Below, piece by piece: positions 1 through 64,000 of a stretch of 64,000 nt of DNA. The first letter of the stretch is position 1; each line of letters starts with the position of its first letter. The stretch comes from Tetmemena sp. SeJ-2015. Taxonomy: Eukaryota > Ciliophora > Spirotrichea > Sporadotrichida > Oxytrichidae. The notes under the pieces were generated by a model. It saw only the letters and a list, made by a program, of their open reading frames with translations. It was not told the origin of the DNA and made no database searches. Position numbers and translations under genes: made by a program. The DNA is taken from assembly GCA_027382625.1 (NCBI GenBank), contig JAJKFJ010022585.1, forward strand, positions 1 through 64,000, written 5' to 3'.

Positions 1-757
1 GAGAAGTGATAGCTAGTTCTTAAGCCTTCCTAGGGCATTTTAAATTCTCGTTCAAAGTTCTACCACAATAGGATCTTAAGTATGTATACTCAATAGGAGA
101 GGGAAATGGCATTTTCAGGTGGAACTTCTTTGGAGATAAGGAGCTTCCAAATGAGCTAAATAAATACTTTGAGGAAATAAAACCAAAAGAATCCATTATG
201 AAGGCTAAAATTCAGCAGCACATTAGAATCAAGAGGCAGTATTTGATCATAATGAGCTTATGAGGATGACAACAGATCAGTAAAACTTTTACAAGAGCCA
301 ATTAGAGTAAATGTATCAAGAAGATCCTAACTCTCAACTAGCAAACTAGGCGGGAATGACATATACGTTTCCTATAAGAGAAGATCTTCAAGCAACCACT
401 ACTTTGTAAAAGCAGAATAATAAAATTGGAGCAAACCAATCCCCTTATGGCCTTACTCTTGATTCACTCATTCAATATAATAAGTCAGGATACAGATTCG
501 AACAATATGAAATGGAATTGAAAAAGGTCCTCAGTTGTTAGACAGATCAAAGTATTAAGAACAACTTGGTCTGGAATAAAGAGTAAAGATACATAGCTTA
601 TAGCAGTGCTAATATAGTCATTGTTGAAGATCTTAACTAAGAAAAAACCTAAAGACTCCTCAAAGAAGGAAAAATAAATTTAAACGGATAATAGATATTA
701 AGTAAAATTTTTGAGATTGATATCCCTTGCTAATTAACTTCTTTTAGCTTTAACTGA
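1..757 (+). CDS. WD40-repeat protein, partial (cut by window start)
   Basis: Reading TAA/TAG as Gln, the plus strand encodes a segment containing KYVYSIGEGNGIFRWNFFGD followed by a charged linker and, about 150 residues later, NNLVWNKEQRYIAYSSANI then VIVEDLNQEK. Both look like the closing strands of WD40 blades, separated by the kind of linker found between the two propellers of cilia-associated WD proteins (CFAP43/44/57-like); that subfamily assignment is inference. The frame shifts by one base near position 242. The TGA at 755-757 may be the true stop or may lie in an IES. The N-terminus is outside the window. ALG5 follows on the same strand 224 bp downstream. Confidence 0.6.
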
Positions 758-981
758 TCGAAACAGAGAAGAAAATAAAAGAGTTTGGCTCATTTATAGA
801 CTATGAAAAGCACAGTATTATAAACTTGAGAAGATGAAATTTATTTGGAAGAACGATGATTTTAACTTAATTAACTATACTTTTATTTCTTTATTTATTA
901 CATTCATCGAACAGATCAAACGTGTTTAATTCGTAATGAATAACTTCCTACTTATTTAAACTAATTATTTATTGTGCAAAA

Positions 982-2359
982 ATGATAGTCACACTTTTAT
1001 ACCTTGTTCTAGCAGTAAATTTTTAGTTAAAATTTTCAGTTTTATTCAAGTCCATATAGGCAATAAGTTTCAAAACTGTGCGTTGGTTCTTTGATCCTTA
1101 CTTTAAATGGCGAAATCAGAAACTTAAGAAAGAGTAAAAACAAGAATTCAATAAAATATTATAGTATCGAACTCTACAATGAACCTTTATTTTTTTATTT
1201 TCTAAGAAAGAGCATATTTAAATGATGGGAAGCTTTTAGTGCTAGATGTGCCTTACTTATTGGACTCATCATCATTAAAAAAGGAAGATGAGGTTGACTT
1301 GTCTATCATAGTACCGGCTTTATATTTTATTAAAATGTATCTATCTTAGTATACAAATATATAAGCTTATAACGAAGAAAGTAGACTTCCTCCAATGATG
1401 GCAGAGACTATTGAAGTAAGAAACTCAGAAATTTACTCCATTTTAATAATTCCTAATAATTTTCTGATGAAATCCTTACAGAGGATATGTTTTAACAAAT
1501 TTATGAGAGTGCATACATATCTTAAATATCTTTGAATATAGTATGTGGAAAAGAAGTTAAAAGAAGGCAAGCTATTCAAAACAGTTGAAATAGTGATCGT
1601 TAACGATGGCTCTAAGGATAAAACAATGCAAATGATTCTTGATTACACTAAAAAATACCCAGTAAAGGCACTGAATGGCTAAAATAACAGTCTCTCAATT
1701 AGAGGTGTGAATTAAGTGCAAAACCAAGGAAAGGGAAGCGCAGTCAAGCAGGTACAAAAATATATAAACTCATAACTTAAATAGGGCAGCTTATACGCAA
1801 GAGGAACGCATATTCTGTTTGCAGATGCTGATGGTGCAACCGACATAAATGGTTTGGAAACTGTACTTCAAGAGTGCTAATCTATTGAGATAAATGGCAA
1901 AGGTTGCGCAATAGGATCAAGAAAGGAGGAGACTGCACAAGTTGAAGTAAGAATAATCTTATGAATAATTTCAATAGAGGAAAGGCTTGAGGGCTTTCTT
2001 ATCGTGGGGACTAAAAACGATTGTGAGGATAATACTTAAGAATAATATCAAGGATACTTAGTGTGGGTTCAAGATTTTCTCAAGAGAAGCAGCTAAATTG
2101 TGCTTCCCAACTCAACATTTAGAGAGATGGTCTTTTGATATTGAGCTACTCTATTTAATAATGAGAATGATGAATATGCCTTTTAAATTTGTTGGGGTAG
2201 CATAATGTGCCAGTGAGAGAGGTCGGAGTAATTTGGCACGAGGTAGATGGCTCTCACTTAAATGTGATAGACGCAACTCTTCAAATGCTAAGAGACATGT
2301 TCCTTATTAAGTTGCTATACACTATTAGATTGTGGAAGACTTCTGACATAAGCTACTGA
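982..2359 (+). CDS. ALG5: Dolichyl-phosphate beta-glucosyltransferase (ALG5), split by IESs and introns
   Basis: GT-A family 2 glycosyltransferase that moves glucose from UDP-glucose to dolichyl phosphate on the cytosolic face of the ER, supplying donor for N-glycan assembly. The start [14 protein letters not shown] gives the N-terminal membrane anchor typical of ALG5. Then come [51 protein letters not shown] (metal-binding DxD), [23 protein letters not shown] and [11 protein letters not shown], all hallmark motifs in family order. IESs have pointers GCTT (1317/1365) and TGAAT (1672/1708), plus a probable one with pointer AA near 1170. GT-AG introns are 1416-1541, 1752-1784 and 1947-1977. A small unexplained frame change sits near 2205. 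The TGA stop is 2357-2359. Length and domain order match eukaryotic ALG5. Confidence 0.93.
1317..1364. other. IES in ALG5, pointer GCTT
   Basis: 48-bp AT-rich insert splitting the IVPAYNEES motif. The direct repeat GCTT is at 1317-1320 and 1365-1368; removing one copy plus the insert restores P-A-Y-N-E-E. Confidence 0.92.
1672..1707. other. IES in ALG5, pointer TGAAT
   Basis: 36-bp insert between repeats TGAAT at 1672-1676 and 1708-1712. Removal gives [14 protein letters not shown], in frame with the GKGxAV motif of the family. Confidence 0.9.
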
Positions 2360-2877
2360 ACATAGGTTAAATACTTAACAATTTACATCAAGATGATATT
2401 CAAATATAAATTCGTAAATAGGTTTTAATCATAAATTATTTAATAGATGCTTTACTGTTTATTAATTTATATAAATTATCTATTTATAGCTCGGAAATAA
2501 AGATATAAGATTATGATTTACATTTTATGGGCAATAATTTCTTAGCAATTATTTTTTTAAGCACAAATTTATCTTTTCTTACTAAACATAAAATATTAAA
2601 GAGAATTGAGAAGAAAATTTAAATTTGTATATAAAAGGTATGCTATCTTAGTCGATTCCATATTTTTGTCTTTAGAGTAAGTGGAAGATAATTTTGATAG
2701 AGAAATAGTGAATTTCCTAACTAAATAAATAAATAAATAAGAATGAATGTTGTAATCTTTCATTGAATAAGATTCCCTGATGAATTCAGAGCTCACATCA
2801 ATTAGAGTTTGTAATTATTAGCAGTAAACTGGTTTAAAACTAGAATTATCATTACTTAAATTAACTAACAATATCCA
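2360..2877. other. Intergenic AT-rich spacer
   Basis: Very AT-rich. A short TAAA tandem run lies near 2722-2740. No conserved coding signal is seen on either strand. It separates the ALG5 stop from the next start codon. Confidence 0.6.
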
Positions 2878-5800
2878 ATGGGAGCCCCTTGTTCAAAAAA
2901 TAATACGCTAGAAACAGGTGATTTAAACCAAACTCACCCCAAGAGAAGCCAGAAATTATACAGCACTTTAATACCTACAAACACTGAATGCCTAAATACA
3001 AACTCATATGGAAAGAAAAGCAAGATTTTCCATTCCAAAAGCACTAGAAGCTCTTTTATCTTTCATTCCAAATAGGAATCGACTCAGTCCCCCAAAAATT
3101 AAGATAGAGTATTTATTAATATAATTTTTGAATAAAATCTAAATTGAATGGGTAAACAAACAATTTTATCTGATAGATGATATACTCATTAAAAAGTTGC
3201 TATTCTCTTATATTTTATAAGTTTCTGCGAAACCTTTAGATTATAATTATTTGCCAATGCAAAAATTTTTAAGATTACTTTATCATCTACGAGAAATTTT
3301 AATTTTATGGTCCTAATACATTTAAAAATAAGATTGATAATTTATTTTGAGAAAAAATTTTTTTTAAAAAAAAAATGGATGAACATTTTATATATCTTTA
3401 TTTCTCAGATAATTGTCCTTAAAAATTATTTTTCCATTTGATAATTACTAACCTTTAAAAACCTTCCTATTGTTTAATTAAGATTATTTAATTAATTAAC
3501 CAAAAATTTTGAAAAGCTAGGAAGCGGCGATGCTTAAAATAAAAGGTGTTTTATTTGCAAGGAATTTATCTAAGAAAATCATTCCTGTGCCTTATCAATA
3601 GCACTAAATCTAATTTTACTTCACACTTATTTATAAGAATGATGAATTAATTTAATCTGGAGAATAAGATGGATCAGGATGAGTTAGTAGAGCACCTGAT
3701 TAATTTTAGAGCTCAGACGATGAAACAAGAAAATAGGATGCTCTAGTTTAACGAAGATGCCTAACCTGTCGTACCGTATTTGCACTGGGGTACTAATCTT
3801 GTGGTTACGTATGACCCTCTAACTAAGAAGGCAAACACCAGAGAAATTTCAAGAATCATTCCAGACTTAATCATTTAATAAAAATTTACATGTTTTACTT
3901 CAGCAGATCTGTTCTGGCTGACGACAATAGAATTTTTTGTTTGGGCGGTTAGGATGAGTACAATTCAGAAGCGTTGTCGTCAGTTTTTGAAATAGACTTG
4001 GAAGCTAATCTCCGAGTACGAGAGAAGGGCGGGATGCTGCAACCTCGTTTTCACCATTCTGCTGTTTACGACGAGAAAAATGAATTCATAATTGTAGTGG
4101 GTGGACTTAGTTTGAATAAAGACTCAAGGGATATAATTTTATATTTGTTGATGGGAGTTCGAGATGCTCAATCATTGCGAGCTGTATAAAGTTCAGAAGA
4201 ACGAATGGCATCCTCTTCCAAAGTTAAACTAAGCGAGAGACACAAGTGCTCTCTGTTTGTTTGATACTCTATATCTGTAGATTTAAGAATTTAGTTTTAA
4301 ATGATAACGAATGGGCGTATGTGTTTGGAGGGCGGATATCCACCAAACAAAGAATACTTTCCGATGTAATTGAAAGAGCTTATATTTAATATCTTAATGC
4401 AATATAGCTAAATACTCTAGAAATGAATTCTTTGAATGGGAAGTGCTTACTATCAACACTCAGGAGACCAGATACAATAGTGGCTTTGGAAATTTGAAAG
4501 CTGACCAGATACTACTTAAAAATAGAAATAAAAAAGATGCTGCTAAACCTTAAAGAGTTCAAGGGCCACTGTATTTATTAATAATATTTTTACTAAATTA
4601 ATTTAAGCCACTTTTTAACGTCGGAGCTTGCCATTAAATAAGCGAGAACTGCATTTTAATTTTTGGAGGAAAAGATAAACTCAAAGTTTAACATTTTCTG
4701 TCAATTAAAATGTAGTGTAAACTTTAGCAAGGACAGATAAATCAGAGATACTTTGGTTTTCAACATCGAGACTTGTAGTTTTGAGTGCCCGAAGTAACTT
4801 ATTAAATTTTCGAAGTTTTTTATTTGAAAGCAAATTAAATATAGCTCGAGATAAACAATGCCAAGCATTCAAACAAAAATTTAAGGTCTGAGGTAATCAG
4901 TTGGTTTCAATATGAATGAGTATGGGCAATCTTATATCATTAGATATATTTTTAAAGATTATCTCCTTATTTCGACAATTCTTATAACAATGAAATCCTG
5001 CCATTCTGCATTGAAGCTCCATCCTGTCCTCTAAGAATAGGAAACAGCATTTATAGTTCAGGGTGGTCCCGCTAAAGTGAAGGGATTCATCTTTAATTAA
5101 GCCATAAAGTTTTAAATCATTTATGCTTGTATCTCCTGAAATATTCTATGATCCGAAAGATTTGGAGAAACGAAATTTGCTTATCTGATGAGATGCTCCG
5201 TTACTCTAAGAACGAAGCCACCTCACAAGTTAATAATTTATTATTAAAGAGGATGAGAACGATACTCTAAATCAAAGTCAGCTTTTGCTGTCTTAAGATG
5301 ACTCTCTATTTCATGAAATTTGCCAAGCAACCGAAATTGAGTCCCCCTATAAGGAGGAGAATGAAACACATAGAAATACTTCGCATTTCTTGAAAACTTC
5401 ATTTTATGTTATCAGTTAATTTTATTGAAAGATGGATTGATTCTGAGTTTTACAGATAATAAAGGGGGAGATAGAATCATCTAAGCTGATCGGATAAGTC
5501 ATAGCTATTATCTTCATTCGAAAAATTAATAGTTCCAATCAGATCTTACTCAAAATAATCCAAATTCGTACAATATAGCTCATTTAAAATAGAAAATAGG
5601 GCAATATAAAATAAGATTAGAAATTTAAATCCTAATTATTTTTTAGCAAGATCTTTTAATATATGTTTGCATTTTTTAATCATAAATAATTAACTTGGAG
5701 ATGACTTATAGTAAAATAATTAAAAAATTATCTCTTCCCACCCAGCTATCCTACTTTGTCATCTAATTTAAAAAAAAAGCCAATATTAATTGTGCTTATT

Positions 5801-5970
5801 CTTCTTCTTTTAAATATCTTGAAATATTTTACAGCTCTTGTTTAAATAAATTTGTTCTTCCAAATATTACATTCTATATCAACTAAATAAATATAGCACT
5901 TAATAAAAATGAATAATCTCCACCTCATTTATAAAATGTTTTAAACTACTCCGCTTTTATTATAATTTGA
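2878..5970 (+). CDS. Dual-acylated zinc-finger/kelch-propeller protein, IES-rich
   Basis: The start MGAPCSK fits N-myristoylation of Gly2 plus palmitoylation of Cys5, so membrane attachment is predicted. Splicing out a 381-bp IES (pointer TTTTGAA) joins this N-terminus in frame to KRCFICKEFIQENHSC, a B-box-like Cys/His cluster. A second IES (pointer AATCT) joins that to a helical stretch beginning LENKMDQDELVEHL. Kelch blades follow: RIFCLGGQDEYN, FHHSAVYDEKNEFIIVVGGL, YVFGG and CILIFGGKDK. Further pointers are GCCACT (4565/4607), AGATAAA (4673/4735, frame off by one) and TTGAAA (5390/5425). The C-terminal end is uncertain: the open frame reaches TGA at 5968-5970, but low-complexity sequence after about 5640 may be non-coding. 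TRIM-like B-box/coil/kelch order suggests a scaffold or E3-adaptor role; this is inference. Confidence 0.8.
3126..3506. other. Large IES in kelch gene, pointer TTTTGAA
   Basis: 381-bp very AT-rich insert bounded by TTTTGAA at 3126-3132 and 3507-3513. Removal joins VFINIIFE to KLGSGDAQNKRC without a frame break. No ORF of note lies inside. Confidence 0.88.
3607..3653. other. IES in kelch gene, pointer AATCT
   Basis: 47-bp insert between AATCT at 3607-3611 and 3654-3658. Its length is not a multiple of 3, and its removal is required to join CALSIALN to LENKMDQDEL. Confidence 0.88.
4565..4606. other. IES in kelch gene, pointer GCCACT
   Basis: 42-bp insert between GCCACT at 4565-4570 and 4607-4612. 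Removal gives QGPLFNVGACHQ, a kelch-strand context. Because the length is a multiple of 3 it would go unnoticed as an in-frame insertion. Confidence 0.85.
5390..5424. other. IES near 3' end of kelch gene, pointer TTGAAA
   Basis: 35-bp insert between TTGAAA at 5390-5395 and 5425-5430. Removal bypasses a TGA at 5426-5428 and continues as SHFLKDGLILSFTDNKGG. Confidence 0.75.
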
Positions 5971-6866
5971 GGATTGACATTAAATAATAAAATATAATTA
6001 AGCAACAGCAATGAACCTATTGAAATCATACCTAAACAATATGAAGAACTTGTATATATAGTATAGTCAAAACCTAAACAATATTTTTCATTAAATTTTA
6101 AGTTCTTAAATCTATTCATCTGAAAAGAATAGCCTGATAATTAAAAGGAAATTTAATAAATTAACTTTTGAATTTTAAAATAGTCTAGAGATCAGAAAAG
6201 AAATGCCTTGGGTACACTTTAAGCAGAGATTTGATAACTCTTTAAGTAAAAGAATACCTCATATGAAACAATGAAATTTGGGCAATGTGATTAAAAAGTA
6301 TTAAATAGGAAAATATATCTATATTTGATAAATTTAAAAGTTTTTTTTATTTTTTTCTCTATTTTTGGATTTAAAGCTCATAATAGCTAGGGTAATACAT
6401 ATTTTAAGCATGAAACTAAATTTTCAACTATTTTTCCCTCTATATTTTCAAATTAAATTTCAGATTGACTCAATTATATACTTCAAGACGGTAATTACAA
6501 AGGAACTTATGCTTCTTATTTTTAAATTATTTTTTCCTTCCATTTTTGTTAGTTTATAATAAGAATTTACAGCAAAATCCCTTTATCTATCTAATTATAA
6601 TGTAATTTAATTTTTGTTAAAAATGGCATAGAAAATTTTTAAGGAAGTAAAATTTTATGATAAAAAGTAATATAAATTTCCAAGATACTTAAACTTTTCT
6701 CGCTTAAATTTAATAACCAAAGATAATTTAAAGTTTATTGATTTTGAATAAGTTTGGATAATTTAAGATTTGCAAAATCTTTTAATTTATAAGATAAATT
6801 TACCCCTCCATAGAAATTATCTTAGCAGGATTAGATCATTGAATTTTTTTCAACTGAAGACAGCTA
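5971..6866. other. AT-rich intergenic DNA
   Basis: Extremely AT-rich sequence with poly-T tracts. I see no convincing coding signal, RNA gene or repeat unit. Confidence 0.55.
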
Positions 6867-8014
6867 TCAGAGAGCAAATTAAAATAATAATCTTGAATTA
6901 ACATAACATTTAAAATTGTAGATAGTTTCAACAAAAGCATTGGGCTTAAATACAGAGCCAAAGCCGCATAATAATAAGGAGCTAAGGTTAAGTTTAATGA
7001 TTATGGACTCACCCCGAAATTTCCTAGCTAAATTTAAATTATTTTAAATTATGAAACAAATAATTAGCTAATGTTGTATAGCCTAGCCATTTGCGTAATA
7101 TCCATAAGCCCATATTATATCGTACGTCCAATTCGAAAGTTGAACATCATTCCACGTGTCATTCAACGATAATTAAAATAAAAGATATTCAAATTACTTA
7201 TTACTCGATTGGTAATCATGGGTCGAGTAAAAGTTGCAGAGAAATTAGTATAGTTTGAGGACTTCAAAGTTCGAGTGTATTTTATTGGAGAAACTGCCGT
7301 CACATTTAAGAAGTTATATAAAATAATGAGATCATATATTCATACCTATAAATTGTAGATATCTTAATTTGTGTCATTGGTAACAAGACTAAATCAAATA
7401 ATTCTTGCTCTTAATTGAAAACTGTTTCCATTTGCTTTAGTGTCGTTGCACACATAAATTGAATAGATATTTTAAAGTACACTATTGTGTCAGTTATCTT
7501 ATTGGTGAAGGAATACCTGCACCACAAAATATTTGCCCAACTCATTTATAATTAAAAAGCACTTATTAATTGCTATTCATTTGATTAGTTGCGAGCCCAA
7601 TACCCATATACATGCCTTAAAACTTATATATTAAGGGAGGCATAATTAATTTGCCATCTCCGTCTGTTCTATTTGTTCCCCATTATGATACATCTAGTCC
7701 TCGCAATATTTGAAATAAAATTCAAATTTATTTTTAAGCAAGTCAAGTTTGAAATGTATAACTTTATAAATTGTATCATTATATATAACAGCAGGTTAGT
7801 AGTTAGTGTCTATTGTATAAGAATACGAAAAGTTTGTTAAGGTTGATGTCTTTAGTGGGACGCTGTAGTAATAAATCTTAAAAACTAAAATATTTCTTTA
7901 GTTTTAAGAAACGAAGCCCAAACCCTCATAGTAAGGTTACGAGAGTACTGGTAGATGTAGGAACGAGAGGATGAATAGTGAAAACTTTAAAATGGCTGCA
8001 AGTTAATGCCTCAT
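6867..8014 (-). CDS. DOMON-domain secreted/membrane protein (downstream copy)
   Basis: The start MRHQLAAILKFSLFILSF is a strong signal peptide (cleavage plausible after VLS). Fragments after it in family order include FSYSYTIDTNYQPAV, a strand pair with YMGIGLATNQMNSN, SPIKYTRTLKSSN then FSATFTRP, WTYDIIWAYGYYANG and FRGESIIIKLNLS. These match the beta-sandwich of DOMON domains, which bind heme or sugar in extracellular redox proteins; the ligand here is unknown. Several frame jumps between blocks imply at least three IESs that I did not resolve to pointers, one between IQH and KFRGE. The stop is the TGA complement at 6867-6869. The neighbouring gene at 8304-10011 encodes a second DOMON protein on the same strand, so this is probably a tandem pair. 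Confidence 0.68.
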
Positions 8015-8303
8015 AGTATCTTTTATTACTATATTTATGACTTTAATTACAAGCTAAATAATGTGAGGTTGGTTTCTTACTATAAATAGAGATCTCTTCA
8101 CAGCAGAGTAAATACCATTTTGCACTTACCTTTTAAATAATTAAATTCAAAACTTTTATAAATCAAGCAGTTTAATGTTAACATATTAAGATAGCCTATT
8201 CTGATACCAATCATAAATTATCTACAAATAAGTTTATAATTTGACTCATTAGTTTACTTAATTGAAAATAAAGGTTAAAATAAATCTGGGAACAAAAGAA
8301 TTA

Positions 8304-10011
8304 TCATATCAGCTTTCTCCATTCTGCTTTTATAATTTTGCGTTTACTTAATTGGTGTTCAATAAAAGGATAAAAATGCTAGCAGAACAACTATAGGGAA
8401 GATACGATTACATTAGCGAAATTATGATTTCTAAAATACAATTTATTAAGAGCTTTTTTTACCTGCGAGGTATTTGCTTTATATTTAGACTGTCTACATT
8501 TAAAGTTGAAATGCTACTCTTTATTTTATTAGGATTTTGTTATTTCCCCTTGATGTTTCATTCTGATATACTCCTTCTGAATGCTTTTCACTATGAAAGT
8601 TTAGTTTAGGTCATAGTATAATTACCTAAAAGGAATAGAAGCAAACTCCTTGAACTCATTATGTCCATTTAACTTTAAAGAGCGATCGATTTTAACTGAA
8701 CTGCATTCTGTATTCGACATTTAGGGTTTACAATCTCTATTTCTCCCATCTGCATCCTTGCTTAAAATAATCAAAATTATGGTGAGAATGAGAATAAATA
8801 TCGCTAAACTATTAGCTAAAAGCTCAAAAGCTTATTTAATAAAAAAGGTTTACTTGCTTTTTTATACTTACCACATGTTTGAAGTATATTTCATAGCGAG
8901 AAAAGTAAATGCACTCTCCGTCCTGCTTTTCTTTCATTTTAGTAAAACATTTTGATTATTAATTATATTTAATCTAATATATTCAGTTGACAACTTTAAT
9001 AAATCTCATTTTAATCTACTCATTACAACCTATGATTAACTAATCATATCCTCCCTATAATAGAGAGCAGAGCTAAGACTTCATCAAAGATTAGAATGAA
9101 GTAGACTCCAGACTAGATGTTCCTGCATTCTCTGGAGCCATTGAAAGATCAAAAAATTTGAAGCCTCTCGCATTTGACTGACATTTCTAAACTTGCCCAT
9201 TCGATATTTGGCCGTAAGCGTAGCTAATGTTAGAGAGAACGCTTGATAGTCTCTTATCAGTTGAGTCTGTAAAAATAGGTGCAAATATATTATAAAATAG
9301 TCTCTAGTATTGAAATATCGCTAGAATTGAACAGTGAAATTGGTGGAGGTTGAGGTTTTAAATTGAACAGGTGTTATAGTTTTCACATTCATGATAAATT
9401 AATACAATATGAAAGTGGTTGATATATTAAATCATGACGTTTTGGATAGTATCATTCATTAATTTCAATAGATATATATTTTAGTCCTATATTTATGCCA
9501 TTTATGATTGAAGAATGATTTCGCGCTGTTTGAATAGGAATCGAAACAGTTAAAACCATCGTCAACTCTGTTTCTAAAATAGAAGCTGCATAGTATGAAA
9601 TCTGAATTAGCCATAGAGCGTTCTCCAAAACCAACTCCCATCCAAACTCCGTTTTGGCCTGTTGATTGCCAAGTAGAGGTGTCGTAATTCCAGAGATTTA
9701 GGGTAAATGTTATTATTGAGATAACAAAAATTTATCCCAACATTCTATTTAACATTAAACCCTAATTAATTTAGTAATGAAAGTTTATTAATCAATAAGG
9801 TATTGAGAGCACTTCCTGATGAGTCAATCTCATATTATAAATTGTAGTAATTGCTAGTTGAGTATGTAAAGTCAATCCAGTACCCATTTACGCATTAACT
9901 CATTAGCTTAATTACAAGTATAATAGCAATTCCTCTAGTAAATAAACTTTGCGAATGTCCACTTCTGAATAGATTAAATTCAGAATTAGTCGTTGCCCTT
10001 CCCAAAGACAT
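8304..10011 (-). CDS. DOMON-domain protein with signal anchor and C-terminal membrane helix
   Basis: From MSLGRATTNSEF the frame runs through a hydrophobic anchor (GIAIILVIKLMS) into CVNGYWIDFTYSTSNYYN, then NGVWMGVGFGERSMANSDFI with a DDGFNCFDSYS segment, and later SYAYGQISNGQVQKC with ARGFKFFDLSMAPEN. Together these form one DOMON fold. That frame reaches a TGA at 8983-8985. A second open frame at 8304-8940 encodes a membrane helix (NSLAIFILILTIILIILS) and a basic tail and may be its C-terminus after an IES. It could instead be a separate gene. The start lies 198 bp from the divergent gene at 10210, so a shared promoter is likely. Confidence 0.62.
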
Positions 10012-10209
10012 TTCTCCAAATTAATTTATATTTTCGCAAATATATTTAGTCTCGATAATTGATTGCAAACATCCTAAATGCCGCAAGTGAGAATAAATTA
10101 TAATTAAGAAAGTGCATTCGCTCAACAAAGAGGGTTATTTGTGAGAGCAAAGGAGCATAAATAATTATTATTCTGAATATATTTAAAGCCAAGGGATTGC
10201 ACTATCAAC

Positions 10210-10771
10210 ATGAGAGCAACTAACTTAATGTACCGCTGCCCCAAAGAGCAGACTCCAGACCCCTACGTGTATACTGTAAGTGAAAAGTGAGAAACTTATT
10301 TTGCGTTTGTAATGAAGGTTAAATTAAGTTATATTTTTGCAGACATTGAATGATGGAAGATCCATCGATTACAGCAGAAAGGAAAATAACTAAAAATCAT
10401 TTAGCCAAGCTCCCAGATTCATACTTTATAAGGTAAGATTACTCATAATAAACAATTGAGATGATCTTAATTTTCCATAGCAAATGGCTCAGAGAACAGG
10501 AACTAATGTAGGTCCAGGCTCGTACGGCATTTAAGAGGCCATTGCAAAGCTCAGAATAAAACCTTGCATGGCAAAGCTACAGTAGTCATATCTAGCGGAT
10601 GAAGACTGTTACGAAATTGTAAACAACATGAGAGTTTTGTAGCCCAAATACCTTAAAGAAAAGTAGAAAAAAGTGTTTGATCGCAGTCTTGAGCAGTATC
10701 AGAGAACAAAGGAGCTCAAAAGAATATTAATATCTTACTCAAGTTAAGTTCTTTAAATTTTGAATCAATGA
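10210..10771 (+). CDS. SHIPPO/ODF3-like (STPGR) axonemal protein
   Basis: 149-codon gene with two clean GT-AG introns (10276-10342, 67 nt; 10433-10480, 48 nt). The protein starts MRATNLMYRCPKEQ and carries SFSQAPRFILYK and TNVGPGSYGIQEA, matching the PGP/SHIPPO repeats of outer-dense-fibre 3 and related microtubule-associated proteins of cilia. The tail is basic and helical (YLKEKQKKVFDRSLEQYQ). No IES is needed. The TGA stop is 10769-10771. The family link rests on the GPGSYG motif, so a general microtubule-associated role is safer than a specific orthologue. Confidence 0.75.
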
Positions 10772-10843
10772 GACTCTTGTTCACTAGAGAAGCATACTTG
10801 AGTTTGATATTGTTGTTTAGTATTAGTTTTCATGTTTTGAATT

Positions 10844-11822
10844 ATGAGATGTGATTACAATAAGTATTCTCTCTCAAAACAAGCTAAGTTCACTTCAGTA
10901 AACTCTAATTAAAAGTCTAGAAACAAGCTCTTTGAAGATGGAAAAGGTGGTGCACTATTAAATAACACAGTAGATTATCATCAAATATTTCATAAGATCT
11001 ATTTTATCATCTTATGGAAAGACCAAGAACTCAGCACGCATTTACTCGAAAGAGGAGAACTATCGAAAACGGATAGTACACAAATTTCAATCCTCTTGCA
11101 GGGGAAAATAGATTCTAGCACACTCTCACAGGAGTGATCGGAGGATTCGACGATAATCAGAACACTGAAGGGCTTTAACTCAACATCGAGGACTCTGAAA
11201 ATATAAGGTAAATGGAAATCTAATCACAAGGAAACGTGGGAAGAATTAGGAAGGGAAAATCTAAGCATAATTAGACTTAAAGCTTAATTGATAAGGCTAC
11301 TATTCTTAACGGCTCAACTCAGGCTTCATTCGATCAGTATGCTACCTAAACTAACCTTAAGGGGACAGGTGGGATCGGAGGTTATGGTGGACAAGGTTCT
11401 ACCTCGTACTTTAGTGGCTTGACTTCTCTCAAGGCAAGATCTAAGCAAAGCAGTGAGTTAGGAGGTATGAGAATTAGAAATAAGTCTTCAGCTACTACTG
11501 CTCAGCAAAAGGAGCGACTGAATGCAGTTTACAACCTTGCCAAGATTAATCAAATATATAGAGTTTTCTTTACATTACTTTCCAAGATTGCTAATAAGAA
11601 GAACTTAGATAAGAACAAGAAGTACATTAAGTAGATTATTAACAATAATTGCTTCATTGATCAATCAAATTACGTCAACAACGTCAATGTTAATTCTAAC
11701 ACTAATAAGAACATTGTTGATCTCAGCAACAGAGCAGCAGATTAATATTTTTATTTTCGATAGATGATGGAATGTACCTAAAGCAGCCATCTTTTGATGG
11801 ACAAGAGGGTCAAAATAATTGA
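10844..11822 (+). CDS. Hypothetical Gly/Ser/Asn-rich protein
   Basis: I do not recognise a family. The protein starts MRCDYNKYSLSKQAKF, contains a Gly-rich stretch (GTGGIGGYGGQGS), a basic Ser-rich region, a short helical block (AVYNLAKINQIYRVFFTLLS) and an Asn-rich run. A 29-bp IES with the 8-bp pointer TTATCATC at 10975/11004 is required for frame. A second small IES (pointer GAT, about 23 bp) near 11740 joins SNRAAD to DGMYLKQPSFDG, ending at TGA 11820-11822. It is convergent with the minus-strand gene that ends at 11956, leaving 133 bp between. Confidence 0.7.
10975..11003. other. IES, pointer TTATCATC
   Basis: 29-bp insert between 8-bp repeats at 10975-10982 and 11004-11011. Removal gives NNTVDYHLMERPRTQH; without removal the frame closes. 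Confidence 0.9.
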
Positions 11823-11955
11823 AATATTTTACGCAAATCTTCAACAGACCTAAATCAAACTAATCTAGCTCCTTAAATGGGCTTTAAGTTATAATATCCC
11901 GAAATTATTGATTAAGAATTTTAACCTTAAAATTAATCATCATTCATAAGTTATA

Positions 11956-13282
11956 TCACTTAAGAGCCATTTTGTTAACTATAGACTCTTGAAAATAAAA
12001 ATTAATATTCTCTGCTTCCTCCCCTCCATTCTAAATTAAGATTTGCTTAAGCTCATGGATTCTCTCCACTGCAGCTAAATCTTGCTTCTTTTTAACTAGC
12101 TGCAAGACAATATGTAGATGCTTGTTCAGGGCAGGTCCAAAGTTATTTGAAGCATTCCTATAGAATTATAATAAGACATTTATTTATTTACTTTAGATTT
12201 TCTATCGCTGCTATAAATATAGCTTTGTTTTGAGATACCAAGCACTTTTGAAGAAGCTGGACATTAGTTTTTACTAATTAAATCAAATTAAAATAAAGGG
12301 TGTGCTTAATTGAGCCAGAACCGAGTTATCATCTATGATAAGATTAGGATCTATAATTAAACTCGACTCAGAGGAGACATTCATGAGAGACTTGTCTGTA
12401 ACGTTGCTAGTAGTTGATTTAGCAGTTGAGATTCTTGATTTATTTTGTATCGATTGAAGATATTACTCTTCTTTGCTTATATTTTGTTTTGGCTACTTCT
12501 CGTTTTTCTCCTCTTCATCTTGTGAGACTGTGATTAACTTAGCTTAAAATATATGGAAAGCTTCTGCTTCTCCTTGCTCGTTAATTTATTGAATTTTCTA
12601 CACCTCATCATTTATTCTACTAAGCTTTCTTGATACTGGCTTTTATAATGTTTGTGGAAGCTTTGCAAGATTTTATTCGGTCATTAAAAAATCGAATAGA
12701 AAACAAATTAAATCATCTCAGATGCAGTGGACTACTGTTCTATTTACTACTTCTCCTTCTTTAGCCTTATAGCTTTTATGGGTCCTTGTACGGGCATACT
12801 AAAAAGTTGACTTTGAGCCCTCTGTTCAAATAGTCCCTTTGTCTATACACTTGAAGTTTACTGGCTTTCTTAAGATTACGAGTCATCAATCATCATCTGC
12901 GCCAACTGATTTTCCAACTAAACAAATCTTTAGACTCGTAGAAATCGTGAACTATATAAAATCTTCTATTAGTCTCTCTTACTTTGGGAAGAACTTTATT
13001 CTTGAGCTTTGGCATGCCAAAGACAGTTGGCACTCTCGGCTGCTGCTGATTACTTCCAACGTTTCTTATTCGATATGCTGAAGCAGAGTCTGCTATTCCG
13101 TCCATTGAAAATAGCGGATTTCTAAAGCAAATAATTAAAGGATTTTTAGTTGCTCCACTTTGTAATTAACTGTTCTCAGCCATAGTCTTAGATAAACTGC
13201 TACTGTTATTCATCGACGAACCAAATTATAAGGAGGTGGTGTTCTTATTAGATGAACCTCCAAATTTAAAACTCGACTCCAT
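11956..13282 (-). CDS. PACRG-like ARM-repeat protein with long disordered N-terminus
   Basis: The start MESSFKFGGSSNKN opens a long Ser/Gln-rich, probably disordered region (PTVFGMPKLKNKVLPKV, then a Gln-rich coil). The C-terminal part reads AIFIAAIENLK, then NNFGPALNKHLHIVLQLVKK and IHELKQILIQNGGEEAEN. This resembles the final helices of PACRG and PACRG-like proteins (GPxLNxHLxxLL..LxxGG), which act at ciliary doublet microtubules. A GT-AG intron or small IES lies near 12150-12185 between NLK and GNASN. Two frame changes (near 12890 and 12690) indicate unresolved IESs. Without the middle of the PACRG fold visible, the assignment is a domain-level inference. Confidence 0.65.
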
Positions 13283-13467
13283 TAAGAAAATAATCTCAAA
13301 TTAATTAATCAAAAGTTATTAGGGAGGTGTTTGAGAAATATCACAAATAATTAGAGAGCAACTTTATAATTTGAATTCTTTATTATAAATTAAGAATTAA
13401 AAAGGATCTGTCGGTTTATTCTCAAACAGAGATCGAAAGATTATTCATAATTTAACAGCAGTAAACT

Positions 13468-15603
13468 ATGGCAAATATCAACCTCCCTCATTAGCACTCA
13501 TCAGTTCAAGATTTTTAGATCCTTTAGAAATTAGGTAAGCTTATTGTCTATAAATATCTAAAAAAATTTATCAATTGACCTAAAATCCTTCTTTAGGAGA
13601 AGGAGCTTTCAGCTTGGTATACAAAGTTAGGAGAAATTCAGATGGGGCAGAATATGCAATGAAGAAAGTTAAAATGATTAAGCTCAATGAAAAAGAGAGG
13701 CAGAACGCTTTAAACGAAGTGAGAATACTGGCCTCAATCAATCACCCAAACATTATTTAGTATTATTCGATTTTATTATTGGCTATAAGGAAGCATTCTT
13801 TGAAGATGCAACTTCTTGTCTTTGTATAATAATGGAGTATGCAGATGGAGGAGATTTACTTAAATAAATCAACGCTCATAAAAAGAAGGGAACAAATTTC
13901 CCAGAGAAAGAAGCTTGGTATTACTTCATTTAAATGGTGAGAGGACTCAAGGCGCTTCATGACTTAAAAATTTGCCATCGAGATATAAAGTGTGCTAATC
14001 TTTTCATTACTAGGGATGGAAAGGTTAAACTTGGCGACCTTAATGTCTCTAAGGTAGCCAAGAAAGGTTTCTTACATACTTAAACAGGGACCCCTTACTA
14101 TGCAAGTCCAGAGGTATGGAAGGACAAACCTTATGATAACAGAAGCGATATTTGGTCTTTAGGATGCGTGCTTTATGAAATGCTGGCGCTAAACCCTCCA
14201 TTTAGAGCTCCTAATATGAATGGCCTATACAATAAAGTATTAAGAGGTTTATACGAACCTATACCAGGCATGTACTCAAAAGACTTATAGTTTATGGTTA
14301 GGAATTGCCTGTAAGTTTCTCCGGTTGCTCGTCCAACCTGCGAAAAAATCCTGCAAACTCCAGGTTTACTAAATCACTTGACTGGGACTTTAGAGAGACT
14401 TACTATAGAAATAGATATGAACTCAGGAGAGACAAGCTTGCTTAATACAATCAAAGTTCCTCGCGATCTCGGCCAAATAACAGAAAGGCTCCCTAAGCCC
14501 TAGTATCACAAAATTTAAATTTAAACATATAAATGTAATTTCATTTTGAATTAGTCAAAATGAAAAGAACAAACAGCTTTACCACCAGAATAAATGAGTC
14601 TCCATTATCGATGGATGAAAGAAGTGAAGGCTCAATTTAACCAGTCAATCTCATTTAACTTGCACACTAAATTTATGATGGGAAGCGTATAGCTGGAGGG
14701 CTTGCTAACAATATCCTCAAATAAAAGAAGAGAGGGAGAGTTGCAATGTCAGATGCAGGGCTGTTAGCAGTAATTGAAGAGAATGTGGAGAGCATAGATA
14801 TCATGCAAACTTCAAGATAAATAAATGAGCAGCCTTAAATAGAAATAGAGCAAGCAGATGACTATACAATTAATCACAAAAGTGCAGAGCCTCATCTACA
14901 AAAGAGCAAAGCGATGAACTTGAATACGATTTATGTTAAACTTAAGTTATTAAATCTTTCTTTTTAATACCCTAGATCACGATACTTAACATATTCATGA
15001 AACCAGAACACCTCACTATTTGATAAGTCAAAAGTAGAAGGCCCAAGACTTAATTTCCTATTAAGCTCTAGAGAATCAAAAAGAACTCCTCCTACCTCGC
15101 ATCCAATCTACAAGATAAAAAGACACTGGCCTTGGATAAATGAACAAAGTATTTTTTATTCAAACAGGAAAATCCCAAGTAGATAGAGTTTTGATTCAAA
15201 TATCTCAGTATAGTTACCTCACATTCATGTTGCTTAAAGCAGAGCTCAAATAGAAAATCTGAATCCTAATTAGAGTGAAATTCAAACTTCTAGAAGACAA
15301 AATCCTATTTATATGAGCAAAGGCCACGAAATTGTTTCTGGCTAAAAGAATTAGGCACACTAGAAGAAAATATTGCAACAAATTTATGGTGCATACTAAA
15401 TTCCTTCTATATACAGTAGAGACCACAATATTTAAAATAACAGCAGCTAGCTATAAAATAATTATTCACATCCCTACAGGAAGCATCACGTCATTCATAA
15501 TCCTATAAGTCACTCTGATATAGAGATAATATCAGAGATAGGCTCTTATTCTCCTCCCTCTTCGATTGGAGGTCCAAGAATGAATGTAAGACATGTAATT
15601 TGA
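13468..15603 (+). CDS. NIMA-related (NEK) serine/threonine kinase
   Basis: A complete kinase domain follows MANINLPHQHSS. It has the Gly loop GEGAFSLVYKV, the Lys of YAMKKVKM, the alpha-C Glu in NALNEVRIL, HPNIIGYKEAFFED, the hinge IIMEYADGGDLL, catalytic HRDIKCAN, activation segment TGTPYYASPEVW, and SDIWSLGCVLYEM. These are NEK signatures, a family acting in mitosis and ciliogenesis. The DFG motif is GDLN: the metal-binding Asp is kept but Phe-Gly is changed. The regulatory tail is long and Ser/Gln-rich and ends at TGA 15601-15603. An intron is at 13535-13596 and IESs at 13752 (ATTATT) and 14509 (CAAAAT). A further frame change near 15000-15230 marks at least one unresolved IES. Confidence 0.92.
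13752..13774. other. 23-bp IES inside NEK kinase domain, pointer ATTATT
   Basis: Repeat ATTATT at 13752-13757 and 13775-13780. Removal restores HPNIIGYKEAFF, the canonical NEK strand; leaving it in breaks the frame. Confidence 0.93.
14509..14555. other. IES after NEK kinase domain, pointer CAAAAT
   Basis: 47-bp insert between CAAAAT at 14509-14514 and 14556-14561. Removal joins PKPQYHK to MKRTNSFTTR and skips a TGA. Confidence 0.88.
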
Positions 15604-15670
15604 GTAAGATCTTCGAATATGAGCTTAAATTATATTATGATTAAAATATTGAAGTTAATTTATCAAACAT

Positions 15671-18180
15671 TCACATTTAATTCTATGAACTAATATCTTT
15701 TGTAACTTTCCTTAGGTTTTGAAAGAAGTTTCCTCTCTCTAAGATCTCAGCTTTTTGTGGAATTTGGTTCATTTCCTCTTAAAATTAAGCTCTTTATCTG
15801 CCTTGAGTGTTAGATCTTTACATATTTTTAGAACTTATTTCTTCCTATCTTTAATCGTTTAGTTCTAGCCCGTACTCTCTTTCTTTCATCAAACGGCTGA
15901 TGACATCTCTTTCACTTTCAAAATCTTCAAAGAAATCTTCTCTTAATATTTTCAAATCCATACATCTTCGCTTTATCAATCAAATTTTTTCCAATTTCTC
16001 CTTGCAATCCAATTTTGTTTTGCTGAAGTGAATTTTCTTGTTAATGGGTCAATCCTACCCGGCTGTTTACTCTTTAGCTTTTTTATTGCTTGAGAGCATA
16101 TTGGTTCAAAGCTTGATCTAAGTCTTGGCTTTGTTTCTTTTGATTTTGAATACCTGCTTATTTTTGTAAGGCCTTATTCTAAGCAGGAGCATATCCATCT
16201 ATGTCTTGGTTAGCAACTTTTGAAATAGGTTTGATTGGAACACTCTTGTTCGAGATTTGCACTTTCCATGCTGAGAAATCTATTTCCTTAGTTTAAGAAG
16301 ATTATATCTAGAGTCCCAATCCAAAGTTGCTATTTTATTGCTTATACTAGTTTTATAACTAAGATGGGGTTGGTTTTTATTACTGCTTTTTGAAGCTGCT
16401 AAATGTGCTAGTTTTTCAACAAGCTTCCATTCTCCATTGCTTAAGGCATGTTGTGGTTATTCTATTAACCAATAGCAGAGAAGTTATTCATACTGTTTGA
16501 AGCACCAATCAGGTTTTCTTTAATCGCTTGAATGTTATGCTTTTCAACATTTTTTCCCATAACTTTTAAATAAATCAAAAGAAGGGAAAAATTGAACTAT
16601 TAGAGTCAGAACTCAAAATATTTTTGGCTAGTTGACCTAAATGAGAATTATTTCTCCTTAGTTTAATAGCAGGATTCTGTCCGTACTATCTTGACCTCTC
16701 AATCTATATTGCTCCTCTCGAGGGAGGCTTGTAAGCTTGAGCTAAGGGAGGTCTTTGGGAGATGGGTTGCTACTAGAAATGCAATTGATGCTGTTAAATA
16801 ATTTGTGGGTCTTAGTGCTTTTCTAAAATTCTTCTCATTTACTCTGTTTCAAATTTAAATCCTAAAATAATTACACTTATCGGACTCATGAAATTCTCAA
16901 TCATAGGTCCTATACTTTAATAAAGAAATTGTTTAATGCAAAATATTAATTCAGAGATTTTTAGATTCCATATCATTTTAGCACATAAGTAAGCTGAAGT
17001 CTGGTTCTAATTTAAAATAAAAAAATTACATAAAAGTTGTGATAAATTTTCGAATCTATCTTCCTTGTCCAAGCTAAATGGATTATCTTTAAGACTAAAA
17101 GTTTTTCTAACTTCATTAGGTTGCGGCGAATCTTCATTATTTTAAGCGTCTTAAATATCAAGGACAGAAATTCTAACTTATTCTTCAAGATTTTCTTATA
17201 TCTTATGAAATTAATTCCTTTATTATTAAAATGATATTATATCTCCTTTTGCTTTTCTTTATTATTATTTGTTTGGATAAAAAAACGCATCCTTTTTTTT
17301 TTTATTCGTTTAGGTTATTTTTTCCTTTAGTAAACAGAAGCAAGTTTGTTTGTAAAGAGGCTCAGCTAAGATAGCTACGCCTATAAATCATACGCTCTAA
17401 AATCATTGCCATAATTTATGAAATTTTGATTTTAAGTAGACTATGCAGGTATCTCAACTTGTTTGTCTAAATTTTAAACGCTCACTATTGAAGTTTAGTT
17501 CTACCTTATTACTCGTGGGGTAATGACTTTATACAATTCATTTAGCTAAAAACAAATAGAAATAAATGAATTAAACAGACAATAATTATTTTCTTCCTCA
17601 TAGAACTTTGAGTTTAGCCTCTTTAGCAACATCTACACTATTTTGTCATGTTTATTTTGGCTAGCAAATAAATTAAACCAAGACATTGCTTCAAGGTGAT
17701 TTGATTCTCATTGACTCCTATTCCTATACTTCTCTGTGAGCTAGTGCTCACTTCATCTTATACAAGTTAGATTATCTCACAATACATAATTTGTATTAAT
17801 TTTTGGTTATCTTTGCTACATTTTTGGTTGTTCTTGAAATTTGATTTGAAGGTGAATTCTTTTTGATTACTTATGGCTTCACTCTCTCTTCTAAGATGTA
17901 TCGATTTCATGTTTTAAGTACTTTAAACTTTGAAATCTTAAGTTTGAAGCTCTTAGTCAATCTTTACGTAACTCTCTCTGTCATTTACAGGCCCTGAATG
18001 CCTATTTAGCGGTATATTTTTAACTGAGGCATGTTAAGACAATCCTTGAGAGCGAGGAGAGCGAACTGTAAATCTCTAGAGGGAGTTTTACACGTTTCTT
18101 AATTAGGGTTTGAAATGCTTGGCTGAGCTCGTCATTATTCTGAAGGATTGCAAGCACTCTGAATTTTAGTTATTGCTCAT
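15671..18180 (-). CDS. Large Gln/Asn-rich hypothetical protein
   Basis: Open reading continues for about 2.5 kb when TAA/TAG are Gln, with a few frame jumps marking IESs (near 17560, 16900, 16570, 16300 and 15930). The start MSNNQNSECLQSFR leads into a Ser/Arg-rich segment (RFTVRSPRSQGLSQH), then ITPRVIRQNQTSIVSVQ, DNPFSLDKEDRFENL, a Gln/Pro region (QPISQRPPLAQAYKPPSR), MGKNVEKHNIQAIKENL and a C-terminal acidic coil (DFFEDFESERDVISR). No domain is recognised. Low-complexity composition suggests a scaffold or RNP component, but no function can be assigned. It is convergent with the NEK gene (67 bp apart). Confidence 0.68.
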
Positions 18181-18652
18181 CTATTGATGAATGATAAAAA
18201 TAAAGAATAAATAAATTTTTGAGTCAACTTCATTTATTTTTCTTATATCATTCTCTGCTGAAATAATTTAGAAAGTTAAAAATCTAATTTATACCTTACA
18301 ACTATTTAAGCCTTAGACTGATTTCATTATAGATAAGATTTAATGGACAATCAGATTTATTTATTAAAATTAAAATAGCAATTGATTGTAAAAATGTCAA
18401 AATTAAAAAATCAATTTGGTATGGGCTTTATATCTTTGCAATAGAATTCTGTAATGATAATGAAATCTAAGATTAATAAATTAAAAAAGATCATATTCCT
18501 ACTAAAACATCTGTATCGTATTATCTTTAATTTGCTATTGAATTAGGAAAAATTCTATTTATATTATTCTGCTCCAAATTTAATAGACATTTCTAAGAAG
18601 GAAAATAAAGTTTCTCAAAGACTTCTCTGACTAAAAGTATCAAAAATCTATT

Positions 18653-20536
18653 ATGGGTTGCAAGTTTTCACTCAATTAGTTGATTAATAGGAAGAGAAAT
18701 TAATCATTCCAAGAAGATTAAAGTAATCCATTTTAAAATGGAAGCATTTACAAGAATGGTAAAAATAAGTACTTTGACGTGACCAGAGAAAATGATAAGA
18801 TGCTCACAAAGCTTAGTGGCAGAGTGGAGACTTATTTTCAAAAGCATCTCCAGAAGTTAGAAAATGCATGTGTTAAATAGATGAGAACTCAGAAGAGCGG
18901 CCCAAAAAGAAAGAAGCGACAATTAAATGGTAGTTTATAATAAATCCTAAAAGACCAAAAATATGATGAGGAACAACAGAGCAATCAACTTTAATTTGTA
19001 ACTCTCGAAAATTACTCCAACTTTAATAGTAAGGTAAATGGTACTCCATATTTGCAAGTCTCAGTGAGAAATTCATTGTCGAGAGGCAAGGATAAATTCA
19101 AAAAGCTTACCACTTAATACATCTTGAATGGACCCGTCTCAGTCCAGAGAAAATCTCAGTTTTAAGCTTAACTTAAAGCAGCAGAGCTCGATTTTTCTAA
19201 CCTCTCTAATTCTCAACAAAATGTAAACGGCCTGAGAAATACGCTCATGAGCAAGGCTTCTTTCGTGAGCAACTAATCTTCAGTTGGTAACAGCCCTATC
19301 GGTCCTGCTTAGCGGAAATTTAAGAGCTTATTTTAAAGGCAGGAGACATTAAAGCGAATGAAGATTCTTCAAGAAATGATGGGCGATAAGTTTAAAGTTT
19401 AAACAGAACATCAGGCAAGTGTGAATGAGGAAGGAATCACTGCTCAACAAGAAAGGTCTTCTTTCGCCCAAATATTTCCTATTTAAAACTATGCGTCCGT
19501 TGTCAAAAATTCAGAATCTTAGATTGATTCCTAGAAGGGAATAATTTTCCATACCTCACAAACCAACTAAAACTAAACGGGATAAATATCTTAACTTCAC
19601 GAGAGTCATAGCATAATTAAGATATAAAATGGAAATCAACTAAAATAAAACTCCTATTTCAAAACTCATTCATTAAATTCTAAAAAAGATGAATCGCTAT
19701 AGGCTACTAGGCAAACTCGGGTACGTAAAATTACAGTGAAAGAAAAATTGAAAAGACATTCAGCCTAAGAAAAAATAAAGCCTTTTCAGGGAATCTTGCG
19801 ATAGGGATCTCTTAATTAAACCAAATTTAATGATGAGTTTTAAACTCCTATGAATGATCTCTCAAACATAAACTTTGAGCAACTAATGTAGAAAGAACTC
19901 AAAGATTCTATATGTCTTTCCTAAGACCAAAAGAATGCTTTATTAGAAAAGATTATAGAGCTAGGTAAAAAAGCCTATCTTGAGGAGATAAAGAAGAACG
20001 AGCTTTCTACTACCTTAGCTGCTACTCACGATCTCTCTAACCTGCCAGGTAATAATTAATCTTCATGGGCTCAAGATAGCGATTGAATATTTTATGTATG
20101 CGCTATATATTATAGCAAAATTTAGAGCAATAATCTAAATTAATTGAGACCGACTATAAAGCCAACTGCGAACTTCGGAGCAAATAACTTTGAGAGCGAT
20201 GAGTCTAATTTTCATAAATCGATTACTGAGACACCTTAGCGCATCTAATAAAATTTTGAGGAAGAAAAGAGGCTTTTGAAAATAGAAGAGTTTAACAACT
20301 AGTAGCATGAGAATCCATTTCATTTAATTAAACAAGAAATAAAACTAGTGCATAACAAGGATAATCTAAGAAACTCATTTTCTGACTTCAGTAAACACTC
20401 TTCTCGGTAGCAACCAAGTCTATCATAAGTGTCCCAGGCTAAAAAATCTAAAAAAGTCTCAAAAAAATAGACGAATGCAATTCTAATTTCAGAAAGTATA
20501 GCATCAGAGGCAAATGAATCCATTCATAAACAGTGA
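18653..20536 (+). CDS. N-acylated basic hypothetical protein (MGC start)
   Basis: MGCKFSLNQ predicts myristoylation of Gly2 and palmitoylation of Cys3. The first 1,423 bp are open with no IES, the longest uninterrupted coding stretch in the window. The predicted 615-residue protein is Lys/Gln/Ser-rich, with NGPVSVQRKSQFQAQLKAAE, a basic block (VRKITVKEKLKRHSAQEKIK) and a helical C-terminal part. One IES (pointer ATAGC, 20076/20112) removes an early TGA and joins WAQDSK to IQSNNLNQLRPT, ending at TGA 20534-20536. No family is recognised. Membrane anchoring is predicted from the N-terminus only. Confidence 0.82.
20076..20111. other. IES, pointer ATAGC
   Basis: 36-bp insert between ATAGC at 20076-20080 and 20112-20116. 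It contains an in-frame TGA; removal extends the gene by about 140 codons. Confidence 0.78.
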
Positions 20537-20774
20537 ATGGATAAGGAAGCCTGCAACATTAAAATATCAAATCTAACACATTAAGAATGGAAGGTCTCAA
20601 ATTTAAAGATCTATAAACATTAGAAAGTATAAAAGTTGTAGGAGCTATTTTTCATAATAATTTTTTAATAAATCTTTGAATTTATATTGCATATAACTTT
20701 TCTAAATCAAATATCAAATGAGTCTCTAAAATATAAACAACTATAAATAATTTTCTCTCAATAATTTTGCTAAT

Positions 20775-22438
20775 TCAATTTAGCTAATTTAGGAATTAGG
20801 AATGTCGATTTATTTTTTAAAGAGAGAATCGAATTTCATAAATAATATCATGAAATTGCGAATTCTCTTCTACTTTTTTAGACATTTGCTGAGTTTCTAA
20901 AGGAGTTTATCTGTTATTTTTTCTGATCTCAGGTGATTCTGAGAGCTGATTCTTAATCATTGTTGCCTTGAAGAGTTTTGCAAACGATTTCTGACTCATT
21001 GAATTAAAATTCTTCTCCTTGTTCTCTTCTATAGGTTTAAAAGTGATAGTATTTAAGGGACTCCATATCTCACTTAGAGAAGGCTCCATCATTGTTTTAG
21101 CTCTATCATAAAAATAAAAGTAATTTGATTCTTCTACGGTTCTGAAGCTATTTTGATTTATGATATGTTGATTTTATTGAATCTATAGTAAGAGATTGTT
21201 CGGGAAGAACTTCTATTTGAGAAAAAATAGAAATTAAGTGGAATACATTTTGGTTGATTGAGTATATTTTGCTTTTGCTATTGGGACGTGAATGTGTTTG
21301 ACTAAGTGGATATAGATTTTTGAGACTAAGAAATCTAGAGTAAGAATTTTTGCTTTTCAATTGCTGCTCGGCTTTCCTGATTCGAGCTCTCTACAGGATT
21401 CTGATTTTTCTCAGATGTCTATTGCGCAATATTTATGAAGGAGTTAGTCTGCTCAAATGAGGAACCCTCGAGTCTTTGAGTACTGATATTTATCATAAAA
21501 GAGGTGCATTTACATATTGAATTAAAATATTTCTAACTTAATCAGGGATAAGAATGTGTGCATTGAAAGATTGCTTGATATTGTTATGCGCATCTTTGAG
21601 TTCTTGATTCAGAATTTGAATGGATTCTTTCTACAAAGTATCTACCTTCAGACCAAACAGAGGACTCGATCTATTCTTATTTAGAATTACTCTTCTTCGT
21701 TCTGAACTCTTCTAATTTTCTCCTTATACTTATCTTTAAAGCGGCTACTTATTTTCAACAACATCATTGGCCCCGTAAGTTTTGGCGGAATCATAAATAA
21801 AATTAAAAACTAAGCTTTATTAAAAAAATAATTAAGAAATTATTTTGATAAAAGCACATTATTGTTATGAGATCAGAAATACATCTCTTTATTTTTAATT
21901 TAATAAAGATGTAAAATGTCTTTGGAATAATCTTTAAATAACAAATAAAATCTTCGCAAACAAAGGAAGCATAAAAGAATTCAGTTAAATTACTTATTGC
22001 AAAATAGAAAATAAGAACGGCAATCCTCGTCTTTATATAATAAAATTTTGATTATATTAATTTTTATTGATCATTTGTGCCTAGATTTTAAGATGATCTA
22101 CTTTTTTCTCTTAAAATTGTTGATTTGATAATATTTTAAGTGTACGCATTGGCATTCTGTGCACCTAACATTTGTAATACGCTATCTTGATGATTGTTAC
22201 TACTAAGCTTGAAAGACTTTCCGAAAAATGAGCGAGCAGCTGAGTATTTTTGACGTTTCTCTCCTATTTTCTATACCATTGTTGATTCATCTTGAATTTT
22301 TTAATAAAATGGATTGATATGATCGCCTCCCTTCAGTGAATTTAGAGTTTATTTGATTTCAGGTAAAGGAAGGACAACTGTCGAAGAAAGAATCTGCTTT
22401 CTTGGTTATATAGCTGGAGTAAATTTTTACAACTCCAT
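20775..22438 (-). CDS. Hypothetical Ser/Gln-rich protein
   Basis: The start MELQKFTPAIQPRKQ is followed by LPLPEIKQTLNSLKGGDH and KYSAARSFFGKSFKLSS. A 280-bp IES (pointer ATGAT) joins QNLGTND to SAKTYGANDVVENKQ. Then come RRRVILNKNRSSPLFGLKVD, a helix (DTLQKESIQILNQELKDA), and after two more frame jumps YDRAKTMMEPSLSEIWSPLN and SFAKLFKATMIKNQL. The TGA complement lies at 20775-20777. No recognised domain. The gene is convergent with the MGC-start gene (238 bp apart). Confidence 0.72.
21795..22074. other. 280-bp IES, pointer ATGAT (minus strand)
   Basis: Plus-strand repeats ATCAT at 21790-21794 and 22070-22074. Removal fuses LGTND to SAKTYGAND in frame on the minus strand. Confidence 0.87.
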
Positions 22439-22729
22439 CAATTTCTAAAATTATATTGCATTTTCAGTCATAATTTTGCAATTCTTGTCTTAATTCGGAT
22501 TTTTATCAATAGAAATACTAAAATTATTGTGTAGTATTAACATTTAGTTTATTAAGCAAGTTTATAATGGAATTAAAAACAACACTTAAATAGGTCTATC
22601 AGAAGAAAATTTAGTAAATTTATATAATTTTTATGAATTATTATACAAGTAAGCAAGAAAACTGTATAAAACGCTCAAAATAAATCTTTGAAAATGAATT
22701 GAAAATAAAAATTAATGGTTTTAGAAAAA
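22439..22729. other. Intergenic AT-rich spacer
   Basis: AT-rich sequence between the start of the upstream minus gene and the stop of the next. No feature seen. Confidence 0.5.
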
Positions 22730-23497
22730 TCAAGGCTAAATTAAAATATTAGATTTCTGAATATAGAATGTTAATTAAAACTTGAAAATAATAGGTTACC
22801 TTTTAGCTTAATCTTGTTTGCTGATCTCTTCCTTTGCTCTAATATAACCTTTCTTTGCTTCTTCAACTTGAGATAAAGATATTGAATTAGATTTACTAGA
22901 ATGAGAGCTGTTATGGTTGAGTTATCTCTTTTCTAGAGTTTAAATTATTCTGACTTTACCTATGCGGTCTACATTTTATGAGAGTATTTAACTACCATTC
23001 TGAAATCAAGCACCACCAGTAGCCATTTAGTGTGAGTAGCTTGTTTCAAGAATATCTTATAAAACGAATTCTAAAGAATTAAATGGATTATTAATATATC
23101 AGATGATTTAGTTTGGTGATGCGCATTTTAGGAAGCACAAGAAGTCTCTCTACGATATGCAGTCTTTGTAGATCGTTAATCTATTTACTTCTAGCTTGCA
23201 TAATCCTTGTTTTGAGGAAAAGCGGTATAGTCCCTGCTAACTACAGGGAATAAATCACTATTGAGTTGAGCTTATGAGCCTCGAATTTATTATGAAAAGA
23301 GATTGGGATCATAGTTCTCATCTTAAAATGCTTCTTCCTCAACAGAGTTTAGACTATTCTCTTAAATCAAAAGCTCATTTTCATTTTCTGGCTTCAATCT
23401 CATATCTTGATTAACTTACAAAGTATTTTATAACAAATCTATGATCCTTATGAAAGGCGGAAGAAGCATAATGCTAGCTGCTCTCTAAAATCTCCAT
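22730..23497 (-). CDS. Hypothetical acidic/Ser-rich protein
   Basis: The start MEILESSQHYASSAFHKD is joined, via a probable GAT-pointer IES, to MRLKPENENELLIQENSLN. After it come LFPVVSRDYTAFPQNKDY, a Gln-rich segment, then after another IES QMATGGA, GSQILSQNVDRIGKVR and the C-terminal coil SLSQVEEAKKGYIRAKEE. One TGA remains between GGA and FQNGS that I could not resolve (IES, error or broken gene). No family recognised. Confidence 0.6.
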
Positions 23498-23821
23498 CTT
23501 TGATTGTTTGGTGCGAAGGTAGTGCTGAAATTTATTCTTGAATATGAATGAAAATTCTTAAATTATCAATTTAAATCCAAGTGCTATAATTAAATTTCAT
23601 TCATAACATTAAGGAAGATGTGATTAAAACTTGGATCAATTTTAATTGTTATATAATAAATAAGATGCTGCTTATTAACTTATAAAGCAGTCTAGCTGAC
23701 TGTTAGCTGCTTAATCTATTCTCTACATTCATCTTTAATCTTAATTTCCTAAACTAATTCATAAACCACCCTCTCAACTTGTCTCTCTTAATTATCGTTG
23801 CTTCATTAAGATCTTCTCCTT
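23498..23821. other. Intergenic AT-rich spacer
   Basis: No coding or structural signal seen between the start of the gene at 22730-23497 and the TIM23 stop. Confidence 0.5.
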
Positions 23822-24453
23822 TCACATGAATGAAGGCTTTAGGTGGCCCTTAGTCCAAGCGAGAGTGTAGAAGCTTCCGCAGGCTGCTCCCAAAACTGAA
23901 GCGAAAATAATAGGCCTGAAGCCGCGAGTAGACTTGTAAATTGCTCCAGTCATTGCACCGAAGAGAGCACTCCTTGCCTCCTCACCCACATTTTCAAGCT
24001 CTTCCTGCATCACAAAGTTCATAGATTTACCAACAAGCAAGTAAAGAAACACTGCAGCTCCTACATTATTTCCATATCTTGAAGAAGTCTTTCCGATATT
24101 GTTGAGATAATTATTGATGAGCAGGCGATAGGTTCTCCTTGCTTGAGGGGGAGGAAGTTAAGTGAGTCCAACAGCAGCTCCTGTGAAGAATGCAAGAACG
24201 TAAGAGGGCCCAATCACAGATGCCATCTTTTCAGCAAACATGCCACTATGCTCTCTTTTCAAAACAAGATCCTGCTAAGTTGGTTGTTATTTTTGGGCAG
24301 TTCTATGTCCGCTGATCACAATCTTCTAATTATCTATAAGGTTTGAAATTAAAACATTAAAACTTAATTATCGTCCATGTGAGCTGGAAGTCCACCGAAG
24401 TTGACCTGGTTGTTCTGGAATCGTTTTTAGTCGTCTCTGCCGGAGCCTTGCAT
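23822..24453 (-). CDS. TIM23: Mitochondrial import inner membrane translocase TIM23
   Basis: 197-residue Tim17/22/23-family protein that forms the presequence translocase channel in the mitochondrial inner membrane. The N-terminal soluble part is short (MQGSGRDDQKRFQNNQVNFG). Membrane helices include GPSYVLAFFTGAAVGL, NNVGAAVFLYLLVGKSM, ARSALFGAMTGAIYKSTRG and PIIFASVLGAACGSFYTLAW, with the Gly-rich packing motifs of the family. A 38-bp IES with the 8-bp pointer GATAATTA (plus-strand TAATTATC at 24327/24365) splits HMDDN from QKIVISGH. With that removed the gene is exactly 198 codons, ending at the TGA complement 23822-23824. Length and topology fit TIM23 rather than TIM17 or TIM22. Confidence 0.9.
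24335..24372. other. IES in TIM23, 8-bp pointer
   Basis: 38-bp insert; plus-strand repeats TAATTATC at 24327-24334 and 24365-24372. Removal gives MDDNQKIVISGH in frame. Confidence 0.92.
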
Positions 24454-24802
24454 TTTTCTGATTACAATTGATGATTGAAATAAATATTTTAGTTTATAAA
24501 TTTCCACTTGTGTGATACCAATTAATTTTATAAACACTCTTTATTCTTCCGACACAAATAGATTTCTAGTTTTAAGGGAAGTATTGATTTTAGAAATATA
24601 TCACTAGGAAATTGATCGAAATAAAATCTCAAGTTGTCTATAAATGTTATGGCTATCTTTATTCGTATATTTGACTACTAATGTTCTAATGATTATCTTC
24701 TCCTTTTGATGATTTTTATTTGCTCTTTTTATGTCTATTTTTGCATTAAAACGGCTTTATTCCAAAACTCTTTATTCGTTTTAAATTTTCTATTTTTAAG
24801 TC
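24454..24802. other. AT-rich spacer
   Basis: T-rich sequence between TIM23 and the dehydrogenase-like gene. No feature seen. Confidence 0.5.
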
Positions 24803-26130
24803 TCACTCTTCTATAGATGATAAGGTAAATTAATGAAATATTGATTATGATCTTGAGCATTCTGGATTTGAATATTTCTTAGTAAGCTTCGAATGAAGAT
24901 TAAATTAAATATATGTACTTTTAACAATGTAAAAGAAACTTGAACTTAAATTCAAAGAGGCATTGAAATACGCTCTGAGAGCATCCAAATTTTAATTATC
25001 TTCTACTTATACTACTATCTTTATTTCTTCTAGTTCATTTGATATTGCAGGTTAAGCATCTAAATATTCCTTTTTAGGATCCTTATTATAAATACCCTCT
25101 AGATTTAGAATTAGGGATTAACCAGGAGCTGAAAGTAAAAGTTTGTAAAATATATGCACCAAAAAGGAAAAGTTTTCCATTTCTTGTTTCATCCTCATTC
25201 GAGAAATATTCAAACAATTTAAAGAATATAAAGAGCGATTTCAATGTCTTGAAGTTATTGATACCAATTATTTAGCTGTTGATTCACTACTTGCTCTTGG
25301 AAATCATTCAAATTATGCAAATTCACTTCCATCTCATGTGCTTCTTTTAGTATTTTATTCTTTTTATAAATTTTTCTTTTAATTGATTAACACAAGATGT
25401 CATCTTAATTTCTACAATTGGCATAAAATAATAAACCAAAAGCCACATAATTACAAGTATTTCATAAAAATCTTGCTAAGTTTTTCTTGATAGTCGTAAA
25501 TAAATTTAATATATTTAGAGCATTACTAATTACAGAATCTATTTAAGATGGATTTACATTTAATATAAGGCATTTACGAGGAGATCGACACAAAAATTAG
25601 TGAGGCCATTAAGAGTAGCCAGAACCTTGTTCTCATCAATTTCATTTAACTCTGGATTCAGGTAAATAAGTTTGACCTGAACATGTCTTCTGACTTCGTC
25701 AACTAATTCACACTCTAATTTATGCAACTCATCTATATTGCTATCTACTAATATCAGTCCGTACTTTTAATTTATCAATTGCAAAAATGTTAATTAAATA
25801 GAGGATTTTTTATAGCTAGGTATTTAGCCACTTCTTTTCCAATTGGTGAACATGCGCCATAGATCACTGCGTACCGCTGAATTTTATTAATCTTGTAGAT
25901 TTTATTGTGTAAAAACCCCTCTTCAGTTTGGAACGAAAGAGCTCCAAAGTTCAAAATAAATAAATCTCATTTGCTAAGTTGAGTGCTCTTTTTATCTTAT
26001 CTATGCTTCGATAGAATTTGGAGCAAAGATATATTGAATTCAAAAAGCCCACTGCAATAAAAAATAGATAAGTTCAACTGCTAAAGGAATAAGTGAATAA
26101 GGGGATGTCTTTTGGAATTATTTCTACCAT
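24803..26130 (-). CDS. Short-chain dehydrogenase/reductase-like protein (HSD17B12/HSDL1-like)
   Basis: The N-terminus MVEIIPKDIPLFTYSFS is followed by a probable 27-nt intron (gttgaac...ttgcag), then GFLNSIYLCSKFYRSIDKIK and, after an IES, INKIQRYAVIYGACSPIGKE, a variant of the SDR cofactor motif TGxxxGIG. YGLILVDSNIDELHKLECEL matches the second strand/helix of ketoacyl-CoA reductase-like SDRs. The C-terminal part includes LLLSAPGQSLILNLEGIYN and ALRAYFNASLNLSSS. A clear catalytic YxxxK is not visible, so this could be an inactive paralogue or a gene whose active-site segment is hidden by an unresolved IES or scrambled MDS. Family-level call only. Confidence 0.6.
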
Positions 26131-26609
26131 TGATGTTAATATTTTATGATTTTAAATTTTAAGGAATATTTCAAGAAAAACAAAGAATAAAATTGAAAAA
26201 GAGGACTAGAGATTCTACAAAATAATTCATTATGAGACAGCAGAAGTCAAGGTCACCTTCCTAGATGACTTTAGATTGCCTGTTTAAGGTTAAATTTAAC
26301 ATGATTATAAGAATTAATAAAGAAATTAATTATTCACAACTTATTTTCACTTTCTTATCATATTATGGGGTTTTTACTACTTACTATTCACTGCAAACAT
26401 TGCTCAGATAAATCATTTGCCATTTTACTAAGCACTCTAGAGGATATATTTAAATTTTAGAATAATTTTAGCGCAGATAAGTTAAAAATTGATAGGAATA
26501 GGTCATATTTGCAAGAAATATAATTAATTTAATTAAATTAAAGATGATTTAATTAAATTGAGAAAAATAAAAAAACGTCTAATTTTAACATTGAAATAAA
26601 TAATCTAAA
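26131..26609. other. Intergenic AT-rich spacer
   Basis: Very AT-rich sequence with TTAATTAAATTAAA-type runs near 26530. No gene signal seen. Confidence 0.5.
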
Positions 26610-29041
26610 TCATAGTTTCCCTCTAATTAAAGGCATTATATTTTCTTAAAATCCTTTTATGAGTTTTGGCTAGTTTAAGGAACTTCTTCTTGCTGCGTCT
26701 AATTAGGTTTGGTAAACATCCCCATATGAGTTACCGATATTTGATTAAAGGAACTCATCAGGGATATCACATGCCTCAACCATAGGTATCATTGAGGGTC
26801 TTGATGATTATAATTTGACATTATAATCATTCGTAAAGAGCAGAGTTGTTTTGAAGGATGTCATTGATAGCAAAAAGACGCAGAAGATTTGTGAGATGAT
26901 ATTTGAGACGATCACATTTTATGAATCCCTAAGTATCTAATTTGCTTTTGAAAATTTTGAATGTCATCAAGATAATGTGAGCTCTAAATTAATTGACAAA
27001 AATTAACTCTGGTCATCTAGATAATTTCAAGAGCAAATATTGAATGAGTCTTTTTACTTCCTGATGCTTAGCTTTCTTTCATCTTCTTTGAAGCATTAAA
27101 ATCTTTATTAGATAAATAAAAAAATTTAGAGTTTAAATTTGAAAGAGAATAATTGAATAGTGACCTTAAAAATTTAGCAAGATGATTAATTTTAAGTTCT
27201 TAATAAAATTTTATCTCAAAATTGAGATGATCCTTGTTAAAAACATTAAACATTAAAAAGTAGATGCAGACAAAAGAGTAAATAATTACTTACACTAACA
27301 GCAGTATTACTCATTTTATTTTTATAATTCTCTTTAAATTCTCATTAATAATAAATTATAATTTTTAAAGCAGCTATGATTAAAAATCGAGCTCTTGATT
27401 CTAATGCCTTTTGTAACAACTCTAAATCATAGATTTCTTCAACTTACTTTATCTCTGGCATTTGATCTTAATCGTCGTTAAGATATGCAAATATTCCTTG
27501 AGCCTTCTTAGCTTTCAAAACTTCAAAAGCATTTTTGAAGATAAGTCTTGAAGATTGCTAGAGCATAACTATAGTGTCACCTTCGCCAGTAGCTGTTGGC
27601 AAAAATGTTAATTACAGAGGTCCTATAGCTTAAACTAATTAATTAACTTATTTATTAAGCATTACCACAGAGGAATGCAGCAGCCCCAATAGAGTCTCTA
27701 AGCATATCTATACCTTCGCAAGATGATTTAGTAAAATAAGCTTTCATCCCAGATGTGAGATGATGAAGGAGGTCTAGCTTGCTGAAATCACCTTTTTATG
27801 TATCTCTTAGAACTTATTAATGCATTTCTATTATTTCCAAACAGCAAAACCTCATAGCATAAATTAGAGCCAGCAAGTATCCATATTTTTGCATATGAGT
27901 CTAATAATCTAAAATCTTCCTCTCCTCCTTACTTTCATCTAGATAAATGAAATTAATTTCAATTTATCTAGAGTGCTAAACTATCTTCTGATGACTGAGT
28001 ATCTAGTTGCAATTAGTAAAGCCTATCCGAGAGTGAATGGAGAGTAGCACATAAGTTGAATTCTAGTAGCAACCATAATAGAGTAGAGGATTCTTTGGTC
28101 TCCTTTATTAATAACTACTCCATCTTTGCTTATTTCAATATACCTCCCTAAAAGATTTTCCCTTGGAACTCTCACGTTACTAAACCTTAAATATCCGTTT
28201 TCTTTGTCATTTACAATTATTTTAGGGCCAATATCGCCACATTCTATTCCATCCAACCTCTCGTGCGTCTCTCTATCTCTTATTTAAACTAAGAAAGCTT
28301 AGACTCCATAATCCTTTGAGTTTGATATCATTCTGGCATAAACGACTGCGTAATTTGCCATGATTCCCATCTCTCCAGGCCAGAACTTTGTAGATGTAAC
28401 AGTAGGGGAATCCAGAATAAACGATTCAGATTCTTTCTCATAAATTGCAGTTGTTTCAATTCCCTATATGCTGAGTACGACTTTATTAGCTTACAGCAAC
28501 ATTGGAGCCATGACCTAGTTCCGTTTATGCATAGCACCCTATGATCCTCATGCTTTTAATGAGAGGATCTAACTCAGCAACTTGCTAATCTGTGCCAAGA
28601 TTTTTTACGGCTTGCTAAAACATAGAAAAAGAGAGGCCAACAGGGCTCTATATTTTTGTTAATGGTTAAAATAGTGATTACCGTCCCTTGATAGATATAC
28701 CACGCCCATGAGTAGTAGTCGTTTTCATTTTCTAAGAACCAACCTGTTTTATCAATTTCATAAAGTCTTCTCACCCTTTAGAGATGTCTTTCAATTTATT
28801 ACTCTCTCGACTTCTCATAACAATCTGCATCTTTCCTCAGAATAGGATCACTAATTATTTATGAAACCTTATGATGCCAATCCTCGTAGACTTTTCTAGA
28901 CCCGAAAAATAGGTGAGATAACTCTTTTTAGTCAAAGTCTAAATTTTTGCGTTCCTCAAGCAAATCTGTGGCCACCACTTTATACAAATATAAAAAAAAA
29001 TATAAAACTTTATTTTCAATAGAGCCTGCTTTAAACTACAT
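26610..29041 (-). CDS. ACOX: Peroxisomal acyl-CoA oxidase, copy 1, scrambled germline form
   Basis: Flavoenzyme of peroxisomal beta-oxidation that converts acyl-CoA to trans-2-enoyl-CoA and makes H2O2. Seen in order: DLLEERKNLDFDQKEL, SPVGLSFSMFQQAVKNLGTD, CYAQTELGHGSNVAGIETTA, DSPTVTSTKFWPGEMG (FAD/substrate motifs), GPKIIVNDKENGYLRFSNVR, RRQFSTLDESKEERKILDYQ, SSCEGIDMLRDSIGAAAF, LPTATGEGDTIVMLQQSSR and the C-terminal VEACDIPDEFLQSNIGNSYG. It ends GKL with no plain SKL-type signal. Introns: 28464-28494 and 28648-28681. IESs use pointers ATAAAGT, TCTAGAT and GCT. The segment between ALYE and PMVEACD is missing here and lies at 29192-29279. Adjacent paralogue: 29383-31642. Confidence 0.93.
26802..26827. 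other. 26-bp IES marking the scrambled junction of ACOX copy 1
   Basis: Flanked by two different pointers, plus-strand TGAGGGTCT (26793-26801) and CATTCGTAAAGA (26828-26839). They do not match each other; each matches one end of the displaced segment at 29192-29279. This is the diagnostic of a scrambled junction. Confidence 0.92.
27944..27972. other. IES in ACOX copy 1, pointer TCTAGAT
   Basis: 29-bp insert; plus-strand ATCTAGA at 27937-27943 and 27966-27972. Removal gives FSTLDESKEERKILDYQ. Copy 2 has no IES here. Confidence 0.92.
28984..29013. other. IES at codon 12 of ACOX copy 1, pointer ATAAAGT
   Basis: 30-bp T-rich insert; plus-strand ACTTTAT at 28977-28983 and 29007-29013. It sits at the same place as the 31553-31600 IES of copy 2 (ENK|VVATDL versus DK|VVAQDL). 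Confidence 0.9.
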
Positions 29042-29191
29042 GGATTTTGCACTTTTATTTAATAAAAATAAGGATAGATGATAATATTTAATCTTAATCA
29101 TTAACACAAATCAGTAGTTTATTGAATCTTTTATTTCCGGAATAGAAATACTTCAATCACTTAAGATACTCTTAAATAAATTAATTATAAA

Positions 29192-29279
29192 TGAGGGTCT
29201 GATGTCTTGTAGAAGTTAAGTCAATGCCTCCTGGAACAAATTCAACGAGCCACTTCTAAAGAATCCGCATTCGTAAAGA
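29192..29279 (-). CDS. ACOX: Displaced (scrambled) coding segment of ACOX copy 1
   Basis: 88-bp segment upstream of the copy 1 start codon, same strand. It encodes ECGFFRSGSLNLFQEALTQL then LQDIRPS, the helix that precedes the VEAxDIPDE block in acyl-CoA oxidases. Its 5' end carries TCTTTACGAATG and its 3' end AGACCCTCA (minus-strand sense). Both are found in the same orientation around the 26-bp IES at 26802-26827. Inserting the segment there gives ALYECGFF...IRPSMIPMVEACD with no frame break. Pointer lengths are 12 and 9 bp. It lies between the 3' end of copy 2 and the 5' end of copy 1. Confidence 0.94.
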
Positions 29280-29382
29280 TTACAACAATTTTTAAGATTT
29301 CTCGAATGCTAAGATTAGTTATTGATAATTAAATTGAAGAGTGTTGAATTCCTGTAAATTTTCTATCTGAGGTGGTTATTTT

Positions 29383-31642
29383 TCAAAGTTTACCTCTTAT
29401 GATAGGAAGCATGTTTTCCTCAAATCCTTGTATAAAGTTGCTTTTATTTAAAGCACTCTGTCTGGCGTATTTTACAACTATTATATATAATAATTTCATT
29501 TTATTTGAAATATTGAAGCTGAGTGTCATAGATATCTCCGTAAGAGTTTCCAATTGCTGACTAAAGTTGCTCGTCAGGGATGTCAAAAGCCTCCACAAGT
29601 GGTATCATGAAGGGTCATCAAATTATTATATAATCCGCACTCATACAAAGCACAGTTATTCTTCACTAAGTCATTTATCGCAAACAGCTTTAGTAGTTAT
29701 GTTAGATGGTGATTAAGCCTTTGACACTTTATGGTATTTCTTTTGAGGAGGTTTTCTTTGAAGATACTAAATGTAATATAGAACAGGTGAGATTCATAAT
29801 AATTAAACAGATATATTATGAAGGAGATCTTGTCAAATTCATTATATCAATAGCATAAACCGAATTTAATCTGTCATTTTAACTTTCTTGGCTTTTTGCA
29901 AGCTTTTTGACAGTTTCAAAAATTTAGTAACTTGCTCTTAATCCGAGAGCCTAGTCCAAAATTTCTATATCTATCTTTAAAATAATATTGAATAAATTAT
30001 TTATCATTTAACCCTAAATCAAAGACGGCTTAGAATTTTGATTTTAAATTTGCTGCTAGTACTTATTAAGGTAGGCAAATATCCCGCTAGAAGGCTATCC
30101 TTTCAATACATTGATTGCTGTTTTAAGTATTAGTTTTGAGGATTACTAGAACATTACGATTGAATCTCCTTCAACGGTAGGGCTTGGAGAATAAGATAAA
30201 AGCAAGGGGCTAAGTAATTTTATAAAAAAAAAACGATAATAATTTAAAGTCCATTATAGGATAAGAAACCTGCCGCGCCCACAGAATCTCTTAAGGCATC
30301 TATCCCATCATAGGTTGATTTGGTAAAGAACGCTTTTATACCAGAAGTCAAATGATGCATCAACTCTAACTTGCTAATGTCACCACTTTTAATCTCTGAT
30401 AGAGTCTATCTATGGAGCTCTACTATCTCTAGAGCTGTAAATCTTTGAGCATAGACTAAGGCCAAAAGTGGAGCATACTTATGCATCTAGGTTTAATAAT
30501 CTAATATTTTTCTCTCAATCTGAGTTCCATCATGGGTAGAAAACTATCTTCTTAAAACTGAATACCTGGTAGCTATTAACAAGGCTTAAGATAGTGCCAC
30601 AGGAGATGTTGCTATGAATTGTATCCTTGTCTTAAGCATGACTGAGTAAAGAATCCTAGGATCTCCTTTTCTCTTTACTTTACCATCTTTAGATACCTCA
30701 ATATATCTTGCGAGAAGGCTTATCTTAGGAACTCTTGTGTTTGAAAACCTAAGATATCCATTTTCTTTTTCATTTACTGCCATCTTAGTACCAATATCTC
30801 CCCCTTCTATACCTTATAATAGCTGGTGAGAGTCTAGATCTCTAAGTTGGACCATGAATGGCTAAACGCCATGATCTTTTCCGCTTGATAACAATCGTGC
30901 ATAAATGATAGCATAGTTAGATATTTTACCAATCTCACCAGGCCAAAATTTTGTCGACGTCACTGTTGGAGAATTCAATATAAATGTCTCACTTTCTTAG
31001 TCATAGGTTGCAGTCGTCTCTATTCCCTAAAGTAATATCATTGGAGAGTTTTATATATTACAGAAACGTTGGAGCCGTGCCCTAATTCAGTTTAGCCATA
31101 ACATCCTAAGATTCTTAACTTCTTAATATCCTCCATCCATAGTTTCTTCTAATCATCAGAAGATAGACTTTCAACTGCTGTGTAAAACATAGTTAGAGTT
31201 AAACTCAGAGGGTACTATAGAACTTAGTTAAAAAAGAGGAAGAAATTATTACATTTCCATGATAAACATAGTAAATCCAATGGTGGTAGTCATTCTCGTT
31301 TTACAAAAAGTATTTCTCCTTATTGATTTCGTAGAGTCTTCTCACAATTTGGAGATATCTTTCGAGTTACTGTTATCTCGTCATCTCAAACCAGGTGTGA
31401 TCTCTTCTCAAAATGGGATCTTAAATAATTAGAGAGACTAGATCGTGATAATCTTAGTGAATCTACTTCGATCCAAAGAGCAGATAAGTTAACTCTTTTT
31501 AGTCGAAGTCTAGATTTTTTCTCTCCTCTATCAAATCTTGAGCTACAACTTTAAAATTAAAGCATTATATTAGCTTCTTTCAATAATTGTAACAAACTTT
31601 ATCTTTAATAGATCCTAGTGTCGGGGGTTTCGAAATATCCAT
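29383..31642 (-). CDS. ACOX: Peroxisomal acyl-CoA oxidase, copy 2, scrambled germline form
   Basis: Tandem paralogue of the gene at 26610-29041. The start is MDISKPPTLGSIKDKV, then QDLIEERKNLDFDQKEL, CYGQTELGHGSNVSGIETTA, NSPTVTSTKFWPGEIG, TKMAVNEKENGYLRFSNTR, RRQFSTHDGTQIERKILDYQ, YDGIDALRDSVGAAGF, SPTVEGDSIVMFQQSSK and VEAFDIPDEQLQSAIGNSYG, ending IIRGKL at the TGA complement 29383-29385. Both introns sit at the same positions as in copy 1 but differ in sequence. IES pointers include AAAGTT (N-terminus) and AAATA (near 29500). The helix between ALYECG and PLVEAFD is absent and lies at 31709-31832. Sequence divergence from copy 1 suggests an old duplication. Confidence 0.93.
29617..29631. 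other. 15-bp IES marking the scrambled junction of ACOX copy 2
   Basis: Flanked by unmatched pointers, plus-strand ATCATGAAGGGTC (29604-29616) and AATCCGCACTC (29632-29642). Each matches one end of the segment at 31709-31832. Confidence 0.92.
31553..31600. other. IES at N-terminus of ACOX copy 2, pointer AAAGTT
   Basis: 48-bp insert; plus-strand AACTTT at 31547-31552 and 31595-31600. Removal gives IKDKVVAQDLIEER. Confidence 0.9.
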
Positions 31643-31708
31643 TTTTATATTTTAATATCTTAAGATTTTCTCTCGGAATAAATATTTTTTCGATTAAAAA
31701 TAAAAATG

Positions 31709-31832
31709 ATCATGAAGGGTCTAATTTCTTTGAGTAAGATGGTCAAAGAGTCTGATAATAATTCAATAGAAATATTTAATTAACAAAACTAAAATGTTTA
31801 TAAATAGTCCCTGGCTTGAAGAATCCGCACTC
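31709..31832 (-). CDS. ACOX: Displaced (scrambled) coding segment of ACOX copy 2
   Basis: 124-bp segment upstream of the copy 2 start, same strand. Its ends carry GAGTGCGGATT (11 bp) and GACCCTTCATGAT (13 bp), identical to the pointers around 29617-29631. It contains its own small IES (pointer CTAT). After that is removed it encodes ECGFFKPGTIELLSDSLTIL then LKEIRPFMI, which fits in frame between ALYECG and PLVEAFDIPDE. The relative position is the same as the displaced segment of copy 1. Confidence 0.93.
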
Positions 31833-31922
31833 TAAATTATATTCCTGGGAAAGAAAATTAAAATATGATAATCTTGCTTCTTTTTCCTCATAGTTGCTCT
31901 TTATTGCATTTATAAATTAGGT

Positions 31923-34472
31923 TCACAAAATTTAAATATGTTTGAGAAATTTCCTGGGAGAAATCTTTGCGATAAGTTCCTTCTTCTCTATGTCAAAAGT
32001 ATTTGATTTGAATTTTACTATTGTCTCCTTCGTGAATTTCTTTTTGAGTTTGCTCGGTGCAAGCTGCACTTCTCCTTTTTCAGGGACCAAACCAGTCTTT
32101 AAATAGTTGCTATTTAAATCATACTCAAGCTGTCTATCGTTGCCCTCTTCTAAAGCTAAATTTTAATACCTTTTTCTGAATTTCATTAAATTCAAGCGTT
32201 TACAATAAATAAAAGCATTTATTTATTAATCTTCTGTAGATACAAAAGCATGGTCGATTTGCGAGGTCTTTGTTATGTTATCGACTGCGTTATGAATCAA
32301 GTCTGTGGTCCCTCTAATTGATCTATTAGAGAATCAAAAATATTAATCAAATCAAAATTAGAGCCTAGGCTGTTTCTTCTGGATTGCTAGGGTTCATTAT
32401 GCTTTTTGTAAATATCATAAAGATCACAATATATATATATAAAGCCTCAGAGCTTAGCTTCTCTACTCCTCTGGAAATACTCCTAGCAAGTTCGAGGAGC
32501 TATTCTTTTCAGTCTGCTTAAGAAGTACTCTCAGTTTCTTAGAATGCTGTCTCTTTAAATTCTAATTCGAGTGCGTATCAGATTGATTATCAAAGCTTAA
32601 ATTATAAATTATAGCTCGAAGTGGTCACAGTCTTCTAGAAACTCTTTTCATCAAACCCCATTCTAATAATCCTCTCTGATCATATATTTTGCATATTTAT
32701 AAAAATTTAAAACTGATGAGCTTTCGTCAGCAGCCTATGTTTCTAATTTATCGTTGCTGTCCAGCATCTGAATACCTATGGGTGGAGCCAAATTATTTTT
32801 TTTGCCATGTTCAAACGTATTTTAAGGCATGCCTCCATATATGAAGTTGGTGTTCTATTCTTGTTCTAAGCTTTTTATTTGCTTCAAGCTGCTCGCATAA
32901 ATACCTCCTCCTGACTTTAATAATTTTGGACTATTGGTGCTGTGAAAGACTTTCATAGTGAAGTCAGGAACTTTATCTTTTAAATTAAATTAAAACCTCT
33001 TGGTGCTTCTGAATTTAATTCATAATGTAAATTTTAAGAGATTGGAGATACTTGCTGTTTTGCGAAGTTTGAGAACTTATCTTACTTTAAAATAAATAAG
33101 CGAATTACTTTGCAGATCTGAGTGATTGTTAGTCTAGAACAAGTGACTTGGCAATTCAGGTATAGAGGGAGTTTTTGAAAATACGTTAGCTTAAGTTTCA
33201 AATGTATAGTGTGCTTTTGAGGTAGCAGTCTGTCGAAATTTTGAATTTTTGAACTTCTCAATCTCATGGCTCTTTAAAATATTTGCAACAGGTTCGTTCA
33301 CCTTTGCATTTCTTTTCTCGAAAAATATCCCTACATCAATCTCATTTTCGTGTCCTAAGGCCTTCAACTTATCTCTCCCACTTATTATGATTTCAAATAA
33401 ATAAATGAAGATTGCTCAAATGTTTCATAACTTTAACATTATTATATGATTTTGAATCTATTTAACTTTCTTCTTAAATTCGGTCAATTATATTAAATTT
33501 TAGTCTTCATAATTTTTAAATATGATCTCTGAGTTTTTCATTAAACTTGGAGAGCAGGGCGTTTATCCGCCTGTTGATATAGTTTCCTTGATTTGATATT
33601 TGTGTCTGATCTTTGCCTTAGCTTGCTCTATGTGGTTAAGAACTGCCTCACTCCTGTAATTTCTGAGAGCAGCCTTTGTCTATCCAATGAATTTGAGTAG
33701 CTTTCTATCACCTAGGGACTACAAGAGTAAATCTTCCTCAGATTATATTCCAGTCTTTTCTCCAATGGCGTCTAGAGAGGTCACTCTTTAACTTCTCTTT
33801 TTCTTTTTAAGCTTGCTGATCATCTGCATTTTCTCTAGTTGTCTTTAATCAAAGGCCTGTTTCAGAATGTTCTCAAGCTCAAACTGCTCAGTCAACTCTT
33901 TCCTATGCTGCTCATCAAACTTCTGCACTACCTACTGGTTTAAACTCATTAATTGTGAGATATGTAAACTGCCTTTGAACTGTTAAAGTATACGATCTAG
34001 AAATAAAAAATATCACTGGACCCTTGGACTTAAGAGATGCTTTACTACCTGAGTTTAAAGAATTCTTCCCACCTGCAGTTGCAGCGCTAAATAACTTAGA
34101 CCTACTATCCAGTTGCATCTTTATCGCGCCGTGGCCGCCTTCATGATAGCTGCTTGAAAATATGCTCTTCGATTCGTAATTACTGTGTAAGTGATTATTG
34201 TTTACACTCAGCATGGAGTCCTTCAAATATGATTCATGACATTTTAAAACTTAGCAATAAATTGTATTTGATGATTACAAAAGGTTGCTGGGTTTATTAT
34301 AATCTATCCCTACTTGACCTCTGGAGACAGGTGCTTGAGAGGGAAGAGATAATCTGTTAGCTGTAAATATATTAAGTTTTCCCATAGTAGTTTAACGACT
34401 TGAAGAGAGAGTATCCATTCTCAGATCTTCAATTTTAAGAGCTGGCTATTTACGCATTACTGAATTACTCAT
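31923..34472 (-). CDS. Large coiled-coil hypothetical protein
   Basis: The start MSNSVMRKQPALKIEDLRMD is followed by a Ser-rich region (SRSKLFSAATAGGKNSLNSG) and, after an IES, a charged coil (VVQKFDEQHRKELTEQFELE; QRQLEKMQMISKLKKKKR) and LLKFIGQTKAALRNYRSEAV. Later parts read LKALGHENEIDVGIFFEKRN, SGGGIYASSLKQIKSLEQEQ and the C-terminal GLVPEKGEVQLAPSKLKKKF, ending at the TGA complement 31923-31925. Several frame changes mark unresolved IESs. No known family; a cytoskeletal or basal-body role would be a guess from composition only. The stop lies 91 bp from the displaced ACOX copy 2 segment. Confidence 0.7.
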
Positions 34473-34991
34473 TTTAGATGGATGTGATTTTTCGTAAAAA
34501 TCAATCTCACTCCCTTCCTCAAATGAAATATCTCTTCCCTTTAATTTCTATACCATGGCCTTTCTATTCTTTATACCTTCTAATAAAATGCTTATACCTT
34601 ATTTCTTGATTAACATTTTATAATTTCTAAGCTCATTTTTTTATCCACCAATCTATTCTTCTCCATTTGTTACTATCTGATTTCACTCTTGCTGACACCC
34701 TATGAAGTATTTAAATAAGACCTTTGAACTTACGAAGAGTTTGAAGTTAGGATTTGGGATATTGAAAGTGACATAGAACATTTTATATGGTTATCTCTTT
34801 TATAGTTTACTCTGCTTTTATAAACTAATCGATTAAAGGGATTTAGGATAATGGTTCTATGAATTTCTATAAATTCTACTTTTAAACAAGCAGAGTACAT
34901 TTAAGGATTGATTGAGAGAAAGTTAAATAGATTTTAATACTTATAATGGATCACTATATGCTTAATATTTGTATGATATGATTTATTTTAT
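34473..34991. promoter_or_regulatory. Divergent intergenic region
   Basis: 519 bp between the start codons of the minus-strand coiled-coil gene and the plus-strand ubiquitin-hydrolase-like gene. AT-rich, presumably holding both promoters and nanochromosome end sites. No motif identified. Confidence 0.45.
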
Positions 34992-36971
34992 ATGATGAGC
35001 ATGAGCCACAACCCTTAATCCTTCTTCAATACCTCAACAGGGTAGAGTTAACTTTCATCAATAAATGGCTCCCCTTCAAGAAGATAGGGAATCAGCACTT
35101 ATGATTCCAAATTTAAAGGACTTTAAAACGACATTGGAGTGAATAACTGCTTTGTGAACGTGGTCATTTAATCTTTGTGGCATCTTTACAGCTTCAGAGT
35201 GAACTTTCTCGGCTACAAAAACCACAGACACTCATTTAACTCTTTTAAATTGAAATGTAAGTGCTTATTTCTCACTCAGACAAGGAAATATACTTGAGAG
35301 TCAGGACCTAACAGATCATATAGCAACGAAAAAGAAGTAATAGCATTTAAGTCCAGCCTACTGATCTACCACAGACTAATTACTTAAACTCGACTAACAA
35401 TCTATAGACAACAATCAAAATTCTTCTGCAAGGGATCATTCAAACAGTCAAAGTTAGAATGCTGCAGAAATAGAGGAAGAAAAGTAATCACTTACCAAGA
35501 TTAACAGAAAATAGGAGTAGCGAAAAGGAGATGTTGATAGTATGAGTGATGATATCTAGTCCGGACAAATAAAGTCTCACAAAGATGATTTTGGGATTGA
35601 TTATTCACTTTTCTAACCAATTCTGACAAATGAGGAGATGGAATAATTGCAAACAGAAACCAAAGATAAAAAAGTGAAGGAGTTTCGAAAGAAAGTCAAA
35701 GAAAGCGACATCTGCATCTTTTGTAATTTACAGGACTTGTTCACGCGCTATGAATACGGAAGCAGCAAAGTTCTTGAGCCTTCAAAAGTCAGGCAAAGTC
35801 TCGAAAGCATATTTGCTAGCAACACTGATTTATTAATAAGAAGTTATTTAAGATTTATAAAACTTTTCATTGAATTAAAAAAAAATGAATCAATAAATCT
35901 ACTACTGATTTTCAGTTTGGAGCGATGGGATGTGCCTAGGAAACTCTGGAAGATATCCTAAACTATTTGCACAGAGAATACACATATCCAAATTACATTG
36001 AAGAGTACCTTTTAATGGACAAAGATTCTAAGTTTAAGCTAGACAACGAACTTGATGAGTAAGGGTGCGCTCCAAAGTGTCCCTCTCACTAGACCTTTGG
36101 CTAAGAAGTTTGCGAAATAACTTCTTGCAGAAAGTGTAATAGTCTTGGATAGATTTCTTAAATAAGAAGATAGTTTGTTCATCTACATTTTAAATATGTT
36201 ATTCGAATATTAATCTTTCATCAAGTGTATGTTAGTGAGCTCTTGCAGACTATAAAAGAATACAATATCGATAAATTAGAGTTCGAAAAAGGACTCAAGA
36301 AAATCATTCTCCGAGAGGCTGAGTTCCATCTTCAATACTAAGAAATTTTTAAGCTTTTTAATATATCCTTATTATGATTAAGAGCAAACTATCTGTCCAA
36401 AATGCAGCATTCCTTTAAAAGTTCAAGATAAGTGGTTGCTGGAATTGCCAAACATCTACACTTTTAACTTCGTCTATGATTAAAATGAGAGCCCAGGAGA
36501 GAGAAAACTTAGAATAGAGGAAATTTTTTCGATTTTGCCAAATAAGATAAATTTGGATTCTTTTCTAAGAGTAGGAGAGTAACTTAACAAGAATAACACA
36601 TATGTTTTAAGAGGAATGATAACTTACTATGGTAGGCACTATATCGCTTATTTCTACTCTGAAAAGCATGATACTTGGTTCCAATTCAACGATGAGCATA
36701 TCAAGTCTATTGGCAATTTCAAAGAGGTGCAAAGAAAGTGTGTCCAGGGAAGTAGCAGCCAACTACAATATTCTATGAATCAGAGGAAATTCTAAGTATG
36801 GTATTAGATGGAGAAGAAAGCAAATAAGAGGAGGACCAAAAGTAGAAGAAGAAAAAGGTTAAAGAAAACAAAAAATATTACTTCCAAGATAAAAGACTCT
36901 TAACCAACAATTTTATCAGTTATTTAATGCTTATTTTAATAAAAAGACAATTTTTGGATATATTAAGCTGA
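34992..36971 (+). CDS. Ubiquitin carboxyl-terminal hydrolase-like (UBP/USP53-54 type)
   Basis: Peptidase C19 family. After MMSMSHNPQSFFNTSTG comes the Cys box GLQNDIGVNNCFVNVVIQSL with the nucleophile Cys present. Further on are a probable zinc-finger pair (DICIFCNLQDL; GCAPKCPSHQ, SCRKCNS, TICPKCS), FQFGAMGCAQETLEDILNYL and the His box YYGRHYIAYFYSEKHDTWFQ then FNDEHIKSIG. The order resembles plant UBP-related and animal USP53/54 proteins. IES pointers are ACTGATTT (35824/35904) and TAAGA (36339/36379). A 23-nt GT-AG intron starts near 35258. A one-base frame change at the GGG of 36747-36749 separates the His-box domain from the Lys-rich C-terminus ending at TGA 36969-36971. The catalytic Cys and His are visible, so activity is plausible. 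Confidence 0.85.
35824..35903. other. IES in ubiquitin-hydrolase gene, pointer ACTGATTT
   Basis: 80-bp insert between 8-bp repeats at 35824-35831 and 35904-35911. Removal joins FASNTD to FQFGAMGCAQE. Confidence 0.92.
36339..36378. other. IES in ubiquitin-hydrolase gene, pointer TAAGA
   Basis: 40-bp insert between TAAGA at 36339-36343 and 36379-36383. Removal gives FHLQYQEQTICPKCS. Confidence 0.9.
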
Positions 36972-37034
36972 CGAAAATAAAGGATGCTACATGTTTTAGT
37001 GAAAATAACCTTAAATTTATTTTATAAAATTAGG

Positions 37035-40000
37035 TCACATTAACGATTCGTTTTCATAAAATTTTAAACTCAAAACGTTTGTTTTTCTTCTCTTTGGTAT
37101 CTAAACGGAATAAAATAAAGCATACTCTCTTTTTAAATTAGGAAGAGACTTATCTATCTCATTAACTTTTCTCATCTAGCCAATCATGAACGATCTATAT
37201 TTGAGTCTAGCTTCATTTTGAACTCTCTAATCTAGAGTTTAATAGTTAGAAAATGGATCTTTTTTTCTTCTCGGCTAAGGGGAATTGCTCAAACTTCTTG
37301 CTTGATCACTACTATGGTCTCTAGCATTTCCTTCTTTGCTTTAATCTAGGCCATTTCCCTTTTGATTAATTGAATCGAGCTGCTTAGGTTCTTAAAAGAC
37401 AGGAAGCTTTATATCATAGAATGAGGGATAGAATTCATCTTTTGTAGCTGGATCAAACTCATTTCTTGAAGCTGAAATATGATCTTAATAGCTCATGTTT
37501 AAAGTTTGATAAACTAAATATGATTATTTAGAAATTGTCGATACATCATCTTTTAAAGTTTAGCTGCTTCTAACCTTGTTATTATTTTGAACATCATTTT
37601 CTTCCTGCGCTATCAAGGTAGTGATGCTTCTATTCTATTGCTATTTGAGTTGTCTTATCTTTTCCTCTAAGTCTCTTCTCTTTACCATTTAATTATCTAT
37701 GTAATGCTATGTCTTCTTTGGATCTTTCTAATAGAAAACAGACTATCATCAATTACTAATGAAAGAAATAAGATATTAGCATAAACAGGCAATATCTCAG
37801 CTCTTCGAGCTAGGGAAATTGGTTTCAAAGTATTGGCATTCAAAAGCTGTATCTTTCTCGTTTCGGATTGCTGCGATCCATAATACGCAGAGTTAAAGTA
37901 AGGTCCTCCTGAACTTTTTTATCCTTATTTCTTGTCATCAAAATCTTTATTATTCATAAAAGCCTCATCTTTTAATTAGACGACGCTGCTAAACGATTGG
38001 TTCAGACTTTTCTTAGCCTCGCTAAGTGCATTCACTCTATTAAACCTCAGGCTCTTCTATGAAGCTGTCGAACTTGAAGTGAAATTAACACTCTTTTTCA
38101 AACTACCACCATTCGATAGAATACTGCTCGATTAGTTTTATGAAAGTTAAGGAATTAAGTTACTCTAAGAAGAAAAGTCTTGCACGCCATAGTGTGACAT
38201 TTAATTTCTCTCTAATTGAGAGTTTATCTGATTTGTAAACAAATATAATAGGATTTAATGATTCAAATACACTCTCTAAATTTCTCGTGGATTATGTATT
38301 GAATTAAGATTTTGGATATCTTGCCTGTTACCGAGTGCTTTATTCGGAGAAATATGTTCTATAGAGCCTAAGTTTTCATACTAGTTTCTTTTATTTATGT
38401 TAATGAGACTCTTGCTGTTCATATCTTCCAATGAGTCATGAATAGACATGTTTTGCAAACTATGCTTTGATTGATCTCTATTGACGTTTTAAACAAAAGT
38501 TACATACAAGTTTCCCTCAATATTTGGAAAGTGAAGCTAAGATCCGCTGGAACCTTAATTTAAAGTTCTTTTGATATTCCCAAATGAGTTATTCAGATCA
38601 ACTTAAAAGCTGATGGTATTTTTAACCTTCATCATTTGGGAAGCTGACCTTGGCTCGGTAAGAGCCATAACTTTCTTTGTGAGGCCAGGAGTCATGTATT
38701 TTCTTTCTTTATCTTAAGTCTGCTCTTAAATAGACTCCTCATTAAAATCCTTATCTTCTCCATTTTTGACTACTTGCTTTACTGTCTAGTTGATATTTTT
38801 CATCCTCTGCAATACAAATTCCTTTCTCTTGTAAGATCCCTTTTCTAAGAATTTTACAAACTACTGAGGCAATTTGCTGACCATGTCTGCTCTGCTAATC
38901 TCCAAGGCTTGAACTTTACCAACAGCTACAACGCTAAAGTAAAACGGTTCATGGCCCATTGAATATTATCACATCCTCGCCCACCCATTAAGCTTTTCCT
39001 TTTACTCCGAACTTGAATTGATTTGTTGTTCGAGACATATACCCTCTCTTCTTTCTATCTTCCTTCAAAGTTTGCAGGCCTCTTGCGTTTTTCTTCAAGA
39101 CTTGTCCATCCTTCTGTAAATTTCACATCTAATGGATTTTCCTTTGAAAGTAGGACACATTCACCTTCCTTGATTATATATGCTGAATTGAAAGTTTCTC
39201 CCTCTCTTATTATCTTCTAGCCTGGGTAAAACTATTTTTCAACAAAGCAGCGGGCAATTTTATCTCTTGCGGCTGCAGAAATCCTATCAAACCCAAATAT
39301 CGTTTAAGTTAGAAATCCCAGTAGCTACTTATGCTGTTCTGAAGAGTTTATTTTCTAAAATAGTTATAACAAGAATAAAGTTACATTCAATATCTAATCA
39401 ATTTTGGAAACTAATGCTCTGACTATTAAAGTCTCTGGTTTGATTGCCATCACAAAAGAAGGACGCCACTTGCTTCCTGTGAGCGAGTAGTACTAACCAA
39501 AGCAATCGCAGACATTTATGGCTTTAATCTCTTCATTCTTTCTCCATGCTGGAGTTTGGACCGCCTCTGTCTATTGTTAAGTTTACTCTTCAGTTTATGC
39601 TTAATTTGAGGGTGGATTTTAATCCTTATTTTTAGGAGACTGCCCAACAGAGAGCTTTACAGGCCTTTGAGCGACAATAGTCATTTTCCTTCCTCTTGCC
39701 TGATTAATGTCCAGCTAATCAGTGAAAGATTCTACGGCTACAGGTTCTTACTATATCAGAACAGGCTTTGCATTGAAGTCAGTTTTCAACATCTAAACCT
39801 TATAAAAAGTGTAAAATTTACTTAAGATAGAGCTCTGTCGTTATTTATAATAAGGGCCTCTCCTTGAAGTAGAATGTATAGGTAACTTGTTTCTCTTTAG
39901 TCAAATACAATATCATGAGTCGCGAATGTTAATGCCTCTAAGGAATTCGCTAGCTATTCACAGTTAAAAATTAATTGACTAGTTACAAAGCGTGTATCTT

Positions 40001-40212
40001 ACCTCTGTTTTAAATTAATTTGGTATGTCTTTGAACACAGGAATATCTTTGAATGCATTTTTTATGATCACCATATCTTCTTCTTCGTTCACTAGGCATT
40101 AATTATAAATTAAATAGCATCCTTTCTTTTTCTTGATAATTTCGTGAAGATGTTTGAGTCTGATATCCACTTGCAACTTTGAGGTGGGAGAAATTTCACT
40201 ATATCCAATCAT
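37035..40212 (-). CDS. Protein with two cyclic-nucleotide-binding-like domains and a long disordered tail
   Basis: The start MIGYSEISPTSKLQVDIRLK is followed by ITF-like residues and a first cNBD half (LANSLEALTFATHDIVFDQ, YLYILLQGEAL). The second domain reads IARCFVEKQFYPGQKIIREG, AYIIKEGECVLLSKENPLDV, WVGEDVIIFNG and FYFSVVAVGKVQALEISRAD, the standard beta-roll/hinge order. The phosphate-binding cassette lacks the usual Arg, so nucleotide binding is doubtful. The remaining ~500 residues are Ser/Gln-rich and end YENESLM at the TGA complement 37035-37037. An intron lies near 39961-40010. A one-base frame change sits in the homopolymer CCC at 38955-38957. The gene is convergent with the upstream hydrolase-like gene, 63 bp apart. 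It is not a kinase: no catalytic domain is seen. Confidence 0.82.
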
Positions 40213-40483
40213 CTTAATTTATTAATTTAGTAGTCACTGATTCGAATATAATAATTTTTATTTATACTTTGCCATCTGTGAATTCTTAATCATAATTTAT
40301 GATTCTTATGAGCAGATATTTTAGTTACTGAAAGAGTAAACAAACAACTTAATGAAGAGAAAATTTAATATTATGATCCAATAAATTATTAAACTAATAA
40401 AATATTTAAGAAGAATTAGTTTGAATAGAAGAATTTAAACGATTGAGTAAAATGTTTTTAAGTCAAATTGAATTATTAAATGC

Positions 40484-42995
40484 TCAGTAGTGAATTCTTT
40501 TGTATCTCTGCATGCTGTCGTGGAAAGCCCACCAGTTTCCTTGAGTTTCCATGTACAGAGATTCTAGCTCTGGTTCCATGTGGTACTCTGGCATCCAACC
40601 AGTGAAAATAATATAACTTATTAAAAAGTGATGTGGTAGTATCTCGCCATCATTCTGAAATCATTCAAGGCTAAGTTCTCAACCTAGGCATGATAGCCTG
40701 CTGGCATGTTTATCATCTCAGGAGTGCAAAGGTGGTTGAACTGACGATAGTGAGTTGTGCTGCCAAGCTTCACTCCATTTCTAATCATATGACCATCAAA
40801 TCGCATGAATAGGCGTGCTAATGCAAGATCTTGAGGAGGAATTCTGCCTCTCAACTTGTTGTTATTGTCGTATCTAAAACTAAGGTAAATACCATTAGTC
40901 TTTAAAATTAAATTGATTGGTACTCTGAGGGCTTGAAGAAATCATTATAACCATCTAGGATGATCATTGTGAAAAATTTGTCGTTGTGATAAAGCTGCTC
41001 TAAAAGTTCAGCAATTGCGCAAGTGGCTAGGTCATGGTTTTCAATTCCGAAGTTGGCTATATCAATTAACTTTTTGGGCTCAGGAAGCTTTTGACCCAAT
41101 CTTGTATCCATCTCTTCATAGATAATTTCAAGATCCTTTGCTTAAAATATATAGCTGAGTCATAAAATTTAAGCGCTTCATGCTCGTAGAGAATTTCTTT
41201 CCAGGAGTCAGTCCAACACTATCTCAATTCATCCCAAACTCTTGGGCAAGGCTCTGGGTCACCATCTCTCACTCCGGTCACATCCATCTTGCCATAGATA
41301 GAAAGGTTAACATCAACTAAGTAAATTACTGCTTAATTATAATGATGATTAAATCAGTCTCCTTAAAAAGCTTCTAGTTTGAATGAATAAGGTCGCTGAG
41401 AACTCTAAGTGCAACCCACTTTTGTAGGTAAAGTCCATTTTTAAATCTGAAAATGTCATCTGTGCCGTCTGTGAAATGCTCGCACCTTGGAATTGTAACT
41501 ACTGCCCATCCTGATTCATGAGCCCAAGCGGCAGCATAGGTTAAGATTTAAGATTTACCACAGCCTCTGGGTCCCCAGAGAAGGCAACCTGAATTCACTC
41601 CTCTGAAGTTATAATCAATTAAATTATCTCTACTGAATAAATACAGAATTTATATGTAGAATAGGAAGAGTGACTTATCTTATTTCTTCAGGTCTCCACA
41701 GGGCATGGCAATTTTTATGATAGCTTGCAGTATATAGTTTATATTTGTGCTCTTCATTAACTTGAAGCTCAGAGTGTTCGCCTAGGTTGCTCTTTACTAG
41801 ATTGATGTCAATTTGTTTCAAGTGCAAGAAAATTTCAAATAAGCTCTGTGGGTTCAAATTCTTTAGAATCATGGTCTCATGAAGAGCCTTGACTATTTGA
41901 TCGATCAAATAACAATTTGAAATTAATATTGATATTAATTTTGAATCACTTGCTATCTAGCTTCTTTTAAGCAAAGATGATATCTAATGGGCTTCTTTCT
42001 AAGCTCCTGTACAAGTAGGTGCACAACTCCATCGAAAGTTGCTGGAGACTAAAAGAGTTTCTTGAGTTCCTAATGATAAGTAGGATTAGAATCTCTAAAC
42101 TAGAAAATGTAATCATGCAACTCTAAACTGAAATCTTGCTAGATAGCTGTGAACAAAGTTTCTTCTTTAATAACCTCCTGCCTCACATCAGAGTTTATAG
42201 ATACAAAATGAAAATGAGTTTGTCATTTTCATGATAGAGAGATAGTCAACATTCCTCTCATGAGGAAGTGTCAATCTAGCGAGATCGTTGGTTAGACGCA
42301 AGCCTTCCTCTCTCGTCATTATTCCAAATGTATTTGTGAGTCCAAACTCATTCTTTCCATATCTCCCTATAAACTCAGATGGGAACATTCGAGTCCAGTG
42401 GGCGTGTGGGAAGATAGTATACTTGCCAATGTCTTCGAAGGTGTGAAATCTAAGGCCCTCTCCTTCTGCATTTGAAAAAGTTTAAAGAATATCTGAGAGA
42501 GGAACTTTATCTAGGGCATCTTCAGGATCTGGCAAACGCAAATCATCTGGTTCTATAATCCTTGCCAAATTATCTTTACGCTGACGATAGGCCTCCATTA
42601 CTTCCTTTCTCTCTGCCATGTTGCTAATTCTTTATTTGAATTGCTCTAATAATTGTAGCTCCAGTTTCTCCTCAATAAGTATAGCTCATATAAAAATGAC
42701 ACATATTTTAAGATCAATCTTAGGAAGAATATTTCTAGTGTAGAGGAAGAAATAATCAATGACAGTCTTTCTCTTTCCCATTTGTAGATCGCGGTCTGCT
42801 TTAAGAGTTTGAGGATCAAGGCCATCGGGGCGCAGCAATCTCTAGATAGAGTGGCGCTTGTTTTTGGAGATAATATCTCTAAGCTTAGCTGCGTTCATCA
42901 TGGGGTTGATGAACTAATTAGCCTCTTTCAAATTAAATCTAACTTCACTAATAAAGATAATTTATGAAATGTATAGATCCGAGAGTGCGTGACAT
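40484..42995 (-). CDS. DAP3: Mitochondrial ribosomal protein mS29 (DAP3)
   Basis: P-loop GTPase-like component of the mitochondrial small subunit. Seen: FHTFEDIGKYTIFPHAHW and MFPSEFIGRYGKNEF (the DAP3 N-terminal block), Walker A GCLLWGPRGCGKSKILTYAA, WAVVTIPRCEHFTDG, SWKEILYEHEALKFYD, CAIAELLEQLYHND, FTMIILDGYNDFFKPSEY (Walker B/sensor strand), IPPQDLALARLFMRFDGHMI and the C-terminal YMETQGNWWAFHDSMQRYK. Upstream there is a roughly 150-residue extension rich in charged residues (AERKEVMEAYRQRKDNLARI). The first Met, MSRTLGSIHF, gives a plausible matrix-targeting start after one small IES. At least four frame breaks in the body correspond to unresolved IESs or introns (e.g. near 41330-41360 and 41640-41680). 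The TGA complement is 40484-40486. Confidence 0.88.
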
Positions 42996-44113
42996 ATTTA
43001 ATAATTATTTAATATTTAAGGCTCTTAAAAATATATAAACTCCCCAGGTATAATTTGTCCTTTTAATTCATACCTACTCTATGATTTAATTTTGTAAATG
43101 CATTTTGAATAACTTCCTCAAGGTGGCATTTAAATATTTTCTAAAATGTTAAAATATTAATTTGGCTAGCCAAAAAAGTTTAATTAGATCATTACTAGTA
43201 AATTTATTTAGAAATTTATTTTTCTCTCATTAAATTCTAATCTATATCAGAAATTAATTAAAATCAAGTTATTTTAATGCGATTCAGGACTTAAAAAAAG
43301 AAGAATTACTAAGAAAAGTGAAATTACTCATTATAATTAGACTTAATAAATCAAAATTAGTTAATTTAAGAAAATTCTGTAATAAAAATGCTTTATTAAA
43401 AATTTTGACTATAAAATGACAGGAGATGCATCTCGTTCTTACTTATTAATTATTCTAAACTATTCAAAATATGTGTTTATATTCTCAACAAATTTAAATA
43501 AAATAATATTCGTGCGATGATATTTATAGACAATCATAATGAGGATAATTATCAATAATACACTATAACTATTTATTAAAAATCAAAAGATAATTATTCA
43601 AAGAAAAAAAGAATTTAATTAGACAAAGGAGCACATAAAGGCAATATAATTTAATAAATAAAAATATTAAATTTGATTTTATATAATGAAGTAAGTAAAA
43701 ACATCCACTATGAAGCTTATTCCTCATCTCGATTTTTGGATAGATGAAATTCTACCATAAATATGTTAGAGTAATCAATAGCTCAAAATTTTTTAAAGAT
43801 TTTACTTCTAAGTTCTGGATATTTTTGAGTTAATCATCGTTGGTTTCTTGCCCAAATCTTTGCAAACATCCATCATAAATTTTCCTAATTGAGTTTTCTT
43901 AACTTTATTTGAAGGGAATTTTCAATTTGTGTGCATGGATGGAAAAAATAAGAGCTGGAGTTTTCAAAAGAGCAGGGACTGATTAAAACCTAAGAATTAA
44001 AAAAGAAAATGTCAAAACTAAAATAAAAGCAAGAAAAATTAAGGAAGATCAGATTTAAAGGGAAAATATATTAACTTATCATATATTTAAAATTTTTATT
44101 TTTAATGCTGTTT
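42996..44113. other. AT-rich DNA with weak coding traces
   Basis: Mostly very AT-rich. On the minus strand at about 43700-43900 there are short open pieces such as TNDDQLKNIQNLEVKSLKN and IDYSNIFMVEFHLSKNRDEE. They are in different frames and may be MDS fragments. No gene can be assembled from them here. Confidence 0.4.
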
Positions 44114-44476
44114 TTTCTTCCATCTCCACAAATTTCGTCATTTTTCTTTTTTTAACATTTTGTTCTGGGAAAACAAAAGTGAGTTTTGTTTTTTTTGTCT
44201 CCTCTCTGGAGGAATGGAAAAGCTTCTTTTCCATTCTTCAAAACTTTTAAAGCTTGTGGATGAATACGCTGACTATCAGATCACTTTGATGAACTTAGGC
44301 AAGACACAAAGTGTCAAAAGTGTTCAAAAGACTTTAACTCAAGAATATAAATCAGGAAGAGTTCCTTCTGAGAGGAGACAAGGCAGAAAAGGAGGCTAAA
44401 CTCACATTTTCGCTTTCCAGAACTAAAAGTAGTATACAAAAGATAAATGCACAGAAATTTGTGGAGATGGAAGAAA
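44114..44476. repeat. Foldback element with imperfect ~75-bp terminal inverted repeats
   Basis: The outer 23 bp (44114-44136) are perfectly inverted at 44454-44476. The inverted match continues inward with gaps, e.g. TTCTGGGAAAACAAAAGTGAG at 44163-44183 against the complement of 44401-44420. The middle holds an 11-bp-stem palindrome (44212-44236). The 79-codon ORF at 44160-44399 spans both arms and is probably fortuitous, although part of it (KLVDEYADYQITLMNLGK) looks protein-like. A MITE-like element or an IES capable of hairpin formation are both possible. Confidence 0.75.
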
Positions 44477-45425
44477 CAAACAGTCATTAAAAATGAATAA
44501 ATTTTAAATATATGATAAGTTAATATATTTCTCTTCAACTCTGATCTCTGGCCTTAGAGTTTTCTTCTTGCTTTGTATTTCTACTGTGTTTAGACGATTT
44601 TCTTTTAAATTCTTAGGTATAGTTAGCTTTGGGTGCTTTTAAAATAGCTTCGTACTATTACCGGAATTGATGAGAGTAGAATCACCCTGTTATTTGGCAA
44701 TATAATACTCGATCAACTAATTTATTAATTTAAAATTTAAAGGAGTAAAACATTTTTTATTTTAAACATTAGACCTGGCCATTGAATCTGATAGGAATCG
44801 TCAATGGTTCGCAATTGCTAATGATTTTCACAGTAAATCAATATCACTCTCCCAATCAAAGTGCATATTATAGGGAAGATATGATTAGATTATCTCATAA
44901 ATAGTTGCAGAAATACAGATATTTACACATTTAGATTCAAACTGACTAGGATTTATGTAGTAGTAATTGTTATCTCCAGTTTTAAATTCAAGTTTTAAGA
45001 TCTAAGCCATCTTCAAGTAACAAAAATTGTAGATTTAGCGGCTTCCATTTCACTAATTGTTCATTCATTTTCTAGAAATCATCTCTCTAATCGTTTCTAA
45101 AATCTTTGGCATTATTAAAAATATTATCTTACCTTTGCGAATAGTTTAGGAAAGAACTTTTCTGGGTATTTATTTTCTACAAAATGTCTGCGTTCTAATT
45201 CTAGTAGTGAGTTGCAGTCGTTGAATCTAAGCGTCTCTCTCTCAAACCCATTTTGTTTAATTCATTTATAAATTAATAAATTTCATTTTTAATCAGCTTC
45301 ATTAATTCATCAAAACACTTTTGTATTTCTGCAACTATTTATGAGATAATCTAATCATATCTTCCCTATAACAATTGCCACCCTAAATTATAATTCTTCT
45401 ATTTATTGAAGGAATATAAATAAAA
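44402..45425 (-). CDS. Fragmented unknown gene containing a 49-bp inverted repeat
   Basis: Minus-strand open pieces, N to C: GWQLLQGRYDQIISQIVAEI then QKCFDELMKLIKNEIYQFIN, then MGLRERRLDSTTATHYQNQN, a 36-nt GT-AG intron (gtaagat...ttttag, around 45100), RDDFQKMNEQLVKWKPLNLQ, ILKLEFKTGDNNYYYINPSQ, KIISNCEPLTIPIRFNGQ and EYYIAKQQGDSTLINSGNST. These read like one protein broken by IESs. The first block is helical/coiled. No family is recognised. The coding blocks at each end overlap the two arms of the 49-bp inverted repeat (44869-44917, 45322-45370), so an inverted MDS is possible. Boundaries are approximate. Confidence 0.45.
44869..44917 (+). repeat. Left arm of 49-bp perfect inverted repeat
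   Basis: The 49 bases starting TATAGGGAAGATATGATTAG are exactly the reverse complement of 45322-45370. The arms are 404 bp apart. Read outward from either arm, the Gln code gives the same peptide QGRYDQIISQIVAEIQ. Confidence 0.97.
45322..45370 (-). repeat. Right arm of 49-bp perfect inverted repeat
   Basis: Reverse complement of 44869-44917 with no mismatch. On the minus strand it is inside a continuous open frame (LLQGRYDQIISQIVAEIQKC). Confidence 0.97.
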
Positions 45426-47958
45426 GAGATTTATAATTAACTAACTTCTATCGAAATTTTGTTAAGCAACAAAATTAATTCTATTTAATTTGATAAAGTG
45501 GTTATTTTAGAGTATTGAGAGTAAAATTAATTATTTTAAAAATGAGTTGCTAAATATTCTTTCTCCAAATAAAAAGATGACTAATTAATTATTCAAGGAT
45601 AGAGATGGTCTATTTTATTTCAAGAAAAGATCTAGAAGTAAAAAGTTATTGCGACTACAGATGTAATAAGCATTAATCTTGAAATTACCTATGATCTTGA
45701 AATTAATTTTATTTTCAAAATTTATGAAAATCAATTCTTTCCTTCATAAATTTTTCTTGATATAATTATTTTTAAATATATCCTAAACTTAAATCTCTGA
45801 ACAAAAAAAAAAAAAAGGTTCATTTTAAAATTAACAAATATTAATTTGCTTTTTAAAAAATTTTCAAATTAAAACAATTATATATTGTTTCTTTAATATA
45901 GTTTAAAACTATTTTTCTTTATAAATATAAAAATGAAATATAAATCCCCCTTTCAAGTAAATAAAAAAATTAATTTAAAGTAGTTTAAAAAAAAAAATTT
46001 TTAAAAAAAATTAAATAAATAAATGGGATTAAGTTTTAAAATTTAATTTATTTTATTGAAAAATAAAATTTTAAATTTTTTTCTTTAATTTTTTATCTCA
46101 TCAAAGTTTCCAAAAAATTTTAAGAAAAGTTTTTTGGAATTATGAAGATGTTTGAAAAAATAAAAAAAGAGCCCCAAACTTAGGGGGTAAATTTATTTAA
46201 AGAATAAGGGTTTTTTCCATTTTTAAAAACCCCTTTTTAAATTTAAAATTTTTAAATTTTGTTAAAAAACTTAGAAATTTAAATTTAATTTAAAACTCTT
46301 TGATATTTTAAAATTTAAAAATAAGAAATATTTTAGATTAATTTAAAAAATATAAAAAAAAAATACAATTTTGAAGTTTTTTGATTAATTAAAAAATTTC
46401 TATATTATATTAATCCATTTGCAAAAAAAGATTGGAATTTTATTAGTGTATGGACAAAAAAGATAAAAAGCCAGTTAAAACATATAAAGGTTATAATTTT
46501 AAAAGCTACTCAATTAACTATAAATATTCTGAGTCGAGTCTCCATAAAATCGCTGAAAATTAGCTCTTTATGATCATATTTTATTAAAGCTTTTTTCGAA
46601 AAATTATTGTTTTCATTAATTATGAATTGATTTTTTTAAGCTTTTTAGTTATTTTGAAATTGATAAGAATTAAATTTTATTTTTTTTTTTTCCTCTCTTT
46701 TTTCTTTATATTTATCCCCAAAAGCTGAAAAATAATTTAAAATTTGCTATGAACACAGGTAAATAAGTGTTTAATGTAGGGAATAATTAAAATTAGAATT
46801 CAAGCAGCTCTAATATTTATTAAGTGGTGCTATAAAATTTATCAATATTATAATATAAAAACTTGTTTCAAAAAAGTCAAACTCTTTTAGGATTTTGGGG
46901 CCAATCAAATATTTAAAAATAAATTTTTAAAAAAATTTTCTTTTTTAACATCCATTTAAAAAAAATATTTTTTAAAAAATTTAAAATTTTAAAAAAAATT
47001 TGGTTTTAAAAAATTATTGTTTTTATTAAAATATTTTCACTCTATTTAATATTTTTTAATATTTCAAATTATTATTTTAAAAAAAAAATTTAAAAAAACT
47101 ATAGATACTGGTGATATTCTCAATTAACCTCCAAAAGATTAGCCTTAAATTACATACTATTCAAATAATATTGTTCAATGGCCATAACTGCCTTATCAGC
47201 AACCTAGGCTAATGGAAAATGAAAAGACAATTAATATTTTAAAAATAAAATTACCATACTAAATAGAAAATTGAAAGATAATTAGATCTTAAAGTTTATT
47301 AAATTTCTATTCTTACTTTTGAGGAAAAATAAATAAACTTTTTATTTAATATTTAAAGGTAAACCTATTTTATTTGTGAAGGATAAAATCTTTAAGATTT
47401 CATAAAATATTGATAAAGTTAACTTTTATTTTAAATAAATAATTTTTAAAATACAACTGATGGAAAATTCTATCAAAAGTAATTTATGAAGCTTTAAATA
47501 ATTATTAATTGGATATTTTAACCGACATTAATTTGAAATATAAATTTCTTTGAAATTTAATTACCCAATGATATATATACATTAAATATTTTAAGTTATT
47601 TTTGTTTAATGATGATGCTTAAAGCTGTTAACTTCGCTTGAAGAGTGGTGGGAGATCATCCCTTTAATAAAAAAGAGAAAGCTCTAATTAACCATTATTT
47701 GAGGTATACAATAACTACATTTGTATTTTAGTATAATAATTTTGTTTTATTTGTTTCAAATATCAATAATAAAATATGTAATTTATTAAAGATATTTTTA
47801 ATATTTCATAATAAAATTTTATTATTAAATTAATAATATAATTAATTATTGAAGAATTGAAGTCAATAAAAAATTTTTAATATTCATCTATTTTAGTTAG
47901 ATTGAGATAAAGGAAGTCTTCCTGATAATTTAATAATTAATAATTAAGGGAATTTAAA
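45426..47958. other. Extremely AT-rich non-coding DNA, partly low-quality
   Basis: Germline-limited-looking DNA. Between about 45800 and 47100 it is dominated by runs of A and T of 5-15 bases with smeared words (TTTAAAAAAATT), unlike the flanks. This looks like unpolished consensus or a collapsed low-complexity tract. No genes seen. Confidence 0.6.
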
Positions 47959-48421
47959 GGGCCCCCGGATAAATAAGATAAGCCGTGACGTCAATGATAT
48001 TGCTGTGACCACTAATCTGACAAACCTACCAGCCAAATAGGGATATTAAACACGTGGCACCACCTCACATCTGAGCAGAAGCCCCCGGCTTCTGCCTATC
48101 ACCATCCAAAAAACCTAAAAGAGAAAAATTCCGTAGCTTCGGACCAGAGCAAGTCGCTTGCTCCCGTAGCTCTGCTTCGCTTACCAGCTGTATGATTGGT
48201 GTTTGGCCCTAGATTCGTCCCTCACGTCGAACACGGATTAGCGAGGGTTGATGGAACGCATCACCTTGATTATCTCTCATGAGCAGCTCAACCACCTGGC
48301 CAGGCTTTGCTCTATCCCCTTGCTCTTTTAAGCATCACCCACAACCCAACGGATACCAAACCAGAAAGGCTAGGAAAAGGGCGGAAACCGGTGGCCTGTG
48401 CCGGTTGTTGCGCCTGAAATT
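47959..48421. other. GC-rich island 1, possible structured RNA or repeat element
   Basis: About 460 bp of near-balanced base composition in DNA that is otherwise over 75% AT, with sharp edges (starting GGGCCCCCGGATAA and ending GTTGCGCCTGAAATTAC). Local inverted words include GCAGAAGCCCCCGGCTTCTGC (48077-48097, nearly perfect stem) and AGCAAGTCGCTTGCT (48149-48163). No long ORF. It shares GGTGATGCRTTC (minus strand) with island 2. I do not recognise tRNA, rRNA, SRP or RNase P signatures. Confidence 0.55.
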
Positions 48422-49140
48422 ACTTCAATTTATAATTGATAAATTTAATTAATTTTTTTTATAATTGTTAAAATTAATAGGATGAAGTCACCAATCTCCC
48501 CAAAGACTTTTACAACAGCTTTTAAAGAATCAAAGTGTTAAAATTAAAATAAGAATCTTTGTTGATTTATAATTCAAAAAAAAAAGATATTAGTAGGAGA
48601 TAATATTTTTTAATTTTTCCTCTCTAACTTATTTTAGCTCTTATTCAAAGATTACTCGAAATATAGTAAGCACATTTCTTTTTAAATATTAAATATGTTT
48701 TACACTTTATGTCAAACTAATTTGTTATAGTGCGTAAGATAGTCTTATTTTTTAGAATTAAAACTTTCTAGATGATTTACTTAGACGTTATTAGTTTTGA
48801 CTGTACATATTTTATATCATCCTAGGGAGCATTAGATTGGCCTCTAAGAATTAAAATAAGAAATGTACTTATAGTTATAAATTTGCTAATTTATAAATTA
48901 TGTATAATTTTGATGACTACTTTCATTTTCTCATTAAACTATCTATATTCTTATTAAATTAAAATAAGCTTTAATTATTAAATTGAGTATCGTTGAGTAT
49001 AAAAAAGAATAATCAACTTCCAACTTCTATAGAGAGATCAGGCATAATTAAACAACTCAAGCATTATTAAATTGGACTTCCAGAGGAAGATTAGAGATTA
49101 GGAATTAGAGTGATGTATATATATTATATACTAATTAATA
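48422..49140. other. AT-rich spacer between GC islands
   Basis: No coding or repeat signal beyond AT-rich words. Confidence 0.5.
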
Positions 49141-49334
49141 CCCCCACCTGTCCTCCCATAAATATGGGGGCTCATACGGTCTCCCTTGAATGCATCACCG
49201 GTACTCTCTAGACATACTGACCACTGACCAGAGCCCACAGCTGATAGCCGCAAGAGGACGCATGCCACTCACTGCACAGGGCAATAAGAATCCTTGCTGT
49301 TGAAACCCTCCCTGACTGAGGGCGTGACTTCGTT
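49141..49334. other. GC-rich island 2, possible structured RNA or repeat element
   Basis: About 190 bp, GC-rich, abrupt edges. It begins CCCCCACCTGTCC and contains short hairpins (CCCATAAATATGGG at 49155-49168; CCCTGACTGAGGG at 49311-49323). The minus-strand word GGTGATGCATTC matches GGTGATGCGTTC of island 1. No ORF, no recognised RNA family. Confidence 0.55.
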
Positions 49335-51297
49335 TTAAATGAATTTATTAATTAGAAATTTATTTTCAATTAATTTAGCTTATAATGAATATTTATCATT
49401 TTTTTTATGATAGGAATATATAATTTTGTGCTAATAAACAGGTATCGAATTTTCCAATAATAAATGCTAATAAAAATAATATTATAAATAATATTATAAA
49501 TTACATATTATAATATATACTGGAAATCATTAAGGCGAGGGTAATAATTTGACATTTCAAAATATTAAGAATTTTTTGCCCTATAAGGATATATGTTTTG
49601 TTCCTTTAAATCACTTATTTATAATTAGAAATTTGTAGTATTTTTTATTTCTGAAATTATTTATAACTCTTATTATAGATAGAAGAGGAGTTTCAACTTC
49701 AATCAAAAAAGAAAAAATTGGATAAATTAGCTTAGTATAAATTAGTAATGTAAGAGTTGGAATAAAAATAAACCCAACACCTCTGGTTTAAGGTAAGTAT
49801 TTTGAGAAGCAACCTTACTAACATCCCTCTTTTTTAATTAAAACTAGAGTTTTTTCATTAAAAACTTTTACTTTCTTACTTTAAATAAGCATGAAGACTT
49901 TATCTATTTTTATTTAACAAGTCAAAAGAAATATTTAAGCTAAAAATAATTACAAATAAAAGTGAGAACTGTAAATCTCAGCTAGTTTGATAAGTATTGT
50001 CTGTCTATCTTATAAAAAGTAGATATTTTATTGAAATTTAGCAATTTGAAACATTCATAAAGGTCATCAATAACATATTCTTAAGAATTTCTAAGAATTC
50101 TATATTTAAAGTTTGTTAAAATTTAAAATTCATTATTTAGGCTAGTCAGAGATCATAGCAGCTCAATAACCATTGATCGGGAGATCTCATAGTTAAAATG
50201 GAGAAAGAATTGTAAAGTAAAGTAAAGTAAAATTTTAGGAATGGAATTAATAATCAATTTTAAATCTCAGCACTTATTCAGTACTAGATAAGAAACCATA
50301 CTATTATCCTATGTAAAGAAAGAATTGTAAATAAAGATACCTTCCCTCCTAAAAGAGCAAAAGTTGTTAAGGATGAGATAATTTAAAGGACAAATATAAT
50401 TTATAAATCAGTTAAAAGTAATTATCCTGTTAATAAAATTATTTCACAAAGTGACAGGATAATAAATTAAAGATGAGAATATAATAAAAAAGAGAATTTA
50501 ATTAATTATTAGTTTCAATTAAACAAATCACTAGTAGTTGAAATGTATCAAATTTGATTCCTTTCAACTTCTGTGTGGAAGTTATAAGTTCCGAATTATG
50601 AGCTATAAACTTATATTTTGAATGCGATGAAATACAAAAATAGTGAGAGCAACTCATCTCACTAATGAACGCAATAAAGAGTCTTGAAGAAAAAAAAATT
50701 GTATTCATTTTGAAAGGCAATTGAAACAGCTGAAGTTAGGGTTGAGATTGAGCTATTACTCCTTATTGATTAATATTTTATCCAACCGCATATTTCAATT
50801 AAATTCCCAGCTATATTTTCCTCTGGGTTAATGAAACCAGCCTTCTGATTAACCCCTAGAGCCGTGAGTCCTTCCATGTTTTTTTACTCCCAAATATCAC
50901 AGAAAGGAATAATTTCTAGGAAAAATAATTTATCTACACACTTCATGAGGTATATTATACAGTTTACTAGTTTATTTGGCAATAAATTATTCTTTTTTAA
51001 GTTTGGGGGGGGGTTTAAAACGGAGAGGGATCTATGGTTACTTGAGAGGGTTCCAGGGTGGTTGATAAATTTCCATTTATCCTTTTCCTCCTTATACTGC
51101 TAAATGAATTGCTTATAAATATTTCTTTTACAGAATTCAGATTTCACAAAAATATTTTCAATAGATAAAGTAAAGAAATTATTATAAATCATTGAAATGA
51201 TGAATGATTTGCTTTATTTAAGATAGTAAAGCTATCCTTATCTTATTAAAATTGAGATCAATTTATAAATTAATTACTAAATAAAAATAGTAGTGCT
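49335..51297. other. AT-rich non-coding DNA
   Basis: No conserved coding signal. Short open frames at 50502-50720 and 50864-51103 lack protein-like composition. A tandem AAAGT/AAGTA run is at 50214-50230. Confidence 0.5.
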
Positions 51298-54200
51298 AGT
51301 CCTGCAAAGGCTAGAGGCAATATTCAAAATGAGGAAAGTGAGTCTTCTGATCATAATGCTCAAATGATTGAATAGCAAGAGCAAAAAACTGAAACAATTA
51401 CATCTCTAGATGTGGTTGCAGAATAAGTACAAGAAATTTCCTCTTATGGACCGTTATTTGAGAGGATAGGATAAATAGGATAGGGCGATAGTTAAAGAAG
51501 CAATATTGAAATTGAAGAATTTAAAAACTTAGAAGAAAGCCCAAGATAAGACACATCACACCCAAATAACCATTAGAATTTAGACAATTATTAATTAAGC
51601 TTGTCTTAATTAATTGAATGTTCGTATGTTAGTAGATTGATTATATTTAATTAATTCAATTTTTAATAGAAATATATATTAATGAGTCTCTTTATAATAG
51701 AATAATAAATCATAGTTATCTTCAGATTATACTGATGAAAAGCAATTATTAAAGTATATTTAAGCAATATATATTGCTATTTAAGTGAATTCATTTTTTT
51801 GATAATTTTAAAGTTTTCTTTTTTTTTGAATAGTAAACTTGCTTTCATTAATAATTCTTCAAATAGATTTTATAACCAAGCCTTAATTTATGTAGGAGGA
51901 CTCCTCTTCTTATTAACATAATTACGATCATCAAAAAATTCTAGTTTAATACTAAGAAAACTACATATCATATTTCGCTATTTTTAAAATACCTTGGTCT
52001 AATAAATTATGAAGTATAATAATGAATATATAGATCAAACATCTTCAACTGACATATTCAGTGGGCAAAATCAATCTAAATTTGTTCAGAATTTATCAAC
52101 TCAGGGTATAGTTTAACTTTAATTAAACGATGAAGCATATTTATAAAATCATTTATTTTTTAAAAAATTAAAAAATTTTATTTTAATTTTTAGAGTACTT
52201 ATTTTAAAAATCCTAATAAAGAATTTAGATACCATTAACTAGAAGATTATTTTTTAGCAATTACTGCATAGATAAATTAAATTAGATTACTTGAACTGAA
52301 TAGCTATTCTAGAATATTCATGACTCATTATGATTCTTAAGTATAATTGAAGATACATATTTATATCTACCTTGTAAAATTTTTATTTAATTTTCACGAT
52401 GAATCACCTTCTCAGATTTAAAATATCTCTGCTAATTTTGTAGTTAATAATAATACAGGAGTGTAAAAATAGAATTAAGCAATTTAATCTGCTATTTCAA
52501 CAGTTGTGACTATTCAAAATATACAGTACTCTGAAAACTAAGGTTATATCGAAGTGAAAAATGTATATCTCAAAGATTTCTTTAGATCATTCTCTCCAAT
52601 CAGTAATCGCTCACAAGAAAATAAGAAAAGAATATTATTTTGCTATGCAAACTATTAGAATTTCGTTTTACTTTTTTATTTATTTTCTTAAACTACTGCA
52701 TCTTATTCAATTTATTTCATATAGGCATCAAATGGATCATCTTCCTCCTCTTACTATACAAGACTTGGAGTTCCCGTCTTCAGAGTAAGAGTATAGTTCA
52801 ATTATTAATATACTTATAATGGTTTCACTTTTATAAAGTTTGCAGAGAGAGTGCCGATAAAAGATAAACCCCCTTTTATAAATAAAAAGAAGTAATAAAA
52901 TTAAATCAAGTTTTTTTTTCCTCAAAAGCATTATCCTAATATAAATTGATGTATTCTCAATCTTTTTTTTCAAAGTTAAAACTTGCTATTTCTTTTAATC
53001 GCTTTAATTAAATATTTTTCCATGCTCATTAAAGTTTTGAATTCAGGTAATTAAATTCATTTTTATTATGATAAAAATTAAAATGAATGAATATTTTGTT
53101 TAGTATATGTTTTGATTCTTTTGAAGTCAATCTGGTCCATTAACTCTAGTCATAAAAGGAAGAGAAAAAGTATTCAACTTCAATTGTTGAATCTTTTATC
53201 TCACAATTTTTGGATTCAAAGAGTCAATTATTTTAGAACTAAAAATTATTTATCTTTTATAATATCTTCCCTTAGCTTAAAATGAAGGCGTTTCTAGTCA
53301 CTCGCTTTTTTCAAGAAAATAATATCTCGATTAAAATAATAAAAAAATACCAATATTTTAGTCAACATTCATTTTAAAAGGTCATATACTGATCGATCAT
53401 CTTGTTGTTTAATTTATAAAATAGAGTTAATTTTTTTTAGAAACCGTAAGAAAATATTATTTTAAGGCAATTTGAAAGAAAGTAGTCTGGATATAAAAGC
53501 ATTCTAAAAAAACATTTAGATGAAATTTTGAGGTAATAAGTAACTTTAAAAATTTTTAAATTTTAAATCAAATTATAATATCAAGTTCAAATACTAATTC
53601 CGAATACGAAATTGGTCAAAAGAATGAAGAATTTATTGTAGGAGATAAAATCTTTTCTAATTAATAATTAAGTTCATAGGATGATGGACCCTATCATAAC
53701 CTAGGACAAAGAAAATAAAAAGTATTTTGAACAATTAATTTATTTAATCTTATATTTAACTTTACTTATTATTCATTAGATACCTATAATTAATTCTATA
53801 ATAATATTATAAATCTACTTATTATAAAAGATAAAGAAATTGGTTAAAATTATTTATTCTTTTATAAAACTTGCTATTTGATTTAATTTAACTATTTATT
53901 ATTCTGATTTAAAAAGAAAGGATGGTGTAAAACAGATGATTTAAACTTCACAATAGTTATAATAGTAATTGGGCTTGCACGAAGAATATCTTTAAAATTA
54001 GATAAGAGCAAATTTCTAAGAGTAGTCTTTGTTTTTGCAAGCTAATGGTGTCGATTACACTTTGCAATAATAACTATCAATTTTTAATGGTTTGAGCCAA
54101 ATAAAACAAAGTGTCACCTCTTCAAATCAAATTTTGAACGTAGGGTATTCTTAAATAATATCATAAGATGCAAACAGAAAGCCAATTATAGGAAGTTTCT

Positions 54201-54400
54201 TCAAAGATTTTGACCCCACTTAGGATGATAGAACAAATCTCTAAATAAAATATGTGACAGGAGAAATTTAAAAAGCTTAAGATCAAAATGATATTAGATT
54301 TTTCTAACATAATAGAGGGTACCTTACAAATTACTAAGGGGATTTAGAGAATTATAATGTGTTGAATCGTCAAGATTAAAAAGTCTAATATAACATTTAA
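51298..54400 (+). CDS. IES-dense unknown gene (coding fragments)
   Basis: Several plus-strand blocks have clear protein-like composition with Gln from TAA/TAG: about 51300-51600 (NEESESSDHNAQMIEQQEQ; LFERIGQIGQGDSQRSNIEI), 52012-52140 (MKYNNEYIDQTSSTDIFSGQ), 52390-52660 (SAISTVVTIQNIQYSENQ; VYLKDFFRSFSPISNRSQEN) and 53905-54400 (VKQMIQTSQQLQQQLGLHEE; SIFNGLSQIKQSVTSSNQ; GSFFKDFDPTQDDRTNLQIK). The gaps are 300-1200 bp of AT-rich DNA, so IES content exceeds MDS content, unlike 1-43 kb. Order and joins are unresolved and the gene may be scrambled. No family is recognised; Gln/Ser richness resembles other hypotrich regulatory proteins. Confidence 0.5.
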
Positions 54401-57400
54401 TTTAAATATCAAATATCTTTTAATTAATTAAAATTATATATAAATAGAAATAATAAACTGCCTTCACATGTCTACCTGAATATGTCTAAGAACTGAATTT
54501 CTCTCACTTCTTTATATGTAATCCAAATTCAACCGCCAGATCTTCACTCGCTAAAAAGGGAAGTTTGATTTGTAGTTCTGCTTCAGCAATAAATGAGTTA
54601 ATATAAGCAATCTCAGTTTTAAATGATGAGTAATTAGTTTTTATATTATTTAAATCCTAATTTAAAGAAATAAGATTTAAGAAATTTATAATTCGCATTT
54701 TAAAAATATTTTATCTTAAATATTAGGCATAATAAATAATACTTAATCTTATAAGTTATTAACAAAATAAAATTATAATCATTAGAAAGGAAATTATTTT
54801 AACCAAATTTTACATGCTATTTAGAATATATTTTGATTAAATTTAAAAGAAATTTTGCCTTAAAATCCCAATTCTGCAAAAACTTAATAGATATTTCATA
54901 AAGCTAAATGAGATTTAAATTAAATATTTTTTTTGTATTATACTAAAATAAATCTAATTAAAAAAGTATTTTAGGAGTTTTAGTTGAAATGACTAATATT
55001 TTTAAAATCATTAATCCAGCATAATGTGTAGGATAACTCATTTTAGAGTAATTATTTACAAAGTCTATAAGATAATTAGGATGAAGAATAAAATGAGGGC
55101 TCGAATTAATATTTCGTTGCTATGAGAGTGAAGGTAATGATTAAAAAGAAAAAGATAATTATTTGTAATCGGCTTCTTAAGAAAAGGATGAATATTAAGA
55201 CATTTTAATTTTAACAGAGTTACGACTTTAAGAAAAGCAATGAACTTACGGAATAATTCTATCGTATAAAAAGTATATCCTCATATTTAATTTGAAAATA
55301 AAAGGTAATGCAAGTGAGGAAAATAGATTAATAAACAATAAGAAAGTTATAAATCAAATAGGATAAATGCCAATCATATTTTGAAATAGGGCGATCTACT
55401 TTGGTTTAAACTTATAGATCTTGAGAATAACTTATTTATAAAAAAGAAAGCCTAATAAATTTCTCAAAAATCTGATTCTTACTTTGATTAAGAGCAAAAT
55501 GATGTTATAAAGGGTAATTAACTAAATCTAAAGTAATAAAAACATAAGGAAATAAAGTCGTCAGTTAATAAAAATAGAGAAGATATATTCATGTGAAATA
55601 AAAAACTTACAAATTAAAATAAAATTATTAAACTTGCGTTTAATATTTAAGTTAAGAGAAAAAAAAACATAAATTTGAAATTCATTCAAGAAATTTAATA
55701 ATTTTATCGTTAATAAGCAAAGACTTACATCAATATCATAAAATATTATTATCTTACTATGCAGTTTAATTAAATAATTTAAATAATAAAAATTGGGAAA
55801 GTAGCGATGATATTCTGCATTATTTTTTATTAAAGTAGCACAATAATTATCTTATAAAAAAATAAGATTTCTTCAAAAGTCATAAAGAATGATTTAAATA
55901 CTTCATTCAAAATTATAAATTAATAAATTTAATACCAATAAGAGATTAATTAGCCAAATTTTAATTAATAATTTTACTGTGATCTAGATGACTCTTTATA
56001 TTTTTGCCAATTCCTCCAATTATAATCTTAAATTTTCTTAATAAATTAAAATTATTTCCATTATATTAATTAACAATAGATTTATTTAGTAATTAATGAA
56101 CTAAGCAATTGAATGCAAAATTATTTGAATTTGTAGTAATTCTTTAGTAAATTCTTTTGATTGCCAGGTTCAATTGTTTCCAAAAATTTAGGAGGACAAA
56201 TTTTAATTAGAGGATAATGAAATTATCTGCTGTTATTTATTTATTTTTGTATTTATTGACTTAAGCACTGATTTTTTCAATAATAAGCTTGAGACTCCAT
56301 TTTTACCTTTTTATAAAAATTTAAATAAAATGCTTGTATATTATAGCAATTTATCTTTATTAAGTTTTAAATAAATTATTGACACATACTCTTAAAATTC
56401 CTGTTGGATTTTCATATTTTTCTTGAATTTTTGAATATGAAGGTTATAAACTATTTAGTAAAAGATGTCTTGCATTTAGTGAATAATTTGAGTAGTTAAA
56501 AGCAGAATGGTCAGGTTTAATAAGTATTTAATTATAATTCCAATCATAATCTGACAAGAACTCATTCGCGCTCATCTTACAAAGCGATGTCATTAGAGGC
56601 ATGCAATTGGCTATCGAAGCAATAATTATGTTAGAGCTCGTTATTACATTAAAAACCCATTTAATTTTTAAAATACTTCCAATTTGCAGAAGACATAAAT
56701 TTAAAATAAAATAATTCAGTTAAAAAAATTAATTTTTTTTATCACCAAATATTTAACAAATACGTTGATGTAATTTCAGACTAATCTCATCGATCCAGTT
56801 CTCATAGTTAAACTTCTTAAAAATCTAGTATTATTAACTTCTATCCTATTATACAAAATAAATCTGAGCAAAAAACCATAAAGAAAACAGTTCTTATAAC
56901 TAGGGAAAAGTAACATTCGCAACTTATTTAAACAAGGAAGAAAATAGAAGTATAAGAAGAAACGAAATCAAACACAAAAACAATCTCAATTATAATTCAA
57001 ATAAAGTTAAAATCTCTTTTATTATTCAAATTAATCAAAATTTATACTTCAGCATATCACAATATAAAATTAATTTTGGAAAAATGAAATTATATTTTTA
57101 TAAGAAATCTCCAAGAATAGAAATAGATTTCTTTCTTCAGATGAATCCTTCGAAAAGCAACAGCTAAAATCATCTAAAAGTAATAAATATAATTATTGGA
57201 TCAACTTATCAACAAATAAACATAGTATATTCATTATCAACTAAATTGAATAATAAAATTTTCAATATACTTGGAAAAAAACTATTATATTTTTATCTGA
57301 CGATTTTTAACAAAAAAAACTTTTCATTATCGTTTCATTTATTTATACTTATTTTATTTATCATCACCTTGATTGGCGACTGCTATATTTTAAAAATAAA

Positions 57401-57780
57401 TTTCAAAAAGTAGTTCTCATTTTTGTTTTAGAGTTTAAGATAATTGTCATGCCATACACTTCTCTAAAACAATAGATAGGCAAAAATTAATGAGAATTGA
57501 TACTAAAACGCAATTCTTCCGTAATATTTTTGGATTAAAGCAATTTTTGAATTGTCTTAATTACTTATTTCCTTTAATTTCGGCTAGTACTTCTATTTAA
57601 AAATTGTATGCATTGAAACTATTTTTAAATAACTATATTTATATTGTTGTATAAAAATTTATAATTATAAGAGTGTGGTGAAATTGAGAGGGAGGAAGTA
57701 GGCTTTTAAAATAGGAACTGGTATAATAGAAGTAATTATTTAAATTTATAATAAGAATATATTAAGAGGAAGAAGGGAAC
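54401..57780. other. AT-rich DNA with scattered coding fragments
   Basis: Short protein-like plus-strand pieces occur at 54480-54590 (EFLSLLYMQSKFNRQIFTRQ), 54985-55075 (MTNIFKIINPAQCVGQLILE), 55115-55250 (YESEGNDQKEKDNYLQSASQ) and 57120-57250 (FLSSDESFEKQQLKSSKSNK). The rest is A/T-rich. They may be further MDSs of the preceding locus. None can be joined confidently. Confidence 0.35.
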
Positions 57781-57789
57781 TCATTAGAA

Positions 57790-58110
57790 TCCACTTTGGC
57801 TTTTTCACAGTACTGACGACTATACTTTTTAAATAATAGATTCTCAAATCCTAAGCGAATCAAATGATCTCTCTGACTTTTGTTGCTATAGACTAAAATA
57901 GCTCTTTCCTGGAGCTCCTTATCCTATATATCCTTGAGCCAGTTAATGCTAGAGTAGTGGCTAAGGATCGCCTTCCAGATTCAAGCTAGTCTAATCTGCC
58001 CTCCTCGCATTTTTTTCTTGAGCTCCGGCATCTTTTGATGTACCATCCTGCGCTCGCTTTTTCACTAGCCACACGTGCTTGGCACTTGTGAGCCCCGACT
58101 TTTCTCAAAA
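57790..58110 (-). CDS. C-terminal coding fragment, unknown, GC-richer than surroundings
   Basis: Minus strand: SGLTSAKHVWLVKKRAQDGT then, after a one-base frame change near 57985, WKAILSHYSSINWLKDIQDK and HLIRLGFENLLFKKYSRQ, ending around YCEKAKVDSNEFPSSS. Composition resembles the 60.2-64 kb genes more than the neighbouring AT-rich DNA, so it may be a third gene of the same element. No family recognised. Confidence 0.45.
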
Positions 58111-60170
58111 ATATTTGATTTTGGGGGGTGGGGGCCCCAAATTTTTTAAAATTTTTTAAGTTTTTTTAAATTAATATTGCGGGAAAAATATTTTTTTTTT
58201 AAAAATACTTTTTTAAATCATAAAACCAAAATTTTTTAAATATAAATCATTTTTCCCCTCTGCTTTTTTTTAATCCACTTTAAAATTTTTTGGAAAAATT
58301 TTTTTTAAAAAAGGGGGCAAACAATATTTTATTAAAAAAAATTTAAACTTTTGAGTTTTTAAATGTACAATTTTTTGCGGGAAATAAAAAATTTGGTTTT
58401 TTATTCCAATCAGCTCAATTTGCCCCTTAAAAATTGGGATTTCATTTTTTAAACTAAATTGCCCTCTTTTTTGGTTTAAAATTTTATATTTTAAAATTTT
58501 TCTTTTTAAAAAAAATTTCCCCTTGGGAAAAAGGGTTTAACCCATGTTTTAAAATTGAAATCTAAATTTTTTTTTTTAATTTAAACCCAAATTTGGGGAA
58601 ACTCAGATGCCTAAAACCCTACCTAAACTTTTTTCCAAAATGTTTTTTAAAATTAAAATTTAAATTGGGGCCCCCTTTTTTGGAACAAAAATTTTTAAAT
58701 TTCAAAAAAAAAATTTTTTTAAAAAGTTTAAAAATTAATTCCAAAACTAAAAAAACACTCAAAGGGCCCCTAAAATTAAAACTCAACTAAACTCATTTAA
58801 AACCAAAAAAAATTTTTTTCCCCAAAAGATGGACAAAATAAAAACTTTTTTTCCCCAACATAAACCCTAAAAAATTAACTACAAACTTTTAAAGTTCCCA
58901 AACATAAAAAAACCCCTTTTTAAAAACTAGGGTAAATCACTGATTTTGAAAAGTTTAATTTTTTAAAAATATCCCCTTTCCCTTGGGTTAAAACCCCTTT
59001 AAAAAAATTTAAACCCCTTTAAAATTTTTTTTTAATAGAGTTTTAAACAAAAACTAAAAAATAAAGAAAAGGAAAAAAAACCCTAAAATTTAATTACAAT
59101 TTAAAAAGGGAATTTAAAATATTAAAAAAACATAAAAGGTACCGGTTTTGGGCAAGCAGGCATAAATTTTACCCCTTTTTAAAAAATTTTCAGTTTTCAA
59201 GCAAAATATCTAAAGTTTAAAACGGGGTTTTAGAATGGCTGAAGTCAAAAAGATTTGCACCTGTTCTGCAACTCTAACATAAAATAGGGTTTTTCGTTTC
59301 CTGGGGGAAAACGTTTAAAGCTTTTCCCCCCCCAAAAAAAATTGGGAAGGATTTTTTAAAAAATAAAAAATCTAGCGAAACACTAGTTTCCCTTTGGGAG
59401 TGGCCCTGATTTTTTAGCAAAAAAGCGCTTTTTTGCCCCATGGTCCACCCAAAACGTTTCCCCCAAATTAAAAAATTTCCCCCCCTTCTCGTTTTGAAAA
59501 TCTTTTTTAAAACCTTTGACAGGGGGGAATTAAGCAAAAAAGGGAAAATTAAAACTGTGAGGGAAGTACAAAATTTCCAAAATAAAAACTCAAAAATACC
59601 TTTTTTTTGGGGAAGAATGAGATGTTAAATTCTAAATTTTTTAAGAAAGCCATCGTTTTTTCCCAAGGGTTCCTAAAAATCCTCTTCTTTTAAAACAAAA
59701 TTTGGATTTTTTTACTCAAGAAAAATTTGGGCCCCAAAAAAGTTTTAAAAAATTACAAAAAATAAAAAAATCAAAATAAAGAGGCCCAAAAGTTTAAGCT
59801 CCAAGTTTAAAAGGAAAAAGTTGGCCGTCTTTTTTTGGGGGAAAAATCTCATTGCCCCAAAAGGGCCCCTTGAAATTTTTTTTTTACTTGAAATGAAAAA
59901 GGGTCAAATTGAAAAAATTTGAAAAAATTTTTTCCCAACGATTTTTCACCCCTTGGGGATTTTGAAAAGAAAAATTTTTTTTTTTTTAAAAGAAGAAATT
60001 TAAAGCAATAGGGGGCTTGAAAAAAATCTGAAGTCCATCAAAAGAAAAGAAAATTTTCAAACCCCACTTTTTGCAGGGAAAAACCCCCTGGGGAACCCGA
60101 ATTTTATTTTTCCCAACGCCCCCCCTTTTTCCCCCCCCTAAAATACAACCCAAATTTAAGAGAATTACTT
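58111..60170. other. Homopolymer-smeared sequence, probably low-quality consensus
   Basis: Runs of A, T, C and G of 4-12 bases follow each other almost without single-base transitions (e.g. GGGGGGTGGGGGCCCC at 58121-58136; runs of seven C or more near 60117). ORFs here (58593-58790, 59274-59628) have Lys/Phe/Pro-only composition and are artefacts. Underlying sequence cannot be judged. Confidence 0.75.
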
Positions 60171-60222
60171 CTTTTTTGCTAAAAGAACTAAAAACAAAAG
60201 AAAAAAGCTAAAAGCCATAAAC

Positions 60223-61217
60223 TCAAAAACGAAAAAGATAAACGAAAGGAAGCTCGTCCCGACAGTCATTCGGTTTGATAGAAGATAAGATAGTGAGATA
60301 ACTATGTGTGAAAAAATTTAAATTAAAGTTAGGAATAATTCTTAAGTGATTTTAATTAAAATGTTAAATCTCTCTTTGAGATTTTTTAAAAGTTACCCCT
60401 TTTGGGCTTTGATTCATAGGATTGTGAGCTGAAGCATCTATCATAAGCACATTGGATTGGTAGGAGTGCTTTTGAGCTGAGCTAGGGCCATCTGCATTCT
60501 TGAATCTCTTCAATGATGCAAGTGGAGGAGGGTTCTACTTCTATCGTCTGGCTTTGAACACCTTTGCTGATTGCTTCATGAGCTAGAGTGCTCTCCCGTT
60601 TTTCTCTGTAAAATATGTTTAAGTAATTGAATGATATTTTTACTTGAGATAAAGGGATGGCTAGTGAGTTGAGATAGCCATTCATCTGAGATGAGTATAT
60701 AGTCGCTCTTGACATTATCACCGGAGGCTGCATTCCTCTTGTCTTAAGTGGTCTTGACAATGTGTGCAAGGTAGTCTGGCTGGAGGGTGTTTACAACGTT
60801 GAAGAAGTATTGCCGATCGATTGGCTTAGACTTCTCATCCATGTCTGGTAAGAATCTCAGCAGATCTCCATCGTCTCGAACTCCCTTAAACACATGTCGG
60901 ACTGAGAGTTCATCGTATTTAGGGACCTTGGTCATCTTGACCTCCGACATCTTCAACAGTCTCTTATCGCCCTTGAGTATCTGCCTGAAGTAGTCTCGGT
61001 TCACTCCTTCGATCGGTGGCATGTAGTAGCACACTAAAATTAAAAAGTTTTAAAACCAATATTATTGCTTACGTATCTCGGTGAAGTATGTGTAGAGATC
61101 ATGCTTCGACCTGAAGCGACCTGAGAGTTCTTGAGGCACCACTCTCATTAAGCTCTCGTCAAAGTCATCCTCATGCGACTGCTCGAACTCAGTCCACTTT
61201 CTTTTCTAGGATTCCAT
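60223..61217 (-). CDS. Small basic protein of a putative germline-limited element
   Basis: The start MESQKRKWTEFEQSHEDDFD is followed by MRVVPQELSGRFRSKHDLYT, an intron (61034-61072), YYMPPIEGVNRDYFRQILKG, KVPKYDELSVRHVFKGVRDD, DRQYFFNVVNTLQPDYLAHI, a second intron (60606-60643) and a basic tail (NGRALQLMKQSAKVFKARRQ; PPPLASLKRFKNADGPSSAQ). About 240-290 residues; the exact end is uncertain because after SQREI the frame stays open through TAA codons to the TGA complement at 60223-60225. No IES is needed, and base composition is less AT-rich than the genes at 1-43 kb. It is transcribed divergently from the helicase-like gene 371 bp away. Role unknown; the basic C-terminus suggests DNA or RNA binding. 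Confidence 0.7.
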
Positions 61218-61276
61218 ATTGTCAAAGCTGAAGTTTAGTTTCGATATGAGATTATTATTTTAACTCAGCTGGATTC

Positions 61277-61305
61277 ATATAGTAAATAGCTTTGATTTAC
61301 TATAT
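61277..61305. repeat. Hairpin-forming inverted repeat, 11-bp stem
   Basis: ATATAGTAAAT (61277-61287) and ATTTACTATAT (61295-61305) are perfect complements around a 7-base loop. Confidence 0.9.
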
Positions 61306-61360
61306 TCCCATATGAGATTGATGGACTTACTTATATTGGAGTGAAATTGAAAATTTTTAG

Positions 61361-61450
61361 TTTGTGATTTTTTATTAGGACTTTGTGATTATTTTATCAA
61401 ATTTTGTGATTTTTTGTGATTATTTGTGATATTTTGTGATATTTTCTGAT
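61361..61450 (+). repeat. Phased TTTGTGAT direct repeats
   Basis: TTTGTGAT occurs at 61361, 61382, 61403, 61413, 61423 and 61433, with a degenerate TTTTCTGAT at 61442. The last four perfect copies are spaced exactly 10 bp, one helical turn. The spacers are A/T only. Confidence 0.92.
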
Positions 61451-61505
61451 CTGGAAGCCCTTTTTTGTGTTTGTTTCTGATCTAAGAAAATTGATAAGTT
61501 GGGTC

Positions 61506-61523
61506 TGTGATTATTTAATCACA
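61506..61523. repeat. Palindrome TGTGATTA-TT-TAATCACA
   Basis: 8-bp perfect arms sharing the TGTGAT core of the direct repeats. It sits 66 bp upstream of the helicase-like start codon, as expected for a dimer-bound operator. Confidence 0.85.
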
Positions 61524-61588
61524 GTGACATTGATGATGTTATTAGATTGATCCCTAGATATATATTTAATAATATCATATATTAAATA

Positions 61589-64000
61589 ATGAAGGAGCAG
61601 GGGAATCAAATCTTCGACAGCGACGACTCTCGATATGAAGATGGGTCCAGTAGCGAGGATGAAGATAAGACAGTCACTACTAAAACTAGCAAGCAACTTG
61701 CTTCCAAGCAATCTAAAACTCATCTGCTTGGAAAGCGAAGTAAGTATCTCATAAATTTTAAATTAAAAAAAAATTATTTTAAAAGAAAAAAAAAAAAAAA
61801 AAAAGGGGGGGAGGTCTATGGATTGGCGATGGATGATGAAGCAACATCTGTTCTCAAAAAAATCACAAAGGGTTTCAAGCTGACCATGAAGGAGATTCAA
61901 CATCACAATTTTCTAAAAAAAACCCCCTCTCACAATACGAGCTCGATGAGATTAGGGAGTTCATAAGAGTCAAAAGATAAAAGCTGAATAGAAAAGGTCA
62001 CTCCTTCAGCTTGATGTAGGAGAACGATGATGAACTTATCAACTATCTCTCCAATTTCTATCGAGAGTAATAAAAAGAGGATGGCTCTTTTGACAAGCAA
62101 GATAAGGCAACTCTCGAACCATCTTCTCTTCATAACCCTGAAATGTAACTCCAATAGATTAAAGTCTCCAAATTTATATTGGAAAACTACAACGACCTAG
62201 AGATGGATCTGAAGCTTCAAGTTCAAAAACAATTAATTGAAAAATTTATCGAGAACCCTCAACTCATGCTTCACTGCCAAGAGTACCAAATTAGTCTCGA
62301 GTAAGAGAAGCTTGATAAGCTTTTCAGAAATAGGGAGTTAGACTCATTGAGTTTCGAACTGAGGAAGCTGAATTTTAACTAAGTACTTAACATTCACTTC
62401 AGGATGTCGAAGACCCTGACCACTCTTCCACATGAAGGATAAACATTATACTATACCCTCTATCCATTTCTGAACTCGACGAACATTTCAGAAAAGATAG
62501 GCGATGCTCAATCAGAGATTTTTAGATAAATGATACTCACCCTTAACAGGTACCTGCAGGATAATGATATTCCTTACAACCCTCACTTTATCGGCCTCCT
62601 CGTTGAGTATTAACCTCTAATGCTTAGAGATGACATGCAACTTGAACAGCACTCTGCATCAATATAGTAATATATTAAAGAGCTTGGCTTTAATGAGATT
62701 GAGGCTGAGATGATTTCAAAGAACCCTAGGAATTTTTTCTAGCCTGGATTCGTCAAGAAACTTATGAATTGCTCTCAGAAATCTAAGGAGGTTCTCATTG
62801 AGTTCATATCCAAAGTGTAAGTGCTCTCTGACCCATACGTTATCTTCGATGAACTACTAGAGCTGCTAAGATGCAGAGACATACTGTTCTCTCTCATCAA
62901 CAAGAGGGAAAGAATAAAGCTCCCACTCGAGCGATGTCTGCTCATCCTTCAATCAATTAAAGATTTCTCAAAAAAGATATTTTCGACTGTTATCGAGCTT
63001 GATGAACAAAACTGGATGAGGGAGATCACCAAGCGAACTTCATAGTGCTCTTCAAAGAAGTTGGAAGAGTGCTAGAATAGGGAGGAAAACAAAATAATAT
63101 TCCAAGATGAGATCAAAGACTTTGAAAAGCGAAGGGAAGTAGATTTGGAAGAATTGATGAAATAGGAAAAAAATGGAAAATGTTTGTGATGAATACAAAC
63201 ACAACTAATACCAAGCAACTATTGCAGCTATCGTGCTTAGCTGCTCGAGCAGTACAATCCAGTGCCACCTTCCGACTGCATCTGGGAAAACCTGGATCAT
63301 CAGCATGATAGCAGAGTACTGGAAGCAGCGAGGGAAGAAGGTCCTCATCTTGGTTCTTAACGATATATTGAAAACCTAGGCTTAGCGATAGCTACTTCCC
63401 AAAAAATTTTGGAATCCAAAAATTTTTAAAAAACCCCTGAAATAGTAATAGTTGATGAGTATGACTAGATAATTACAACACACCCATTCAAAAATCATTT
63501 AAGGAAAAGTGTTTGGAATATGGGACTTGACTCTCACTCAATGCTACCCATTCAGCGCGACTTGCGATCCTGGAATTCAGAGAATCATCCAAAAGACTCT
63601 TGGATAAACTAAAATTCTCTCCTTCCAGAGTGAAGTAGAATTTGTATCAGGAATTCAACAAGACTTGGGAGGGGGATATCGAAATCTACAAAAAGTAATC
63701 AGAGCGAGTTGACAACACCATCAAGCAGATAGAGAAGCATGCTAAGCACACTCCTCTCATTATCTTTTGCGAGAAAGGAAAAATTAAGACAAGTATGAAA
63801 AAATAATTCGGTAGATGGGAGTGATCAACTTCAAGAGGGGAGTTACTATTGAAAACTTAGACGAGATACAGCAATGGCACTCTGGAGTATTGATGCTTAA
63901 CCCAGAGGAATGCTGCGGGTACAACACGAGATTCAGACAAGACGCAAAGGTGATAATATCTTGCAACATCAACTCCGAGAGTCAGTACTAACAGATGAGA
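61589..64000 (+). CDS. SF2 helicase-like ATPase, cut by window end
   Basis: The start MKEQGNQIFDSDDSRYEDGS is an acidic head. An intron begins at 61740, its 3' end blurred by a poly-A/poly-G run. A long alpha-helical region follows (QYELDEIREFIRVKRQKLNR; NPEMQLQQIKVSKFILENYN; LVEYQPLMLRDDMQLEQHSA). Helicase motifs come next: QYQATIAAIVLS, motif I HLPTASGKTWIISMIAEY, motif II IVIVDEYDQI, motif III YPFSATCDPGIQ, motif IV PLIIFCEKGK and a motif V-like NPEECCGYNTRFRQDAKVII. Motif VI is beyond the window. Single-base frame changes lie in homopolymers at 63167-63173, near 63400-63440 and at 63667-63675. No IES is needed. The DEAD/SecA-like core suggests nucleic-acid translocation, but the substrate is unknown. 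Confidence 0.78.

Follow-up and report, generated by a model that had tools for sequence, protein, structure and literature searches.

When two neighbouring germline genes lack the same piece of coding sequence, and each keeps that piece at the same place outside its main locus, was the gene scrambled once, before it was duplicated, or twice? This question was raised by a 64-kb window (the whole stretch of DNA analysed, contig C3221, with a G+C content of 30%) within an assembly that we searched (146.2 Mb in 5213 contigs). The minus strand of the window carries two acyl-CoA oxidase genes in tandem, in germline form, which are read with the ciliate code in which TAA and TAG encode glutamine (table 6). 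The order along this strand is D2, gene 2, D1, gene 1, where D stands for a displaced MDS, and the stop of copy 2 is 341 bp from the start of copy 1. Near the C terminus, a stretch of about 29 codons is absent from each main locus. That piece was found a short way upstream on the same strand, with 66 bp between D2 (124 bp long) and the start codon and 150 bp in the case of D1 (88 bp long), so that the two copies share the relative genomic position assigned to them by an earlier, sequence-only reading of this DNA. The features are collected in Table 1. Elsewhere in the window, positions 35365 to 37002 of the plus strand hold a table-6 frame with a ubiquitin carboxyl-terminal hydrolase domain (PF00443, E 3.5e-8).

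Table 1. Features of the two scrambled copies (positions in the window) and pointer pairs that overlap between them (columns of the codon alignment).
Feature	Position	Strand	Details
Copy 2, main locus	29383..31642	-	ATG 31642; TGA 29385-29383; two GT-AG introns; 690 aa including D2
Copy 2, ordinary IES pointers	main locus 29383..31642	-	TAAAGTT, ACTT, ATCTC, AATA
Copy 2, displaced MDS (D2)	31709..31832	-	pointers GAGTGCGGATT 31832-31822 and GACCCTTCATGAT 31721-31709
D2, internal IES	31803-31770	-	34 bp between CTAT pointers (34 bp plus one CTAT)
Copy 2, scrambled junction in main locus	29604..29642	-	GAGTGCGGATT 29642-29632; 15-bp IES; GACCCTTCATGAT 29616-29604
Copy 1, main locus	26610..29041	-	ATG 29041; TGA 26612-26610; two GT-AG introns; 671 aa including D1
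Copy 1, ordinary IES pointers	main locus 26610..29041	-	ATAAAGT, TCTAGAT, GCT, GCTT, AGAG
Copy 1, displaced MDS (D1)	29192..29279	-	pointers TCTTTACGAATG 29279-29268 and AGACCCTCA 29200-29192; without internal IES
Copy 1, scrambled junction in main locus	26793..26839	-	TCTTTACGAATG 26839-26828; 26-bp IES; AGACCCTCA 26801-26793
Overlapping pair (copy 1/copy 2) ATAAAGT/TAAAGTT			start offset 1 column
Overlapping pair (copy 1/copy 2) GCT/ACTT			start offset 2 columns
Overlapping pair (copy 1/copy 2) AGAG/ATCTC			start offset 2 columns
Overlapping pair (copy 1/copy 2) TCTTTACGAATG/GAGTGCGGATT	columns 1802-1813 vs 1809-1819		start offset 7 columns
Overlapping pair (copy 1/copy 2) AGACCCTCA/GACCCTTCATGAT	columns 1881-1889 vs 1882-1894		start offset 1 column

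In both copies a germline segment was out of order, and the frame was complete only once that segment had been inserted. Joined at the pointers, copy 2 gave a 690-aa frame that had no inner stop and ended in TGA, and copy 1 a 671-aa frame, likewise without an inner stop. When D2 was omitted, copy 2 ran into a stop at residue 607, and when it was read straight through the junction, the stop came at residue 623; for copy 1, the stop fell at residue 586 either way. A domain search found PF14749, PF02770, PF22924 and PF01756 above the Pfam cut-offs in both joined proteins. The gene model has seven pointers and two introns per copy, the ordinary pointers of the pair measuring 3 to 7 bp, and both introns lie at identical columns in the codon alignment of the two copies. 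The two GT...AG gaps called introns could, as judged by eye, alternatively be IESs with TA pointers. A possible further in-frame IES of copy 2, with the pointer GATA, was also picked out by eye near LIQGQMINNLFNIILKID; this candidate was kept inside the 690-aa model and left out of the pointer count.

The pointers matched at both ends of each displaced segment, giving four exact repeat pairs of 9 to 13 bp. For copy 2, the sequence-only reading had described an upstream segment re-inserted at a 15-bp IES (ATATAATAATTTGAT) by pointers of 11 and 13 bp, and both repeats proved to be exact. Each of GAGTGCGGATT, GACCCTTCATGAT, TCTTTACGAATG and AGACCCTCA occurred exactly twice within the 64 kb, and the mean numbers of matches after dinucleotide shuffling were 0.01, 0.00, 0.00 and 0.26, respectively. 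The 9-mer AGACCCTCA was weak on its own, with two matches in 3 of 100 shuffles. Because an open frame appears when the pieces are joined, we propose that each displaced MDS would be moved into its own gene and joined there at the pointers during development of the somatic nucleus. RNA templates, whose role is established in Oxytricha, would most likely guide the joining, a step that we infer for this locus. No somatic counterpart of the two genes turned up in the assembly, and the best protein relative was only 52% identical; therefore, the joins are predicted ones. This relative is a EukProt protein, which we take to be from Oxytricha, and a Stylonychia lemnae protein was 50% identical.

We then compared the two copies with each other. 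The proteins were identical at 399 of 671 positions (59.5%). The differences amounted to 0.757 per synonymous site and 0.265 per non-synonymous site; the synonymous sites have thus reached saturation, and the proteins are under constraint. When the codons were aligned, the scrambled junctions fell at homologous codons, which bears out the claim that they share one position in the protein, and pointers overlapped between the copies in five of the seven cases (Table 1). With the copy 1 pointers placed uniformly at random 20,000 times, a control that takes no account of base or codon preferences that pointers may have, the maximum was four overlaps, reached once. The scrambled pairs overlapped by 5 and 8 columns, with joint spans of 18 and 14. 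Homologous junctions with overlapping but shifted pointers, the mark of pointer sliding, were thus found for five pairs. The pointer sequences do differ between the copies, as had been ascribed to drift, but their boundaries are also shifted, by 1 to 7 columns, which goes beyond substitution. The pointers of copy 2 had also been called longer, and this was true of the second junction (13 versus 9 bp) but not of the first (11 versus 12 bp, maximal exact match). On one reading of the alignment, the ancestral repeats would have been at least as long as the joint spans and would have decayed from different ends; a stepwise sliding of the pointers would fit as well.

The other pointers were private to one copy. 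The extra IES with the CTAT pointer, recognized in copy 2 from the outset, lies inside D2, and D1 has none. Beyond what had been noticed before, the AATA IES was private to copy 2, and the TCTAGAT and GCTT IESs were private to copy 1. With its pointers included, the TCTAGAT IES (27972-27937, minus strand) is a near-palindrome: its gapped self-match spans 36 columns at 94%, and its ungapped self-match covers only 18 of 36 positions. The GCTT IES (27371-27095, minus strand) measures 277 bp including one pointer and is missing from copy 2.

The same site was examined in the relatives of the two genes. A PF01756 search of the assembly, restricted to the best candidates, gave 25 matches at 22 places, two of which were the window genes; some of the 22 places are probably alleles. 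The displaced piece corresponds to about positions 98-127 of the model, and to 101-121 between the pointers, as reckoned. At 17 of the 20 other places, the match was contiguous across 101-121. Fifteen of these 17 continued past 127, and the matches on C2070 and C2999 ended at 124 and 121, with the 3' junction outside these two matches. The other three places were copies of paralogue B, in which the piece kept its regular place, interrupted by one IES and closely followed by another. No scrambling at this site was seen at the 20 other places, seven of which were read letter by letter (paralogue A at three places, B at three and C at one). Paralogues A, B and C, which were 41-46% identical to the window pair, are acyl-CoA oxidase genes in a row on one strand of contig C2905 (about 45.2-59.0 kb), and the copies on C530, C4466 and C4973 are probable alleles of them.

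Two trees were built, with 20 and 15 proteins. The larger one comprised 14 rows of the 25-row table and six other relatives; two A alleles, one B allele and one C allele were left out, as were C2797, C1943, C2579, C666, both C1719 rows and P0013. The smaller one comprised 12 table rows and three others, the other B allele and C2898 being left out additionally. The columns of the displaced piece were kept in both trees, and the paralogue rows were strings of six-frame matches, which may include a few IES-encoded residues. The phylogeny of the two proteins, by which the sequence-only reading had hoped to place the duplication, joined copies 1 and 2 as sisters with 100/100 in both trees. The sister pair adjoined the Stylonychia lemnae protein and the EukProt protein (100/99 and 95/98), and paralogues A, B and C stood separately. 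Forcing copy 1 or copy 2 to group with those two Stylonychia-type proteins was rejected (p-AU 1.5e-8 and 1.9e-64), and uniting both copies with A, B and C in one clade was rejected too (p-AU 0.002).

The homologous positions of the junctions, the phylogeny and the paralogues, unscrambled as far as seen at the 20 other places, argue together for a shared ancestry of the scrambling. On these sequence comparisons, one scrambling event, followed by tandem duplication of the whole unit and then by independent drift of the pointers, with the joins as predicted, is very probably the history of the locus. Scrambling before the duplication, as had been proposed, and on the stem of the pair would be the simplest course. 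An old scrambled germline gene would have been duplicated in tandem as one unit, displaced MDS and gene together. After the duplication, the repeats of each junction would have stayed matched within each copy, and the exact repeat window would have slid.

Could the two copies instead have been scrambled independently at a hot spot, for example by array rearrangements that left a C-terminal remnant right ahead of the gene that follows? No similarity was seen between the flanks of D1 and those of D2, which would suit such an origin, and in paralogue B an ordinary IES with a TTGT pointer lies, by eye, 5 nt past the 3' end of the second pointer of copy 2; therefore, IESs can arise near this site. 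Against this, both scrambled junctions coincide within a few nucleotides, three ordinary junctions coincide too, and the two displaced pieces are placed alike, on the strand of the gene and a short way ahead of its start codon (66 and 150 bp). Independent scrambling at one site is thus unlikely. As a trace of the origin of D1 and D2, residual homology around them was sought in 48 nested flank comparisons, 32 of which set displaced against main locus, and none was seen beyond the pointers (a single comparison below p 0.05, at 0.036, uncorrected); the exchanged IES and MDS themselves did not lend themselves to alignment, the IESs being too short. An in-frame LKNCCN upstream of D1 had been a candidate for a gene-like remnant and was dropped, the lowest p being 0.036, uncorrected, in 48 register comparisons.

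Neighbouring genes are a setting in which gene conversion is generally possible, and these two adjoin, 341 bp apart, so that conversion or a partial duplication might have given one copy the scrambled pattern of the other. No recent tract was seen, and the longest run of identity across the 2013 aligned nt was 15 nt. The displaced piece was less alike than the rest of the gene, with amino acid identities of 0.455 versus 0.599 and third-position identities of 0.18 versus 0.42; within its 22 codons, second positions were conserved, being 0.82 identical versus 0.18 for third positions. An event that predated the saturation of synonymous sites would look the same as duplication, and we regard a transfer of this kind as a slim chance.

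A decayed relative of the upstream end of copy 2 was found at C3466:45053-45527, with 337 of 481 columns identical. It contains, in the same order as in copy 2, a portion of the first two MDSs together with their intervening IES, the spacer and D2, and it carries the sequence of the internal IES of D2. Its pointers are no longer exact. D2 alone scored 48 against this piece and D1 scored 12; among 2000 slices drawn at random from the window, of which some may overlap D2, the top score was 38. The fragment has the appearance of a germline copy that arose once the scrambled layout and the D2 IES were present. Since it repeats the layout of copy 2, a misassembly of that layout is unlikely. The fragment also documents that such debris is present in the genome, as would be expected if both genes were germline pseudogenes with broken C termini and the upstream pieces mere debris, but this is scarcely credible given that neither full frame is interrupted and every predicted join preserves the frame, that non-synonymous differences stand at 0.265 versus 0.757 for synonymous ones, and that each piece fits exactly, its repeat pairs having no further match in 64 kb.

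Returning to a unit scrambled once and then duplicated, the array can serve as a natural test of what picks the joining partner (pointers, distance or RNA templates), since the homologous piece closest to the junction is not the one that belongs there. The junction of gene 2 lies 325 bp from D1, the wrong piece, and 2067 bp from D2, the right one. Its ends have 8 bp (TGCGGATT) and 6 bp (GACCCT) in common with D1, versus 11 and 13 bp with D2. Since ordinary pointers are only 3 to 7 bp long, pointer length alone would not obviously block the wrong join. If both genes assemble cleanly, we tentatively suggest that neither proximity nor a short pointer match selects the partner, and that selection against chimeric joins may have held the pointers of the two copies apart. 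Template guidance, known from Oxytricha and named by Feng et al. 2022 (PMC9797194), would explain the fidelity of joining here.

If our reading is true, scrambling predates the duplication, and a scrambled unit was duplicated, with two matched pointer pairs held in each copy through synonymous saturation. This makes the locus an internal comparison, in which the nucleus, the machinery and the array are the same for both copies. Among the literature matches listed, none reported tandem paralogues with homologous scrambled junctions, which is no proof of absence. MDSs have also been mapped for duplicated genes that share a germline locus, namely the tandem ABCB genes of Uroleptopsis citrina and Oxytricha trifallax, each set from one micronuclear locus (PMC10547551); those genes are unscrambled, unlike ours. 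In the model of Gao et al. 2015, as described in PMC9797194, scrambling arises by local MDS duplication and decay. Our locus resembles it in that a displaced MDS replaces the IES between its neighbours in a family with local paralogues, but differs in that the exchanged IESs measure 15 and 26 bp versus 124 and 88 bp for the pieces, and in that no residual homology was found; the scrambling event may be too old for that test. At these lengths, odd-even scrambling by recent local MDS duplication was set aside as a candidate.

A close parallel is in the comparison of Oxytricha and Tetmemena by Feng et al. 2022 (PMC9797194). It gives 4448 conserved pointer positions, with most pointer sequences differing, and scrambled pointers that exceed ordinary ones in length and in conservation of position. 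Our two copies likewise kept the positions as the pointer sequences diverged, but the published comparison was made on single-copy orthologues, with paralogue pairs left out. Pointer sliding between orthologous scrambled genes goes back to DuBois and Prescott 1995, cited in the same paper, which also gives an explicit case in which the Oxytricha and Tetmemena pointers overlap by 8 bp. Here, too, shifted pointers overlap at homologous junctions, by 5 and 8 columns, with the difference that these are tandem paralogues of one genome and those were orthologues of two species. Therefore, sliding and conserved scrambled positions, already known in orthologues (PMC9797194), would be extended here to tandem paralogues.
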